A stretch of 54,129 nt of DNA from Pedosphaera parvula Ellin514. GTDB taxonomy: Bacteria; Verrucomicrobiota; Verrucomicrobiia; Limisphaerales; Pedosphaeraceae. A model generated the notes under the pieces. That model ran no database searches. It was given only the letters and a program-made list of their open reading frames with translations, and was not told the DNA's origin. Both the position numbers and the translations under genes were made by a program. This document shows positions 1-54,129 of this stretch, piece by piece; positions within the stretch are counted from its first letter, which is position 1, and each line of letters begins with the position of its first letter. The DNA lies in contig NZ_ABOX02000051.1 in assembly GCF_000172555.1 (NCBI RefSeq), forward strand, positions 1-54,129, written 5' to 3'.

Positions 1-3000
1 CCTTTGATCCCACGAAATGGCTCAGGCACGTTCTCAAACATTGCCTGCCGCACACTTTGATCCTGGTAAAAGAACGAAAACCGGTTCATCCACTCCATTG
101 GTCGCAGAGCGTCCAATGATTCGTCGTAAAGCGTCGCCACCATCTCAGCGACTGATTTCTGTGCAGTGGGACCTGTTATTACAGCCGTCCATGTCTCCTT
201 CTGATTCGGCTGCATCTTCGAAGTAAAATGTTCCCACGTGACTTTTAATTCCTTGTTGCTCCATGGCACTTCGACGCGGCGCGATTCCAAATAGGCCCGG
301 TTCTCGCGCACCTGCGTCACATGAAGCGTGAAGCCGCCCCGCATCTCTTCACTCACCGCCTGCCTGATGAGCGACTGCGTTTGTCCCGGCTTCGTCCAAT
401 AACGCCGAATAATTTTATGCCGATGTTCGATCTCCACCATCGCCCTGCCCTCATCATAGCCTGTTCCCCATAACGCGGTCATCTCGGCTCCAGGTTCCAA
501 CGTCCAGGCGGGTGCGGCGACAACATTTGGAATCTTGATGGAGAGTTTGTTCGAGTTCGGATCCAGAACCGTAACCGGCAGAAGCGCCGTCACTTTCTTG
601 CCAAAACGATCCTGGGTTTCCAGCAGCGCACGATATGCCCCCACGCCCAGTTTGGTGGAAACTTGCGCCTCTCCATTGGTTCCTGTGGTGAATCCCTTTT
701 CCATTACCATCTCACCCAAAGGCCACGACTTGGGATCTGACCAATCCACGTTGGTTGCACCCCTGACTGCAAACTCATATGGCTCATATTCCTTAAGCGG
801 AGGACGCTGCACTTTCTCAGGCTGCTTGAGCCTATAAATTTTCACCGAACCTTCTGCGACCTGCCCTTTATCATCCAGCGAAGTTGCTTTGATTGTAATA
901 TCGACGGGCTTTTCCGCGGTTTGCCAGTCCTCTGCAATCATCGCGGCTTTGAGCGCTGTGTAGCCGGCATTCACGACAGTTTCTGCCGACCGGGTTTCCC
1001 CTGCGCTGTCGGTCACATCGGCATAAACCTTAAATTGAAAGGTCGGTTCATCCTTTTCCGGCACGGACAAATCGGGCTTGGCTGTGAATTCCACCTTAAA
1101 CGAACCATCCACCTCAGTCTTCACAGTAGCATGCAAAATTTCCTGACTGGATTCATTTCGCATCGGCCTTCTCCACGAATAATAGCCCCACCAGATGGGA
1201 TACTGCACCTCACGGACCACCCGCAATTGCACGTTGGCTCCATCCACCGCCGCTCCGGTGTAGCTCATCGCATGACCTTGAAGTGAGACCTTCTGGTTCA
1301 GCTTGGCACCTTCCTTGGGCGTATCCAATGTCACCTGAAACTTGGGCCGCTTGTATTCCTCCACATTGAAGTTCGCCTGCCCTGTCGGCCCATTCTCGAC
1401 ACGGATTTGCATCATGCCCATGAGTCGATCGCGCGGCGCGGTAAAGCTGCCGGAGAAGGAACCATAGTCATTGCATTGCACCGCCTGCCGCGCGATTTCC
1501 TTGCCATTCAGGTCAGCAAACACAACCTTCACCTGCCTGCCTTTGAGCAATCGATAATTGTTGGCTTTCGGATTGGCACTCAGGCAAATGCCCTTATAGC
1601 GAATCGTCTGCCCCGGACGGTAAATGGCGCGATCCGTGAAGAATACGGTTTGTTCAAATTGTTGTTCCGGCTCACCTCCGTAGTACGCCGACTTCTCCAT
1701 GGTGCCCAGTTGTTCTCCCTGGTGCTTTACCAAAAAAACGTAGCTCCGATATTGAGGCACAGACAAAGAGAAGAACCCGTTCGTATCCGTCGTTTTCGCC
1801 GGCTCAGCCACACGGTTTCCCTGGTTATCCAAATACCACCCTTTTACTTCCGCGCCGGCCAACGGTTCACCTGAAATGGCATCCAACACGAATCCTTCCA
1901 GCCCTTCCTGCGTCGAACGGGTAATCAGCGAAAGTGTGCTCACCCAAACATCGCTGTAACTTACCACGTTGTCCGTTCCACCAAATGCCGGATCGTGACT
2001 GGCCAGGATGAAATAAAAGCCCGGCTTCAAATTCTCCGGAGCGGGCAACTCGATTTGGCTCTCTTTATAATCGGTCGTTGCCGGCAGGTCAGCCGACCAC
2101 TCCAGCACCGGCTGTTTTTGCAGCAACTCCTTGCGTTCCGCATCATTCAGGCTCTCCGGTCGACTGTGAGTTTTCTCGAGAAATTGATTCCAGTCATAAG
2201 CCACCGCACGGAAATACACCTTCGTTACGTTGCGATAAAACACCTGGATTTTTGGCAACGGCTGATTCCAAACCCTCTCCGTCACGATCCTTGATTGCTT
2301 CATTTCAATAGTCGCGATCAAATTCCGGCATTCTTTGCCTCCCGGACTGTTGGGAAACGCATGCACAGCTCTCAAGGCTGCCTCTCTCGCCTCCACCAGT
2401 TTGCCTTCCTGCTGCAGGAGACTCGCCAGTTGAAACGACGCCTCAGCCGAAATCTCATTATCTCCCCACTTATCAATGAACCGTTTTAGCGCGATCCGAA
2501 AGCGACTGTCCTTCTCCTCCCCGACCGCACTGTTTTTCCCATGGATCAATCGCTCCAAATCCACATCCACGAAGGCTGTCTGGTCGGCATCGCCCTTATG
2601 AAACTGCATCAAGTCTTGATAAAGACTTATGGCCCTCACTGCGGGTGCGTTGGTGTCCGTTCCTGCGGATTTCCACGCCATGAATTTCTCCGCCTCATCG
2701 AAGATGGGGCTGTCAGCAGAAATCTCGAATGCATCCTCCGGCTTGGCTGCGGCCTGTTCTGCCGATGTATAGAAGGTTAATGCTTCATGCGCGATGAAGT
2801 CATACAGTGTGGGGCGATACTTATCCGGCAAGGTTCCTTTGACCAGCAGGTCGTCATAGGCACTGACTGGAATCCGCTTCAAAGTATCCGCTGCCGAGAG
2901 CGCCTTTTGGAATTGCCTGTCAATCTCCTCGAATAACCTCTTCAAATCCCACGTGGTAAAATCCTTTCCCGGCGGCTGGGCGGTCGCGGTCCGTTGCATG

Positions 3001-3368
3001 AACCGCCACTGGTTCATTTGAAAATATTGCCAATACCACTCCGCCAGAATGGTATCGAGCAGCGGAACAATTTCCTTCGGTGCCCTGGCGATCTCCGCCT
3101 GCAACCGCGTTATTTTCTCCTCTGGTTTGTTTCCTTGAATCTCTCCTTCCAACGAGATTTTTTTCGCGATCGCCTTGGCTGCCTCTCCGTAAGCTTTATC
3201 CTTCAACGCTGCGCCTATAATCGGCTCCAGCTCTTCCAAGGCAGTTTTTGGCAACCCCTTCTTCACCGCCTCATCTACCTTGTGCCATTGCGCATCTCGC
3301 GGCCCCGCCTCCACGTTTAGGCACATGACCAAAGTGAGTAGCACCACCAGCCAGCTTAAATTCCTCAT
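1..3368 (-). CDS. Alpha-2-macroglobulin-like secreted protein (C-terminus beyond left edge)
   Basis: The reading frame is open from the ATG at 3368 to the left edge, about 1122 codons, so the 3' part is missing. It starts with a signal peptide (MRNLSWLVVLLTLVMCLNVEA) after an AGGAA ribosome site. Residues about 25-390 are helical and TPR-like. A carboxypeptidase-regulatory-like fold follows (VLDAISGEPLAGAEVKGW, about 495). The MG2 hallmark FTDRAIYRPGQT lies near 575-586 and EEYKRPKF near 667. Family members are large periplasmic or surface proteins thought to trap proteases through a bait region and often a thioester. The window ends before the thioester region, so its presence cannot be judged. 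The gene lies 76 bp downstream of the VIT/vWA gene in the same direction, so the two are probably cotranscribed. Confidence 0.9.
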   Translation of the reverse strand, partial: MRNLSWLVVLLTLVMCLNVEAGPRDAQWHKVDEAVKKGLPKTALEELEPIIGAALKDKAYGEAAKAIAKKISLEGEIQGNKPEEKITRLQAEIARAPKEIVPLLDTILAEWYWQYFQMNQWRFMQRTATAQPPGKDFTTWDLKRLFEEIDRQFQKALSAADTLKRIPVSAYDDLLVKGTLPDKYRPTLYDFIAHEALTFYTSAEQAAAKPEDAFEISADSPIFDEAEKFMAWKSAGTDTNAPAVRAISLYQDLMQFHKGDADQTAFVDVDLERLIHGKNSAVGEEKDSRFRIALKRFIDKWGDNEISAEASFQLASLLQQEGKLVEAREAALRAVHAFPNSPGGKECRNLIATIEMKQSRIVTERVWNQPLPKIQVFYRNVTKVYFRAVAYDWNQFLEKTHSRPESLNDAERKELLQKQPVLEWSADLPATTDYKESQIELPAPENLKPGFYFILASHDPAFGGTDNVVSYSDVWVSTLSLITRSTQEGLEGFVLDAISGEPLAGAEVKGWYLDNQGNRVAEPAKTTDTNGFFSLSVPQYRSYVFLVKHQGEQLGTMEKSAYYGGEPEQQFEQTVFFTDRAIYRPGQTIRYKGICLSANPKANNYRLLKGRQVKVVFADLNGKEIARQAVQCNDYGSFSGSFTAPRDRLMGMMQIRVENGPTGQANFNVEEYKRPKFQVTLDTPKEGAKLNQKVSLQGHAMSYTGAAVDGANVQLRVVREVQYPIWWGYYSWRRPMRNESSQEILHATVKTEVDGSFKVEFTAKPDLSVPEKDEPTFQFKVYADVTDSAGETRSAETVVNAGYTALKAAMIAEDWQTAEKPVDITIKATSLDDKGQVAEGSVKIYRLKQPEKVQRPPLKEYEPYEFAVRGATNVDWSDPKSWPLGEMVMEKGFTTGTNGEAQVSTKLGVGAYRALLETQDRFGKKVTALLPVTVLDPNSNKLSIKIPNVVAAPAWTLEPGAEMTALWGTGYDEGRAMVEIEHRHKIIRRYWTKPGQTQSLIRQAVSEEMRGGFTLHVTQVRENRAYLESRRVEVPWSNKELKVTWEHFTSKMQPNQKETWTAVITGPTAQKSVAEMVATLYDESLDALRPMEWMNRFSFFYQDQSVRQAMFENVPEPFRGIK

Positions 3369-3444
3369 AATAGTTCCTACACCCGTACAAAGACCATGCC
3401 ACTGCAGGCATTCCTGCCGTGACTCTGACATCATCATTCAAACC

Positions 3445-5865
3445 TCATTCCTTTTTCCCGGACGAATCCTCCTTATCAAAAATCTCGTAAACCTTGCCTG
3501 CAAGCACAAACTGAACATTTGATCCCAGCGCCAGCCATTGCGCCGTCTCTGGATGCTGTTTCAACAACGTAAAATATTCTGGCGACCCAAATTGCACCCT
3601 CACTTTTTCCTTCTGGGAAGACTTTTGAATCTCCGAATCCACCCAGGCACTTCCGTTCTCGAAGAAGTTTTTTCCGCCGACGAACTGCCCCTGTTGTGTG
3701 GAGTCCATGGCCTTCCTCGTCGAGTCACCTAAGCCGGTGCTTGTCGCGGGCGAACCTGCTACTGGAGGTGCTGCGGGACTTACCGAATTGTCACGAGACA
3801 GGTTACGCCCTGCTTCATAGGCACCATTTTGGATGCCCCACGAAGATGAATTTGCCGACTTCAGAGCCAGCCCGGACCGCGCCCCCGCTACCGCTCCAAG
3901 CCCATCTGCTTTCATTCTAAACTCGTTATAATTCAGAGACAGTTCCCGCCTAGCCTCACTATCGTCGGTCAACCGGGGCATTGATTGCATCGATTGTGCA
4001 ACTCCGCGCTTGGATTCATCTTCGACTATCAAGTAAGCGGTGTAGGGCGTGACGATCCCATACTTTCGAGCCAAATCTGTCACTTCATCCTTCAGTTCCG
4101 AACTCTCCCCGTGGAGCCGAATTTCATCCAGCAAATAGCCCACTCGCCTGGTCGCCCAAAGCCGTGGAATAAAATCATGCTCGTCTGCATGCTCTGGAAA
4201 ATTTAGGTCGTAGGTAAATTTCTTTTTATCTCCATTCACGTCCCCATCGATAACCGCGGCGGAACTGCCTTTGCCCGAATACCGGCCCACAAGCACCAGT
4301 TGTTCCCCCTTGAACAAATCAGGCAGTGGCGAAGGATACATTTTGGTCGTGCGAATATCTGCCGTAAACTTCAGTTTTGGATTTGCCAGCACCGGTTCGT
4401 TAATCTTGGAGAAGAAGCTCGAAACCTTCACTTCCAGATCTTCCTCCGGCAGCACGTATTGGCTGAATGCCCTGGTCTCTTCCGCGATCCTATCCAGCAG
4501 ATGCGTGTTCACATCGGTGCCAATGCCGAAGCAGAAAATCCTCCGCTTTTCCTTGTTTCGCTCCTGCATGCCTTTGAGGATTTGGTCCTCGTCAGTCGTT
4601 CCCACTGTTGGCAGTCCATCGGTTAAGAATACCACCACAAAGGGTCTGCCCTCTTTGGATTCAAGTGACAATGCCTTTTTCAACGCCTCATCAATCGCCG
4701 TGCCTCCCATGGCCTTGAGATTCTTGATAAAGTCACCTGCTTTCTCCCGATTCTCTTTGGACACTGCCGCTAACTTATCGAATAAGGGCTCGCTTTCGGT
4801 GGAGAATCGGATAATTTCAAACCTGTCTCCATCGTTCAAACTCTCCACGCAAAACTGCAGCGCTTTTTTTGCCTGCTCCATCTTTTTGCCGGACATCGAA
4901 CCGGACGTATCGAGTACAAACACCACATCCTTGGAAACGATTTGCTTTGCCTTCGCATCCACGCCGGGCGAAGCCAACAAAAGAAAATAACCATCCTCAT
5001 CACCCGTTTTGTAAGCCATGAGGTTGACCCCGATTTCATCTTTTTCTGGAGCAAAGTACAATTGCAAATCAGCATCCGGCTTTACCTCACTCGCTTCATA
5101 TCCCACCGTCGCCCGATTCGATCCGTCGCGTTTGACCTCCACCTCGTGACTGGGTGAATAAATGGTTTTGAGTGGGCGTTTGCTCTCCACATTTACTTTC
5201 ACGCTCACAGATTTAATGGGCTTGGAGGAATATTTGCCCGCATTCATCGGCAGGACGTAATTCAACAAACCGGAATCGAGCTTCAACACCTGGGTGTAGG
5301 AAAGCGTGATGCGCTTTTTGCCATTCGGTTCAATAGGAAAGATTTTTAACTTCAGAACATCGCGTCCTTCGTACTCCATCAGCGCCGGATCTTTCATCTT
5401 CCGCACAATGCCTTCGTAAATATCCCGCGCCTTCTCGGCCTTCAGTATCTCCGCCTGCACCGGCTTGCCATCGATTTCCATCGAAAACTTGTCGATTTGC
5501 GCTCCCTTGGGAATTGGGAAAATGAACGTTCCTTCCAGGCGTTGGGAATTGGGATTGTAAAATTCCTGGTCGATGGTCGTTACTGCCACCTGATCCGTGA
5601 TTTTCGTCTGAACCTTCTCAGACTGAACCTCCAACGGACAAAACCGATACACTCGCGTTTCATGCCAGTACGGAGGGGGAATGGGACGAGGTGGCCAAGG
5701 CCCGGGAGGAGGAATCGGGACAGGTGGAATTGGTCCTGGTGGAAGGATGTGGGAGGCGGTTGAATCACCTTCCCCATCAACAATAATGACTCCAGCCGCA
5801 TAAGTTGGCAGGATTGCTGCCATCCATCCCAATATCACCAGTAACAGCCAAATCCGTCGCTTCAT
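3445..5865 (-). CDS. VIT and von Willebrand factor A domain secreted protein
   Basis: 806 residues. A signal peptide (ending near TYAAG, residue 25) is followed by a proline-rich linker (residues 41-66). The VIT domain spans about 75-195 (EGTFIFPIPKGAQIDKFSME, later FPIEPNGKKRITLSY). The vWA domain spans about 312-490, with an intact MIDAS metal site (D319-T-S-G-S323), GGTAIDEAL and FLTDGLP. The C-terminal 300 residues are low-complexity and unassigned. The VIT plus vWA order is that of inter-alpha-trypsin inhibitor heavy chains. In bacteria such proteins are envelope or secreted proteins of mostly unknown role, probably binding other proteins through the divalent metal. The gene directly precedes the macroglobulin-like gene, which suggests a joint extracellular function. 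Confidence 0.92.
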   Translation of the reverse strand: MKRRIWLLLVILGWMAAILPTYAAGVIIVDGEGDSTASHILPPGPIPPVPIPPPGPWPPRPIPPPYWHETRVYRFCPLEVQSEKVQTKITDQVAVTTIDQEFYNPNSQRLEGTFIFPIPKGAQIDKFSMEIDGKPVQAEILKAEKARDIYEGIVRKMKDPALMEYEGRDVLKLKIFPIEPNGKKRITLSYTQVLKLDSGLLNYVLPMNAGKYSSKPIKSVSVKVNVESKRPLKTIYSPSHEVEVKRDGSNRATVGYEASEVKPDADLQLYFAPEKDEIGVNLMAYKTGDEDGYFLLLASPGVDAKAKQIVSKDVVFVLDTSGSMSGKKMEQAKKALQFCVESLNDGDRFEIIRFSTESEPLFDKLAAVSKENREKAGDFIKNLKAMGGTAIDEALKKALSLESKEGRPFVVVFLTDGLPTVGTTDEDQILKGMQERNKEKRRIFCFGIGTDVNTHLLDRIAEETRAFSQYVLPEEDLEVKVSSFFSKINEPVLANPKLKFTADIRTTKMYPSPLPDLFKGEQLVLVGRYSGKGSSAAVIDGDVNGDKKKFTYDLNFPEHADEHDFIPRLWATRRVGYLLDEIRLHGESSELKDEVTDLARKYGIVTPYTAYLIVEDESKRGVAQSMQSMPRLTDDSEARRELSLNYNEFRMKADGLGAVAGARSGLALKSANSSSWGIQNGAYEAGRNLSRDNSVSPAAPPVAGSPATSTGLGDSTRKAMDSTQQGQFVGGKNFFENGSAWVDSEIQKSSQKEKVRVQFGSPEYFTLLKQHPETAQWLALGSNVQFVLAGKVYEIFDKEDSSGKKE

Positions 5866-5965
5866 GACATATTAGACGGAGGCCTGATGAAAAATGCTCC
5901 CGAAAAAATTGGGAGCATGAGCTACAAAGAATAGCAGGTTATTTGGACGAATTTCGAGACAGTCC

Positions 5966-6967
5966 CTATTTCCCAGCGTCTGCCACTTGCAGCAATGTGA
6001 AGTTCATCTTCTGCCGGATGCCGGTTGAAAGCGATTGCCCGTGAACGTTCATTTTCAAGGTCATGTTATTATCCTCCAACGTGCCGACGCCCATACCGAT
6101 TTCCGGATCGAACCAACTCTTTCCAGAAATCTTTCCACCCTCGACGGTCATGACCATGGGTGACGCCTGAGTTGCTCCCGGTTTGGATGTGATGTCCCCA
6201 TCAAAAGTGACGACGGCGCATTTATGATTCTCATGCTGTTCCCAACCGGTGAAGGTAAACTTTATGTTGGTAATCAGCGTTCCCATTATGGGCAAGTTCA
6301 TTTCCGTTTTGACCGGCCAGACGTCGCCGATCTTTAGTGGCTTTTCCGGCATATACTGGGAATCCACCCTCTGCTTCAAGATGTCTTCATTAACCATCCC
6401 TTTAAACATCTGTTGCAACTCGGGGGAGGCATCTGCAGTCATTCGTTTGAGCAGTTCATCCACCCCCTCGACCTTTTCGACGCGGCCTTTGGCATCTGTG
6501 AGAAACTTTATTTTTGCACCGACCATTTTCCTCATGCTGGCAGCTCCCGGCTTGGCGGCGTCATCTTTTGCATCAGCGGTTGAATCAAAGCTCAGAACTT
6601 CACGATCCCCCATTTTTGTGCTCACCTTTTGCGAAAGGAATTCAAGCTCCAGTTCCTTGCCGCCGCCTTCCCGCTCCTTCAACGTAGAAACGGCATAATC
6701 CTGCACTTCTTTGGTATCGCCTCTCATGGGCTGTGGCAACTGGGAACCGCTCGTTTCGCTGATCTCGGTCAGAACCACCCGGGTGGTGTATTTTTTACCC
6801 ACAACCCATTTGAACCGCATCTCGACCGGCTCATTGGATGCCGGAGAAGTGGCTTCAGCCTTTGCCTGCGTGCCGGCCTCCCTGGCAATTGCTTCCTTTT
6901 TTGAGCATTCCCCGACCAGCACAGCCCCGGCCATTATTACGCAGCAAATAACCTTATGTTTTTTCAT
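5966..6967 (-). CDS. Secreted hypothetical protein, possibly DUF6263-like
   Basis: 333 residues with a short hydrophobic leader (MKKHKVICCVIMAGAVLVGECSKK). A cysteine at position 21 suggests a lipoprotein, but the lipobox VGEC has Glu at -1, which is unusual, so lipidation is uncertain. The mature part is beta-rich, with YTTRVVLTEISET near the start, a GRVEKVEGVDELLKRM helix mid-protein and MPEKPLKIGDVWPVKTEM, which resembles a DUF6263-type layout. That family call is from memory and tentative. No catalytic motif is visible. It is co-directional with the vWA gene about 100 bp downstream, so it may share its transcript. Confidence 0.7.
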   Translation of the reverse strand: MKKHKVICCVIMAGAVLVGECSKKEAIAREAGTQAKAEATSPASNEPVEMRFKWVVGKKYTTRVVLTEISETSGSQLPQPMRGDTKEVQDYAVSTLKEREGGGKELELEFLSQKVSTKMGDREVLSFDSTADAKDDAAKPGAASMRKMVGAKIKFLTDAKGRVEKVEGVDELLKRMTADASPELQQMFKGMVNEDILKQRVDSQYMPEKPLKIGDVWPVKTEMNLPIMGTLITNIKFTFTGWEQHENHKCAVVTFDGDITSKPGATQASPMVMTVEGGKISGKSWFDPEIGMGVGTLEDNNMTLKMNVHGQSLSTGIRQKMNFTLLQVADAGK

Positions 6968-7207
6968 AGTTGTTGGTGTTCTTCACGCTACCGTCGCGTG
7001 TAAAACGATAAAAACAAACGGGAGCAGCTTTAACAACTTGTTTCCACCGCTCCCGCCCCCTCGCCTCCCTGGCACCTTTTTAATACATCCAATTTTCCGC
7101 CTTCTCCCTGACGCGAGTATTCATTATCTCACCACTGGGGGAGCGGACATTACAAAAAGCCGCGCTGTTTGGAGTCGGGCAGCAAGGCTTGAAAGTGGGA
7201 GGAGTAT

Positions 7208-9847
7208 TTATTGAAGCCGGAGCCGGTAAAAGCGGGTTCGGTTTCCGGCGGGATTCGTCATCACGTTCTGACCGTTGATTATCTCCACGGCATCATTAGC
7301 ATTTGTCCAGGCTCCACTTCCCAGGCTCGAAGTGGTCTCCAGGACATATCCTGCCGCTTTGTACGGCCAACTCAATGTATCGGTTCCGATTCGCAGTTTT
7401 GGCGCAGGCACATCGCCATCCAAAACCCCATCGAGGTCGCGATCAATGGCCATGCGCACGCCCGAACCTGGCGGCACTCCCATAACGGTGAGCCGACCGC
7501 CGGCTTGAATTTTTTGGATCAGTTGCGTCCTCGAAAGCACAACATCTCTGGTGGAGTCCGGAGTATAATTTCTGGTGATGGGCTTATAAAGCAGACCACG
7601 CAGCCTGCCATCAATGACGCCTTTTACAACAAGGTCGATATTGGTCACTGCTGCCTGTGCTTCCAGCAAGTTCCAGTCGTTTGAAATACTCAGCGTGCTG
7701 ACGTTGGTCGACGCAACCGTACGCGTGTAGCCAACCGCGGGCGCTGTTCCGGTATCAAAGCATTGCACGAAGGCCCCGAGGTTCGCTTTGATGGTGGCGT
7801 TGCTTCGTATGTTTGCAAACACCGGACGGGACAGGAACGTGTTCAGGTTGTCATCATTGCCATCGTGCGTGAGTCCAAAGCCTCCAATGCTGTTAGTGCC
7901 GGGCGCACTATTGAAACTCATTTTTTGATAAACGTTCCGCAGCTGCGGGACTTTGAAGTCCTGCGATTCCTCCAAAGCCACCGCCGGAATGACAAGTTTG
8001 GTTGAACCTGGCCCGGGCGGAGCGTTGTGGCAGGTGTTGCAGGTCAATCCGAAATTATAATTATTGGTCAGAAACAGGCCGCGGCCTGCAACCGCGTTAC
8101 CACCCGCGAAGCTGGTGGGATAGCTGCGATCGAGGTTTTGGTTTGGATTCGGTTGAAACTTGATGGTGTTGATAAACGAACGATAGGCATCCATGTCCGC
8201 GGTGGAAAGCGGAGTGCCGCCCATCAGGCTGCCAAAAGCTCCATCGAAGTGCAGGAAGTTCGTGCGGTCTCCCCGCCAATGATAGGGCTCCATTCCAGCC
8301 AGACCACGCAAAGTCTGGGTGGTCATCGGTCCTTTCATGGGATGCTCCTGCAAAGTGATCGCAATTCCATTCGTGGTGAGAGTATTGACTGATTGCACGC
8401 TGCCATTGGGATCACCCAAGTCCCAGGCGAGCAAATCCATTTCGGCGTCAATGTGACAGGCAGCACAGGCGGCATTGCCGTTGCCGGAAAGTTTGGCGTC
8501 GTAAAGAAATCCGCGTCCATTGCGAATCACGGTCGGAGTAGGATCATAGCTGCCCACGGGAATTTCCTTCAGCACCGTGTTGGAACTGGTATCGACGAGA
8601 GTCAAGGTATTGGAAATGCGATTCAGGACGTAGAGGCGTTGGGCACCGGCATTAAGCGCCAATCCGCGCGGGCCGCGCTTGCTTTTGGAGTCTGTAACGG
8701 AACCAGGAGTCGAGCCAATCTCGATGCGGGCAAGAACATTTCCGTTTGGGTCCACCTTGCCAACCCTGTCTGTTCCAAAGGCGGCGACGTAAAAGTAATT
8801 GCCGGTTGGATCGAACACAATTCCCGTGGGCTGCGCCAAGGCGTTGGTTTTGGCGGGCAGGTTCGGCAGGACGCTGTAATTGACGCCGGGATTCAGATCA
8901 AAGTATGTGGAGACGCCGTTGGTTATATTGATGCGGGTCACGCGATTATCCACGATATGTGCGCGGACGTTTGGCTCAAAATGAATGAGATTCCTCGAAT
9001 CGGTATTTGCGATAAACAGGTCTCCACTTCCCGGTCGGATGGCAATTCCGAGATTTACCGTGCCCACGTTTGTGAAGTAGCGGGAAATCGTGAGTTTGCT
9101 GACGTCAATCTCAACGACATCATTGTCCGGCATTTTGTAAGCCACATGGTTGGTGCCGGGATTGTGCGCGTCTACGATCAAGCCCACCTGCGGTGGTGCA
9201 GGAAGACTCGTATTCGTCGGCTTGGATTGGGGAGGTGCGCTGGCTGGTGGAATCAGCGTGGTATGATTTCCTGAGAGCGCAAACACCGCATAAACCTTCG
9301 TTTCGTTCGTGTTGACGGCCAAGGCGCGGGGATTTTCGCCAAAAAGCGGGATGCTCGCCAACTGAACGTGATTGGTCACATCGAACACAACCACGCGATT
9401 TTTGCGTGCCGCCGTCACAAAGGCCTTGCCACCAGCGAAAACCACATCGGCCGGTTCATCCTTCACGTACAATGTGTCCACCACCATCTTTTGGGAAACT
9501 GAAACAATGCTGACGCTATCGGAGACTTCGTTGACCACCCAGACTTCGTCCGGAGTTCTTGGATTGACCGACACCGGTTCCACGCCGACAGGAATTTCTG
9601 CAATCAAAAGCGGATTGGAGGGTTTGGTAACATCGAAAACGGAAAGTCGCGCATCGGGGGTATTCACCGCAAACAACCTCGTGCCGTCCTGCGATAATCT
9701 TACCGGGCTGGTTTGTTTGCCTTCAAAATTGACGTAACTGGTTTGTGCAAAGATGCCGTTCGACAGGCAGATGAAGAGGCAGCGCAAAAACCATAATGAG
9801 AGCCTTTGTTTTGGATGCTGATCAAACCGGTTTGATTGGTCGGGCAT
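7208..9847 (-). CDS. YVTN beta-propeller / di-heme cytochrome c secreted protein
   Basis: About 879 residues from the ATG at 9847. A TTG at 9952 would add 35 residues, but the signal peptide (LSLWFLRCLFICLSNGIFAQ) follows the ATG, so I prefer the shorter form. The N-terminal half is a YVTN-type propeller (LFAVNTPDARLSVFDVTKPS; VFDPTGNYFYVAAFGTDRVG). The C-terminal half has two CxxCH heme sites, CAACH (8453-8467) and CNTCH (8027-8041), with MaxG/cytochrome-peroxidase-like surroundings (MKGPMTTQTLRGLAGMEPYHWRG is split across this area). It ends in a module LSWPYKAAGYVLETT ... RFYRLRLQ that I associate with secreted Verrucomicrobia proteins. A periplasmic redox or electron-transfer role is likely; the substrate is unknown. 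Confidence 0.88.
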   Translation of the reverse strand: MPDQSNRFDQHPKQRLSLWFLRCLFICLSNGIFAQTSYVNFEGKQTSPVRLSQDGTRLFAVNTPDARLSVFDVTKPSNPLLIAEIPVGVEPVSVNPRTPDEVWVVNEVSDSVSIVSVSQKMVVDTLYVKDEPADVVFAGGKAFVTAARKNRVVVFDVTNHVQLASIPLFGENPRALAVNTNETKVYAVFALSGNHTTLIPPASAPPQSKPTNTSLPAPPQVGLIVDAHNPGTNHVAYKMPDNDVVEIDVSKLTISRYFTNVGTVNLGIAIRPGSGDLFIANTDSRNLIHFEPNVRAHIVDNRVTRINITNGVSTYFDLNPGVNYSVLPNLPAKTNALAQPTGIVFDPTGNYFYVAAFGTDRVGKVDPNGNVLARIEIGSTPGSVTDSKSKRGPRGLALNAGAQRLYVLNRISNTLTLVDTSSNTVLKEIPVGSYDPTPTVIRNGRGFLYDAKLSGNGNAACAACHIDAEMDLLAWDLGDPNGSVQSVNTLTTNGIAITLQEHPMKGPMTTQTLRGLAGMEPYHWRGDRTNFLHFDGAFGSLMGGTPLSTADMDAYRSFINTIKFQPNPNQNLDRSYPTSFAGGNAVAGRGLFLTNNYNFGLTCNTCHNAPPGPGSTKLVIPAVALEESQDFKVPQLRNVYQKMSFNSAPGTNSIGGFGLTHDGNDDNLNTFLSRPVFANIRSNATIKANLGAFVQCFDTGTAPAVGYTRTVASTNVSTLSISNDWNLLEAQAAVTNIDLVVKGVIDGRLRGLLYKPITRNYTPDSTRDVVLSRTQLIQKIQAGGRLTVMGVPPGSGVRMAIDRDLDGVLDGDVPAPKLRIGTDTLSWPYKAAGYVLETTSSLGSGAWTNANDAVEIINGQNVMTNPAGNRTRFYRLRLQ

Positions 9848-9961
9848 AAAATTCCAAACAGCGAATGTGCTGACAGATGGTCTGTGGGGACATGGTAGGC
9901 AACCAGAGCCGCGTTTCAAGCCAAATGGCCAGGCGTCAAATAAGCAGGTCAATTTTCAAAT

Positions 9962-10048
9962 ACAGGAACGCTGGGCAGGTGCAAGAAGATGAGATGCTTG
10001 CAAAACCAGTCTTTTGGAATAATACTCGCTTAAGTTTTGGAGAGACCG
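9962..10048 (+). repeat. Dispersed repeat, copy A
   Basis: About 85 bp resembling 15738-15830. Both contain GATGAGATG, then CTTGCAAAA, then an ACTCG and GGAGAG block in the same order. I estimate about three quarters identity over the core, with a 6 bp gap after GATGAGATG. It sits just before a small unknown gene. It could be an old mobile-element fragment or a shared leader. Confidence 0.5.
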
Positions 10049-10083
10049 CTGTTCAAGGCAATGAACAAACCCAGTCCTCTCTT

Positions 10084-10395
10084 ATGCGTAAATCCATAAA
10101 GGCAATCAACCGAGCGATTCGGCGACTCACAGCCACGGAGCTGTGTCCAACCATCCGGTGGGATGATATCCTTCGTATTGAAGCCTTGGGTACGGATGCC
10201 TTCGGTGCTTTCGAGATTTCCCTCACCTTCATTTACGCCGACAACAGCGAGGTCTCAATTTTCGTGCACCACAAGGGCTACGATAAGATTCTGGAGTCAT
10301 TGGCTGAACGGTTTCCTTCGATTCCATCAACATGGCATGACGAGATGGCGCAACAACCCTGGCATGTTGAGCGGGTCTTGTACGAGCGAGATTGA
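10084..10395 (+). CDS. Hypothetical protein, 103 residues
   Basis: A small soluble protein beginning MRKSIKAINRAIRRLTATEL, with a middle FEISLTFIYADNSEVSIFVH that looks like paired beta strands, and ending VERVLYERD. The frame stays open upstream to 9877, but that stretch overlaps the dispersed repeat and reads as non-coding, so I chose the ATG at 10084; no clear ribosome site helps. I recognise no family. The compact alpha/beta pattern resembles small immunity-like proteins, but nothing nearby looks like a toxin. Function unknown. Confidence 0.55.
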   Translation: MRKSIKAINRAIRRLTATELCPTIRWDDILRIEALGTDAFGAFEISLTFIYADNSEVSIFVHHKGYDKILESLAERFPSIPSTWHDEMAQQPWHVERVLYERD

Positions 10396-10573
10396 ATTCC
10401 TAATTCTCGCGCTGGATGGGATCCAAATAATCCAGGCAACCCAGCCTCTCCAAGGAAAGGTCCCATTGGACTTGACCGGCCATGTTCTCCACGCTTTGCT
10501 TTTTGGCTGGAAGAGACATCGAAAAGGATGGAAATTCTCAAAAAAACACGTGGAAAGGATAAAGCGACGAAAT

Positions 10574-11191
10574 ATGAAATACTTTGTGTATGTTTTTGCT
10601 TTTATAGTTGTGGTCACTCGCGGCTTTTGCGCCGATCAGAACAACTCTCAAGCAGGCACGAATGGTGTCGTCTTTCGGAAGCCTTTCACACTCACGCTGC
10701 ATGTGGACAAAGAGCATTATTACGAGGAGGAATTTCCAGGAATTCCTTACGTACACAAGGGCAATGTGTATCTTTTTAAAGGGGATTCATTTGGCATCAA
10801 CCTGGACATCACCAATAATACGATTCGAAATGTCGTGTATCAGGCAGACACCAACAAAGCAGCAGTGACTTTGCAATTCACTCAAGATGTAAGCACCAAC
10901 GGCGAGGCAATGATGATATTGGTGATCAAAAATAATACAGATAGAAAGCTGTTCTTTGATGCCCTGATGACCGTTCCAGGAAAAAAGAATGCTCTGAAAA
11001 CCTCAATCCTCCCTGTTCGTCCCGGTTTGGTCAACTACGAGTCCTGGGGGCATCCAATCATTCAGTTGATGCTACGCAATATCAGTCTCAATGAGAAGAC
11101 CGGGACTGAAGCACGCACTTCAGCGAATGGGAGCCAATCGACCAAGTCGGCTACAAATCAAACGCCAACGACTTCTGGCTCTCATCGTTAG
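10574..11191 (+). CDS. Secreted hypothetical protein, 205 residues
   Basis: The frame is open from 10163, but an in-frame ATG at 10574 begins a clear signal peptide (MKYFVYVFAFIVVVTRGFCA) preceded by GGAAAGG, so this is the start. The mature protein is beta-rich (FTLTLHVDKEHYYEEEF, then GINLDITNNTIRNVVYQ) with an Ig-like or carbohydrate-binding-like strand pattern, and a Thr/Ser-rich tail of about 35 residues. No family recognised. It would be exported to the periplasm or beyond. It lies 64 bp upstream of the sigma factor gene, but no functional link is evident. Confidence 0.7.
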   Translation: MKYFVYVFAFIVVVTRGFCADQNNSQAGTNGVVFRKPFTLTLHVDKEHYYEEEFPGIPYVHKGNVYLFKGDSFGINLDITNNTIRNVVYQADTNKAAVTLQFTQDVSTNGEAMMILVIKNNTDRKLFFDALMTVPGKKNALKTSILPVRPGLVNYESWGHPIIQLMLRNISLNEKTGTEARTSANGSQSTKSATNQTPTTSGSHR

Positions 11192-11254
11192 ACCTTGAGA
11201 TGGCTCTGCCAACACGCTTGCGGCTGCAATAAAGAACGCTACAGTGGCTGAGCA

Positions 11255-12031
11255 GTGAGCACAACCGAGAGCATCAAAGCCAATTCCCGAACCACTCCGC
11301 CTTGGGGCGAGATTGCGCGCCAGCCGGTGTTTGCCACCACTCATTGGTCTGTGGTCCTGACGGCAGGGCGAAATGATCTTCCCCAGGCGCAGGATGCCCT
11401 GGAAAAACTTTGCCAGACCTATTGGTATCCACTCTACGTTTACGTGCGGCGGCGGGGATATGCCCAGGTGGATGCCGAGGATCTGACACAGAAATTCTTC
11501 GAGTGGTTGCTGGAGCGAAACTGGCTGGGACAGGCGGACCAGCAACGCGGTCGGTTCCGCTCCTTCCTCCTGACCAGCTTGAGCCGGTTCCTGGCGAACG
11601 AATGGGACAAGGCCAGGGCGCAAAAGCGGGGTCGTGGCCGGGTTGTGTCCCTGAATTTCGAAGACGCAGAAAATGGCTGCGCCCGGGAGCCGGTGGACAA
11701 CGTCAGCCCGGAACAGAGTTTTGAATGGCGTTGGGCGCTGACCTTGTTGGACCAGGTCCTAAACCGGCTCTGTGCTGAATATGCAGCTCAAGGGAAGGCG
11801 GAATTATTTGCGGAACTGAAACCATGCCTGTTGGGCGAACGTGCGGCGCAACCCTACGCCATGTTGGCGTCCAAGCTGGGTATGACTGAAGGTTCGGTAA
11901 AAGTGGTGGTGCACCGGTTGCGTCAGCGGTATCGGCAATTGCTCCGGGATGAAATAGCCAATACGGTGGCAACACCGGAGGAAGTTGAAGAGGAATTGCG
12001 TCACTTATTTACCGTGCTGGCAAGACGATGA
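11255..12031 (+). CDS. ECF-type RNA polymerase sigma factor linked to a Ser/Thr kinase
   Basis: 258 residues from a GTG start. FATTHWSVVL (26-35) is the N-terminal motif of the sigma factors found beside Ser/Thr kinases in Verrucomicrobia, Planctomycetes and relatives. Region 2 spans about 45-120, with DLTQKFFEWLLE binding core polymerase. Region 4 (about 199-232, LASKLGMTEGSVKVVVHRLR) is the helix-turn-helix that reads the -35 element. The acidic C-terminal tail (EEVEEELRHLF) is also typical. The kinase gene follows 102 bp downstream behind its own promoter-like element, so this factor probably activates the kinase and TM2 transcripts and may be controlled by phosphorylation. That link is inferred. 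Confidence 0.9.
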   Translation: MSTTESIKANSRTTPPWGEIARQPVFATTHWSVVLTAGRNDLPQAQDALEKLCQTYWYPLYVYVRRRGYAQVDAEDLTQKFFEWLLERNWLGQADQQRGRFRSFLLTSLSRFLANEWDKARAQKRGRGRVVSLNFEDAENGCAREPVDNVSPEQSFEWRWALTLLDQVLNRLCAEYAAQGKAELFAELKPCLLGERAAQPYAMLASKLGMTEGSVKVVVHRLRQRYRQLLRDEIANTVATPEEVEEELRHLFTVLARR

Positions 12032-12086
12032 CTGAGGTTGACCCTCTCAAAAATATTCCCTCAACACGGAGTGCTCTTATTTCCTG

Positions 12087-12114
12087 TGTAACCTTTCACC
12101 TGCTTTCCTTTATA
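12087..12114 (+). promoter_or_regulatory. Putative ECF-sigma promoter before the kinase gene
   Basis: TGTAACC (12087-12093) and CCTTTATA (12107-12114) are separated by 13 bp. The same two blocks with the same 13 bp spacing recur at 14363-14390 before the TM2 gene. GTAAC at -35 is a common ECF motif. The pairing suggests recognition by the sigma factor encoded just upstream. Confidence 0.65.
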
Positions 12115-12133
12115 ACAGGGTGAAAGAATTAAT

Positions 12134-14311
12134 ATGGATGCAACCCAGATTTGTCCAACCTGCGGAAAAGCGGTAGTTCCAGACGCGCCGCAGGGCCTCT
12201 GCCCGGAGTGCCTGATAAAATCCGGTTTTGAAACCAAGGCGGGGAACGAACCTGCGGGCGGAAAATCGGCCTTTGTGCCACCCACTGTTGAGCAGATTGC
12301 CAAACTTTTTCCGCAATTCGAAATCAATGAACTTCTTGGCCATGGTGGCATGGGTGCGGTTTATAAAGCCCGCCAGCCACGATTGGACCGCTGGGTGGCG
12401 TTGAAGATCCTGGCACCGGAAAGACAGACTGACCCGCAATTTGCGGAACGATTCGAACGCGAAGCGCGTGCCCTGGCCTGGTTGAATCATCCAAACATCG
12501 TCACGGTTTACGACTTCGGCGAGACGCAGGGACATTATTATCTGCTGATGGAGTTTGTGGACGGGTTGACACTGCGCCAATTTCTGCAAGCGCGAAAACT
12601 CTCGCCGGAGGAATCGTTGATCATCATACCGCAGATTTGCCAGGCGCTGCAATACGCCCACGAGCATGGCATCATTCATCGCGATATAAAGCCGGAAAAC
12701 ATCCTGATCGACAAAGATAGCAACGTGAAAATCGCCGACTTCGGCATCGCCAAGCTTCTCGATCAGGAACCGCAGAATATTTCGCTCACCGGTGCACAGG
12801 ACGTGATGGGCACACCGCATTACATGGCGCCAGAACAGATCGAGAAACCGCAAACCGTGGATTATCGCGCGGACATCTATTCACTGGGTGTCGTGTTCTA
12901 TGAAATGCTTACCGGCGAACTGCCGCTCGGAAATTTTCAACGGCCATCGCAAAAAGCTCACATAGATGTGCGCCTCGATGAAGTGGTGCTGCACGCCCTG
13001 GAAAAGGATCCGGAACGTCGTTACCAAAAAGTTAGCCAGGTAAAAACGGACGTGGAAACCATCGCGGCGACACCTGATCACGTGGAGCCTCCCATTTCGC
13101 GCACTCCGCCGCCAATTCCAAAAGCGACACCCCCTCCAACGGGAATGTCCTTCGGCTGGAAAATAGCAATTGGGATTGCCGGGCTTGGTGCGGCTCTGTT
13201 GCTCATTGCTGTTTGCGTAGTTCTATTTTTTGCCGGAACGAAGCCGAAGCAATCCCAGACGTTGGCGGCAGGCGACCTCGTCAGCTCGAATGCATTCTGG
13301 AACTTGTTGAACGCAGACCAGCGTCTCGTGGTGCAATATACCGACTACAAATTCCACAAGTATTTTGACGCGCGCACTTTTGAAGGCTGGTCGAACGAGG
13401 AGCGCACCAATCTGGAGCGGCGGCTGATTGACACAATCAAAGGACCCCATTCAGAGGAGTATTACCTGGCCATCAATTCACTCGCCTCTTTGCATTCCAC
13501 GAACGCGGTGCCTCTCCTGCTGGAGATGGCATTGGACCATAGAGCCTCGATCGTGCGGTTGGAGACCAGTAACCGGCACCGCTGGATGGCCATTCGCGCA
13601 ATGGGTATTATTGGAGACCGGACCGTCGTGCCCAAATTGATCCACCTGCTTTATCACAACAATCCACACATTCGCTGGTGGGCACAGGTTTCCCTGGTGA
13701 GGCTGACCAGCCAGAATTTTGGCACCGATTGGAAGGCGTGGGGAAGTTGGTGGAGTTCCCAAAACCGGCAACCGCCATTCAATTCAGAGATCATTCATTG
13801 GTGGCGGGGTCAGGCTGAACCAAATCAACTCACCAAAGAATTCGCAGAAGCCGATCCAAAATTTCTTAAAAACCTCGAAGCCAGCCTATACAAAATGGGG
13901 TTTCCGGGCACGTTGACAAACGCGGCTATGGACACCGGCAAGGCGCAGGCAATTACAACACCAACAACCAACGCCCAAACCAACTCCATGACTCCTACAT
14001 TGGACATTGATCCTGGCGACGGCACGAAGGCCATACAAAATCCGACCGAAGCCAACATTCGCAAAGCCGTAGCCTCACTCCGAGGCGATGCCGAGCCCGG
14101 CTTTCTAATTCTTCACAAGGACGCTGAAAACATGCTTCAGGCTACTTGCCTGGCGAAGGATTCCTTTACCATACAGTTACAGGAAGGCGGCGAGCAGCAT
14201 CAATATCAGGCCACGAAAAATCTTTCCGCTGATACCACCACGAAGTTGTTGCTTGCCTATCGAAACGGTGACCCGGACTGGAAGATGTTCGCGGATTGGA
14301 AGCCGCTGTAA
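12134..14311 (+). CDS. Membrane Ser/Thr protein kinase with N-terminal zinc ribbon
   Basis: 725 residues. A zinc ribbon is formed by C7-x2-C10 and C23-x2-C26. The Hanks-type kinase domain (about 62-310) is complete: glycine loop GHGGMGAVYKA (69-79), K91, HRDIKPEN (182-189), DFG (202-204) and APEQ (232-235). A proline-rich linker leads to one membrane helix (about 343-367). The external part has HEAT-like helices (about 435-545; WWAQVSLVRLT) and a 95-residue terminal domain (about 632-725) containing PTEANIRKAV and RNGDPDWKMFADWKPL. That last domain resembles the separate secreted protein at 14706. The kinase domain should be cytoplasmic and the C-terminal sensor periplasmic. An ECF-like promoter precedes it. 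Confidence 0.95.
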   Translation: MDATQICPTCGKAVVPDAPQGLCPECLIKSGFETKAGNEPAGGKSAFVPPTVEQIAKLFPQFEINELLGHGGMGAVYKARQPRLDRWVALKILAPERQTDPQFAERFEREARALAWLNHPNIVTVYDFGETQGHYYLLMEFVDGLTLRQFLQARKLSPEESLIIIPQICQALQYAHEHGIIHRDIKPENILIDKDSNVKIADFGIAKLLDQEPQNISLTGAQDVMGTPHYMAPEQIEKPQTVDYRADIYSLGVVFYEMLTGELPLGNFQRPSQKAHIDVRLDEVVLHALEKDPERRYQKVSQVKTDVETIAATPDHVEPPISRTPPPIPKATPPPTGMSFGWKIAIGIAGLGAALLLIAVCVVLFFAGTKPKQSQTLAAGDLVSSNAFWNLLNADQRLVVQYTDYKFHKYFDARTFEGWSNEERTNLERRLIDTIKGPHSEEYYLAINSLASLHSTNAVPLLLEMALDHRASIVRLETSNRHRWMAIRAMGIIGDRTVVPKLIHLLYHNNPHIRWWAQVSLVRLTSQNFGTDWKAWGSWWSSQNRQPPFNSEIIHWWRGQAEPNQLTKEFAEADPKFLKNLEASLYKMGFPGTLTNAAMDTGKAQAITTPTTNAQTNSMTPTLDIDPGDGTKAIQNPTEANIRKAVASLRGDAEPGFLILHKDAENMLQATCLAKDSFTIQLQEGGEQHQYQATKNLSADTTTKLLLAYRNGDPDWKMFADWKPL

Positions 14312-14362
14312 TAGGACCGATACGCCGGATTTACGTGCGTCGAATAATTGACGCATTCAGTT

Positions 14363-14390
14363 TGTAACCTCTCGTCTCCTTTCCTTTATA
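14363..14390 (+). promoter_or_regulatory. Putative ECF-sigma promoter before the TM2 gene
   Basis: TGTAACC (14363-14369), 13 bp, CCTTTATA (14383-14390), matching the element at 12087-12114; the spacer also shares CTTT before the second block. A small inverted repeat, TGCGTC/GACGCA, lies just upstream at 14336-14355 and may be a weak terminator of the kinase gene. Confidence 0.65.
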
Positions 14391-14457
14391 GATTGGTGGA
14401 ACTGATCTGCCTCGCGTAAACCACCGGGGCCATCAGTCCCACTAACAACTTAAAATT

Positions 14458-14679
14458 ATGACAGAAAAATCTGATAAAAAACGGCTCATTGCTTTCCTTC
14501 TCTGCTTCTTCCTGGGAGTATTTGGCGCTCACCGGTTCTACGTCGGCAAAGCAGGCACTGCCATTTTACAAATTTTTACCTTCGGCGGCCTGGGCATCTG
14601 GTGCCTGGTGGATGTGATTATGATTCTCACCGGTTCATTTAAAGATAAGCAGGCCCGCAAATTGGAAGATTGGAAATAA
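14458..14679 (+). CDS. TM2 domain membrane protein
   Basis: 73 residues with the TM2 signature: a charged N-terminus (MTEKSDKKR), first helix IAFLLCFFLGVFGAHRFYVG, then the glycine-rich second helix FGGLGIWCLVDVIMIL. The motif GAHRFYVGK is the family hallmark. TM2 proteins are small two-helix inner-membrane proteins of poorly known function, often found next to signalling genes. It is the first gene of a likely two-gene unit with 14706, 26 bp downstream, and stands behind the ECF-like promoter, so it probably belongs to the same regulon as the kinase. Confidence 0.92.
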   Translation: MTEKSDKKRLIAFLLCFFLGVFGAHRFYVGKAGTAILQIFTFGGLGIWCLVDVIMILTGSFKDKQARKLEDWK

Positions 14680-14705
14680 ACTCTCCTCATAAAAGGGGCG
14701 TAATT

Positions 14706-15137
14706 ATGAAAATTCAACAAATCATTCCGTTATTGGTGTTACTTGGTTTTTGCGCCGCCAGCGCACAAACGATTAATTCAACCGCCACCACAACCGCGAC
14801 AACCAGGACAAAGACCATGAGCTACAAATTGACGTTTTTCGACAGCCAGAAAACCATACCCAGCCCAACCGAAGCCGATATTCGGGCAGCCGTGACTTTG
14901 CATAAAGACGACTTCGGCCCAGTATTTATAATTGGTTTGGATGGCACGCACGGTTTTATTCGCGTCATTGCAGAGCAGGACAGCCATTTTTCATTTCAAT
15001 ACACCGTTGATGGGAGTGTTGTTTACATTTCCACAAAGGAAACCTTTTCAATTGAGGATGCAGTAAAGGTTTCGACAGCATATAAGAACGGTTCCGCAGA
15101 TTGGAAGAAGCTGGTGGATTGGAAAGAACTCAAATAG
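14706..15137 (+). CDS. Secreted protein resembling the kinase C-terminal domain
   Basis: 143 residues from the ATG at 14706, preceded by AAAAGGGGCG; an upstream in-frame start at 14670 would overlap the TM2 gene end and precede the signal peptide, so I reject it. Signal peptide: MKIQQIIPLLVLLGFCAASA. The mature part contains PSPTEADIRAAV and ends YKNGSADWKKLVDWKELK, matching the kinase tail (NPTEANIRKAV; YRNGDPDWKMFADWKPL) in order and spacing. It is thus a free, exported paralogue of that kinase domain. It may compete for the same ligand or bind the kinase's sensor region; that role is inference. Confidence 0.82.
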   Translation: MKIQQIIPLLVLLGFCAASAQTINSTATTTATTRTKTMSYKLTFFDSQKTIPSPTEADIRAAVTLHKDDFGPVFIIGLDGTHGFIRVIAEQDSHFSFQYTVDGSVVYISTKETFSIEDAVKVSTAYKNGSADWKKLVDWKELK

Positions 15138-15197
15138 TAAAAACCTTGTGTGACCTGACAAGAAAAGGAATGCAATTAACTAAATGACACCACGCTT

Positions 15198-15629
15198 ATG
15201 AAAACATTGATCTTTGCCCTCACCGCGATTTTGGTCCTCCGATTGCAACCGTTGCTGGCGGCATCGCCAGATGAAGAGGCGCGATTTGTCGCAGCCGTCA
15301 AGCAGGCTTTTGAGAAGCGTGACGCCGACGCTTTGATGACGCTTACCTGTTGGGATAGAGTGCCTGACAAATTCAAAGCGAGTGGCAGGAAGCAATATGC
15401 CAGAGATGCCAGGCAGGGAGCCACGGACTTCACACTCACGAATCCAGACCCAAACGAGCCTGATCTTGTTTGGAAAGACACAGATGGCGTCTCGTATCGC
15501 TCGAACCTTTCAGTCGTCAAGCAGTTCAAGATTACATTTACAAAGGGTGGCGAGTTCAAAGATGGCACGTATCCGGTTGGAGAGAAAGATGGGAAGTTAT
15601 ATTTGTTGGAACCAGCACCCGTAAAATGA
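15198..15629 (+). CDS. Secreted hypothetical protein, 143 residues
   Basis: Signal peptide MKTLIFALTAILVLRLQPLLAA, then a helical start (DEEARFVAAVKQAFEKRDADALMTL) reminiscent of NTF2/SnoaL-like small proteins, followed by charged strands and GTYPVGEKDGKLYLLEPAPVK. No family assigned. No convincing ribosome site is seen. It lies 60 bp after the kinase-tail paralogue and could be the third gene of that unit, but nothing beyond proximity supports a shared role. Confidence 0.72.
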   Translation: MKTLIFALTAILVLRLQPLLAASPDEEARFVAAVKQAFEKRDADALMTLTCWDRVPDKFKASGRKQYARDARQGATDFTLTNPDPNEPDLVWKDTDGVSYRSNLSVVKQFKITFTKGGEFKDGTYPVGEKDGKLYLLEPAPVK

Positions 15630-15737
15630 TGCCTCGCGAGTGGGAGGTGGCTCAGCTTTTTTCGTAGGCGGTTTATATCACCATGCATTTTTTTCCATTT
15701 ATTTTCGACTCGCAGCTTTGACCTTCGGCCTGGAAGG

Positions 15738-15830
15738 ACAAGGACCGTGGCGCCAAAAAGGATGAGATGCTGCGCTTGCAAAAACAGGTTTTTAGGATAA
15801 GACTCGTTTCACTTATGGAGAGCCCAGTGC
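15738..15830 (+). repeat. Dispersed repeat, copy B
   Basis: Partner of 9962-10048 (GATGAGATG at 15761, CTTGCAAAA, ACTCG, GGAGAG in the same order). It overlaps the start of the BamE-like lipoprotein gene. The GGAGAG may act as its ribosome site. Confidence 0.5.
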
Positions 15831-16201
15831 CGAAGCCGTTCATCAAGGTCCTGCTCAGTCTGCTTGTTGCTTGTGCCCTGTTTAGCTCATGCGAGACGGC
15901 GACAGTGGTTTCCACGCCGATTCAACCCGGCATGACCAAGGCCGAGTTGCGTTCCAACTTCGGCCCGCCGATTCGGAAGGTCGTTAATGATGATGGCAGT
16001 GAAGATTGGTTTTACCACTTCAGTTGTGAGCGCACACATACAGGGTCGTTCGTTGAATCTTCAGTCACGCCAGGAGACCCTTCACTCAACTATGGAACGA
16101 GTTCTTCCTGGTCGATGACCTTCAACGAGGGAGTCATCCGCCTCTCGAAAGACGGCGTGGTCACCGGCCAGATTCCACAGGGTCAAATCGTGCGATGGTG
16201 A
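15815..16201 (+). CDS. SmpA/OmlA (BamE)-like lipoprotein
   Basis: 128 residues. A lipoprotein leader ends in the lipobox LFSSC. PGMTKAELRSNFGPPIRKV is the SmpA/OmlA fold signature (GMTKxxVxxxLGxP). The family includes BamE, an outer-membrane assembly subunit, but many small paralogues have other or unknown roles; the neighbourhood gives no Bam genes, so I do not call bamE. The start is uncertain: the ATG at 15815, or the GTG at 15827 placed 4 bp after GGAGAG, which gives a more compact signal peptide. A further in-frame ATG at 15767 lies in the repeat. Confidence 0.78.
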   Translation: MESPVPKPFIKVLLSLLVACALFSSCETATVVSTPIQPGMTKAELRSNFGPPIRKVVNDDGSEDWFYHFSCERTHTGSFVESSVTPGDPSLNYGTSSSWSMTFNEGVIRLSKDGVVTGQIPQGQIVRW

Positions 16202-16322
16202 AAGTGCCCGGTAGATCCGGAGAACCCGCCATCGAATGTCACATTATGAGAGCACCGAAGATCAATTTACATCGGATGCGCAATCGACCAACTGACGCTC
16301 AACTCGTGATCTTTTGGTCTCC

Positions 16323-16808
16323 ATGCCAAAGTCTGCCTGCATGATCCTTGCCCTTGGCGCAGTCATCATCGGCGCGTTGGTGACGTCGATTGCATTTCTG
16401 CCGCCGCCGGGACGCCCCAATGTCACAGTGACACTTCTCGGTTATACGAATGACGCCACTGGCACCCGGCTCGCAAGAATTGCGGTCAACAATCTGAGCG
16501 CCTCCGCAATTCGGCGAGCTGCTCTCTACCACATTCAGATTCCAACACCAACAGGATGGACGAATTTATCTTACAGCCATTCGTTGGGCAGTGAAATGCT
16601 TGGCGCAGGCGCGTCACAGATTCTTACAGTGCCGTCGCCCACCAATCAGCCGTCGTGGAGGATTTCGTTTCTCACCTATCCCGATGCCGGGAAAGGACAG
16701 GTCGTAAAATGGGTGGTGACTGATCCTTTACTGCGCATCGGCCTGAAGCCAAGATACCGAATTATGTTCTACGAGATTCACGGCGACTGGATTGAAGGTG
16801 AGAAATGA
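16323..16808 (+). CDS. Membrane-anchored or secreted hypothetical protein
   Basis: 161 residues from the ATG at 16323 (a TTG nine bases earlier is the alternative). An N-terminal hydrophobic segment (MILALGAVIIGALVTSIAFL) is an anchor or signal. The rest is beta-rich, with NVTVTLLGYTNDATGTRLAR and a Ser/Pro stretch, like proteins of unknown function seen in multiple copies in Verrucomicrobia genomes. No motif suggests an activity. No ribosome site is obvious. Confidence 0.65.
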   Translation: MPKSACMILALGAVIIGALVTSIAFLPPPGRPNVTVTLLGYTNDATGTRLARIAVNNLSASAIRRAALYHIQIPTPTGWTNLSYSHSLGSEMLGAGASQILTVPSPTNQPSWRISFLTYPDAGKGQVVKWVVTDPLLRIGLKPRYRIMFYEIHGDWIEGEK

Positions 16809-16982
16809 TTGCAGGAATGCAGTTGAACCAGAATTTTCACGAAGAAACATGCATGGTGCGTGTGGTTCGGTGGAATCGCGGGGCACGTGCGCGAGCTGGG
16901 AAATTGCGTTTGCCTGGCGAGAAGTGTGATCCGGCTTATGCCGGGATGCCACGAGAGGATGGATGACCGGCGATGGGCTCCT

Positions 16983-17354
16983 TTATGGTCGCAGCAACCA
17001 TTCCAAGGCCTCCGACTCCGAAGCGAATATCTCGCACAACAGTCCACGATTTCGTGCGATCATGACACCGTAATGGTCCTCGCGGATGAATTCAGGGCGG
17101 CAGACCATCGCAACCTTGATTGGCGACGTGGCCTCAGCCGCAAGCCGCTCATTAAAAAAATATCTCGGGGCAGTCGTCGGCGGCTCAAATCCAGTCAGTC
17201 CGCTTACATCAACGAGCAGCTTCTCCGCGCCTTGATCGCAGGCGAGCCTGACTGCATCGCACACCAGGTTCGCGCATTCACCGAGCAAAACCTCTCCCTC
17301 TGGGTGAAAGGCAACATAGCCTTTTTTAGGTTCCAATTGAACAATTGTGCTCAT
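16983..17354 (-). CDS. SpoIIAA/STAS-like protein
   Basis: About 123 residues if started at the ATG at 17354 (MSTIVQLEPKKGYVAFHPEG); in-frame ATGs at 17381 and 17393 and the frame opening at 17444 are alternatives without better ribosome sites. The pattern of strand, helix, LLVDVSGLTGF strand, helix and the ending SESEALEWL fits the SpoIIAA-like/STAS-fold proteins that act as small regulatory or binding modules. The phosphorylatable Ser of classic anti-anti-sigma factors is not obvious. It is the only minus-strand gene in a plus-strand stretch. Function unknown. Confidence 0.65.
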   Translation of the reverse strand: MSTIVQLEPKKGYVAFHPEGEVLLGECANLVCDAVRLACDQGAEKLLVDVSGLTGFEPPTTAPRYFFNERLAAEATSPIKVAMVCRPEFIREDHYGVMIARNRGLLCEIFASESEALEWLLRP

Positions 17355-17605
17355 GATTTCAACGGAAGTATCCTCACCCATAACTTCGGCCATTGGCGGC
17401 AACTTGTAAAGCGCGACGGTAATGCGCCCATGGTAATATGGCAATACATGGCAATCGATTTCCCGGAATCAATAAACCGTCGCTGGGACACGCCTCCGGA
17501 AACAGCAGCCCCATTGCAACTTGAATGGGACAGCATTGATCCATTCCAAATTAAGCACCCAATTATAGTAGGCGAACGAATCGCTCAGGTATATTCTCGG
17601 CGCCG

Positions 17606-18271
17606 GTGAGACTCAACCTGTTCCATTTTATTCTCGCCATCCACATAGTTGCCGGCACCGTGGCATTAATAATTGCGCCGCTGGCCATGGCTTCTGTCAA
17701 GGGTGGCCAATGGCATCGGCGTTGGGGCAAAATTTATTTCTGGGCAATGGCAGGAGTGGCGCTCACGGCCGCGCTCATGTGCTGGCTGGGAAGCGGCCTA
17801 TTTTTGTTTCTGATAGCGATATTCAGTTTCTATCTTGCGCTCACCGGCTATCGGGTGTTGGGACGAAAAAAACCGGAAGAGGATAAACCGCATCTCTTTG
17901 ATGTGTGCATCGCCTTGGCGATGATCCTGGCGGGGGGCGGATTGATTTTTCTGGGTGTCCGGGAGGCCGATGCACAACAGCGATGGGTGCCCATTATTTT
18001 TGGAGTCCTCGGTATGTTCCCGGGGATGCTGGACCTGGTCCGGCTTTTCAAACCGCCGCGCGCCAAACAAGCCTGGATGTTTGTCCACATGACGCGATTT
18101 CTGGGAGCTTACCTCGCGACGGTGACTGCGTTTTCGGTGGTCAATTTCCATTTCCTTCTATTTTACTGGCGCTGGCTCTGGCCCACAGCATTCGGAACGT
18201 TTGGGATTGCAATTTGGCGAACGTACTACGCCAGGAAGTTCAAAAGACAAAATCATGGAATCGTTCAATGA
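17606..18271 (+). CDS. DUF2306-like multi-helix membrane protein
   Basis: 221 residues from a GTG start, with about seven membrane helices. The opening (LFHFILAIHIVAGTVALI) followed by GGQWHRRWGKIYFWAM resembles the DUF2306 family, in which a conserved His-containing first helix and an HRxxGxxY loop recur. Its function is unknown. The end overlaps the next gene by 17 bp, indicating translational coupling. Confidence 0.8.
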   Translation: MRLNLFHFILAIHIVAGTVALIIAPLAMASVKGGQWHRRWGKIYFWAMAGVALTAALMCWLGSGLFLFLIAIFSFYLALTGYRVLGRKKPEEDKPHLFDVCIALAMILAGGGLIFLGVREADAQQRWVPIIFGVLGMFPGMLDLVRLFKPPRAKQAWMFVHMTRFLGAYLATVTAFSVVNFHFLLFYWRWLWPTAFGTFGIAIWRTYYARKFKRQNHGIVQ

Positions 18272-18818
18272 CTTAATAACCAGGTGGCAGCCGTTCTTTT
18301 CCGCGGTCGCCGGTGTGACAGCCACTTTGGCTGGTTTGCTGTTTGTTTCCCTGTCCATCAACCGGGAAAAAATCACAGCGCAGGAAAATCGCAAACTGTT
18401 ACGCCTCGCCCAGCGCAGTTTTGCCGATTACCTATATGCGCTGTTTATCTCGCTCATGTTTCTCATGCCGAACCATGAATCGTTTGGATTGGCGATCCCG
18501 CTGTTTATGGTTGTCGCCGTTAGAGTCTGGTTCCTCGTCCGTGTGATGCGGCGTTCGAGAAAAGGTGAAAACCCCGCGACGTTGGGCGGATTGCGGGAAA
18601 ATGTCATTCAAATAATTTCCTGTCTTGGGTTGGTGGCTGCCGGTGTTGAAATTTATCGCGGCGAGGTGATCGCAACGTTCTTTCTCGTCCCGGTAATCGC
18701 GCTGCTTCTTTGTAACGCGAGCATGAATGCCTGGTTGCTTTTAGTAATGGAGAGGGCCGCGGACGAGAAATCATCGGACGCAAAATTGACCGTCTCTGAA
18801 ACCACCACCTATAAATGA
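18255..18818 (+). CDS. Hypothetical membrane protein, 187 residues
   Basis: It starts at the ATG at 18255 inside the preceding gene; the longer frame from 18201 is unlikely because the ATG begins a sensible amphipathic N-terminus (MESFNDLITRWQPFFSAVAG). About four membrane helices follow (GVTATLAGLLFVSLSIN; YLYALFISLMFLM; IISCLGLVAAGVEIY; FFLVPVIALLLCNAS). No family recognised with confidence. Overlap with the DUF2306-like gene suggests that the two products act together. Confidence 0.75.
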   Translation: MESFNDLITRWQPFFSAVAGVTATLAGLLFVSLSINREKITAQENRKLLRLAQRSFADYLYALFISLMFLMPNHESFGLAIPLFMVVAVRVWFLVRVMRRSRKGENPATLGGLRENVIQIISCLGLVAAGVEIYRGEVIATFFLVPVIALLLCNASMNAWLLLVMERAADEKSSDAKLTVSETTTYK

Positions 18819-19112
18819 AAGCATTTCCTGCGGTGGCCGGCTATGAGATTGGGATGCTCGCGTAGCTCGCGCCGAGTGCTTGCGCACGCCACCATTCGGC
18901 GAAGTGTTGTGTTATTGGGAATAGGAATACGTTACCCAAGGCTTCGCCGTTGGGCTGGTATGGATCAGGCCGTTGGCCCTGGAGCGAACGATATCCGAGA
19001 CTGGCAGCTTTCGGTGGCGACGGAACGGCTGGTTACGCTCTGTCGAGGTCTGAAAGCGAGAGCCCGCGTTTCCCACCCAATCTTGCTTGTCAGAGGCTGC
19101 TGAAGATGTACG

Positions 19113-19820
19113 TTGAGTGCCGTGTCGCGCTTGGGATTCACTATCGTCTTATTGCTTTGCTGCTTCGGTTGTAGCACCTCCCACATGGTTGTCGGCGCCG
19201 ATGGGAAAACGCGTCGCGCATGTCGCAGTGAAGATTCCGCATCGCTCGTCCGCATGCTCGCGTTGCCGTCCGAGGATCTGCCCAAAAATCTACGCGAAAT
19301 GGAACTTCCTTATCCGGAGATCTGCGAGATTTTGCTTGAGCGTCGGCAGACGGAGTTCCTGATCAATGCCTATCAGCAGTCCTCCGATGCACGCGTCCGA
19401 TCCTATCTCGTCTCTCGCGTCCTTTACTACATCGAGGAACCTGCCGTGCTGGCGGTATTTCGTGCACAACTGAGCGAAGAGGAAGACGAAGAGAGCTACT
19501 ACGTAGCCAACTATGTTGCGAAAACAGGCGATACAAAAGCGTTGAAAATACTGAATTGCCATTATTACCTTTATCCTGTGTCGTCTGTTCAGTGGTCCGA
19601 TACCGTCGAGCTATTTGGCAAATTCGGTTATCGGCCAGCCATTCCGAACCTTATTGAGTCGCTGGATGCGGCGTCTTTCAACCTCGTTGACGCTGCAGAG
19701 GAATCATTGGAGAAGCTGTATCCGGATTCTCCACGGAAATTTGAGAGCCTTGAGGCGGCACGAGACTATTTCACGAAGAGAGCCGAGGAGGAACGGAAGA
19801 GGGAAGAAGTGAAACGGTAA
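19113..19820 (+). CDS. HEAT-repeat-like lipoprotein
   Basis: 235 residues. The leader ends in LLLCCFGC, a plausible lipobox, so it is probably membrane-anchored by lipid. The mature part has helical repeats (VRSYLVSRVLYYIEEPAVLAV; a later FGKFGYRPAIPNLIESL) of the HEAT type, and a charged C-terminus (KRAEEERKREEVKR). The start is uncertain: a TTG at 19113 or a GTG at 19122; no ATG fits the leader. Probably a protein-binding scaffold; no partner evident. Confidence 0.68.
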   Translation: MSAVSRLGFTIVLLLCCFGCSTSHMVVGADGKTRRACRSEDSASLVRMLALPSEDLPKNLREMELPYPEICEILLERRQTEFLINAYQQSSDARVRSYLVSRVLYYIEEPAVLAVFRAQLSEEEDEESYYVANYVAKTGDTKALKILNCHYYLYPVSSVQWSDTVELFGKFGYRPAIPNLIESLDAASFNLVDAAEESLEKLYPDSPRKFESLEAARDYFTKRAEEERKREEVKR

Positions 19821-20467
19821 TTGTGATGGGATATTAAAATCCCAAGTACCAACCAAAAATCATGGCGCAGATCTTATTTTTCGCTTCGAAAGAAGATATC
19901 CTGCCTGTGCTCAAAGATTTTCCTGGCGGTGGGATGGGAGTTATTGGCCGCATCAGCGGGAGCGGGTAAAGGTTGGGGTGGGTCGCGGGCATCTTTAGGG
20001 AACGAGCGGCAGCTCATCCTTACCATAATTGATTGCTGACGCGCGGTATGGAGTCCCTAATCGCATACGCGTTCACCACGACGAATTGGAATACAGCGTG
20101 AGGGAGGTTTGGGAAGCGGCGCAGGTTTTTCCAGACGGGCAATTTTCCCTACCCCGACATTGATTGCTGGCGCGGAGATTTGGAATCGTGGGCCGCGTTC
20201 GCGGATAAACTCGATGGATGTTGGCGGGGTCACCGACGGGGTTAGAATTCCGGCGGAGCGTCATTCCACCATTTAATTGATGGCTGGCGCGGGGATTGAA
20301 GTCCGTGGGGCGCGTACGCGGGTTGAGGCAAAGGATAGGATGGAGTCGCGGGCTATGTTAGTGCGGCGCGGTAGGATGAATCCTTCCCGCGACAACCGCA
20401 AAAGCCGGCTTCCTCTTATCCCACAATGCGCTGGCTCATTTCACTTGCGCGTTCTATGCTATTGAAA
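19821..20467 (+). repeat. Degenerate GC-rich tandem repeat, unit about 115-125 bp
   Basis: No convincing gene lies in this stretch. At least three diverged copies start with TTGATTGCTG (about 20034 and 20160) or TTGATGGCTG (about 20276), each followed by GCGCGG, a GGA(A/G)T-type block and a GCG(C/T)(A/T)CGCG block. Partial units flank them (about 19965-20030 and 20330-20395). The small frame 20277-20465 is an artefact of the repeat. Function unknown; it might separate transcription units or be a relic of mobile DNA. Confidence 0.55.
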
Positions 20468-21094
20468 ATGAGCTGGGATTTGGAAACAGAAATGATTTCC
20501 CGCTGCTGCAAGGGCGATTCGTCCGCGTGGGACGAATTGTTTGACCGACATTATGCATCAGCGGGGCGTTTTGTTTTCCAGCTAGGCTACAATTTCACGC
20601 AGGAAGATGTGGAGGAGATTTGCCAGGAAGTGTTCCTCTCGGTGATTCGCAGTCTCGATTCCTTCCATGGTAACAGCCAGTTCCAAACATGGTTGTTTCG
20701 CATTGCAGCGAACAAGGCGCGGGATTACCGGCAAAAGCAACAGGCAGCGAAGCGTGGCGGCGGCCAGGTGACCCTCTCGCTGAATGCGGATGGCCCTGAG
20801 GAGGGTCCAACCCTGGATCCCCCTAGTCGTGCACCAGGACCCGATGACACCTTGATGACCACCGAGCGGATGGCTCTGCTCCATGGAACATTGGAAAAAC
20901 TGGGCGAACCGTGCCGAGAAATTATTGAACTCCGTTACTTTGCTGAATTGAGCTACGAGGAATTGGGCCAGACATTGGAACTCAACCCGAAAACGGTGAG
21001 TTCCCGCCTCAGCAAGTGCCTGGATCACCTCGAGGAAATTGCCCGACCTGTTTTTTCCCGGGAGAAAATTCCCACAACTCCGTCTAATGGTTAG
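20468..21094 (+). CDS. ECF sigma-70 family RNA polymerase sigma factor
   Basis: 208 residues from the ATG at 20468. Region 2 (EDVEEICQEVFLSVIRSL, then FQTWLFRIAANKARDYRQK) and region 4 (LGEPCREIIELRYFAELSYEE, then LNPKTVSSRLSKCLDHLEE) are both complete, joined by a variable linker. It belongs to the classic ECF type, unlike the kinase-linked factor at 11255. The membrane protein gene starts 6 bp after its stop, giving the usual sigma/anti-sigma arrangement. Confidence 0.93.
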   Translation: MSWDLETEMISRCCKGDSSAWDELFDRHYASAGRFVFQLGYNFTQEDVEEICQEVFLSVIRSLDSFHGNSQFQTWLFRIAANKARDYRQKQQAAKRGGGQVTLSLNADGPEEGPTLDPPSRAPGPDDTLMTTERMALLHGTLEKLGEPCREIIELRYFAELSYEELGQTLELNPKTVSSRLSKCLDHLEEIARPVFSREKIPTTPSNG

Positions 21095-21100
21095 AGCGGT

Positions 21101-22549
21101 ATGCCAAACGAACCGGAACGCGACATCGAAAAAGTGCTGAAATCTTACGCTAAAAAGCGGCAAGAGGACGCGGGCGCATCGTTGGAAATGCATCCGGCGA
21201 CGCGACGCCTGCTGCAATCGGAAGTCGCCCGTAAATTTCAAAAGGCGGGAGAGCGTTCGGGCGGACTCAATCTTTTTTCGAGGTTTTGGCCTCGATTTGC
21301 CTTGGGCGGCTCCATTTTTATCGTGCTGATGATTGGCCTTTGGATGGTGATCTCTCAGCATCCTGAACCAAAAGCTAAAATGGACCTGGCTCTTGACCGG
21401 GAGTCAAGGCTCGGCGTGGTTAAGGATGAAACCAGGCTCTCGGCACGCAAATCACCGGCAGCGGAACCCTTCGTTCCACAAGCTCCTTCAACACCGGCGA
21501 CTGACTCCTTCTATTTGGCTGATGAAAACAAAACAATTTTTACTGTGACGAACAGTTCATCGAAGCCGGTTCTATCATCCAGCAGTACCGATCTCGCCAA
21601 AAATCTTGTTAGAGCGGAAGAAGCTGACCGTCCAACGCCACAACTTTCCGCCCGTAGAGCCATTGGGCAGGCCGGAGCAGCTGGCAGTGTTGACGAGTTG
21701 AAAAAGAAAGAGAATGCTCCCCAGACTTCGAGAAGCAGGGATTATGCCCTCGCCGCCACTCCACCGCCGGTAGTTGCGCCCACGACTCCTCTACAGGCAG
21801 GAGATGCCGAGACACTGAATGCCCCGGCGGCGGCTTCAGCCATCAACGGCGGCGTCGCGACCTATTCCTCTGGAGGAGCGCTGAGTTCCAATCTTTCCAT
21901 GAATGGTCTGTTAACCTGGGATCTGCGGCGCGACCAGGTCGAGAAAGTCCCTTCGAACTCTGCCTTCCTGCTCACTGAAGCTCCCGCTTCATCCACCCAG
22001 GTTTTTAGCCGCTTAACCATGCAAAACCGTGGCGACACTCGCACCAAGGCACAAGACGCTTCGCCTGTACTGGCCAGGTTCGCCGTTGAACAGACGGGCG
22101 ATCAGCTACGCATCCTCGACGGTGATGGGTCGGTGTATTATGGATTTTACAATGCAGATGAAGCTTCCAAGTCAATTCAACTGCAATTTAACACTGAGCA
22201 GTTCAAACAAAAAACCGAAGTTTTTGCCGACAAAAATCTGGCGGGGGAGATCCCATCCAAGGATACAATCCACAAAAATAAACCGTTTCAAAAACGGTTC
22301 TTCCGGGTTTCGGGGACCAATTTGACTTTGCATCAACCGATTCTCTTCACAGGGAACATGACGCTTTCCACCAACCAGTTTCCGCAAACCTTTGATTTCG
22401 ACCGAATTCAAAGCACGAATTCGGCAAGTTCTGCCGGGGTAGGCGGAGGAACAATTCAAGAACGCGAACCACAACTTGAGGGTAAAGTTGTCATCGGGGG
22501 AACGAACCAGATCCTGATCAACGCTGCACCCGTCGCGCCCGGGAAGTGA
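21101..22549 (+). CDS. Putative membrane anti-sigma factor
   Basis: 482 residues with one membrane helix (about 65-85, FALGGSIFIVLMIGLWMVIS). The cytoplasmic N-terminus of about 60 residues contains KSYAKKRQEDAG and HPATRRLLQSEVARKF, and has no zinc-binding HxxxCxxC of ZAS-type anti-sigma factors. The large outer part is Ser/Thr/Ala-rich with low complexity, then a beta-rich end. Its position, cotranscribed with an ECF sigma gene, supports an anti-sigma role in which the N-terminus binds the sigma factor and the outer domain senses a signal. The role is inferred from context only. Confidence 0.72.
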   Translation: MPNEPERDIEKVLKSYAKKRQEDAGASLEMHPATRRLLQSEVARKFQKAGERSGGLNLFSRFWPRFALGGSIFIVLMIGLWMVISQHPEPKAKMDLALDRESRLGVVKDETRLSARKSPAAEPFVPQAPSTPATDSFYLADENKTIFTVTNSSSKPVLSSSSTDLAKNLVRAEEADRPTPQLSARRAIGQAGAAGSVDELKKKENAPQTSRSRDYALAATPPPVVAPTTPLQAGDAETLNAPAAASAINGGVATYSSGGALSSNLSMNGLLTWDLRRDQVEKVPSNSAFLLTEAPASSTQVFSRLTMQNRGDTRTKAQDASPVLARFAVEQTGDQLRILDGDGSVYYGFYNADEASKSIQLQFNTEQFKQKTEVFADKNLAGEIPSKDTIHKNKPFQKRFFRVSGTNLTLHQPILFTGNMTLSTNQFPQTFDFDRIQSTNSASSAGVGGGTIQEREPQLEGKVVIGGTNQILINAAPVAPGK

Positions 22550-22584
22550 CGGCGGAAAAAATGATCGGTAAATTCCATAGGTGC

Positions 22585-23028
22585 TTATAGTTTCAGAATG
22601 TGATTAAGTCCAAGCCAGTAGCCGTCAATCATCTTGACCATTTCCATCAAGGTATGAATGCCTACTGGTTTAACGAGGTAGGAATTGGCCCCGCACTCGT
22701 AAGCGCGTTTGATATCTTCCTCCTGACTGGAGGCTGTGAAGATAATCACCGGCAGAACTTTGCAGGCTTCCTGCTGCCGCATCCACTGCAAGACATCAAA
22801 TCCGGTTTTCCGGGGCATTTTTAAGTCCAGCAGGACGAGGGCGGGGAAAGGATTTTTTTCCCGGTCGGCAAATTGGCCGGTCCCACTCAGGTATTCAATG
22901 GCCAATTCTCCGTCGCGAACCGAATGCAACACGAAAGACACTTGCGCCTTCCGACAGGCTTGTTGCATCAGAACCGAATCGCTCGGATCGTCATCCACGT
23001 GAAGAACATGCTGTTCAATGGCGTTCAT
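22585..23028 (-). CDS. Response regulator, single receiver domain (Rcp1-like)
   Basis: 147 residues, one receiver domain and no output domain. Acidic pocket VDDDPSD near the N-terminus, phosphoacceptor in LLDLKMPRKTGFDVL, conserved IIFTASS and LVKPVG with Lys. The ATG overlaps the histidine kinase stop (23025-23028), so the two are translated together. Such regulators take phosphate from PAS or phytochrome-type kinases and act through protein contacts. It is a paralogue of the regulator at 25317. Confidence 0.93.
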   Translation of the reverse strand: MNAIEQHVLHVDDDPSDSVLMQQACRKAQVSFVLHSVRDGELAIEYLSGTGQFADREKNPFPALVLLDLKMPRKTGFDVLQWMRQQEACKVLPVIIFTASSQEEDIKRAYECGANSYLVKPVGIHTLMEMVKMIDGYWLGLNHILKL

Positions 23029-25031
23029 TTTGTTTGGGAACTTCCAGGGAGCTCCACCCAGAAAAGGCTGCCCTCACCCGGTCGCGATTCCACTCCGACC
23101 GTTCCGCCCATTCGCTCCGCCCCTTTGCGGACAATTGCCAACCCGATCCCGGTTCCGAGGTAACCTTCACCATCGTGGAGACGCTCAAAGACCCGAAAAA
23201 TCTGCTGTTGGTAAAGATCATCAATACCTATTCCATCATCCTTCACCCAAAATCGCACCTTGCGATTTTCCAACCGCCCGCCAATTTCGATATGAGGCAC
23301 AGAACCGGCCTTTATAAACTTAAGCGCATTTGAAACCAGGTTGGAGAGAATTTGGTTGATAATGGTGGAGTTGGCCCAGGCTTGCGGCAACGGTCGATAC
23401 ACCTTCACTTCCGCTCTTCGAAATTTAATCTCGCTTTCAAGTTCCACAAGCACCCGATCAACTTCTGTCTCAAGATCGACTTTTCGACACACCGCCTCCA
23501 TGTGAGTCAAGCGACCATAGACGAGCAGGTCCTTGATTAACTGATCCATGCGGTTCGCAGCCGAAATAATTCGCCAGGCATAATCCTTTCCAGCCTCGTC
23601 AAATCTGGGGGCATTGGTTTCCAGCAGGAGTTGGGTGAACCCTTCCATGGCACGCAAGGGCGCCCTAAGATCGTGCGCCACATGATATAACACGCCTTCC
23701 AGGGAACGAATGCTCTCCCCCAGCTTGGCAGTGCGCTCGACCACCCGGATCTCGAGGTCATGCGCAAGATGGGCCAACTGTTCCCGCGCCCGTTCCAAAT
23801 CATGCTCGATCCGTTTCTGGTCCTCAATATCCGTCGAGGTTGCAAACCACCGCACCACCTGTCCTGCCTCATCTTTCACAGGCACGCCACGACTAAGATG
23901 CCAGCGGTATTCGCCGGTCACGCTCCGAATTCTCTTTTCCAGTTGAAAAGGCGCGTTTGTCTTCAAGGCTTTATGAACGACCTGCACCAGTAATTCCTTA
24001 TCCTCTGGATGTACATTGCCAGTCCAACCTTGAGAAATATAGGTCTGCTCAGCGGTAAGACCAGTATACTCGAACCACTTTCGGTTGACGTAATCGACTT
24101 CCCCATTCGATCTGGTGCTCCAGACAATCTGTGGCATCGCATCAGCCAGTTCACGGAATCGCGCTTCCCGCTTCCGCGATTCTTCCTCAGCGCGCCTGCG
24201 CTCCGTGGCGTCTCGCACCAGTTTGGAAAAGCATACCAACTTGCCCGACTTGTCATGCAATGCGGTAATCACTGCGTTTGCCCAAAAACGCGATCCGTCC
24301 CGCCTCATCAACCAACCCTCATCTTCAAACCGCCCCTCAGCCTCCGCCTTCGCCAAAGCATTTTCCGGGCGGTGCAAGGCAATATCCTCCGGAGGATAGA
24401 ACTGTGAAAAATGCTGCCCCAGAATTTGTTCCGCCGTGTAGCCCTTCATCCTTTGAGCCCCCGCGTTCCATTCAATTATTTTGCCCTCCTGGTCCAACAT
24501 AAAAAGTGCGTAGTCTTTCGCCTCGTCCATCAACAACCTGAATCTTGCTTCACTTTGCCGCAATGAGTCTTCAGCACGCGCCCGCTCGGTCATTTCCTTT
24601 TGCAGTCGCTCAGCCGCCTTGCTTATCAAATCAATCTGATGCCTTGCGCGATGCAGATTTTCAATCACCCCCACGCCGATCAAAGCGGTGCAGGCATAGG
24701 TGATGATCGCGGTCACATCCATGGAATTCAACACACCGAAGCCATGGACAGGGGGGAGAAAAAAATAATCCCCCAACAGCAATCCCAGGAACAAGGCGAA
24801 CAACCCGGCACTGACTCCTCCGTACCAGGCGGCAACGAGCGCTGCGGGAGTAAAAAATGCCAGTGGAACTCGCTGCCCCAGCATGGGCGCCAGTTCATAA
24901 CGCAAAAGGAATGCAGCCAAAACACACCCACCCGCGAAACCGAATCGCCACAGCCACGGAGGAGAGCGCAGAATTCTCCTTTCCTCGATAAATTGAGCCA
25001 GTTCATGGCTGGTGACCTTCCCGATTCGCAT
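23025..25031 (-). CDS. Membrane PAS-domain sensor histidine kinase
   Basis: 668 residues from the ATG at 25031; a GTG at 25055 is also possible. An N-terminal DUF4118/KdpD-like four-helix membrane domain is followed by a coiled linker, two PAS/PAC domains (LFMLDQEGKIIEWNAGAQ; QIVWSTRSNGEVDYVN), a HisKA domain with phospho-His in YHVAHDLRAPLRAMEG, and the ATPase boxes NLVSNALKF, DDGIGID and GTGIGLAIV. It probably senses an internal or membrane cue and phosphorylates the receiver encoded by the overlapping downstream gene, perhaps also the one upstream. Confidence 0.94.
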   Translation of the reverse strand: MRIGKVTSHELAQFIEERRILRSPPWLWRFGFAGGCVLAAFLLRYELAPMLGQRVPLAFFTPAALVAAWYGGVSAGLFALFLGLLLGDYFFLPPVHGFGVLNSMDVTAIITYACTALIGVGVIENLHRARHQIDLISKAAERLQKEMTERARAEDSLRQSEARFRLLMDEAKDYALFMLDQEGKIIEWNAGAQRMKGYTAEQILGQHFSQFYPPEDIALHRPENALAKAEAEGRFEDEGWLMRRDGSRFWANAVITALHDKSGKLVCFSKLVRDATERRRAEEESRKREARFRELADAMPQIVWSTRSNGEVDYVNRKWFEYTGLTAEQTYISQGWTGNVHPEDKELLVQVVHKALKTNAPFQLEKRIRSVTGEYRWHLSRGVPVKDEAGQVVRWFATSTDIEDQKRIEHDLERAREQLAHLAHDLEIRVVERTAKLGESIRSLEGVLYHVAHDLRAPLRAMEGFTQLLLETNAPRFDEAGKDYAWRIISAANRMDQLIKDLLVYGRLTHMEAVCRKVDLETEVDRVLVELESEIKFRRAEVKVYRPLPQAWANSTIINQILSNLVSNALKFIKAGSVPHIEIGGRLENRKVRFWVKDDGIGIDDLYQQQIFRVFERLHDGEGYLGTGIGLAIVRKGAERMGGTVGVESRPGEGSLFWVELPGSSQTK

Positions 25032-25316
25032 AGAATAAAAACGGCGCTCCAACACGTCCGGACAGGAAAGAAAATGCAGTTTCCCTTAATCAGCTTTAAG
25101 GAAAACGCTGGCAAGCACAATAGGCTTGGCACCCCAGATAAGTGAATTGACCTTTTAATCTTAAGCGGACAGAGGAACCGGACTCCATGTTCCGGAAATC
25201 ACAGGCGAAAAGCAGGATCGCTAAAGTCTTATCCCGGTTTCTGGATTCACTTAGGGATGCAGTTTGAAGATCCTTACAAGATTATGCCGTGACGGGCAGG
25301 ACTGTCTTTTTATTCG

Positions 25317-25757
25317 TCAAAGGGCTGGCTGTTCGTTCAACGTCATCCAATATTGAGTCATGCCTTTGACAATTTCCACCAGCAACTCCAACTCCACCGG
25401 CTTGACCAGATAGGAATTTGCTCCCATTTCATAGGCCCGGTTTACCTCTGATGCCTGATTGGAGGCGGTAAAAACTATCACCACCAAATGCTTCAGCGCC
25501 GGCTGGCTTCGAATCCAGGCAAGCACCTCCATGCCATTCATTCGCGGCATCTTCAGATCCAGTAACACCAATGATGGAATGGGGTAAAGCTTACGATCTG
25601 CATAAATGTCCTGTCCGCCCAGGTACGCACTCGCCCTTTCAGGATCATTTACCACCTGCAAATTAAAAGATAATTTGCAACAACGAAGAGCGTGCTTCAA
25701 CAGAAGTACATCGTTCTCATCATCATCCACGTATAGAATAGTTGGATTGTTTTCCAT
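25317..25757 (-). CDS. Response regulator, single receiver domain
   Basis: 146 residues from the ATG at 25757 (MENNPTILYVDDDEND); the frame opens 15 codons earlier without a better start. All receiver landmarks are intact: DDDEND, LLDLKMPRMNGMEVL, VFTASN and LVKPVE. It shares RAYE-GANSYLVKPV and a closing helix with Y/W with the regulator at 22585, so the two are paralogues flanking the kinase. The gap to the kinase is 285 bp, so it may have a separate transcript. Confidence 0.92.
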   Translation of the reverse strand: MENNPTILYVDDDENDVLLLKHALRCCKLSFNLQVVNDPERASAYLGGQDIYADRKLYPIPSLVLLDLKMPRMNGMEVLAWIRSQPALKHLVVIVFTASNQASEVNRAYEMGANSYLVKPVELELLVEIVKGMTQYWMTLNEQPAL

Positions 25758-26130
25758 TACACAAACACTCGTTCGTTTTATCCTGCAGACAGTTCCACGC
25801 AAAACGGACTGCCTTTGCCGGAGTTCGATTCCATCCCTCAGCCCCCTTCATCGCTCAGCATTTAGTTCGCAGCCTGCATCTGGAGCAGGTTTCATTTTAG
25901 ACATCATTTATCACCCCGCGTTCGAATACTCCAAAGATCGATCATGGGACACAACTCCGATGCGAATGTCGTCCAGATAACAACAACTTCCGATGCAATT
26001 AGTTTCCCCCAACATCCTTTTTCCCGCGTTGCCCCGTTTTCGTAGTGAGATGGAAGTCTAAAACCAAACCTCAAGATTCAGAGGACAAGGTGGCCGGCAG
26101 ATCTATGAACTCATAACCGCAAGGCGGAGT
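25758..26130. other. Intergenic region, no gene seen
   Basis: 373 bp between the response regulator start and the end of the pseudouridine synthase gene, both on the minus strand. It must hold the regulator's promoter, but I could not pick a convincing -35/-10 pair. A short GCCTGC/GCAGGT hairpin lies near 25873-25890. Confidence 0.4.
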
Positions 26131-27087
26131 TCAGGTTTCTGACACTTTTCTTAAAGAAGCGAGGGCAGTTTGAAAATCCGCCGGCCAGGGAGCCTCAAAA
26201 CTGAGCTTCTTTCCCTTGCATGGATGGAGGAAGGAAAGTTTCCAGGCATGCAGCATCTGGCGTGGCGCGGCATAGCCAGTCACTTCGATCAAACGCTTGT
26301 TCTGCCGCGTTCCATAAGTGGCATCACCTACAATTGGATAGCCAAGATGCTGAAAATGTACGCGGATCTGATGGGTTCTGCCGGTATGTAAAAGAGCCTC
26401 CAGCCAGGTGGCGCCTGAAAATCGCTCGCGCACTTTGTAACTCGTCCAGGCTTCCCGTCCGCTCCCATCTGTCACGGTCATCCTTTTACGATGGGTCGGA
26501 TGCCGGGCAATGGACGCCCGGATTTCCCCGCTATTCCGCACCACCTCGCCACAGACAATTGCCAGATAAGTTTTTTCCAAGGTGCGCCCGGAAAATTGTT
26601 CTGCCAGCGCCATATGCGCCGCATCATTCTTGGCCACCACGAGGCAACCGCTCGTCTCCTTGTCCAGGCGATGGACGATTCCAGGACGCGCCACTCCGCC
26701 AATGCCGCTCAATTGTCCCTCACAATGATGCAGCAATGCATTCACCAACGTGTGTTCCTCGTGACCCGCTGCGGGATGCACCACCAAACCCGGCGCCTTG
26801 TTGAGCACCAACAAGTCGGAATCTTCAAAAATAATATCCAGCGGGATATCTTCGGGCCTTGCTTCCGCTGGACGCGCCTCCGGCCAGTAAACTTCGATCA
26901 GCTCGCCGGCCCGAGGGTGATGGGTCGGCTTGATTGTCTGGCCATTAACCTTGATGTGTCCTTGTTCGATCAATCTCTGGATGGTGCCGCGGGAGACCGC
27001 CGGAAATCGTTCGCGTAGAAATGTGTCCAACCGCTCGGACGGTAAAGACACTTCCACGGTAAACGATTCTGAACGGGACGAAGTCAT
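26131..27087 (-). CDS. rluD: RluA/RluD-family 23S rRNA pseudouridine synthase
   Basis: 318 residues. An N-terminal S4 RNA-binding domain (RLDTFLRERFPAVSRGTIQR) is followed by the synthase domain with catalytic Asp in HRLDKETSGCLVVAKND, RTHQIRVHFQHLGYPIVGD and the closing LHAWKLSFLHP. The S4 plus RluA layout and length match RluD, which makes pseudouridines in helix 69 of 23S rRNA; the exact site is inferred. It follows lspA by 34 bp, a widespread gene order in bacteria. Confidence 0.9.
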   Translation of the reverse strand: MTSSRSESFTVEVSLPSERLDTFLRERFPAVSRGTIQRLIEQGHIKVNGQTIKPTHHPRAGELIEVYWPEARPAEARPEDIPLDIIFEDSDLLVLNKAPGLVVHPAAGHEEHTLVNALLHHCEGQLSGIGGVARPGIVHRLDKETSGCLVVAKNDAAHMALAEQFSGRTLEKTYLAIVCGEVVRNSGEIRASIARHPTHRKRMTVTDGSGREAWTSYKVRERFSGATWLEALLHTGRTHQIRVHFQHLGYPIVGDATYGTRQNKRLIEVTGYAAPRQMLHAWKLSFLHPCKGKKLSFEAPWPADFQTALASLRKVSET

Positions 27088-27121
27088 TTAAACAGAACTA
27101 TGTTGGCAGAAATAACTTGGG

Positions 27122-27631
27122 TCAAGCAGAGGGCTGGGCCACCTTCGTCATCGTTGTCTCATTTCTCCAGGAAAGAATGAAGATAAGCCCCACTCCGATG
27201 CAGATGGCACTATCCGCAATGTTAAAGGCCGGGAAGCCAATATCCTCTGCGCCTCGGCGATGCAGGTAGAAGTAAAGAAAATCAATGACATGGCCAATCA
27301 TCAAGCGATCTATAAGATTGCCAAGAATTCCCCCGAATACCAACCCCAGGGCGACCTGCCCCAAAATTGTATGTGCATCGAAATGATGGCGGCTCCAGAA
27401 GAGAACCACGAGAGCAACCAATGCCACGAGGGCCAGTACTCCGTTATTGTCCCTAAAAAGGCTCCAAGCCGCTCCGGTATTGCCCCAATGCACGAATTTA
27501 AAGAAGCCATCGATTATAACCTTCTCCTGCCCCATGTGCATCACTCGATAGACGAGCTGTTTCGTAAACTGGTCCAGCGCCAGAGTGAAAAGGGCGATCA
27601 GTGCTATGCGGCGATTTGCTAAGCTATTCAT
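27122..27631 (-). CDS. lspA: Lipoprotein signal peptidase (signal peptidase II)
   Basis: 169 residues with four membrane helices. The two catalytic aspartates are present in GNLIDRLMIGHVIDFLYF and FNIADSAICIG. LspA cleaves the signal peptide from prolipoproteins after diacylglyceryl addition, in the inner membrane. The many lipobox-bearing proteins in this window are its likely substrates. It forms a unit with the rluD-like gene downstream. Confidence 0.95.
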   Translation of the reverse strand: MNSLANRRIALIALFTLALDQFTKQLVYRVMHMGQEKVIIDGFFKFVHWGNTGAAWSLFRDNNGVLALVALVALVVLFWSRHHFDAHTILGQVALGLVFGGILGNLIDRLMIGHVIDFLYFYLHRRGAEDIGFPAFNIADSAICIGVGLIFILSWRNETTMTKVAQPSA

Positions 27632-27679
27632 TCTTGTTAATGTTTGGCGCTCTTATCCTAATACGTCAGCAATGTTAAA

Positions 27680-28399
27680 TCAAAATCGAACGTGGGGCGT
27701 CGTGGCATTTGCTTGTGTTTCGACAGCATTTAGCTCATTGGCAGCCTTCAAACCTCTGAAAATACAAAACAACGCGTATCCATGAAATGCAACGGCCAGG
27801 AAGCTTACACCAAAACGGAATGCAAACATCAGGACTAGAACTGAATCCAGGCTGTAAAGCACCAACCCTGTAATAAAACTCCAGGCATGCCTTTTTCGGG
27901 CGAAGATACCAAAAAAGATGAACAGTCCGACTACAATGAGGTTAAGAATAAGTCCGACTACAGTGCCAACGGTACTCCCGCTTACTTTGGCCGTTTCATC
28001 AATCGCCAGACTCATTCCCAAACCCAGAAAGAACCGGAATCCACCGCCAAACACAGCCACGCCCGTGTTAATCAGGGATAATCCAGCTATCCAAAAGAAC
28101 CAATCCGCCCCTGACTTCATCTGTTTTTCCAAAGCCGGATTGCTCGGAGGCGCCGCGCTGGCGATCGCCGGAGTTATGACCGAAGCCCCGGAATTCGATA
28201 CGAATACGGGGGATATGGCGGCCCCGGCCAGTTCCAATTCTGTATATTGCGCGGCCGGATGCCAGGCATTGACATCACTGCGCAATACTTGTGTGGTTGG
28301 CGTAATACGGCCTTCGCTGATCCAAATCTTGAGTTGATTCAAATTAATTGGACCATATTGTAGCCCGTCGGCTCCGAGTATGGTATAGGTAGATTCCAT
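27680..28399 (-). CDS. GYF_2-domain membrane protein
   Basis: 239 residues from the ATG at 28399. Residues 1-52 form a GYF_2-type domain (YTILGADGLQYGPINLNQLK, ending AWHPA), a small fold that binds proline-rich peptides. A linker is followed by about four membrane helices with FFWIAGLSLINTGVAVFGGG as the first. Proteins with this layout are common in Verrucomicrobia and Planctomycetes and are of unknown function. The gene diverges from rplM, with 167 bp between the two starts. Confidence 0.85.
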   Translation of the reverse strand: MESTYTILGADGLQYGPINLNQLKIWISEGRITPTTQVLRSDVNAWHPAAQYTELELAGAAISPVFVSNSGASVITPAIASAAPPSNPALEKQMKSGADWFFWIAGLSLINTGVAVFGGGFRFFLGLGMSLAIDETAKVSGSTVGTVVGLILNLIVVGLFIFFGIFARKRHAWSFITGLVLYSLDSVLVLMFAFRFGVSFLAVAFHGYALFCIFRGLKAANELNAVETQANATTPHVRF

Positions 28400-28513
28400 A
28401 GGGTCAGTAGTTCTTGGTTTTATGAGGCAGGTCGGGGATGGTTTAAACCGTCTGTCAGGAAAAGACAATTGAATTTTGCGGGGAAAGAAATGGCAAAATA
28501 GTTGAAATGGCTA

Positions 28514-28541
28514 TTGACTTGGCCATCTATTTTGGTACTTT
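28514..28541 (+). promoter_or_regulatory. Putative promoter of rplM-rpsI
   Basis: TTGACT (28514-28519), 16 bp, TACTTT (28536-28541): a fair housekeeping -35/-10 pair 25 bp upstream of the rplM start, with a ribosome site AGGA between. Confidence 0.5.
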
Positions 28542-28566
28542 CTCCCCTCCTTTTAACAGGATTTAG

Positions 28567-29001
28567 ATGAAAACGTATTTGCCGAAAGTAAATGTGGACC
28601 AGCGTAAATGGCATGTGATCGATGCCAACGGAGCCATTCTGGGCCGTTTGGCCGTTCAGATCGCCGATACCTTGCGCGGTAAAAACAAGCCTATTTTCAC
28701 CTCGCACCTTGATGCTGGTGATTTTGTGGTGGTTATTAACGCCGATAAAGTCGCTGTGACCGGCAAAAAAGAAACGGACAAGTTCTTCATGACTTACTCC
28801 GGCTGGAAAGGTGGAGAAAAGTATCGTTCCGTCGCGCAAGTTCGCGCCAAGAATTCGGAAGAGCTGATTCACCACGCCGTCAAAGGCATGGTTCCCAAGA
28901 ATCGCCTTGGCCGCCAGTTGCTGACCAAGCTGAAAGTCTATAAGGGTGACAAGCATCCTCATAGCGCTCAGCAGCCTGCTGAACTGGTTCCTGCGAAATA
29001 A
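28567..29001 (+). CDS. rplM: 50S ribosomal protein L13
   Basis: 144 residues, full length. Diagnostic stretches: WHVIDANGAILGRLAVQIA, VVINADKVAVTGKK, HAVKGMVPKNRLGRQLL. L13 is an early-assembling large-subunit protein. It forms the classic rplM-rpsI pair with the S9 gene 25 bp downstream. The ribosome site AGGA lies 8 bp before the ATG. Confidence 0.98.
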   Translation: MKTYLPKVNVDQRKWHVIDANGAILGRLAVQIADTLRGKNKPIFTSHLDAGDFVVVINADKVAVTGKKETDKFFMTYSGWKGGEKYRSVAQVRAKNSEELIHHAVKGMVPKNRLGRQLLTKLKVYKGDKHPHSAQQPAELVPAK

Positions 29002-29026
29002 TTTTGAACTGAATCGCTGAAAGTAT

Positions 29027-29422
29027 ATGGCAGACTCCAATGAATTCCTCGGTACGGGCCGTCGCAAGACTTCTGTTGCACGGGTCCGTCTCGCTTCTGG
29101 CACCGGCAAAATCCAGGTCAATGGCCGGGCCTTTGAAACCTATTTCCCCACGGATACCCTCCGCATGGTGGTCACGCAGCCTCTGACGGTTACCGCGACA
29201 ACTGGTAAATACGATGTTCGCGTCAACGTTCAGGGCGGCGGCCCAACCGGTCAGGCTGGCGCAGTCCGCCACGGCATCGCTCGTGCGCTGCTCGAAGTGG
29301 ATGTAGCTTTTCGCCCCACTCTCAAGGCTGAAGGGTTGTTGACCCGCGATTCCCGTGAGAAGGAACGCAAAAAATACGGTCAACCCGGCGCGCGCAAGCG
29401 TTTCCAATACAGCAAACGTTGA
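29027..29422 (+). CDS. rpsI: 30S ribosomal protein S9
   Basis: 131 residues, full length. Diagnostic stretches: [14 protein letters not shown] near the start, [19 protein letters not shown] mid-protein, and the conserved basic tail ending QYSKR, which reaches the P-site tRNA. Second gene of the rplM-rpsI operon; a hairpin terminator follows 20 bp after the stop. Confidence 0.98.
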
Positions 29423-29441
29423 TCCTGTTCGATTTCACGCG

Positions 29442-29470
29442 CCCCGCAGGTTCAACCTTGCGGGGTTTTT
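29442..29470 (+). terminator. Rho-independent terminator after rpsI
   Basis: CCCCGCAGGTT pairs with AACCTTGCGGGG (one bulge), followed by TTTTT. It closes the rplM-rpsI transcript before argC. Confidence 0.85.
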
Positions 29471-29550
29471 CGTTTTGTAGCACGTATGCGACTCTTGAAC
29501 TCGGAATTTTTTGTTTCCCTGAAGTCATGAGTTTCCACTAAAAGTATCAG

Positions 29551-30615
29551 ATGGATAAGAAGGTGAAGGTTGGAATTGTCGGTGCCTCCGGTTATTCCGG
29601 TGAGGAGTTGGTGCGGTTGTTGTTGTCACATCCGCACGTCGAACTGACTGCAGTTACCTCGCGCCAATACGCTGGACAAACTCTCGCCCAGGTGTTTCCA
29701 AAATTCGGCCACCTGCCACAATCCAAACAACTTCGCTTTACTGAACCGAATTCCGAGTTACTGGCCAAACAGGCGCAACTCATTTTCCTCGCCCTGCCCC
29801 ACGGCGTTTCTGCTGAGTATGCAGTTCCTCTGCTCCAACTGGGCTGCCAGGTGATTGATCTCAGCGCAGATTTTCGGCTGAAAAGTGCTGAAATTTACAA
29901 GGAATTCTACGCCCACGATCATCCGGCGCCTGAGTTACTGGCAACTTCGGTTTATGGTTTGCCCGAGGTTTATCGCTCCGCAATAAAGAAGGCGACACTT
30001 ATTGCCTCTCCAGGATGTTATCCGACGAGTGTTTTGTTGCCCACCCTACCGCTTCTTCGCGCCGGGATTATCAAACATACCGGCATTATCGCCGATTCGA
30101 TGAGTGGAGTCAGTGGCGCTGGTCGCAAGGCGGAAGTGGATTATCTTTTTGTGGAATGCAACGAAAGCGTCCGGCCTTATGGCATTCCCAAGCACCGGCA
30201 TCTATCCGAGATTGAGCAGGAACTGAGCGTCGCGGCGTCGACTCCGGTGGTCATCCAATTCACCCCTCACCTCATCCCGATCAATCGCGGCATCCTAACC
30301 ACTTTGTATCTCGCGCCGGAGAAGCATTTCTCGACAGTTGCAGAAGCGGAGGAGCTAAACAGGCAAATCACCGCCTGCTACCAGGCTGCGTATGCCAATG
30401 AACCCTTCGTGCGCATCCTCGAAGGCAAGGCCCTGCCCGATACCAAGAATGTCACCGGCACCAACGTCATTGAAATCGCCTGGCGCCTCGATCATCGCAC
30501 CGGCAGACTCATCGTCATGAGCGCCGAGGATAATATCGTAAAAGGCGCCAGCGGCCAGGCCGTGCAAAGCATGAATATCATGTGCGGTTTTCCTGAAACT
30601 GCGGGACTGCTTTGA
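29551..30615 (+). CDS. argC: N-acetyl-gamma-glutamyl-phosphate reductase
   Basis: 354 residues. An N-terminal NAD(P)-binding motif (VGIVGASGYSGEELVRLLL) is followed by the catalytic cysteine in SPGCYPTSVLLPTLPLL. It reduces N-acetylglutamyl phosphate to the semialdehyde, the third step to ornithine. First gene of the arginine operon; the next gene begins within a few bases of its stop. Confidence 0.97.
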   Translation: MDKKVKVGIVGASGYSGEELVRLLLSHPHVELTAVTSRQYAGQTLAQVFPKFGHLPQSKQLRFTEPNSELLAKQAQLIFLALPHGVSAEYAVPLLQLGCQVIDLSADFRLKSAEIYKEFYAHDHPAPELLATSVYGLPEVYRSAIKKATLIASPGCYPTSVLLPTLPLLRAGIIKHTGIIADSMSGVSGAGRKAEVDYLFVECNESVRPYGIPKHRHLSEIEQELSVAASTPVVIQFTPHLIPINRGILTTLYLAPEKHFSTVAEAEELNRQITACYQAAYANEPFVRILEGKALPDTKNVTGTNVIEIAWRLDHRTGRLIVMSAEDNIVKGASGQAVQSMNIMCGFPETAGLL

Positions 30616-30618
30616 GTG

Positions 30619-31173
30619 ATGCACCATTTTCCTGAAAATTCAGTCAAGGCCTGGGCGAAGGAATATGGCGCCGAACCTTTTTACTTTATCCAAACCTCGG
30701 AGGCCCGCACGCGATTGATTGCCTGGTCTGGCAACCCGGAACAGGTGAAAAGCGCCTTCTACAAATTGCTCGAGCACTTCTCCTTTGATGTGGAGGTTAT
30801 GCTTAAAATCATGTTTTCACTGGAAGACAAGGACCCAATGTGGCAGAAGTTTCGCGCAGTGGTAAACCGTTCAAAGCTCGTGGACGTGGTTCATAAAAAT
30901 GAAGCTTATGTTTTTGCCGACGGCATGAATCAGCTCTGGATTCGCAACCAGGAAAACAAGGAGTATTTCGCCTTCGACGACCATGGAATTTTCTTTGTGT
31001 ACTCCAGCTCGCCGGTTTTCACTGAACTGTTCAGCTCACTGGGCTTCCAGGAACGTTACGAGGAACCTCTGTATGCCAGGTCCCACTTTCACCACCGCCC
31101 CTCGCATCTCGAATACTTGGAAATGAAGTTTGTGTCTGATTTAAATCTCGAAAAAGTTGCCTCTGACATTTAA
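30619..31173 (+). CDS. Unknown protein inside the arginine operon
   Basis: 184 residues. It starts at ATG 30619, 3 bp after the argC stop (a GTG at 30616 is adjacent). No signal peptide or membrane helix, so cytoplasmic. It is an alpha/beta protein with FYFIQTSEARTRLIAWSGN, a helix FYKLLEHFSFDVEVMLKIM, and a strand-rich YFAFDDHGIFFVYSS. The tail carries a His/Arg cluster (RSHFHHRPSH). No family recognised. Tight packing between argC and argJ indicates cotranslation and a possible role in arginine synthesis or its control. Confidence 0.82.
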   Translation: MHHFPENSVKAWAKEYGAEPFYFIQTSEARTRLIAWSGNPEQVKSAFYKLLEHFSFDVEVMLKIMFSLEDKDPMWQKFRAVVNRSKLVDVVHKNEAYVFADGMNQLWIRNQENKEYFAFDDHGIFFVYSSSPVFTELFSSLGFQERYEEPLYARSHFHHRPSHLEYLEMKFVSDLNLEKVASDI

Positions 31174-31179
31174 TTGGAA

Positions 31180-32520
31180 ATGAAGATGAAGGAAATCCCT
31201 GGTTCCGTTATTGCTCCTCAAGGTTTTTTAGCCGCCGGAGTGTTTTGCGACATCAAACGCCTCGGCACCGGCAAAGGTTCCAACAAAGGCAAAAAACGCG
31301 ACCTCGCTCTCATTCTCTCCGAGGTGCCTGCCGTCGTCGCCGGCATGTTCACGACCAGCCAGGTATGCGCCGCGCCGGTCAAGGTCAGCATGCCCCGCGC
31401 CAGCAAGGGAACGGCCCAGGCCATTGTGGTCAATTCCGGCAATGCCAATGCCTGCACCGCTGCACAAGGCATTCGTGACGCGCGCGAAATGACTGACGTG
31501 GTGGCGAAACTGTTTCGTATTTCGGCCGAGGACGTGCTCGTTGCCTCCACTGGCCGTATCGGAGTTACTCTCCCGATGGCAAATGTGAAGCGCGGCATCC
31601 GGGATGCAGCCGCTTTGCTCAATACCTTCAAGGAAAATGCTGATCACGCTGCCGAAGCCATCATGACCAGCGACACGCGTCCCAAGCAGGTCGCTGTGGA
31701 ATTCAAGCTGGGCGGCAAAACCGTTCGCATTGGTGGCATCTGCAAAGGTGCAGGGATGATCCAACCTGGCATGAGCCCTACTGGAGCCCGCCCTGCAGCT
31801 GTTCCCGGCGGCAAATATCAAGGTTTGCATGCCACGATGCTTTGCTTCATCACAACCGATGCTGCCATTGAATCCAAGGCGCTGAAACTCGCGTTGAATG
31901 AAGCAGTGGCCAACAGCTTCAACCGCATCACGGTCGATGGCGACATGAGCACCAATGACACCGTCATTGTGCTTGCCAACGGCATGGCGGGGAATGCAAG
32001 TATCACCGCAGGTCGTCGCAGTGATCTGGCAGCCTTCCAGGCGGCTTTGAACCACGTCTGCCTTGAACTCGCCAAAATGATTGTGCGCGATGGCGAAGGT
32101 GTCACACGGTTTGTCACTGTAAAAGTCAGCGGAGCCAAAACGTTCGCCGATGCCGACGCCGCCGCTCGCGCGGTGGCGAACAGCTCTCTTGTGAAAACCA
32201 GCTGGTTTGGCGGCGATCCCAACTGGGGCCGCATTTTGGGCGCGCTCGGGTATTCAGCAGCAAACATTCTCGAAGAAAAGATTGATGTGGCCTACAGTGC
32301 GCCGGCAGGCAAACAACTTCTGTTTGCGCTTAAAAAGGGGCAGCCCACGAAGACATCCTTCAAGGCTCTTTGCAAGATGGTCGCGCAAAAGGAATTTGAT
32401 CTGCACATCCAGCTCAACCTCGGCAAGGGCAGTGCCGTCATGTATGCCAGCGACCTCACCGAGGAATACGTGGATTTCAACAAAGGCGACGTTTCCGACC
32501 CCTCTTCTCTCGGAGGTTAA
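31180..32520 (+). CDS. argJ: Bifunctional ornithine acetyltransferase / N-acetylglutamate synthase
   Basis: 446 residues from ATG 31180; a TTG at 31174 directly follows the preceding stop, and an ATG at 31186 is also possible. ArgJ recycles the acetyl group from acetylornithine to glutamate. It matures by self-cleavage before a nucleophilic Thr in a KGSGMIxPNMATML-type motif. Here the motif reads KGAGMIQPGM, then 19 extra residues (31774-31830), then ATMLCFITTDA with Thr at 31834. NSGNANACT and the C-terminal SDLTEEYV are normal. Whether the insert alters cleavage is unknown. argB follows 3 bp after the stop with GGAGG as ribosome site. Confidence 0.96.
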   Translation: MKMKEIPGSVIAPQGFLAAGVFCDIKRLGTGKGSNKGKKRDLALILSEVPAVVAGMFTTSQVCAAPVKVSMPRASKGTAQAIVVNSGNANACTAAQGIRDAREMTDVVAKLFRISAEDVLVASTGRIGVTLPMANVKRGIRDAAALLNTFKENADHAAEAIMTSDTRPKQVAVEFKLGGKTVRIGGICKGAGMIQPGMSPTGARPAAVPGGKYQGLHATMLCFITTDAAIESKALKLALNEAVANSFNRITVDGDMSTNDTVIVLANGMAGNASITAGRRSDLAAFQAALNHVCLELAKMIVRDGEGVTRFVTVKVSGAKTFADADAAARAVANSSLVKTSWFGGDPNWGRILGALGYSAANILEEKIDVAYSAPAGKQLLFALKKGQPTKTSFKALCKMVAQKEFDLHIQLNLGKGSAVMYASDLTEEYVDFNKGDVSDPSSLGG

Positions 32521-32523
32521 ACG

Positions 32524-33399
32524 ATGAAAGAACTTATCTCGAAAGCCGACGTGCTGCTCGAAGCGTTGCCTTACCTGCAACGTTTTCGCAATCAAACATT
32601 CGTCGTCAAATACGGCGGCAGTTTCATGGATTCTACCGATCCGGAAGTCCGTAGTGGTGTGGCACGCGATGTCGTTTTTCTCGAAGCCGCCGGCATTAAT
32701 CCGGTGGTGGTTCACGGCGGCGGCAAAGCCATCACTCGCGCCATGGAAGTCTCTGGAACGAAGGCAAATTTCATCCAGGGCCAGCGCGTCACGGACGAAG
32801 CCACAGTGAAGGTTGTCGACCAGGTTCTCTCAAACCAAATTAATCCCGAAGTCGTTGCCACCATCAAATCCTTGGGCGGTTTTGCCAAAGGTTTCGCTGG
32901 CACGGAAATCTTCACCTGTCGCAAGCTGTGGCTGACCGGGCCTGCGGGAGAACAAATCGATATTGGTTTCGTCGGTGAAGTGATCGCCGTGAATACCGCG
33001 CCCTTGCTTGAGTGTATTTCACAAGGAATTACTCCCGTCATCAGTCCCACCGCCCTTGGTGAAGATGGACACGTCTACAATTGCAATGCCGACGTCGCCG
33101 CTGCCCAGACCGCGATTGCTTTGAAAGCGAAACGCCTGGTCTTCATGAGCGATGTTCCCGGCTTGATGCGCAATCCCAAGGATGAATCCACTCTCATTTC
33201 TCATCTACGTACTGGCGAAGTTGCTGATTTGAAGAAAGCCGGAATTGTGGATAAGGGGATGATTCCCAAGGTGGACAGCGCGGTTGCCGCCATTAAATCA
33301 GGTGTTGATAAAGTCTCGTTCATTGATGGACGGGTTCAGCATTCCATGCTACTCGAAGTATTTACAAATTCCGGTATCGGCACAGAAGTAGTGTTATGA
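32524..33399 (+). CDS. argB: Acetylglutamate kinase
   Basis: 291 residues. Kinase landmarks: VKYGGSFM (nucleotide site), VVHGGGKAI, and VYNCNADVAAAQTAIALKAK near the substrate site, with the late Lys in GMIPKVDSA. It phosphorylates N-acetylglutamate. In many bacteria this is the arginine-feedback step; the N-terminal helix of feedback-sensitive forms (KADVLLEALPYLQRF) is present. Its stop overlaps the argD start (ATGA). Confidence 0.97.
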   Translation: MKELISKADVLLEALPYLQRFRNQTFVVKYGGSFMDSTDPEVRSGVARDVVFLEAAGINPVVVHGGGKAITRAMEVSGTKANFIQGQRVTDEATVKVVDQVLSNQINPEVVATIKSLGGFAKGFAGTEIFTCRKLWLTGPAGEQIDIGFVGEVIAVNTAPLLECISQGITPVISPTALGEDGHVYNCNADVAAAQTAIALKAKRLVFMSDVPGLMRNPKDESTLISHLRTGEVADLKKAGIVDKGMIPKVDSAVAAIKSGVDKVSFIDGRVQHSMLLEVFTNSGIGTEVVL

Positions 33400-34682
33400 A
33401 AGAAATCGTTCCCCAGCCCCCGTCCATTGTTCACAATGAAATGGCGGAGATTCAGTCTCTTTTTAACAAAAACGTCATCCCATCCTACGGGCGTTTTGAT
33501 ATCGTCCTGAGCCATGGCTCCGGCAGTCAGCTCTGGGATGTCACCGGCAAGCGCTACCTCGATCTCGGCGGCGGCATCGCGGTTTGTTCACTGGGGCATG
33601 CCCCTTCAGCCATAACTGAAGCCTTGATCGAACAATCGCGTAAACTCGTCCATGTTTCGAATCTTTATTTCCATGCTCCGCAAGGTCGCCTGGCTCAGGA
33701 ATTGGTAAATCTCATCGGCCCGGGCAAATGCTTCTTTACCAACAGCGGTGTGGAGGCGAACGAGGGTCTGTTTAAACTGGCCCGCAAGTTCGGCCATGAT
33801 GAAGGACGTTTTGAGATCATCACCACTTACAATTCTTTCCACGGACGGACACTCGCCGGAATTTCTGCCACAGGCCAGGACAAGGTTAAAAAAGGTTTTG
33901 AACCAATGGTCCCTGGTTTCCGCCACGTTCCCTACAACGATTTGCAGGCGATGCGAGATGCCATTTCTCCGGCGACAGTCGCCATCCTGGTTGAAGGCAT
34001 TCAGGGTGAAGGTGGTGTGACCCCGGCTACGCCGGAATACCTCCTTGGTTTACGTCAACTTTGTGACGAAAAGAAGTTGTTGCTCATGATGGACAGCGTG
34101 CAATGTGGCCATTTCCGCAGTGGCCGCTTTCAAAGTTATCAACGCATTTTGGAAGGAGTTCCGCGCGGAGATAAATTTATGCCGGACGCCATCTCCATGG
34201 CCAAATCATTGGGCGGCGGTTTTCCGATTGGTGCCTTCTGGGTTCGTCAGCCGTATGCTGACCTGCTCAGCGCGGGCACGCATGGCACCACCTATGGCGG
34301 CTCGCCCCTGGCCTGTGCGGTCGCATTGAAAATCCTTGAGGTCATCCAGAAGGAAAAGCTGGCCGACAACGCACGCGAGGTCGGAGCCTATTTCAAAGGC
34401 GGCCTGCAGGCGCTGGCTCAGAAGTATCCGTCCGTCATCAAAACTGTCCGTGGCCTCGGGCTCATGGTCGGCATGGAACTAGCCCCAAGTATCCCCGCTT
34501 TCTCCGGCGAAGGAAAAACTCCTGCGGTGCGTTTCACCAACCTGCTTCACGAAGCCGGTCTCATAGCAATTCCCGCCGGCACACATATTCTCCGCTTCCT
34601 CCCGGCTTTGAACTTGCACAAGGATGAGGCAGCGGAAGGCCTGAAGATCATCGAATCGGTAGTGGCAAAATTAGCGTCATGA
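33396..34682 (+). CDS. argD: Acetylornithine aminotransferase
   Basis: 428 residues, a class III PLP-dependent aminotransferase. The PLP lysine lies in DAISMAKSLGGGFPIGAF; the phosphate-binding FFTNSGVEANEGLFKLAR and NSFHGRTLAG are intact. It converts N-acetylglutamate semialdehyde to acetylornithine. Start and stop overlap argB and argF by four bases each, so translation is coupled across the three genes. Confidence 0.95.
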   Translation: MKEIVPQPPSIVHNEMAEIQSLFNKNVIPSYGRFDIVLSHGSGSQLWDVTGKRYLDLGGGIAVCSLGHAPSAITEALIEQSRKLVHVSNLYFHAPQGRLAQELVNLIGPGKCFFTNSGVEANEGLFKLARKFGHDEGRFEIITTYNSFHGRTLAGISATGQDKVKKGFEPMVPGFRHVPYNDLQAMRDAISPATVAILVEGIQGEGGVTPATPEYLLGLRQLCDEKKLLLMMDSVQCGHFRSGRFQSYQRILEGVPRGDKFMPDAISMAKSLGGGFPIGAFWVRQPYADLLSAGTHGTTYGGSPLACAVALKILEVIQKEKLADNAREVGAYFKGGLQALAQKYPSVIKTVRGLGLMVGMELAPSIPAFSGEGKTPAVRFTNLLHEAGLIAIPAGTHILRFLPALNLHKDEAAEGLKIIESVVAKLAS

Positions 34683-35575
34683 AACATCTGTTAAGCATCG
34701 AGTCGTTGGCCAAGGCCGACATGGATCAAATTCTGGCTGCCTCCGGCCCCATTAAAAAGGAACGTGGGCATCACAAGAAACAGCCGCTGGGTGGCCAAAC
34801 CTGGGCGATGATCTTCACCAAGTCTTCCACGCGCACCCGTGTCTCTTTTGAAGTGGGCGTTCGTGAATTGGGTGGACAGGTGATGTTTCTGAACGCAAAT
34901 GATATTCAATTGGGCCGCGGTGAACCGATCAAGGATACCGCGCGCGTGCTCGGGCGCATGGTGCATGGGGCCATCATTCGCACCTTCGCCCAGAAGGACG
35001 TGGAAGACTTCGCTCACTACTCCAGGATTCCCACCATTAACGCGCTAACCGATGATGAACACCCCTGCCAGATTTTAACGGACATATTTACGTTTCAGGA
35101 GAAACGTGGCCCGATTCAGGGCAAGGTGGTCACCTGGATCGGCGATGGCTCCAACAACATGGCTTATTCGTGGATTTTCGCCGCCGCCAAGCTCGGCTTC
35201 GAATTTCGTATCGCTGCGCCCAGGGAATACCAGCCTGCACCTGAAATTCTTTCCCGCGCTGGTGGCAAGATTGTGGTGACTGACGATGTGAAAGCCGCGG
35301 CTCACGGCGCTGACATGCTTTACACCGACGTGTGGATCTCAATGGGCCAGGAGGCTCAAGCTGCCGAGCGCATCAAAAAGATGGCGGGCTATCAGATCAA
35401 TGCAGCCTCTGTGAAACTGGCCAAACCGGATGCGTTGGTAATGCATTGTCTGCCAGCTTATCGCGGCAAGGAAATTGACGAAGCCACCTTCGAAGCGCAC
35501 GCACAGACAATTTTCGATCAGGCCGAAAATCGTCTGCATGTGCAAAAAGCGATTCTGGACTGGGCTGTTTCCTGA
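34679..35575 (+). CDS. argF: Ornithine carbamoyltransferase
   Basis: 298 residues. Carbamoyl-phosphate motif KSSTRTRVSFEVG, ornithine-side HPCQ, and the catalytic HCLPAYRGKEI are intact. It makes citrulline from ornithine. The final genes argG and argH are not in the window. The stop abuts the stop of the converging pseudouridine synthase gene with no spacing. Confidence 0.97.
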   Translation: MKHLLSIESLAKADMDQILAASGPIKKERGHHKKQPLGGQTWAMIFTKSSTRTRVSFEVGVRELGGQVMFLNANDIQLGRGEPIKDTARVLGRMVHGAIIRTFAQKDVEDFAHYSRIPTINALTDDEHPCQILTDIFTFQEKRGPIQGKVVTWIGDGSNNMAYSWIFAAAKLGFEFRIAAPREYQPAPEILSRAGGKIVVTDDVKAAAHGADMLYTDVWISMGQEAQAAERIKKMAGYQINAASVKLAKPDALVMHCLPAYRGKEIDEATFEAHAQTIFDQAENRLHVQKAILDWAVS

Positions 35576-36385
35576 TTAAAACGCCGCGGCTGCATACAGC
35601 CGCAGGTATTTGACTGCCACCTTAAGGTCTTTCGGCCAGGGCGCCACGATCTTGATTTCTGCATTGGTGAGCGGATGCACCAGGCTCAATTCCTCCGCGT
35701 GCAACGACACACGGTCCAACAAGGGCCGCTCGGTTTTGTTGGGCTTAAGCCGATAATCCCGCTTCAAACTTGAAAGCATCAACGGCTGACCTCCGTACAA
35801 GCTGTCACCCACAATCGGCAGACCGGCATATTGAAGGTGCACTCGAATCTGATGCTGCCGCCCGCTCAAAGGACGGCATTTGAGCAGTGAATAGCCGGCG
35901 AACTTTTCCACCAGTTCAAACTGGGTGCGGGACCTCTTCCCGTTTTTCTCATCAACCCGAATCAATCCCAGTTTTACCGGATGCGGCGCCAGCTTTGCAT
36001 CCACCTCGAAACTTTTCTCCTCCGGTGAACGTTGCACGAGAGCCGAGTAAGTTTTGACCGGCTTTTCGGAACCAAACAAATTCGCGACCGCGACCAGCAT
36101 CGGTTTGTCTTTAGCCAACAGGATGACTCCACTGGTCTCAAAATCGAGCCGATGGGCATTCATCAAATAGGTTAAACCGCGGCTTTTGGCCCAGGGAGTG
36201 CCACGCTCAATTCCAGCGTGCAACAGTTTCATCAGGTTGGGCCGCTTGGGATCGTAACGATCCGGAGAGGTGAGCAGTTTGCTGGGCTTATCCACAGCCA
36301 ACAGATGCTCGTCCTCGTAAAGGACGGAAATTTCCCAGAACTCCCGCGTTTCGGGAGAGGATAGTTTAATCGACTCGCTTGCCAT
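35576..36385 (-). CDS. RluA-family pseudouridine synthase (no S4 domain)
   Basis: 269 residues. Catalytic Asp in HRLDFETSGVILLAKDK, RQHQIRVHLQYAGLPIVGD, and the closing LHAEELSLVHP. It lacks the N-terminal S4 domain present in the paralogue at 26131, so it resembles the RluA/RluC-like short forms that act on 23S rRNA or tRNA; the target cannot be told. Convergent with argF. Confidence 0.9.
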   Translation of the reverse strand: MASESIKLSSPETREFWEISVLYEDEHLLAVDKPSKLLTSPDRYDPKRPNLMKLLHAGIERGTPWAKSRGLTYLMNAHRLDFETSGVILLAKDKPMLVAVANLFGSEKPVKTYSALVQRSPEEKSFEVDAKLAPHPVKLGLIRVDEKNGKRSRTQFELVEKFAGYSLLKCRPLSGRQHQIRVHLQYAGLPIVGDSLYGGQPLMLSSLKRDYRLKPNKTERPLLDRVSLHAEELSLVHPLTNAEIKIVAPWPKDLKVAVKYLRLYAAAAF

Positions 36386-36433
36386 TGTTCAATTAATGTA
36401 AGCGACCAGTTCTAAAATCCCAATGTCAGACTT

Positions 36434-38119
36434 TTATGATCTGGGAGCGCGTCGCGTTCCAGCGCCCATCTGGCTCTCCTGCATGGTTTTGGTAAGACGG
36501 TCTCTGAAGGCAGGATCACGGTCCAACTGTTTCACGAACCATTGATTGAACGCATCCCCCTGACGAGCCTGGCGCACCATCGCCAAAAACTCAGGCAGTT
36601 CCTTATCCATCCTGCTCTGATCGAGGGGCAGAGATTTTTCGACATAAACGACGTATCCACCCTGATGAGACGGGATGAACTGGCTGACCTTGCCAACTGG
36701 GGTACTGAAGGCGACCTTCTTCAAAGTGGTAAAATCAATCCCTTTCTCTTCAAGTTCAGAAGGCAGACTGCGAGTGCTCAATGAAAAGGGCGGAAGATGT
36801 ATCGGCTTAACTTTGGCTTCTGCTGCAATTGCCGAGAAGCTCTTATTTTGCGCTAGGCCATTAGGAACGGTGTTGGTGGCAAAAGCCAATCCAGAAGCTT
36901 GCGCCTGCAGAAAGGCTTGGTAGTAGCGGTAGTCATTGCTCACCTTTTCTTCGATGCTCTTGAATGGAGGAACTTCACTTGGAAACCGCTGTTTAAAAGC
37001 GATAACGTAGGCTGCGGAGTGAGGAGCTACGATTGGACCAGCAAAAGGCTCTTGCTCAGTCAAACCAAATGCATTCTGTGTGAAAGATTCAGGAACATCC
37101 ATTCCCTGGGGTCCTTCGCCCCGGCTGAACGGAGCAGTAACGGATACCTTCAGGCCCTTTGCTTTGGCCAAGTCAGCAAAGGCAGCGGCATTTTTCTGAG
37201 GAAGTTTATCCAGTTCCTCTGCAAATGCGCCTGCGGCACGACGTGCATCCATCAAGGCAGTTTCGCGAATCATTTCTTCTTTGATCTTGGATTTGGCTTC
37301 CTCAGGGGTCTTGGCTTCACGATAGGCATTGGTGCCATATTGCTTGTAAACAGACTCCACATCCTGATCGATGTTGGTCATTCTGGACTGAGCCTGGCTC
37401 AAATAATTCGAGAGATTGAACTCCACATAATTGACCTGCACACGCTCAGGCAAAGTGTAAGAACTGGCATGACGATTATAAAATTCCTGCACGTCCGCAG
37501 GCTTTACGGTGACACCAGCCACGTAATTGGAAAGAGAAAAATTAACCAATAAGGCCGAAATCTCCTGATGCTCTTTTATATATAAATCCTTGGCTTCCTG
37601 AGGAGTGACCAGCTTTCCACTCAGGCCGGCAACTGAAAGCAGCTGTTGAATGCCCAATTCATGCTGCAAAAACCTTTGAAAGTCATTGGCGTCAAAATTG
37701 TTCGGCTTCAAGCCCTGATCAATAAATTGATCCAAAGATATTTTCCCTAACATTTCCCTGGCCATTTCGGCGACGGCCTGGGAACTGGGATGAATTCCAA
37801 ATTCCTCCTGCTTGGCGATGACGAACAAGCGTTGGTAGGTCTGGCGGTCCTCATTATAGCCCATGCGACTGGCGTTCGGGTCCGAACTCGGCCAGCGTCC
37901 GTTGCTGATGAAATAACCCAACTGTACTTCCCTGCTCGCATTGATAAATTGTTCTTGTGTGATGGGTTTGCCGTTGATGGTGCCGAACTGGCTGCTGTTG
38001 CCCAGCAATCCTGAGCCTATCCTCGAATTGGTAGGTCCGAAAATGACAAAGCTGATAATTGTGAGCGCAGCAATTACAATCCAAAGCCAGGCTTGATGAC
38101 GTCTAATAGTACCGAACAT
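36434..38119 (-). CDS. SurA/PpiD-like periplasmic folding factor
   Basis: 561 residues. One N-terminal membrane helix (WLWIVIAALTIISFVIFG) anchors it to the inner membrane. A SurA_N-like chaperone region follows (GKPITQEQFINASREVQLG, near 50-70; later DFQRFLQHELGIQQLLS). Two mid-protein parts resemble parvulin folds but lack a clear rotamase signature, so the isomerase activity is doubtful. PpiD-type proteins help newly exported proteins fold. The gene stands alone on the minus strand, 48 bp upstream of the pseudouridine synthase gene. Confidence 0.82.
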   Translation of the reverse strand: MFGTIRRHQAWLWIVIAALTIISFVIFGPTNSRIGSGLLGNSSQFGTINGKPITQEQFINASREVQLGYFISNGRWPSSDPNASRMGYNEDRQTYQRLFVIAKQEEFGIHPSSQAVAEMAREMLGKISLDQFIDQGLKPNNFDANDFQRFLQHELGIQQLLSVAGLSGKLVTPQEAKDLYIKEHQEISALLVNFSLSNYVAGVTVKPADVQEFYNRHASSYTLPERVQVNYVEFNLSNYLSQAQSRMTNIDQDVESVYKQYGTNAYREAKTPEEAKSKIKEEMIRETALMDARRAAGAFAEELDKLPQKNAAAFADLAKAKGLKVSVTAPFSRGEGPQGMDVPESFTQNAFGLTEQEPFAGPIVAPHSAAYVIAFKQRFPSEVPPFKSIEEKVSNDYRYYQAFLQAQASGLAFATNTVPNGLAQNKSFSAIAAEAKVKPIHLPPFSLSTRSLPSELEEKGIDFTTLKKVAFSTPVGKVSQFIPSHQGGYVVYVEKSLPLDQSRMDKELPEFLAMVRQARQGDAFNQWFVKQLDRDPAFRDRLTKTMQESQMGAGTRRAPRS

Positions 38120-38258
38120 ATCTTTTTTGTTATATAGGAGCGGTCACCCTAACCGCGCGCCCCAAGGCTGGTCAAACGCAAAAGCAGCCTTTTTTGCGCA
38201 ACTTTGTCCCTAAATCCAACTTTACAACCCCCAGCCGCTTATGCCACCCTCTCCGCAT

Positions 38259-38651
38259 ATGCTTAGCATTAAGAAACTTTGGCCATTTTTATTACTGCCA
38301 CTCCTCATCGCAGGCTGCACCACCACTCCGGCGTCCTTCACTAATTTGACCCCACAGGATCAGCTTCGCAACGCCAATAACCTTTATCCGGTGGAGGTTG
38401 CCTTTAATTCACGCCAACAAACTCTGCGTTGGGACAGTGTCCGCCCGTCGGTGGTGATCGGAACCGATTTCTTCCCAATGAAACAGACACCCCTGATGAA
38501 GAACCGGTATGAGACTCTCGTGCCCATTCCTCCGGGGAACAAAGTCGTCTATTACCGCTTTAGGATCGATTACGACTACACTGGATTTGGCAAGCCGGGA
38601 ACCAACAGCACTCTTTCCGACGTTTACAGAATCCAGGTTATTGATAAATAA
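38259..38651 (+). CDS. Small lipoprotein, unknown function
   Basis: 130 residues from ATG 38259 (ATG 38241 is the alternative). A canonical lipobox LIAGC follows the leader MLSIKKLWPFLLLPLL. The mature part is beta-rich (NLYPVEVAFNSRQQTLRWD; KVVYYRFRIDYDY), like small Ig-like surface lipoproteins. No family recognised. It diverges from the folding-factor gene. Confidence 0.75.
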   Translation: MLSIKKLWPFLLLPLLIAGCTTTPASFTNLTPQDQLRNANNLYPVEVAFNSRQQTLRWDSVRPSVVIGTDFFPMKQTPLMKNRYETLVPIPPGNKVVYYRFRIDYDYTGFGKPGTNSTLSDVYRIQVIDK

Positions 38652-38666
38652 CCTGCCGCAAGGCGC

Positions 38667-39935
38667 TTAGGAAAGCTTCCCATCTCCGCGAGGCCGGAAA
38701 GCGGCCTCGTAAAGTTCCACAAAATCCTTTTCCGATACGGCGCGGGGATTAAAGGTGGCAGTCCACTGATTGGCGGCTTCGGCCGCCATTATTTTTATCT
38801 TTGAACGGTCCACTCCACAATCAGCAAGAGACCGGGGAATTTGTGCCAAGTTCAGGAGACCTTCCAGACGGGCAATAAGCGCTTCCAAGGCTTCGTGATG
38901 TCCATCGCTCGCACAGGCGATCTCCGGCGCTGAGGCCAGTTCCGCATATCCCTTTCTGGCAATTGCATCCTGCCCGTTGAATCGCACCACTAGCGGCAGC
39001 ATGATTCCCACCGCCTGACCATGGACCACACCAAAATGAGCTGTGAGCGGATTGGCTGCGGCATGAATTGCACCCAGCATGCTGTTTTCAATGGCAGTAC
39101 CCGCCAGAGCCGCACCCAGCAACATTCTCCCGCGCGCCTCCAGATTTTTTGGCTCCCGCATCACGGTAGGAAAGCTATTAACGGTCAGCTTGAAAGCTTC
39201 GTGAGAATACATCAGCGAAAGCGCGTTTCTCTTTTTCGTCACTGCGGTTTCGACCGCATGAGCAATGGTATCAATCCCGGTGCAAGCCGCCACCCGCGCA
39301 GGCTGCGATAAGGTCAGGACCGGATCAAGAATGGCAATACGCGCTGCTGCTTTAGGATCGCCACAGGCCATTTTTTGATGGGTCTTCTCATCCGCGATGA
39401 GCGCGAAAGATTGGCACTCGCTGCCAGTTCCGGCGGTCGTGGGAATCGCGATCAAAGGCAGCATTGGTTTGGCCGCCTTCCCCATGCCCCAATAATCCTG
39501 TATGCGCCCGCCGTTGGTGAGAAGAAAGTTGCAGCCCTTGGCCGTATCCATGCTACTGCCCCCACCCAAACCAATTATGCTGTCGATCCCGGCCTCTCTG
39601 GCCACGGCCACGCATTCATCCACATCCTGAGTGTTTGGATTCTCACGCGCTTTTCCGTAGAGAACGACTGAGATTCCTGAAGCCTCCAGGATGCGCTGCA
39701 CCCGTTCGGCATGTCCGGCCGCCACAATACCCGAGTCAGTTACCAGCAGTGACTTTCGGGCACCAAGGCCGCGCGCCAGTTCACCCAGACGCTCCACGCT
39801 GTTCGCACCAAATATTAGCCGCGTACGAGGTTGATGATCGAAGGAAATGGAACCGGGCTCGAGATCAGCGGTGACTTGGACCGAAGGATGGGTGTTTTGC
39901 ACCGTCTCTTTCTGGCTATGTGCGGCTGATGACAT
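38667..39935 (-). CDS. Iron-containing alcohol dehydrogenase (group III)
   Basis: 422 residues. The nucleotide site GLGGGSSMDTAKG (122-134) and all four metal ligands are present: D222, H226 (GIDTIAHAVE), H291 and H305 (AIHAAANPL ... VVHGQ), spaced as in FucO-type enzymes. The position of FucO His267 is Asn295 here, a variant found in some subfamilies. It interconverts an alcohol and an aldehyde with NAD(P). It is the last gene of the six-gene unit, 70 bp after the aldehyde dehydrogenase-like gene; the substrate is unknown. Confidence 0.9.
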   Translation of the reverse strand: MSSAAHSQKETVQNTHPSVQVTADLEPGSISFDHQPRTRLIFGANSVERLGELARGLGARKSLLVTDSGIVAAGHAERVQRILEASGISVVLYGKARENPNTQDVDECVAVAREAGIDSIIGLGGGSSMDTAKGCNFLLTNGGRIQDYWGMGKAAKPMLPLIAIPTTAGTGSECQSFALIADEKTHQKMACGDPKAAARIAILDPVLTLSQPARVAACTGIDTIAHAVETAVTKKRNALSLMYSHEAFKLTVNSFPTVMREPKNLEARGRMLLGAALAGTAIENSMLGAIHAAANPLTAHFGVVHGQAVGIMLPLVVRFNGQDAIARKGYAELASAPEIACASDGHHEALEALIARLEGLLNLAQIPRSLADCGVDRSKIKIMAAEAANQWTATFNPRAVSEKDFVELYEAAFRPRGDGKLS

Positions 39936-40005
39936 GGTTTACGCAACTTTTATTCGGCCCACTACAGTTCTCCAATCTGACGGCACCCTGTTCATTTCTG
40001 TTCAA

Positions 40006-41448
40006 TCAAATATCCTTCGAGCGTTCGATTGACCGGCGCTTATAAAGAAATTCGAACATGTTCCCTTCGTGGGGTTGCTCCCATGAAATCTTCATGGTGG
40101 AAATCGGTCCAAGGTTCAGTCGTTCGATATGCGATGATTCCAACAATTGATCAATAAAAGCCTGATCTTTCGTAATGGCAGTTACGACCAGTGATGGACC
40201 AATCCGATTTAACATCTCGGCTTGCGGCACCTCAACCACGCTGGCGTAGGGACATAGAAACTCACGATTTGCGAGCGGGTGCGCAAAGGAATTGCATAGC
40301 ACAATGGTCGGCCTTAAATAAATCCCGCCTTCAAAAGTAACTTTTCGCGGGCCATTTCGGTAACTGGCCGTAACGTCGGCAGCTCCGGCAGTTTTCAAGT
40401 CCTGCTCAATCGCGCCATCGATGTACTCCGCCATTTTTGGATTGGCGAAGCCGGACAAACGCGCGTTCTCATCCGCGGCAGACAACGGAGCAATCGGCCC
40501 CAACTTCTTCGCCAGGGCATTCGCGATTTCAGCCGCATACTTGGGCACCACCACCGCCGAGGCATTAATACAACTACGCCCGCCATTATCGGAAATGGAA
40601 CCAGCAATCAAATCAATGAATTCGGGCCAGTGTTCAATCTGATCCTCTCCGATCAAAACCTTGCTGTATCCCGGCCCATGAATTTGAATCGCCGGATTGT
40701 TCGCGTAGCGATCGGTGGTGGCTTTGTCACCAAAGATCAAGGCACGACCGCAGGATTTCAGAATTTCGGCAGCGCCTTCATGGTCAGTTGGATAAAAACC
40801 AAAAGCTTCGGCCGGACAGCCGGCAGCCATAAAAGCATAAATCAGCCGCAAAGGCGTCCAGGGTTCTTCACGCCCCGGCTTGATTATGACCGGCATCTTC
40901 AACGCAATGGCCGGCAGCCAAAGTGAATTCACGGCTGGAGAATTACTCGGCATGACCAGGCCCAGTGCCTGGGTCGTCGGATAATAACTGATGGGAGTGC
41001 CGAACTGTTGGCCATAACCCTTGTCCAGAATCGAAAGATCGAGCCCGCGCGTGAGGCCATTCAAAATTGTGCGCATGTTCGTGAGCGCATGATGAATTTT
41101 GGCCATGTTCCGCCGCACCATTGCATGCGGCAATCCGCTGGTGGCGGACAAGGTTTCCAGATATTGCCGGGCCGATTGGGTATGCCCTTTATCACCCAGC
41201 GGCAACGTGCCGTTCAGGAATAACTCACCAGCCTTCGCGCTGATTTCAATGAGCTGTTCGGTGGTAAACTTTTTTAGGGCCGCACGTGATTCCCCAATCC
41301 GTTGCAAATCCTTGCGAATGATACCGGCATTCACCTGGCTGATCGAAACCAGTGGGGCACCGGTCCGATGATCCGTGATGTTTACCTTGTCGAGACTCTC
41401 GTAGGCCTTGCCTCGTCGTAGAGCCGGGATGTGCGGAAGGTCACTCAT
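40006..41448 (-). CDS. Aldehyde dehydrogenase-fold protein, probably acyl-CoA reductase type
   Basis: 480 residues. The fold is shown by LGLVMPSNSPAVNSLWLPA (163-181), KPG (190-192) and the nucleophile C293 in NGGRSCINASAVVVP. The ELGGK motif carrying the general-base Glu of hydrolytic aldehyde dehydrogenases is absent; the region reads HGPGYSKVLIG. Acylating dehydrogenases and LuxC-type reductases also lack that Glu, so I infer a CoA- or enzyme-bound acyl intermediate. The first 140 residues are unusually helical. Between the acyl-activating and alcohol dehydrogenase genes, it fits the middle step of carboxylate/alcohol conversion. Confidence 0.85.
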   Translation of the reverse strand: MSDLPHIPALRRGKAYESLDKVNITDHRTGAPLVSISQVNAGIIRKDLQRIGESRAALKKFTTEQLIEISAKAGELFLNGTLPLGDKGHTQSARQYLETLSATSGLPHAMVRRNMAKIHHALTNMRTILNGLTRGLDLSILDKGYGQQFGTPISYYPTTQALGLVMPSNSPAVNSLWLPAIALKMPVIIKPGREEPWTPLRLIYAFMAAGCPAEAFGFYPTDHEGAAEILKSCGRALIFGDKATTDRYANNPAIQIHGPGYSKVLIGEDQIEHWPEFIDLIAGSISDNGGRSCINASAVVVPKYAAEIANALAKKLGPIAPLSAADENARLSGFANPKMAEYIDGAIEQDLKTAGAADVTASYRNGPRKVTFEGGIYLRPTIVLCNSFAHPLANREFLCPYASVVEVPQAEMLNRIGPSLVVTAITKDQAFIDQLLESSHIERLNLGPISTMKISWEQPHEGNMFEFLYKRRSIERSKDI

Positions 41449-41489
41449 ATAAGCATGCCTGTTGCGTCCTGCAAATACATGGTGTCAGA

Positions 41490-42557
41490 TTAGTAAACGC
41501 CTTCGACTATATTCTTTTCCATCGCGCCGAAGGGCCGCACTTCCGCCACGCCATCCCAAGCGTAAGGGGCGCGTGGTTCGCGACGAATCGCTTCATCGCG
41601 TTCGAGAAAACGTGGCATGAAAAATTCCCTGGTCAATGTGGTCAGCTCCACCCTACCCCACTCTCCATAATTCTTTACTTTAGTTGTGTCGCTGGGATCA
41701 ACAATTCGCAGGACCGCCCTGGGCTGCGGAGCATAATAGGTGATTGAAAAATTATCTTCCGGACGCAAAGGCACGCTGGCGGCCAATCCCATCAAGGTGT
41801 TGCCATAAGTTGGATAGAAGCCGATCCGGCCTTCCAGGACTTCCTCCACAATAAAACGGACGTATTGCGGAGCCATGGTGGTGCCGCCACAGAACACACC
41901 GCGGATGCCAGCGTCCCACAAATTAATCTTCTCTCCCAAAGCTTCGAGCAGTTTTGGAGTCGTGAAAAGGGCGCTGATTTTGCGGTGCTTCAAAATGGTA
42001 ACCGCCTGATCCACCACATGATCCATGTAAGCGCGGGCTTGCTCAAACTGCTTGTTCGAGATCACCTTTTTCACCCAGCGTGGATCTAGATCGACAAAAT
42101 AGCAGGAACTGCCACGCACGTTGGCCAAATGCTCGACGGCCAGGCGCAGACGGCGCGGGCCGGTTGGCCCAACCATCAACCAATTTTTCCCCTTTGGGAA
42201 ATGCTCATCAGGCAGCTTTTCGGAAAACTCTCTGTAATCCACCTTGTAATCATCCCAGCCGATGCGTTGCTTGGGCATTCCGGTGGTGCCGCCAGTTTCG
42301 AAGACGTTGAAGGGACGGCCTTGATATTTTTTGGGCACCCAAACCTCATTCTGCAGATCGCGCAGCCATTCATCCTGGAAATGCGGGAATTTAACCATGT
42401 CCGCAAAAGTATTTATTTCCTTGCGAGGATCGAAATTTTTCTTCGCCCAATCGAGCCAGAAGGAACATCCGGTTTCGGGGTTGAAGTGCCATTCAATGAT
42501 TTCGCCCAGGTGCGCATCGAGTTGGGTCCTGGCTTGCTCGGGAGTGAGTTGGGTCAT
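41490..42557 (-). CDS. AMP-forming acyl-activating enzyme (PaaK/LuxE-like)
   Basis: 355 residues. The AMP-binding motif is FETGGTTGMPKQRIGWDDY (about 88-106); further support is GGTTMAPQYVRF and PTYGNTLMG near the adenylate pocket. It is shorter than typical phenylacetate-CoA ligases (about 430), with the small C-terminal domain reduced. It should activate a carboxylic acid with ATP, either to a CoA thioester or an enzyme-bound acyl form as in LuxE. It lies between the transporter and the reductase-like gene; the substrate is not readable. Confidence 0.83.
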   Translation of the reverse strand: MTQLTPEQARTQLDAHLGEIIEWHFNPETGCSFWLDWAKKNFDPRKEINTFADMVKFPHFQDEWLRDLQNEVWVPKKYQGRPFNVFETGGTTGMPKQRIGWDDYKVDYREFSEKLPDEHFPKGKNWLMVGPTGPRRLRLAVEHLANVRGSSCYFVDLDPRWVKKVISNKQFEQARAYMDHVVDQAVTILKHRKISALFTTPKLLEALGEKINLWDAGIRGVFCGGTTMAPQYVRFIVEEVLEGRIGFYPTYGNTLMGLAASVPLRPEDNFSITYYAPQPRAVLRIVDPSDTTKVKNYGEWGRVELTTLTREFFMPRFLERDEAIRREPRAPYAWDGVAEVRPFGAMEKNIVEGVY

Positions 42558-42575
42558 AGCGGAAATTGCTTGAGT

Positions 42576-44321
42576 TTAACGGCTGGCGACCGTGGATTTG
42601 GATTCTACCGTTGTTTCCACCGGCTCAGCTTTGGGTTCGGGCAACAAAAAAGTAAGCACCAGCGCGATGGCGAAGACTGCCGTCCCCACGATGCCGGCCG
42701 CAATGGCAACCTGATCGAAAGTGGATTTGGCGCCCGCCATCGGAGCAATAATATTTGTGGTCAATAATGCTGCCGAAGTGCCAAGCATGCGGCCACCCAC
42801 ATTGGTGGCGAAGCTGCCCCCTGTCCCACGCAAATGCAACGGAAACACTCTGGGCAGATACTCACCAAAGTAACTGAACTGCGCGACAATCAAGAGACCG
42901 CAAACGAAAATTCCCCACTGCATCTCGACAGCGGAATGTTTGTAGAACATCCAATAAGTAAGCGGGAGCATGATTAGGCCGGGAATTAAAAATAGTCGCA
43001 ACAGGTTCCGCCGGGAAATGGCTGTCACCAATAAGATGGCCAGAATAATTCTTCCCACCAGGCCACCTGATTCTTGAGCTCCTTGCATGACGTTGCCCTG
43101 CTTTTTTACAGCCACATCGAAGGGTTCCTGCTGGTCTCGATTATCACCCAATTGCTTCAGAATCTTTTCGCGATCGATCACCGCCTTTTTCGCTTCGGGC
43201 TTGGACTGAGTCAGTTCCGTAAGGTTGGTGTCGAGCTGGCTGATGTGAGCGCCGAGTGTTGCGAGTTGGGCTTTGGCAGTTGTTTTCTGAACTTCGTCAG
43301 CATCGGGGTTATCAATGGTCTTTTTCGCCGACCTTATCTGAGTGCGGGTTCGGCCACGCTGCACGGTCAATTCCTCCAAGCCAGGAACATCACTCAAGGC
43401 CTGATGGAAAGCCGGCAGTGCCGCGAGCAAATCTGTATTGAGCTTGCGGGCATCGTCCTGAAGAGGCTTGAGAGCTTTGCGTTGTTCTGCAAGTTCCGGC
43501 AGGCCGGGAGCAACCCGCAATGGTGTGAGTTGCAGCGCGCCGAAAGCCGCAGCATAGGCACAGGCTGAAAGCAAGGCTGTGACCAGCGTCACCCGACGCA
43601 GTTCAGGTGCGAACAAAGCGCCGAAGCTGGGCCGTTTGAGAGTGCCAGCCTGCTTTTTCTCGCGCCAGGTCTGCGACTCAGGAACGAAGGGAAGCAGGAC
43701 CATGATTGGAATCGCTGGCAGTATGCCGGTCATGAGCGCGTAGCGCCAGGCGGCGTGGCCATTAAAAATGTCGGGCAATGGCAATGTCGGCAACGTATTG
43801 GCACGAGTGATGATCCAGGCATTGATCCCGGTTACGAGCAGACCGCCTAACGATGCAAAAGCCTGTGTGCTGCCAAGGACGATTTCCTTCCGCCGCTTTT
43901 GCGGAAAGAGTTCGGCCAGCCAGGTAATCGCAGCCACAAACTCCACGCAGACACCGATGAAGGTCAGGCAGCGAAAGAACACAAACATCCCCAGACTCGT
44001 GCTAAAGGCCGCTGCAAAGGGTGAGAGTGAATAGACAAGAATGCTGGCCACCATGATTCGCTTGCGGCCGAAGCGATCGATGAGCCATCCGCCCAAAAGT
44101 CCGAACACACCACCGCACAGTGCACTCAGCCAAAGAATATTGCCCATCCACTTCGTAACCAGCGGATTGTTCGCCGGCACCTGAAGCAATTCGGCGATTG
44201 CTGGCACCCCCACGAGCGGGGTCATCAGCAACTCATAGGTGTCGAACAGAAACCCAATGCTCGCAATAATGATTACAAGCCACTGGGTTATCGTGAAGCG
44301 GGATGGGGATTCAGAAGTCAT
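42576..44321 (-). CDS. MFS transporter with a periplasmic coiled-coil insert
   Basis: 581 residues, 12 predicted membrane helices; MFS signature GGWLIDRFGRKRI in the 2-3 loop. Family members are usually 400-460 residues. The surplus is a Lys/Glu/Gln-rich, probably coiled-coil stretch at about residues 277-415 between helices 7 and 8, facing the periplasm. It resembles the organic-acid/aromatic-acid branch of the superfamily. The gene lies between the propeller and acyl-activating genes with gaps of about 20 bp, so it probably imports the pathway's substrate; alternatively it exports a product. Confidence 0.88.
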   Translation of the reverse strand: MTSESPSRFTITQWLVIIIASIGFLFDTYELLMTPLVGVPAIAELLQVPANNPLVTKWMGNILWLSALCGGVFGLLGGWLIDRFGRKRIMVASILVYSLSPFAAAFSTSLGMFVFFRCLTFIGVCVEFVAAITWLAELFPQKRRKEIVLGSTQAFASLGGLLVTGINAWIITRANTLPTLPLPDIFNGHAAWRYALMTGILPAIPIMVLLPFVPESQTWREKKQAGTLKRPSFGALFAPELRRVTLVTALLSACAYAAAFGALQLTPLRVAPGLPELAEQRKALKPLQDDARKLNTDLLAALPAFHQALSDVPGLEELTVQRGRTRTQIRSAKKTIDNPDADEVQKTTAKAQLATLGAHISQLDTNLTELTQSKPEAKKAVIDREKILKQLGDNRDQQEPFDVAVKKQGNVMQGAQESGGLVGRIILAILLVTAISRRNLLRLFLIPGLIMLPLTYWMFYKHSAVEMQWGIFVCGLLIVAQFSYFGEYLPRVFPLHLRGTGGSFATNVGGRMLGTSAALLTTNIIAPMAGAKSTFDQVAIAAGIVGTAVFAIALVLTFLLPEPKAEPVETTVESKSTVASR

Positions 44322-44343
44322 GTGGCGCCGGAGATTGAAGGCA

Positions 44344-45963
44344 CTACTTCTGGATGTCCACCTTGGCAGGTTGATCCTTCAACGCGTCCGCTTTCGATTC
44401 ATCATGGAATGAATAGAGGTGCGTGTTGGAAGCCACGTAAATGGAACCATTGGCCACCACTGGAGTGGAGTAAACCGGAGCGCCCAGGTTCGTTTCACTG
44501 ATGATCTTCTTTTCCTTGGAGGCAGCCATCACGATGAAATCGCCATCTTCATCACCGGCGTAGAGCTTGCCATCGGCCACCATTGTGGAACCCCACATAT
44601 GCGCTTTCATGTCATGCGTCCAATAAAGCTTGCCGGTCTCAGCATCGAGGCAATGGATGAAACCCGAGAAATCGCCCACAAACAACAGGCCCGTTTTCGG
44701 ATCAATCGAAACGGTTGAAAGACTGCGATGAATTTTGTCGTACGACCAAATTTTGCCGGTCTTGGTGATGTCGCCCGTTTTAGTTGCATCGATGCAGGTC
44801 AGGTTACCAACTCCTTCGCCATGTTCCGGATCTTGTCCAACGGCAACGTAAATGCGGTTTTTGTAAAGCACAGGAGTTGCGTTTACTTCGCTGGGGCCAT
44901 CGGCGGCTGGATATTTGTAAGGCTTGCCATCTTTGTCAGCCTTGTGTTCCGGAGGATTGCAGTCGTACCACCAGGCTTTCTTAAGATAACTCGTATCGCC
45001 TTCCTTCACCGGCTTGGCATCGAAGGCATAGCAGAAGCCGTCGCCACCGCCAAAGAAAACCAGTTGCTTGCCATTCACAACTCCAGCTGAAGGAGAGCTC
45101 CATTGACCGTGAAAAATATGCGGCCCAATGTGAGCATCATCTTCGCCCATCAATTCACCCGTCTTTTTGTTCAGGGCGATGAAGCTCGGAGAATTGGGTG
45201 AAGGAATGTTCGAGTGCGTCCAGTCCTGACCGTTGGAGGTGCAGACATAAATCATGTCCCCCAGAACCAGGATTGAACAATTAGAGGCGTTGTGCGGGAA
45301 GACACCCAGTTCATCCATCATGTCGTAACGCCAGATGATATCGGCATCCTTAGGCCCGATCTTGGCTTTAGGTTTGCCGGGTCCAACTACGTATTGCGCC
45401 TCGTCGGTGAAAGGACCTTGATTGCCATTGGCCTGGCCGTTCAGATTCAGACAGAGGACTTCACAACGACTTGTCACCACGTAGACGCGATCCCCTTCCA
45501 CACAAGGAGAAGAGAGCAGGCCGAGATTTTCCCAGTCGTTCACCTTGCCGGAAGCCAGCTTGGGGACCACCAGTTGCCAGAGAAAGTCGCCGGTTTTTTC
45601 GTCGAAACAGAGGAGGATGCTGCGGTCGCCTTGATGTTGAGGGTCGCGCGGGTTTTCATTATTGGTGCCGATCAACACCTTGCCATTGGCAACCACCACG
45701 TTGCCGTAACTTTGCGATCCCAGTTTCGCCACCCACTTGACGTTCTTGGTGGTCTTCATGTCCACATCGTCGGTCCCGGACTTCAATTTGCCGGGATCGA
45801 AATGATCGGGGAGGCCGGTTTCAGGCGAGTAGAAATTGCGGGCAGGATCAGATCCGCCCCAGCGCGGCCAATCAGCAGCAAAGGCGCTGGGCAGCAACAG
45901 GCTGACACCAACAACACCGGTCAGCAAGGTGGTGGAAAGAAACTTGTGATTCACTGTTTTCAT
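44344..45963 (-). CDS. Secreted PQQ-like beta-propeller protein
   Basis: 539 residues. Signal peptide ends near PSAFA. The mature protein has repeated propeller blades with the PQQ-repeat pattern (GKVLIGTNNENPRDPQ; LLCFDEKTGDFLWQLV; IHCLDAETGKLYWTH; SIYVASNTHLYSF). The catalytic Asp and adjacent-cysteine features of quinoprotein alcohol dehydrogenases are not evident, and no heme site is present, so a binding role is as likely as a redox role. Second gene of the unit, paralogous to its neighbour. Confidence 0.88.
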   Translation of the reverse strand: MKTVNHKFLSTTLLTGVVGVSLLLPSAFAADWPRWGGSDPARNFYSPETGLPDHFDPGKLKSGTDDVDMKTTKNVKWVAKLGSQSYGNVVVANGKVLIGTNNENPRDPQHQGDRSILLCFDEKTGDFLWQLVVPKLASGKVNDWENLGLLSSPCVEGDRVYVVTSRCEVLCLNLNGQANGNQGPFTDEAQYVVGPGKPKAKIGPKDADIIWRYDMMDELGVFPHNASNCSILVLGDMIYVCTSNGQDWTHSNIPSPNSPSFIALNKKTGELMGEDDAHIGPHIFHGQWSSPSAGVVNGKQLVFFGGGDGFCYAFDAKPVKEGDTSYLKKAWWYDCNPPEHKADKDGKPYKYPAADGPSEVNATPVLYKNRIYVAVGQDPEHGEGVGNLTCIDATKTGDITKTGKIWSYDKIHRSLSTVSIDPKTGLLFVGDFSGFIHCLDAETGKLYWTHDMKAHMWGSTMVADGKLYAGDEDGDFIVMAASKEKKIISETNLGAPVYSTPVVANGSIYVASNTHLYSFHDESKADALKDQPAKVDIQK

Positions 45964-46020
45964 GTTCTTTTGTCAGGGCTGGATAACTCTATTTAACCTG
46001 CTCTGTTTGATTCTTTAAAT

Positions 46021-48342
46021 CTATTTATTTGAGGTCACCGTAATATTATCGATGAACACACGCTTCTGGGGGGCAAAAGCGAACAATCCGGGTGAACCGC
46101 TTTCATTGGCATGTTTATGCGGAACTTCAATGAGCCATTTATCCGGTTCAGCCTCGCCTTTTTTCCAGGCCTTCGCGCGGATCACGCCCGAACCGTCAGA
46201 TGCCACGTCCACCCGGGTCTTCAAATGATACCACACCTTGGGAGACCAATCGAAAGGCACCGCTTTACGGAACAATTCCTGGGTTGAATTCACCTCGAGT
46301 TCCTTGGAATTACCTTTCATCACAATGTAATAACGCTGGTTGACCAGGCCCACTTCGGACATGTTACGTTTATTCCCATCGCTCATGACATCGGCCTCGA
46401 TGGTGTAGTTTTTGGTGTTGGGATCACCAATGAAAACTGTGGCGCGCTGGAAGAACGGATTATCAATCGTTTTCGCAAGCACTTTGCTGCCTTCCATGTC
46501 CCGAATCTCAAATTTGAAGCGTGCACCGATCCAGGGGAGTGGTGGATAGGCGAACGTCACATTTTCGGCGGCGTTGGTTTCCATGAGCGAAGCCCACTCA
46601 AAATCCTGCTTGATCGGGAGATAGGGCAGGACGCGACCGCGCATATAACCTTTCAAGCCACCCACGCTGGCTTCGAAAGCCCCCGCGGAAGGCACGGGAT
46701 CATTGGCCGCAACCAATTGATTCTTCTCGTCGAAAGAGGCTTTCATGCTGGACTTCACCTTCGCTGTGGCGGGAATGAAGGAAGCCCACTTTACAGACTT
46801 GGCATCCTTGATATTTTCCACCGTAAACCCATTGGCATCGAGCGAGCGAACGCGGAACGATTCCGTCTGGCCGGGACGCATCAAGACTTCCGAAGGGATT
46901 ACCTGCAACTGAGCAGCCTTGCCGGGCGCCGGCCATTGCTCAGCCACCTGTTCAGGTGGCAGACCTGGATTTTTGCCCTTCTTGCCAAAGCAATACAAGT
47001 GGCGCGTGGTCTGCATGTAGATCTTGCCATTGTAAGCTGTGGGTGTACCGAAGCAACGACCATCCAGCGAAGCATGGGCGAGAATTTCGCCATCCTTGTC
47101 CGTAGGTCTAATGACATAGAGAACGCCCTTGGTTCCTGCCTCGCCTGAGCCTTCAGTTTTGATCGCAGGATCATCCAACATGGGGACATACAGCTTGCCG
47201 TCCGCATACAAAGGACAGGAGTTGCGCTCTTCAATGCCAATCTTTTTCTTCCAGAGGATGTTGCCGTTATTGGCATCAACACAACAGAGATCGCCCTTTT
47301 CACTGACCACATACACACGGTCGCCAACCAGGATAGGCGAACTGGTGGAGGTGGAGATATCATCGGCCCACAATTGCGCCGTGGAACGTTCCACAACTAC
47401 GGGTGCTGCCGCCGCATTCGTCGGAGTGACATGGGGAATTTTCAGAGCGACGAGCTGGCCGGGCTCATAGGGTGTTCCGTAAATACAAATCACCTTGTCA
47501 TTGTTGTGCACCAACACGGCGGCATTGATCCCAGCCTTGGTCATCGGAATGCGCCAGATCGGCTCGCCCGTTCGTGCGTTGGCGCAAACCACACCGCCGT
47601 CGCCGGTGGCTGAATAAAACACCCGTTTGCCATCGAGAAATCCCATGGAAGGATTGGAATACGAATTGTCCTTGGGACGATCACCGGGACTGGAAGACCA
47701 GATGAGTTCACCGGTCTTCTTGTCGAAGGCATAGAAGCGGTCGGCAGCGGGACCTTGCGCTCCCCAGTTGGCGGTGATGCCCCGGGTGATGACCAAATCC
47801 TTATCGATCACGGGTGAGGCAGTACGGCTATTGGGGAAGGTCAGGCGGCCAAATTCCTCCATGAGCGAGTGCTTCCAGAGCAATTTACCGTCGGCGGTGA
47901 ATGCCGCAAGAATGCCCTGAGTGCCTTGCATGTAAACATTGCCGGTTTCCTCATCCACGGTTGGACTGGACGTGGCGTAACGCAGGTAAATGGTGTCGCT
48001 CAGAAAGTCGCTGAAGAGTTGCTGCCAAAGCTTTTTGCCAGTTTCAGCATCGAAGCAGACAACCCCTTCCTGCAGATCGGCACCCTCCCCCAGATAGCCC
48101 ATGATGTACACCTTGCCGTTGGCGATGACGGAGGTGGATTGGCCGGGGAGATCAGCAACCCAGAGTGGGTGTTGCGGGTCTATGGTGTCGGGAAGACCTT
48201 TTTCAAGGGAAGTTCCGTTCTGTTGAGGACCACGCCAATTCAGCCATCCCTTTGCGGGAGCGGCCACAGTAGTCGAGGTGAATGAGGAGCCCGTGAGAAA
48301 AAGTCCGAAAACGCCAACCGCAATTCGAGTCGTCAGTTTCAT
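46021..48342 (-). CDS. Secreted PQQ-like beta-propeller with C-terminal jelly-roll-like domain
   Basis: 773 residues from ATG 48342, which starts a signal peptide (MKLTTRIAVGVFGLFLTGSS); the frame opens 11 codons earlier at 48375 without a better start. The propeller spans about 30-470 (WLNWRGPQQNGTSLEKGL; VVCFDAETGKKLWQQLF; LCCVDANNGNILWKKK). The C-terminal 250 residues form a concanavalin/DUF1080-like domain (YTIEADVMSDGNKRNMSEVG; SPGLFAFAPQKRVFIDNITV), suggesting carbohydrate or surface binding. First gene of the unit, divergent from the MarR gene. Confidence 0.88.
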   Translation of the reverse strand: MKLTTRIAVGVFGLFLTGSSFTSTTVAAPAKGWLNWRGPQQNGTSLEKGLPDTIDPQHPLWVADLPGQSTSVIANGKVYIMGYLGEGADLQEGVVCFDAETGKKLWQQLFSDFLSDTIYLRYATSSPTVDEETGNVYMQGTQGILAAFTADGKLLWKHSLMEEFGRLTFPNSRTASPVIDKDLVITRGITANWGAQGPAADRFYAFDKKTGELIWSSSPGDRPKDNSYSNPSMGFLDGKRVFYSATGDGGVVCANARTGEPIWRIPMTKAGINAAVLVHNNDKVICIYGTPYEPGQLVALKIPHVTPTNAAAAPVVVERSTAQLWADDISTSTSSPILVGDRVYVVSEKGDLCCVDANNGNILWKKKIGIEERNSCPLYADGKLYVPMLDDPAIKTEGSGEAGTKGVLYVIRPTDKDGEILAHASLDGRCFGTPTAYNGKIYMQTTRHLYCFGKKGKNPGLPPEQVAEQWPAPGKAAQLQVIPSEVLMRPGQTESFRVRSLDANGFTVENIKDAKSVKWASFIPATAKVKSSMKASFDEKNQLVAANDPVPSAGAFEASVGGLKGYMRGRVLPYLPIKQDFEWASLMETNAAENVTFAYPPLPWIGARFKFEIRDMEGSKVLAKTIDNPFFQRATVFIGDPNTKNYTIEADVMSDGNKRNMSEVGLVNQRYYIVMKGNSKELEVNSTQELFRKAVPFDWSPKVWYHLKTRVDVASDGSGVIRAKAWKKGEAEPDKWLIEVPHKHANESGSPGLFAFAPQKRVFIDNITVTSNK

Positions 48343-48405
48343 AGCCGAATTTAGAAGCATCCGGGCCACACACATCCCACATGGGCAGTTGGGCGGCCAA
48401 GCCTA

Positions 48406-48453
48406 ATTTACTTCCAAGAGTTGCTGCATTATTCTACATAGCAGGAAGTAAAT
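48406..48453. promoter_or_regulatory. Inverted repeat, candidate MarR operator
   Basis: ATTTACTTCC (48406-48415) and GGAAGTAAAT (48444-48453) are a perfect 10 bp inverted pair, 28 bp apart, in the 140 bp spacer between the propeller and MarR starts. Arms on nearly the same DNA face (38 bp centre to centre, about 3.6 turns) could bind two dimers or one looped complex; a hairpin is also possible. Confidence 0.6.
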
Positions 48454-48482
48454 CAACAAAAATACTACTCATACGTAATAAT

Positions 48483-49010
48483 ATGTCTAACGACGGAAGT
48501 GTCAAAAGCAAGCCGCAGGAAATCCAAGCCACTGTTGCGCTACCCATCGATGCCCCGGAAAGACGTCGCCTGCCGCTTTTATTACGTCGTTGCTGGTATG
48601 GCCTGAATCAAACTTTTCGACGAAGAATAGCCCATCTGGAAATTACCCCCGATCAGTTCACGGTCATGCGGACCTTGCAGGAAGGAAATCCCAAGGGATT
48701 AACCCAGCGCGAACTTACGGACCTGATGAGCAGCGATCCAAATACTATCGCGTCACTTTTAGAGCGCATGGAAGCACTTGGCCTGGTGGAACGCCATCCC
48801 CACGAAACAGATCGTCGCGCCTACCAAATCCAACTCAAGCCGGTCGGCAAGCAAAAGTATGAGGAGGCACGGGAGATCGCAGTGAGCTTGCAGAAAGAAA
48901 TTCTGGCGGTGTTGCCCGAAGCAAAACGTGAGGAGTTTTTGGAACACCTGGCTCTGATAGCTGGCGCCTGTCGCGTTGTGTCAGAGAAAACGACGGCTCG
49001 GACTACCTAG
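48483..49010 (+). CDS. MarR-family transcriptional regulator
   Basis: 175 residues from ATG 48483; the frame is open from 48381 but that part lies in the control region. The winged helix is complete: ITPDQFTVMRTLQEGNPKGL, recognition helix SDPNTIASLLERMEALGLVE and wing RHPHETDRRAYQIQL. MarR proteins bind DNA as dimers and usually repress until a small, often aromatic or phenolic, ligand binds. Divergence from the six-gene unit, with the inverted repeat between, makes this its probable local regulator. Confidence 0.92.
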   Translation: MSNDGSVKSKPQEIQATVALPIDAPERRRLPLLLRRCWYGLNQTFRRRIAHLEITPDQFTVMRTLQEGNPKGLTQRELTDLMSSDPNTIASLLERMEALGLVERHPHETDRRAYQIQLKPVGKQKYEEAREIAVSLQKEILAVLPEAKREEFLEHLALIAGACRVVSEKTTARTT

Positions 49011-49067
49011 ACAGGTTGAATGCGGGATGCATTCGGGCAGGAAACAATTTGGCGGCCGAATGCTGAA

Positions 49068-51749
49068 TCATTTATTGCCGAGGACCTGGCGCAAAGTGCG
49101 TAAAAGAGTCTCCGCCTTATAGGGCTTTGCGAGGACGGCCTTTACACCTGTAGCTTCCCAATTTTTGGAGAAGTTCCCGCTTGCGGCGACAATTTTTACT
49201 TCAGGATGCATTTTTCTTAACCGCTCGATCATGACCATGCCATCCATAATCGGCATCATCATATCGGTGAGAACGACGGCAATTTCCGATTGCCGCTGCC
49301 GGTAGATGGCCAGGGCTTCGGCTCCGTCATTTGCAGTAATTACCTGATAGCCGAACGATTGCAGGGCCTTCTGCGTGGCCTTTCGCACCGCTGCCTCATC
49401 TTCGACCAACATCACCAACTCGCCATTGCCTTTGACAAAGTTCGCGGTTTCCTGCGTGTCTGCAGCTGACACGGAATCCAGGCTCGTCTGCGAGGGCAGG
49501 TAAACCGTGAACGTGCTTCCCTTTTCTAATTCACTGCTGACATCAACAAATCCACCGTGGCTTTTGACGATGGCCAACATCGTCGAAAGCCCCAAGCCGC
49601 TGCCTTTGCCAATCTCCTTCGTGGTAAAGAAAGGCTCGAAAATGCGCGCCTTCACTTCCGGTGCAATCCCGGTGCCAGTATCCGTCACTCTTAATGCGAC
49701 ATAAGATCCCGGTTTCGCATGGGGACTCACAGCCTTATACTTATCATCCAATAAGACGCTCTCCGCGGACAATACCAGTGTACCACCATCGGGCATCGCA
49801 TCACGCGCATTAACGCACAAGTTCAAAAGTATCTGGTGCAATTGGGTGGGATCCCCCACGAGACAGGCAACACTGGGTTCCATCCGTTTTTGAATGCGAA
49901 TCGACTTCGGAAAAGTTTCACCCATGATCTTTTCCATTTCTTCCAGCAACCTGGCCACTGAAATGGTGATGCGATCCCCTTGCACACCGCGGGCATAGGA
50001 TAATACCTGCTTGATCATGTCCGCTCCGCGGTTTGCGCTGCCCTCAAGCGTCTCCAACACCTCGGTCGTCTCCGGCTCCGGATGCATTTTCTTCAACAGC
50101 GCAATCGACATTAAAATCGGCGCCAACACATTGTTCAGATCATGCGCAATGCCGCCCGCCAGAGTGCCAATGCTTTCCATTCGTTGCGCCCGGAGAAACT
50201 GCACTTCCAGTTTCTTGCGTTCCGTGATGTCCGTGTTGATCACAAATACTGTCCGCGGCGCCCCCGAATTATCACGGACCAGTGTCCACCTGCTTTCAAC
50301 AAGAATTTCACGTCCTTCCTTGGTTATCTGCGAAAGTTCGCCTGCCCATTCGCCATTTTCCAATGCAGCCGATTTTGCTGTCTCGAACTTCGCCACATCG
50401 CGCAACAATAGCTCTTTCACCGATTGACCGATCACTTCCGACGTCGTCCAGCCATATAATCTGGTGGCGCTTTCATTCCAAAAAACCACCTTATTCTCCC
50501 AATCACACACCAGAATGGCATCTCGCGCCTTGTCCAGCAAAGCGGCATGCTCGCGCACCAACTGCTCGGCTTTTTCCCGTTCCTTGATTTGCTCGGCCAG
50601 TTGAGTGTTTTGCGTACGCACCGCCTTGTAAAGACGATCGTTCGTCACTGCCAATGCAATATGGTTGGCCACGATTTGGAGATGTTCCACGTCGGCGCTC
50701 GTAAACCGGCGCACTTCCTTCTCGGAATAAATCCCCAGTATGCCAACAACTTTTTCCTCTACCAGCAACGGAGCGCCGGCAAATGATTTGAACCTATAGG
50801 CGTTCGGCTCGGACTCGAAGAGCTGGGCAGTGACTGGATTGGTATGGACATCTTCGATTGCCGCCGGACGCTTCTGGTTGACAATCTCGCCCGAAATACC
50901 CAATCCGAGGGCTATTTGCTGTGGCAGTTTCTCTTTTGGAATTCCCGCACTGGCGAGCAAAACCATATGCTCTTCTTCCAAAACACGGATCACACATCCA
51001 TCCACCGCAAACGCCTTGCGCACCTGGTCGGCCAATTCCTCCGCCTGCACCGCCAACGGAGTAGCTCCCACCACCGCACCCGTGACTCGGGCGATCAATC
51101 CCAGACGTTCGTTGCTCAACTTCAAAGCCTGCTGCGCCTGCTGACGCTCAGTCACGTCAATGATCAACCCCTCCAGGAAGAGCATCTCTCCCTCGGATGA
51201 AAAAACGCCCTGCCCCTGTTCCCATACCCATTTCTCGACACCTTTTGCCGTGCGAATCCGGTAGGTCAACCGAAACTCCCTTTTCTCCTGAACTGCTTTC
51301 TGAACCCCCAGCCACACATGCTCCCGATCTTCCTCGTGGATCAGGGCTCCATAAGCGGCAGCCTTGTTACCCAGCAAATCGTCAGGCTCATATCCCGTGA
51401 GTTCCACGCAACCCTGACTCACGAAGATCAACGTCCAATCCTGGTCATTCATGCACCGGTAGGCCATGCCTGGCAAACTGGACATTAAACTGGCCAGGGT
51501 TCGTTGACTCTCCTGCAAAACAGCTTGAAACCCCTGCCTCCGTGCCAATTCACGTTGAATCAAAAAATAGAGAAACCCTGCCGTAACGGCCATGAAAGCC
51601 CAACCTTTGGCAATTTCCAATTTCTCCAAAAGCTCCGGATCACGCACCAACAAATTGAGCAATCTGTTCGAGAAAAATATCCAACCCAACCCGAGCATGA
51701 GGTAAAATCCAGAGATCCGCAACGGGGCCGAAATTTCGATTTTTTTCAT
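49068..51749 (-). CDS. Hybrid sensor histidine kinase with PAS, GAF and receiver domains
   Basis: 893 residues. Two N-terminal membrane helices (LRISGFYLMLGLGWIFFS; WAFMAVTAGFLYFLIQRE), then a PAS/PAC (LTGYEPDDLLGNKAAAYG), a GAF (FAVDGCVIRVLEEEHMVLLA), a second PAS (VVFWNESATRLYGWT), the phospho-His in GGIAHDLNNVLAPILMS, and ATPase boxes (LNLCVNARDAMPDGG; GTGIAPE; GKGSGLGLSTM). A complete receiver closes the protein (VEDEAAVRK; VLTDMMMPIMDG; AVLAKPYKAETLL). No output gene is adjacent, so its partner is unknown. It converges with the MarR gene. Confidence 0.94.
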   Translation of the reverse strand: MKKIEISAPLRISGFYLMLGLGWIFFSNRLLNLLVRDPELLEKLEIAKGWAFMAVTAGFLYFLIQRELARRQGFQAVLQESQRTLASLMSSLPGMAYRCMNDQDWTLIFVSQGCVELTGYEPDDLLGNKAAAYGALIHEEDREHVWLGVQKAVQEKREFRLTYRIRTAKGVEKWVWEQGQGVFSSEGEMLFLEGLIIDVTERQQAQQALKLSNERLGLIARVTGAVVGATPLAVQAEELADQVRKAFAVDGCVIRVLEEEHMVLLASAGIPKEKLPQQIALGLGISGEIVNQKRPAAIEDVHTNPVTAQLFESEPNAYRFKSFAGAPLLVEEKVVGILGIYSEKEVRRFTSADVEHLQIVANHIALAVTNDRLYKAVRTQNTQLAEQIKEREKAEQLVREHAALLDKARDAILVCDWENKVVFWNESATRLYGWTTSEVIGQSVKELLLRDVAKFETAKSAALENGEWAGELSQITKEGREILVESRWTLVRDNSGAPRTVFVINTDITERKKLEVQFLRAQRMESIGTLAGGIAHDLNNVLAPILMSIALLKKMHPEPETTEVLETLEGSANRGADMIKQVLSYARGVQGDRITISVARLLEEMEKIMGETFPKSIRIQKRMEPSVACLVGDPTQLHQILLNLCVNARDAMPDGGTLVLSAESVLLDDKYKAVSPHAKPGSYVALRVTDTGTGIAPEVKARIFEPFFTTKEIGKGSGLGLSTMLAIVKSHGGFVDVSSELEKGSTFTVYLPSQTSLDSVSAADTQETANFVKGNGELVMLVEDEAAVRKATQKALQSFGYQVITANDGAEALAIYRQRQSEIAVVLTDMMMPIMDGMVMIERLRKMHPEVKIVAASGNFSKNWEATGVKAVLAKPYKAETLLRTLRQVLGNK

Positions 51750-52113
51750 TTTGCAAAATGGCGTTCTCAGTACAAACGACTCACCCCGCCCACCGACTCG
51801 GCCCCATCCCCAAACAACTCCAGTAGGCTACCCTGCCCCCCTGCTTTTGAAAGCAAAAATGAACTTCCTCATTATCTGCTCTGATGCAGTTTTTCACCCG
51901 TTGATAGACCATTCGAACACACCTGGTAAGTTGTAACTCCCAGCTTTCATTCGACATTCGAAATTTCCCTAACCTTCCGATACCTTCCGATACCTTCCGA
52001 TGGCTTCCGAGAACCCGAACATCGCCGACCATCGACACGTCCCCGGACCTTCCGAAAATCCACAAATTGATATGTCCATATTTCATTCGAAATTCGGAAT
52101 TCGTAATTTCCCA
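51750..52113. repeat. Repeat-rich spacer with a 10 bp tandem repeat
   Basis: 364 bp without a gene. At 51971-52010 four copies of a 10 bp unit related to TACCTTCCGA stand head to tail, and a further CCTTCCGA lies near 52049. ATTCGAAATT-type fragments occur near 51953 and 52083. Such fragments are typical of dispersed intergenic repeats and mark the change to phage-like DNA on the right. Confidence 0.6.
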
Positions 52114-53463
52114 TCACCTGTCCCCATAATGAACTATCTCTCCCGACTCCATTAACACCGACGCACTGACTCCGCGCCTCGGCTTCGCCGCCTCCTGCCG
52201 CAACGCCTTGGCCCAAAACCGGTCGCAATGACTATCCGCACTCTCCCCGATAAACCGGATATTCCCGCTCGTCGTCACCTCCTTCTTGATCCCCCGCAAA
52301 TCCGCCCGCAACAGCGGGTCCCGCGTAATCCTCACCCGACGATCCTCAAACGCCATCCGCAGATTATACGCCAGTTCCTCCTTCACATGTCCTGTGAACG
52401 TCACCGCCTCCACCTTCCACCCAAACCGATACTTCGCCCGCTCCGCCAGTTGCATCCCCAGCCCCGTCGCATCAATGCACGCCCGCTTCAACTTCGGCAA
52501 CTCCAATAGCCGATACAGCTCAGCTTCCTGTTCCGAGAAAGTCTTCCCCGCCAATTCAATCCGCATCCGGTCCCACATCACATCGCCCACCTTCTCACCC
52601 ACATCGATCACCGAAAGATCACGCTTGCGCCCCACATCGAACCCGAGATACAGCGGATTCTCGCACTTCCTCAAATACTCAAAATCCTTCAGGCAATCAT
52701 CCTCACACGCGTCAATCAGGTCATAGCCAATAAACACGCTCGATTCATCCGCCGGCACACAGCAATACTCCTGCAACCACTGCTCCTCATCCAGGCACTC
52801 CGCCCTCACCCGCGCAAGATATCCTTCCCGCGACTCCGCCTCACCCGTCTTCCCATTAATCCGCTCCACCACTCCCTGCTCGATCGCCTCCTGCAGCGTC
52901 ACCTTGTGATGCGACCACCCCATCGGATTGCCCCGATGATGAATATCATGAATAATCCCATTAAACACCGTCCCCACTCCCCGATGCGTCGAAATGATTT
53001 CCAACTGCCCGCCCCATGTCGTCACCGGCTTCGCAATCCGGTACAACATCCGCTGGTCCCCATGCAGCGCAAACTCATCCAGGATCACGTGACCCCGCTT
53101 ACCCGCCAGCGCATTCGGATTGGAGCTCAACGAATAAATTCTCAGCTTCGTCGCAAACTCCAAAACATACGCCGAGAACTTCTTCTCCCGGTCAAAAATG
53201 ATCTCCCCGAGGTCATGCGCCACCACATCCAGAAGCTGCGCCCAAGCCTTGCAATCCTCCAGGAACAACCGCGCCAGCGGTTCATCCCGCGACGACACCC
53301 AGATATCCAGCCGCGCCCCCTTTTCAATCACCCGCCTCACCGCCGAAAACGCCGCCGCATGCGTCAACCCGATCTGCCGCGACTTCTCCATGATCTTGAG
53401 CCGCGCCCCATCCTCAATCCACCGCTTCTGATAACCCAAAAAATAATCCTCCCTAAGCTTCAT
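52114..53463 (-). CDS. Phage terminase large subunit, Mu gp28-like
   Basis: 449 residues from ATG 53463, which has AAAGGA 6 bp upstream; the frame opens at 53553 but without a ribosome site. The ATPase has a Walker-A-like EKSRQIGLTHAAAF (26-39) and Walker B HVILDEFAL. The nuclease part has GFDVGRKRDLSVI and ACIDATGLGMQL. Mu gp28-type terminases use the KSRxIGxT form. The protein cuts and pumps phage DNA into the capsid. No portal gene follows to the left, where a long spacer and a host kinase gene lie instead, so the module may be incomplete. Confidence 0.88.
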   Translation of the reverse strand: MKLREDYFLGYQKRWIEDGARLKIMEKSRQIGLTHAAAFSAVRRVIEKGARLDIWVSSRDEPLARLFLEDCKAWAQLLDVVAHDLGEIIFDREKKFSAYVLEFATKLRIYSLSSNPNALAGKRGHVILDEFALHGDQRMLYRIAKPVTTWGGQLEIISTHRGVGTVFNGIIHDIHHRGNPMGWSHHKVTLQEAIEQGVVERINGKTGEAESREGYLARVRAECLDEEQWLQEYCCVPADESSVFIGYDLIDACEDDCLKDFEYLRKCENPLYLGFDVGRKRDLSVIDVGEKVGDVMWDRMRIELAGKTFSEQEAELYRLLELPKLKRACIDATGLGMQLAERAKYRFGWKVEAVTFTGHVKEELAYNLRMAFEDRRVRITRDPLLRADLRGIKKEVTTSGNIRFIGESADSHCDRFWAKALRQEAAKPRRGVSASVLMESGEIVHYGDR

Positions 53464-53787
53464 AATTTTCCTTTCGAGTATTTCGTGGTTTGGTTTGTCA
53501 TGCTGAAAACGTTCCGAGGCCCAAAGGGCAAACCTTATCTTAGCGAAGCCCAACGGGCTGGTTACTTTTCCAAAAGAAGCCCCAAGGCCTGAAGGTCCGG
53601 CTTACCCTTCATCACCTCTACCGCCGACACATTTCCACTCATTGGCCATTCCTTGGACCTTTGGTCATTTGTAATTGGGCATTCCAACATCCGCGTCCAT
53701 GTGTGTTCATCTGCGGTTCTCCTATTCCGAATTTTTTTGCGCTTTTTGTGCCTTTTCGTGGCTACTTCGCTTTCCGTCTTTCGTGGT
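53464..53787. repeat. Spacer with fragments of dispersed repeats
   Basis: 324 bp between the gp27-like stop and the terminase start. It contains TTTCGTGG near 53489, CATCCGCGTCCATGTG near 53689 and TTTTTGTGCCTTTTCGTGG near 53742, short sequences that I recognise as widespread interspersed repeats in this kind of genome. The small frame 53562-53843 reads through them and is not a gene. Confidence 0.55.
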
Positions 53788-54129
53788 TCAAAGCAACCTG
53801 AGTTCCTTCTCAATCCTCCGCAACGTCTCCGGCCGAATCCCACCCTCGCCCCGACTCAACTCCTGCTCCAACGTCTCCCGCTGCTTCTCCACCTTCGCCT
53901 TGAACTTCTCCAACTCCAGCGACCGCCGATTCACCAATACAAACGCCTTCAACAACTCCATGTACGTCTTCGGGTCACCCTCCTCCAACTCCGCGCGCAA
54001 CCTTGCCAGATCAAACCGCGACAACATCCCGAACAACTGCGTCCCCAGAATCTTAATCCCCGCCTCCTGCACCGGACACTCCGGATGCTGCGCCATCACC
54101 GACTGCGCAAACTCCGCATCCACCTGCAA
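53788..54129 (-). CDS. Possible phage Mu gp27-like protein (DUF3486), 5' part beyond right edge
   Basis: At least 113 residues; the start lies outside the window. The fragment is largely helical and charged (LARLRAELEEGDPKTYMELL, then a Lys/Glu-rich coiled coil to the stop). In Mu-like phages the DUF3486 protein gp27, the presumed small terminase, directly precedes gp28, and this position and helical character fit. The sequence itself shows no unique signature, so the call rests mainly on context. The 324 bp repeat-filled gap to the terminase is longer than usual for this pair. Confidence 0.5.
   Translation of the reverse strand: MQVDAEFAQSVMAQHPECPVQEAGIKILGTQLFGMLSRFDLARLRAELEEGDPKTYMELLKAFVLVNRRSLELEKFKAKVEKQRETLEQELSRGEGGIRPETLRRIEKELRLL

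Follow-up and report, generated by a model that had tools for sequence, protein, structure and literature searches.

The C-terminal domain of a transmembrane kinase of Pedosphaera parvula Ellin514 is homologous to a small, apparently exported protein encoded in the adjacent transcription unit, and both units are preceded by a matching promoter-like element. We propose, with a probability of roughly 0.4, that an ECF sigma factor/receptor-kinase module drives itself together with a secreted twin of the kinase's captured sensor tip, and that the twin sets the threshold of the kinase. The features involved (Table 1) lie in a 54,129-nucleotide stretch of DNA, called the window here. The small exported protein and its gene are referred to as the free protein and the free gene.

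Table 1. Features of the kinase locus, in window coordinates
Feature	Position	Strand	Basis
ECF-like sigma factor, 258 aa	11255..12031	+	TIGR02937 39 bits, under cut-off 42.9
ECF-type promoter-like element 1, TGTAACCTTTCACCTGCTTTCCTTTATA, before kinase	12087..12114	+	two-copy 28-nt match
Hanks-type transmembrane Ser/Thr kinase, 725 aa	12134..14311	+	PF00069 201 bits, aa 62-282; HEAT_2 aa 431-521
HEAT ectodomain module, ~aa 376-587 of kinase	13259..13894	+	50-60% identity in six other genomes
Kinase C-terminal domain, aa 629-725	14018..14308	+	homology to free protein; AF2 pLDDT 84
ECF-type promoter-like element 2, TGTAACCTCTCGTCTCCTTTCCTTTATA, before TM2-free operon	14363..14390	+	two-copy 28-nt match
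TM2-domain membrane protein, 73 aa	14458..14679	+	PF05154 75.5 bits
Free, predicted exported protein, 143 aa, homologous to kinase C-terminal domain	14706..15137	+	AF2 pLDDT 88 (domain)
Small exported-looking protein	15198..15629	+	87% DNA-identical gene ~3 kb from free-gene orthologue in L025
Decayed attC-like remnant	15631..15669	+	30/32 nt identical to 3' part of attC family consensus

Homology between the kinase tip and the free protein

The kinase has the layout of a Hanks-type transmembrane kinase, with an N-terminal CxxC pair, a Pkinase domain with its catalytic motifs (HRDIKPEN is present), one transmembrane segment, a HEAT ectodomain and a C-terminal domain. Hydropathy revealed a single hydrophobic stretch at about aa 340-360, and the C-terminus is therefore expected outside the cytoplasm. 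The kinase was not placed with the PASTA-domain PknB/Stk1 kinases, as NF033483 scored 323.6 bits against a cut-off of 450 (best stretch aa 62-319); a Pfam scan listed no PASTA domain in the ectodomain, where HEAT was found instead. The free gene begins 26 nt behind the TM2 gene, at ATG 14706 (TTG 14670 is an alternative start upstream), and its product has a Sec-type N-terminus, MKIQQIIPLLVLLGFCAASAQT, as judged by eye. Judged from sequence, the free protein is probably exported and would share the extracytoplasmic location of the kinase C-terminus.

An earlier note on this DNA had claimed that the last ~95 residues of the kinase recur in the exported product of 14706, and the alignment bore this out. 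Between kinase aa 629-725 and aa 46-142 of the free protein (14841-15131), a gap-free alignment spans 97 residues, 31 of which are identical (32%; E 2e-14 with composition-based statistics), and the local score of 155 was 28 SD above that of shuffled sequences (mean ~27, SD ~4.5, maximum 57; 2 x 5000 shuffles). The local alignment extends without a gap to 118 columns, into a Thr-rich stretch right behind the signal peptide of the free protein; this extension is weak evidence because the stretch is of low complexity. The Thr-rich linker is what would favor a chance or low-complexity origin of the likeness, an explanation that is refuted by the E value and the shuffle test and to which we give almost no credence; in a tree of 16 rows, the kinase tip and the free protein also grouped with the proteins of loci L014 and L015 (97/96). 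With a DNA identity of just 50% between the kinase tip and the free gene, theirs is not a recent relation.

A genome search detected no copies of the domain other than these two, which lie in adjacent transcription units. A single-sequence search with the free protein matched one of 196 genomes, its own. Among the 11 genomes matched in a further search, seven (E 0.02-0.07) were treated as chance, and L047 (E 0.008, internal stop) was omitted from sequence set A6. A survey of 14 kinase regions of the same genome set aside L127, L129, L130 and L132, in which the motif test found no kinase ORF, and L124, which has no C-terminal stretch, and tested the present kinase and nine others, including L131, which has no transmembrane segment. 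Two of these ten kinases with a C-terminal stretch of more than 60 aa had a homologue of the stretch encoded nearby, namely the present kinase (E 5.8e-13) and L128 (22% identity, E 5e-6).

Origin of the domain and its gene-cassette relatives

G017 and G066 also have orthologues of the sigma factor and the kinase, arranged as they are here (in G017 with 74% identity for the sigma factor and 83% for the N-terminal part of the kinase, in G066 with 52% and 63%). Both orthologous kinases are without the C-terminal domain, and that of G017 ends in a DUF3738 tail instead. The search with the kinase ectodomain matched 12 of 97 genomes: its own, four with weak HEAT matches, G037 with a free-type domain, and six in which the HEAT module is kept without the C-terminal domain (alignments stop at query 209-216 of 354). 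By eye, two of these six encode kinases and four encode free exported-looking proteins.

In the unrooted 16-row tree the free protein grouped with L014 and L015 (95/92), which are secreted proteins of another family, one of them cassette-borne, and the kinase domain fell outside. The topology that joins the kinase domain to its own free protein was worse by a dlnL of 10.5 and was not rejected (p-AU 0.062). The word "duplicated" in the earlier note is thus doubtful: the tree and the DNA identity disfavor a recent duplication within the genome, short of formal rejection. Capture of the domain by the kinase fits the sequences better, since the kinase domain lies outside the free clade and the two orthologous kinases are without it.

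Secreted orthologues of the free protein in G254 and G205 have no kinase, TM2 gene or promoter-like element alongside, the element being absent from both genomes; the family therefore has a function independent of this kinase. No Pfam family scored above cut-off in the eight ORFs neighboring the secreted orthologues (L025 and L015). Relatives of the domain were confirmed in none of 30 viral stretches, and none was found in phages with the L016 protein as the only query; a plasmid search gave two weak Streptomyces matches (E 0.02), one of which was judged by eye to be of the same family. No published account of the domain, its kinase or these cassettes was apparent in the literature searched.

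The L015 orthologue lies in a canonical gene cassette, with a 99-nt attC (GCCTAAC...GTTAGGC) upstream and GCCTAAC after the stop codon. This attC (1266-1364, the same as L036:9414-9512) has complementary RYYYAAC/GTTRRRY ends and scored 113.5 bits with a model that was built from 13 sites including itself; the other 12 were selected plus-strand sites, and the 5' core of one of them (L060) departs from the strict motif. Around the L025 orthologue are small ORFs on the same strand and an attC-like site that scores weakly (16.6 bits, E 0.076). In the window, the gene at 15198-15629 is identical to its L025 counterpart in 396 of 456 aligned columns, with homology stopping at TGATGCCT, and from its sequence it looks like a former gene cassette. 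The remnant behind it scored 26, whereas 40 shuffles reached 16 at most; its covariance-model E of 0.69 is not significant in itself. A full-model attC scan of 13800-17000 ranked this remnant, one gene beyond the free gene, best (12.0 bits), followed by a minus-strand match of 11.3 bits within gene 15198-15629, and none of the matches that touch the free gene or its boundaries exceeded 5.3 bits. The P. parvula genome holds an attC array on contig C15, and no integrase scored above the curated cut-off in any of the four genomes searched. The L015 cassette and this array resemble integron gene cassettes and attC arrays without an integrase; unlike such cassettes, the free gene has no intact attC.

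The free gene may, though we consider it rather unlikely, be a cassette-type passenger that landed behind a promoter beside a module whose own related domain had been captured from the same gene pool, and the two proteins would then have no functional tie. The setting of the L015 and L025 orthologues, the decayed attC at the end of the neighboring gene and the exclusion of the kinase domain from the free clade all favor such a passenger. However, the TM2-free operon holds the genome's only other copy of the kinase promoter element, attC-like matches do not touch the free gene, and the two homologues occur side by side and nowhere else in the genome.

Predicted fold and a possible immunity role

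AF2 models of the kinase domain and the free domain agree in their succession of helices and strands; the comparison is of element order in predicted models, and at this level the different folds that would speak against a shared domain were not seen. The best PDB match of the kinase domain model, which was predicted from a 3-row alignment, was DddI (6u08_F; Z 11.1, rmsd 2.7, 92/97 residues), the immunity protein of the deaminase toxin DddA, with 8% identity to the kinase domain; the next match had a Z of 5.2. Among the 816 chains aligned to the free protein model, 6u08 was not listed and the best Z was 4.6. Foldseek returned nothing at E <=0.001 for the kinase domain in the PDB and nothing at E 0.001 or better for the free domain in the viral library, and sequence-profile searches of the PDB gave chance-level matches only.

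The match to DddI raises the idea of an integrated decoy, in which the kinase tip would have a DddI-like fold and detect an incoming toxin, and the module would respond with a soluble, exported immunity protein. Besides the outstanding structural match of the model, this idea draws on an invariant W88 and a nearly invariant W94 in 15 family sequences; PMC3482391 describes Imm1 as an alpha+beta family that has an aromatic residue and a tryptophan at its C-terminal end and occurs in verrucomicrobia among other phyla. There, Pedosphaera parvula is named for an RHS-type toxin and not for this domain. Membership in Pfam Imm1 (PF14430) was rejected: none of the 15 family members matched the profile, nor did anything in the organism's own genome, and hhalign against two Imm1 proteins (from the two of five Imm1 loci above cut-off) gave a probability of 0.4%. 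These results and the structure searches, in which Foldseek returned no significant match and DddI was missing from the list for the free model, count against an immunity role. So do the surroundings, in which no toxin gene was recognized by eye near 10 relatives, several of whose neighbors look like housekeeping genes, or by Pfam scan among eight window ORFs around the locus. The likeness to DddI and Imm1 thus lies in the predicted fold and the C-terminal tryptophan, and the locus differs from them in sequence identity, Imm1 profile, exported or ectodomain setting and lack of a recognized toxin nearby. What supports an immunity role is the modeled fold, and we regard the integrated decoy as improbable. 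Slightly less probable still is a guard-and-supply circuit, in which the immunity-fold kinase tip would be the decoy and its own sigma factor would induce a soluble exported copy from the cassette pool, so that attack is both detected and neutralized.

Promoter-like elements and the proposed signaling module

Of the new evidence, the regulatory part is the strongest. The 28-nt ECF-type promoter-like element has just two copies in the 7.4 Mb genome (<=3 mismatches; the pattern was written from its two sites, and the backward control gave 0), one preceding the kinase and the other the TM2-free operon. Both are part of a 39-nt direct repeat that is 77% identical, and the pair could be a by-product of local duplication. 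A three-site pattern searched over 196 genomes matched twice in G000, once in G017, where the site precedes the kinase orthologue, and once in G190 with 3 mismatches; G066 has a looser, related element before its orthologous kinase. The bare two-hexamer motif with 3 mismatches was not enriched in the window over chance (5 sites vs 5.2 expected), and the case therefore rests on the full 28-nt match. A scan of 11900-15700 for sigma-70-type promoters and terminators found sites no more numerous than in shuffles, and Rfam at gathering scores gave no match in the window. The single promoter type that the earlier note had assigned to the kinase, TM2 gene and free domain holds for the first two, but the free gene has no element of its own before 14706 and follows the TM2 gene. 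As predicted, the regulon may be as small as these two promoters.

The arrangement of an ECF-type sigma factor adjoining a transmembrane Hanks kinase resembles PknT-EcfP and PknS-EcfK, in which ECF43 sigma factors are activated by the neighboring kinase (PMC13147305, PMC8999054). These papers state that the DAED of region 2.2 is typically or always missing from ECF43 sigma factors and replaced by uncharged or Thr residues. Despite the adjoining kinase gene, the present sigma factor was not assigned to ECF43, because it retains this core-binding motif (DAEDLTQ, aa 73-79; DAEDLTQ in G017 and DARDLTQ in G066), and the phosphorylation switch of ECF43 sigma factors need not apply. It also differs from these pairs, as far as they are described there, in its predicted targets, which are the kinase itself and the operon of the TM2 gene and the secreted twin.

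In the proposed module, the kinase would sense something periplasmic through its HEAT and C-terminal ectodomain and would activate the neighboring sigma factor, which may read the two promoters. The exported twin would then meet the kinase ectodomain, perhaps sharing a ligand or contact surface with it, and act as a soluble buffer that fixes the kinase threshold, a negative feedback by analogy with CpxP. The periplasmic accessory protein CpxP, as described in PMC4160245, binds the sensor kinase CpxA and shuts off the response. Both cases would involve a small exported protein that tunes a sensor kinase; in that account CpxA belongs to a two-component system, whereas the exported protein here is homologous to the sensor tip of its kinase. 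CpxP is not known to be a homologue of the sensor tip of CpxA. The homology, the same predicted element order, the two-copy element kept before an orthologous kinase and the lack of the domain in two kinase orthologues argue for the module; the secreted orthologues that stand alone in G254 and G205 count against it. The earlier note had named a ligand carrier, a decoy or a dimerization partner as roles that the free protein could have. Instead of a buffer, it could be a positive partner, either capturing or transporting the ligand for presentation to the kinase or acting as a co-receptor in an activating hetero-dimer. The same homology and co-regulation would fit this role, as would the alignment to the kinase tip, which in the mature free protein starts directly behind the signal peptide, and present data do not distinguish it from buffering; as an argument and not as evidence, an induced activator would create a loop with nothing to restrain it, and we consider a positive partner unlikely. 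In either role, the arrangement of the locus suggests an exported protein that modulates or shares the signal of the kinase.

Pairs of a sigma factor and a Hanks kinase are widespread, and their signals are mostly unknown. At this locus, one of the two predicted promoters would make a secreted protein related to the sensor tip of the kinase itself. The binding partner of the soluble protein is a candidate ligand of the kinase, and the signal therefore becomes testable. Parts of the kinase ectodomain (HEAT, the C-terminal domain and DUF3738) also occur in, or have been exchanged with, families of exported proteins, and one of these families moves as a gene cassette.

Homology between the kinase tip and a free exported protein

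The genes of the locus lie in one direction, and the table includes a minus-strand gene from elsewhere in the window.

Features of the locus and of the wider window
Feature	Position	Strand	Remark
914-aa protein	7208-9952	-	matches Lactonase-type beta-propeller and MauG-type cytochrome c peroxidase
ECF-like sigma factor	from 11255	+	first gene of locus
Transmembrane Hanks-type kinase	12134-14311	+	
TM2 membrane protein	14458-14679	+	
Free exported protein	14706-15137	+	143 residues
Small exported-looking protein	15198-15629	+	next after free gene

In the kinase, an N-terminal CxxC pair precedes the complete kinase domain; a single hydrophobic stretch then leads to the HEAT region and, last, to the C-terminal domain (the tip). 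By sequence, the tip and the free protein are certainly homologous: kinase residues 629-725 and free-protein residues 46-142 aligned without gaps at 32% identity (E 2e-14), with a score far beyond 2 x 5000 shuffles, which bears out the earlier note's observation that the end of the kinase recurs in the exported product. Structure prediction with AlphaFold2 (mean pLDDT 84 for the kinase domain and 88 for the free protein) did not separate their folds either; both models run helix, four strands, two helices, strand, a likeness judged from element order and sequence rather than superposition. No third copy was found in the organism's own genome. Of its 10 kinases with a C-terminal stretch longer than 60 aa, only two lie near a gene for a homologue of the stretch: the window kinase and one at L128 (G000:C3:291000-305796), whose ectodomain weakly matches an adjacent 516-aa ORF (22% over 285 aa, E 5e-6). 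The last three residues of the TM2 protein, DWK, nearly match the kinase and free-protein ends, probably by chance.

A two-row profile of both domains, the search proposed in the earlier note, matched 11 of 293 genomes of the order at E <=0.1, including the own genome; clear relatives occurred in three others (G254, G205 and G037) and the remaining seven were treated as chance. The G254 and G205 relatives are exported-looking, share the start of the free protein and are 50% and 40% identical to it. A five-row profile matched 10 of 387 genomes of the phylum at E <=0.01, own included; by eye, the majority of these proteins have no signal peptide, and some carry a transmembrane segment at the C terminus. 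A Streptomyces plasmid protein resembles a family member.

Capture of the tip and origin of the free gene

The earlier note had regarded the free protein as a duplicate of the kinase domain, a view the phylogeny does not favor. In an unrooted 16-row tree, the kinase domain adjoined three exported proteins (support 97/96), which formed a group excluding it (95/92), and constraining it to join its own free protein was 10.5 log units worse (p-AU 0.062). Homologues of the HEAT ectodomain (50-60% identical) were detected in 6/97 genomes and all stop short of the C-terminal domain; those of G017 and G066 are kinases, and the other four are free proteins that look exported, the wider match of one containing an in-frame TGA. 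A DUF3738 tail replaces the C-terminal domain in the G017 kinase. Given the tree, the HEAT homologues lacking the tip and the DUF3738 tail, we conclude that kinase ectodomains share or exchange parts and that the window kinase probably captured its tip. The orthologous kinase in G017 (L097, G017:C105:18000-34000) also has a longer, hydrophobic insert ahead of the HEAT region. The HEAT module occurs as free exported-looking proteins at L086-L089, following a Big_5 domain at L087.

One orthologue of the free gene (region L015) lies in a canonical cassette, with a 99-nt attC upstream and the next attC starting beyond its stop; the 3' end of this attC occurred in 13/58 genomes (34 sites vs. 10 in the backward control). 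Another (region L025) is surrounded by small ORFs, and a single weak attC-like site (E 0.076) occurs there. None of eight neighbours in the two regions had a Pfam match over the cut-off. The small gene following the window free gene is 87% identical in DNA to a gene near the L025 orthologue and terminates in a decayed attC (30/32 nt; E 0.69 by covariance model alone). Because no attC was found at the window free gene, we only infer that it may have originated as a cassette. Elsewhere in the own genome, L080 (G000:C15:70000-84000) holds an attC array with eight sites on the plus strand (E <1e-5) and one on the minus strand, together with two weak matches to integron integrase, one of which has an in-frame stop, and a third integrase-similar ORF recognized by eye; this array is a decayed integron.

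Promoter-like elements

The pattern TGTAACCTNTCNNCTNCTTTCCTTTATA occurred twice in 7.4 Mb at <=3 mismatches, ahead of the kinase and ahead of TM2, the two sites from which it was derived; the backward control gave 0 sites in 7.4 Mb. The bare two-hexamer pattern with 3 mismatches was at chance level within the window. At the equivalent position, the sigma-kinase pair of G017 carries TGTAACTTTCCATCAGTTTTCCTTTATA and that of G066 a looser version. A pattern from three sites returned, among 196 genomes, those three and one 3-mismatch site. The promoter type that the earlier note had assigned to all three genes holds for kinase and TM2, but the free gene, 26 nt after TM2, has no such element of its own. 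Position and conservation suggest that the sigma factor reads these elements, and co-regulation of the kinase with the TM2-free operon is well supported by sequence.

Possible roles of the free protein

The kinase-domain model matched DddI (6u08_F, assigned as the immunity chain by its length of 123 and numbering) with Z 11.1 over 92/97 residues, the next row having Z 5.2. DddI blocks DddA (PMC10442228). The modeled match would be consistent with a role of the tip/free family in immunity. However, the Imm1 profile matched 0/15 family members, profile-profile comparison gave Imm1 no support, and no toxin was recognized near relatives (judged by eye) or among eight ORFs of the window, so immunity is kept as a minority reading. 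DddI was also absent from the list of structural matches to the free-protein model, which is limited to chains offered by Foldseek. We consider it plausible that the free protein buffers the kinase, in which case it would set the kinase's threshold.
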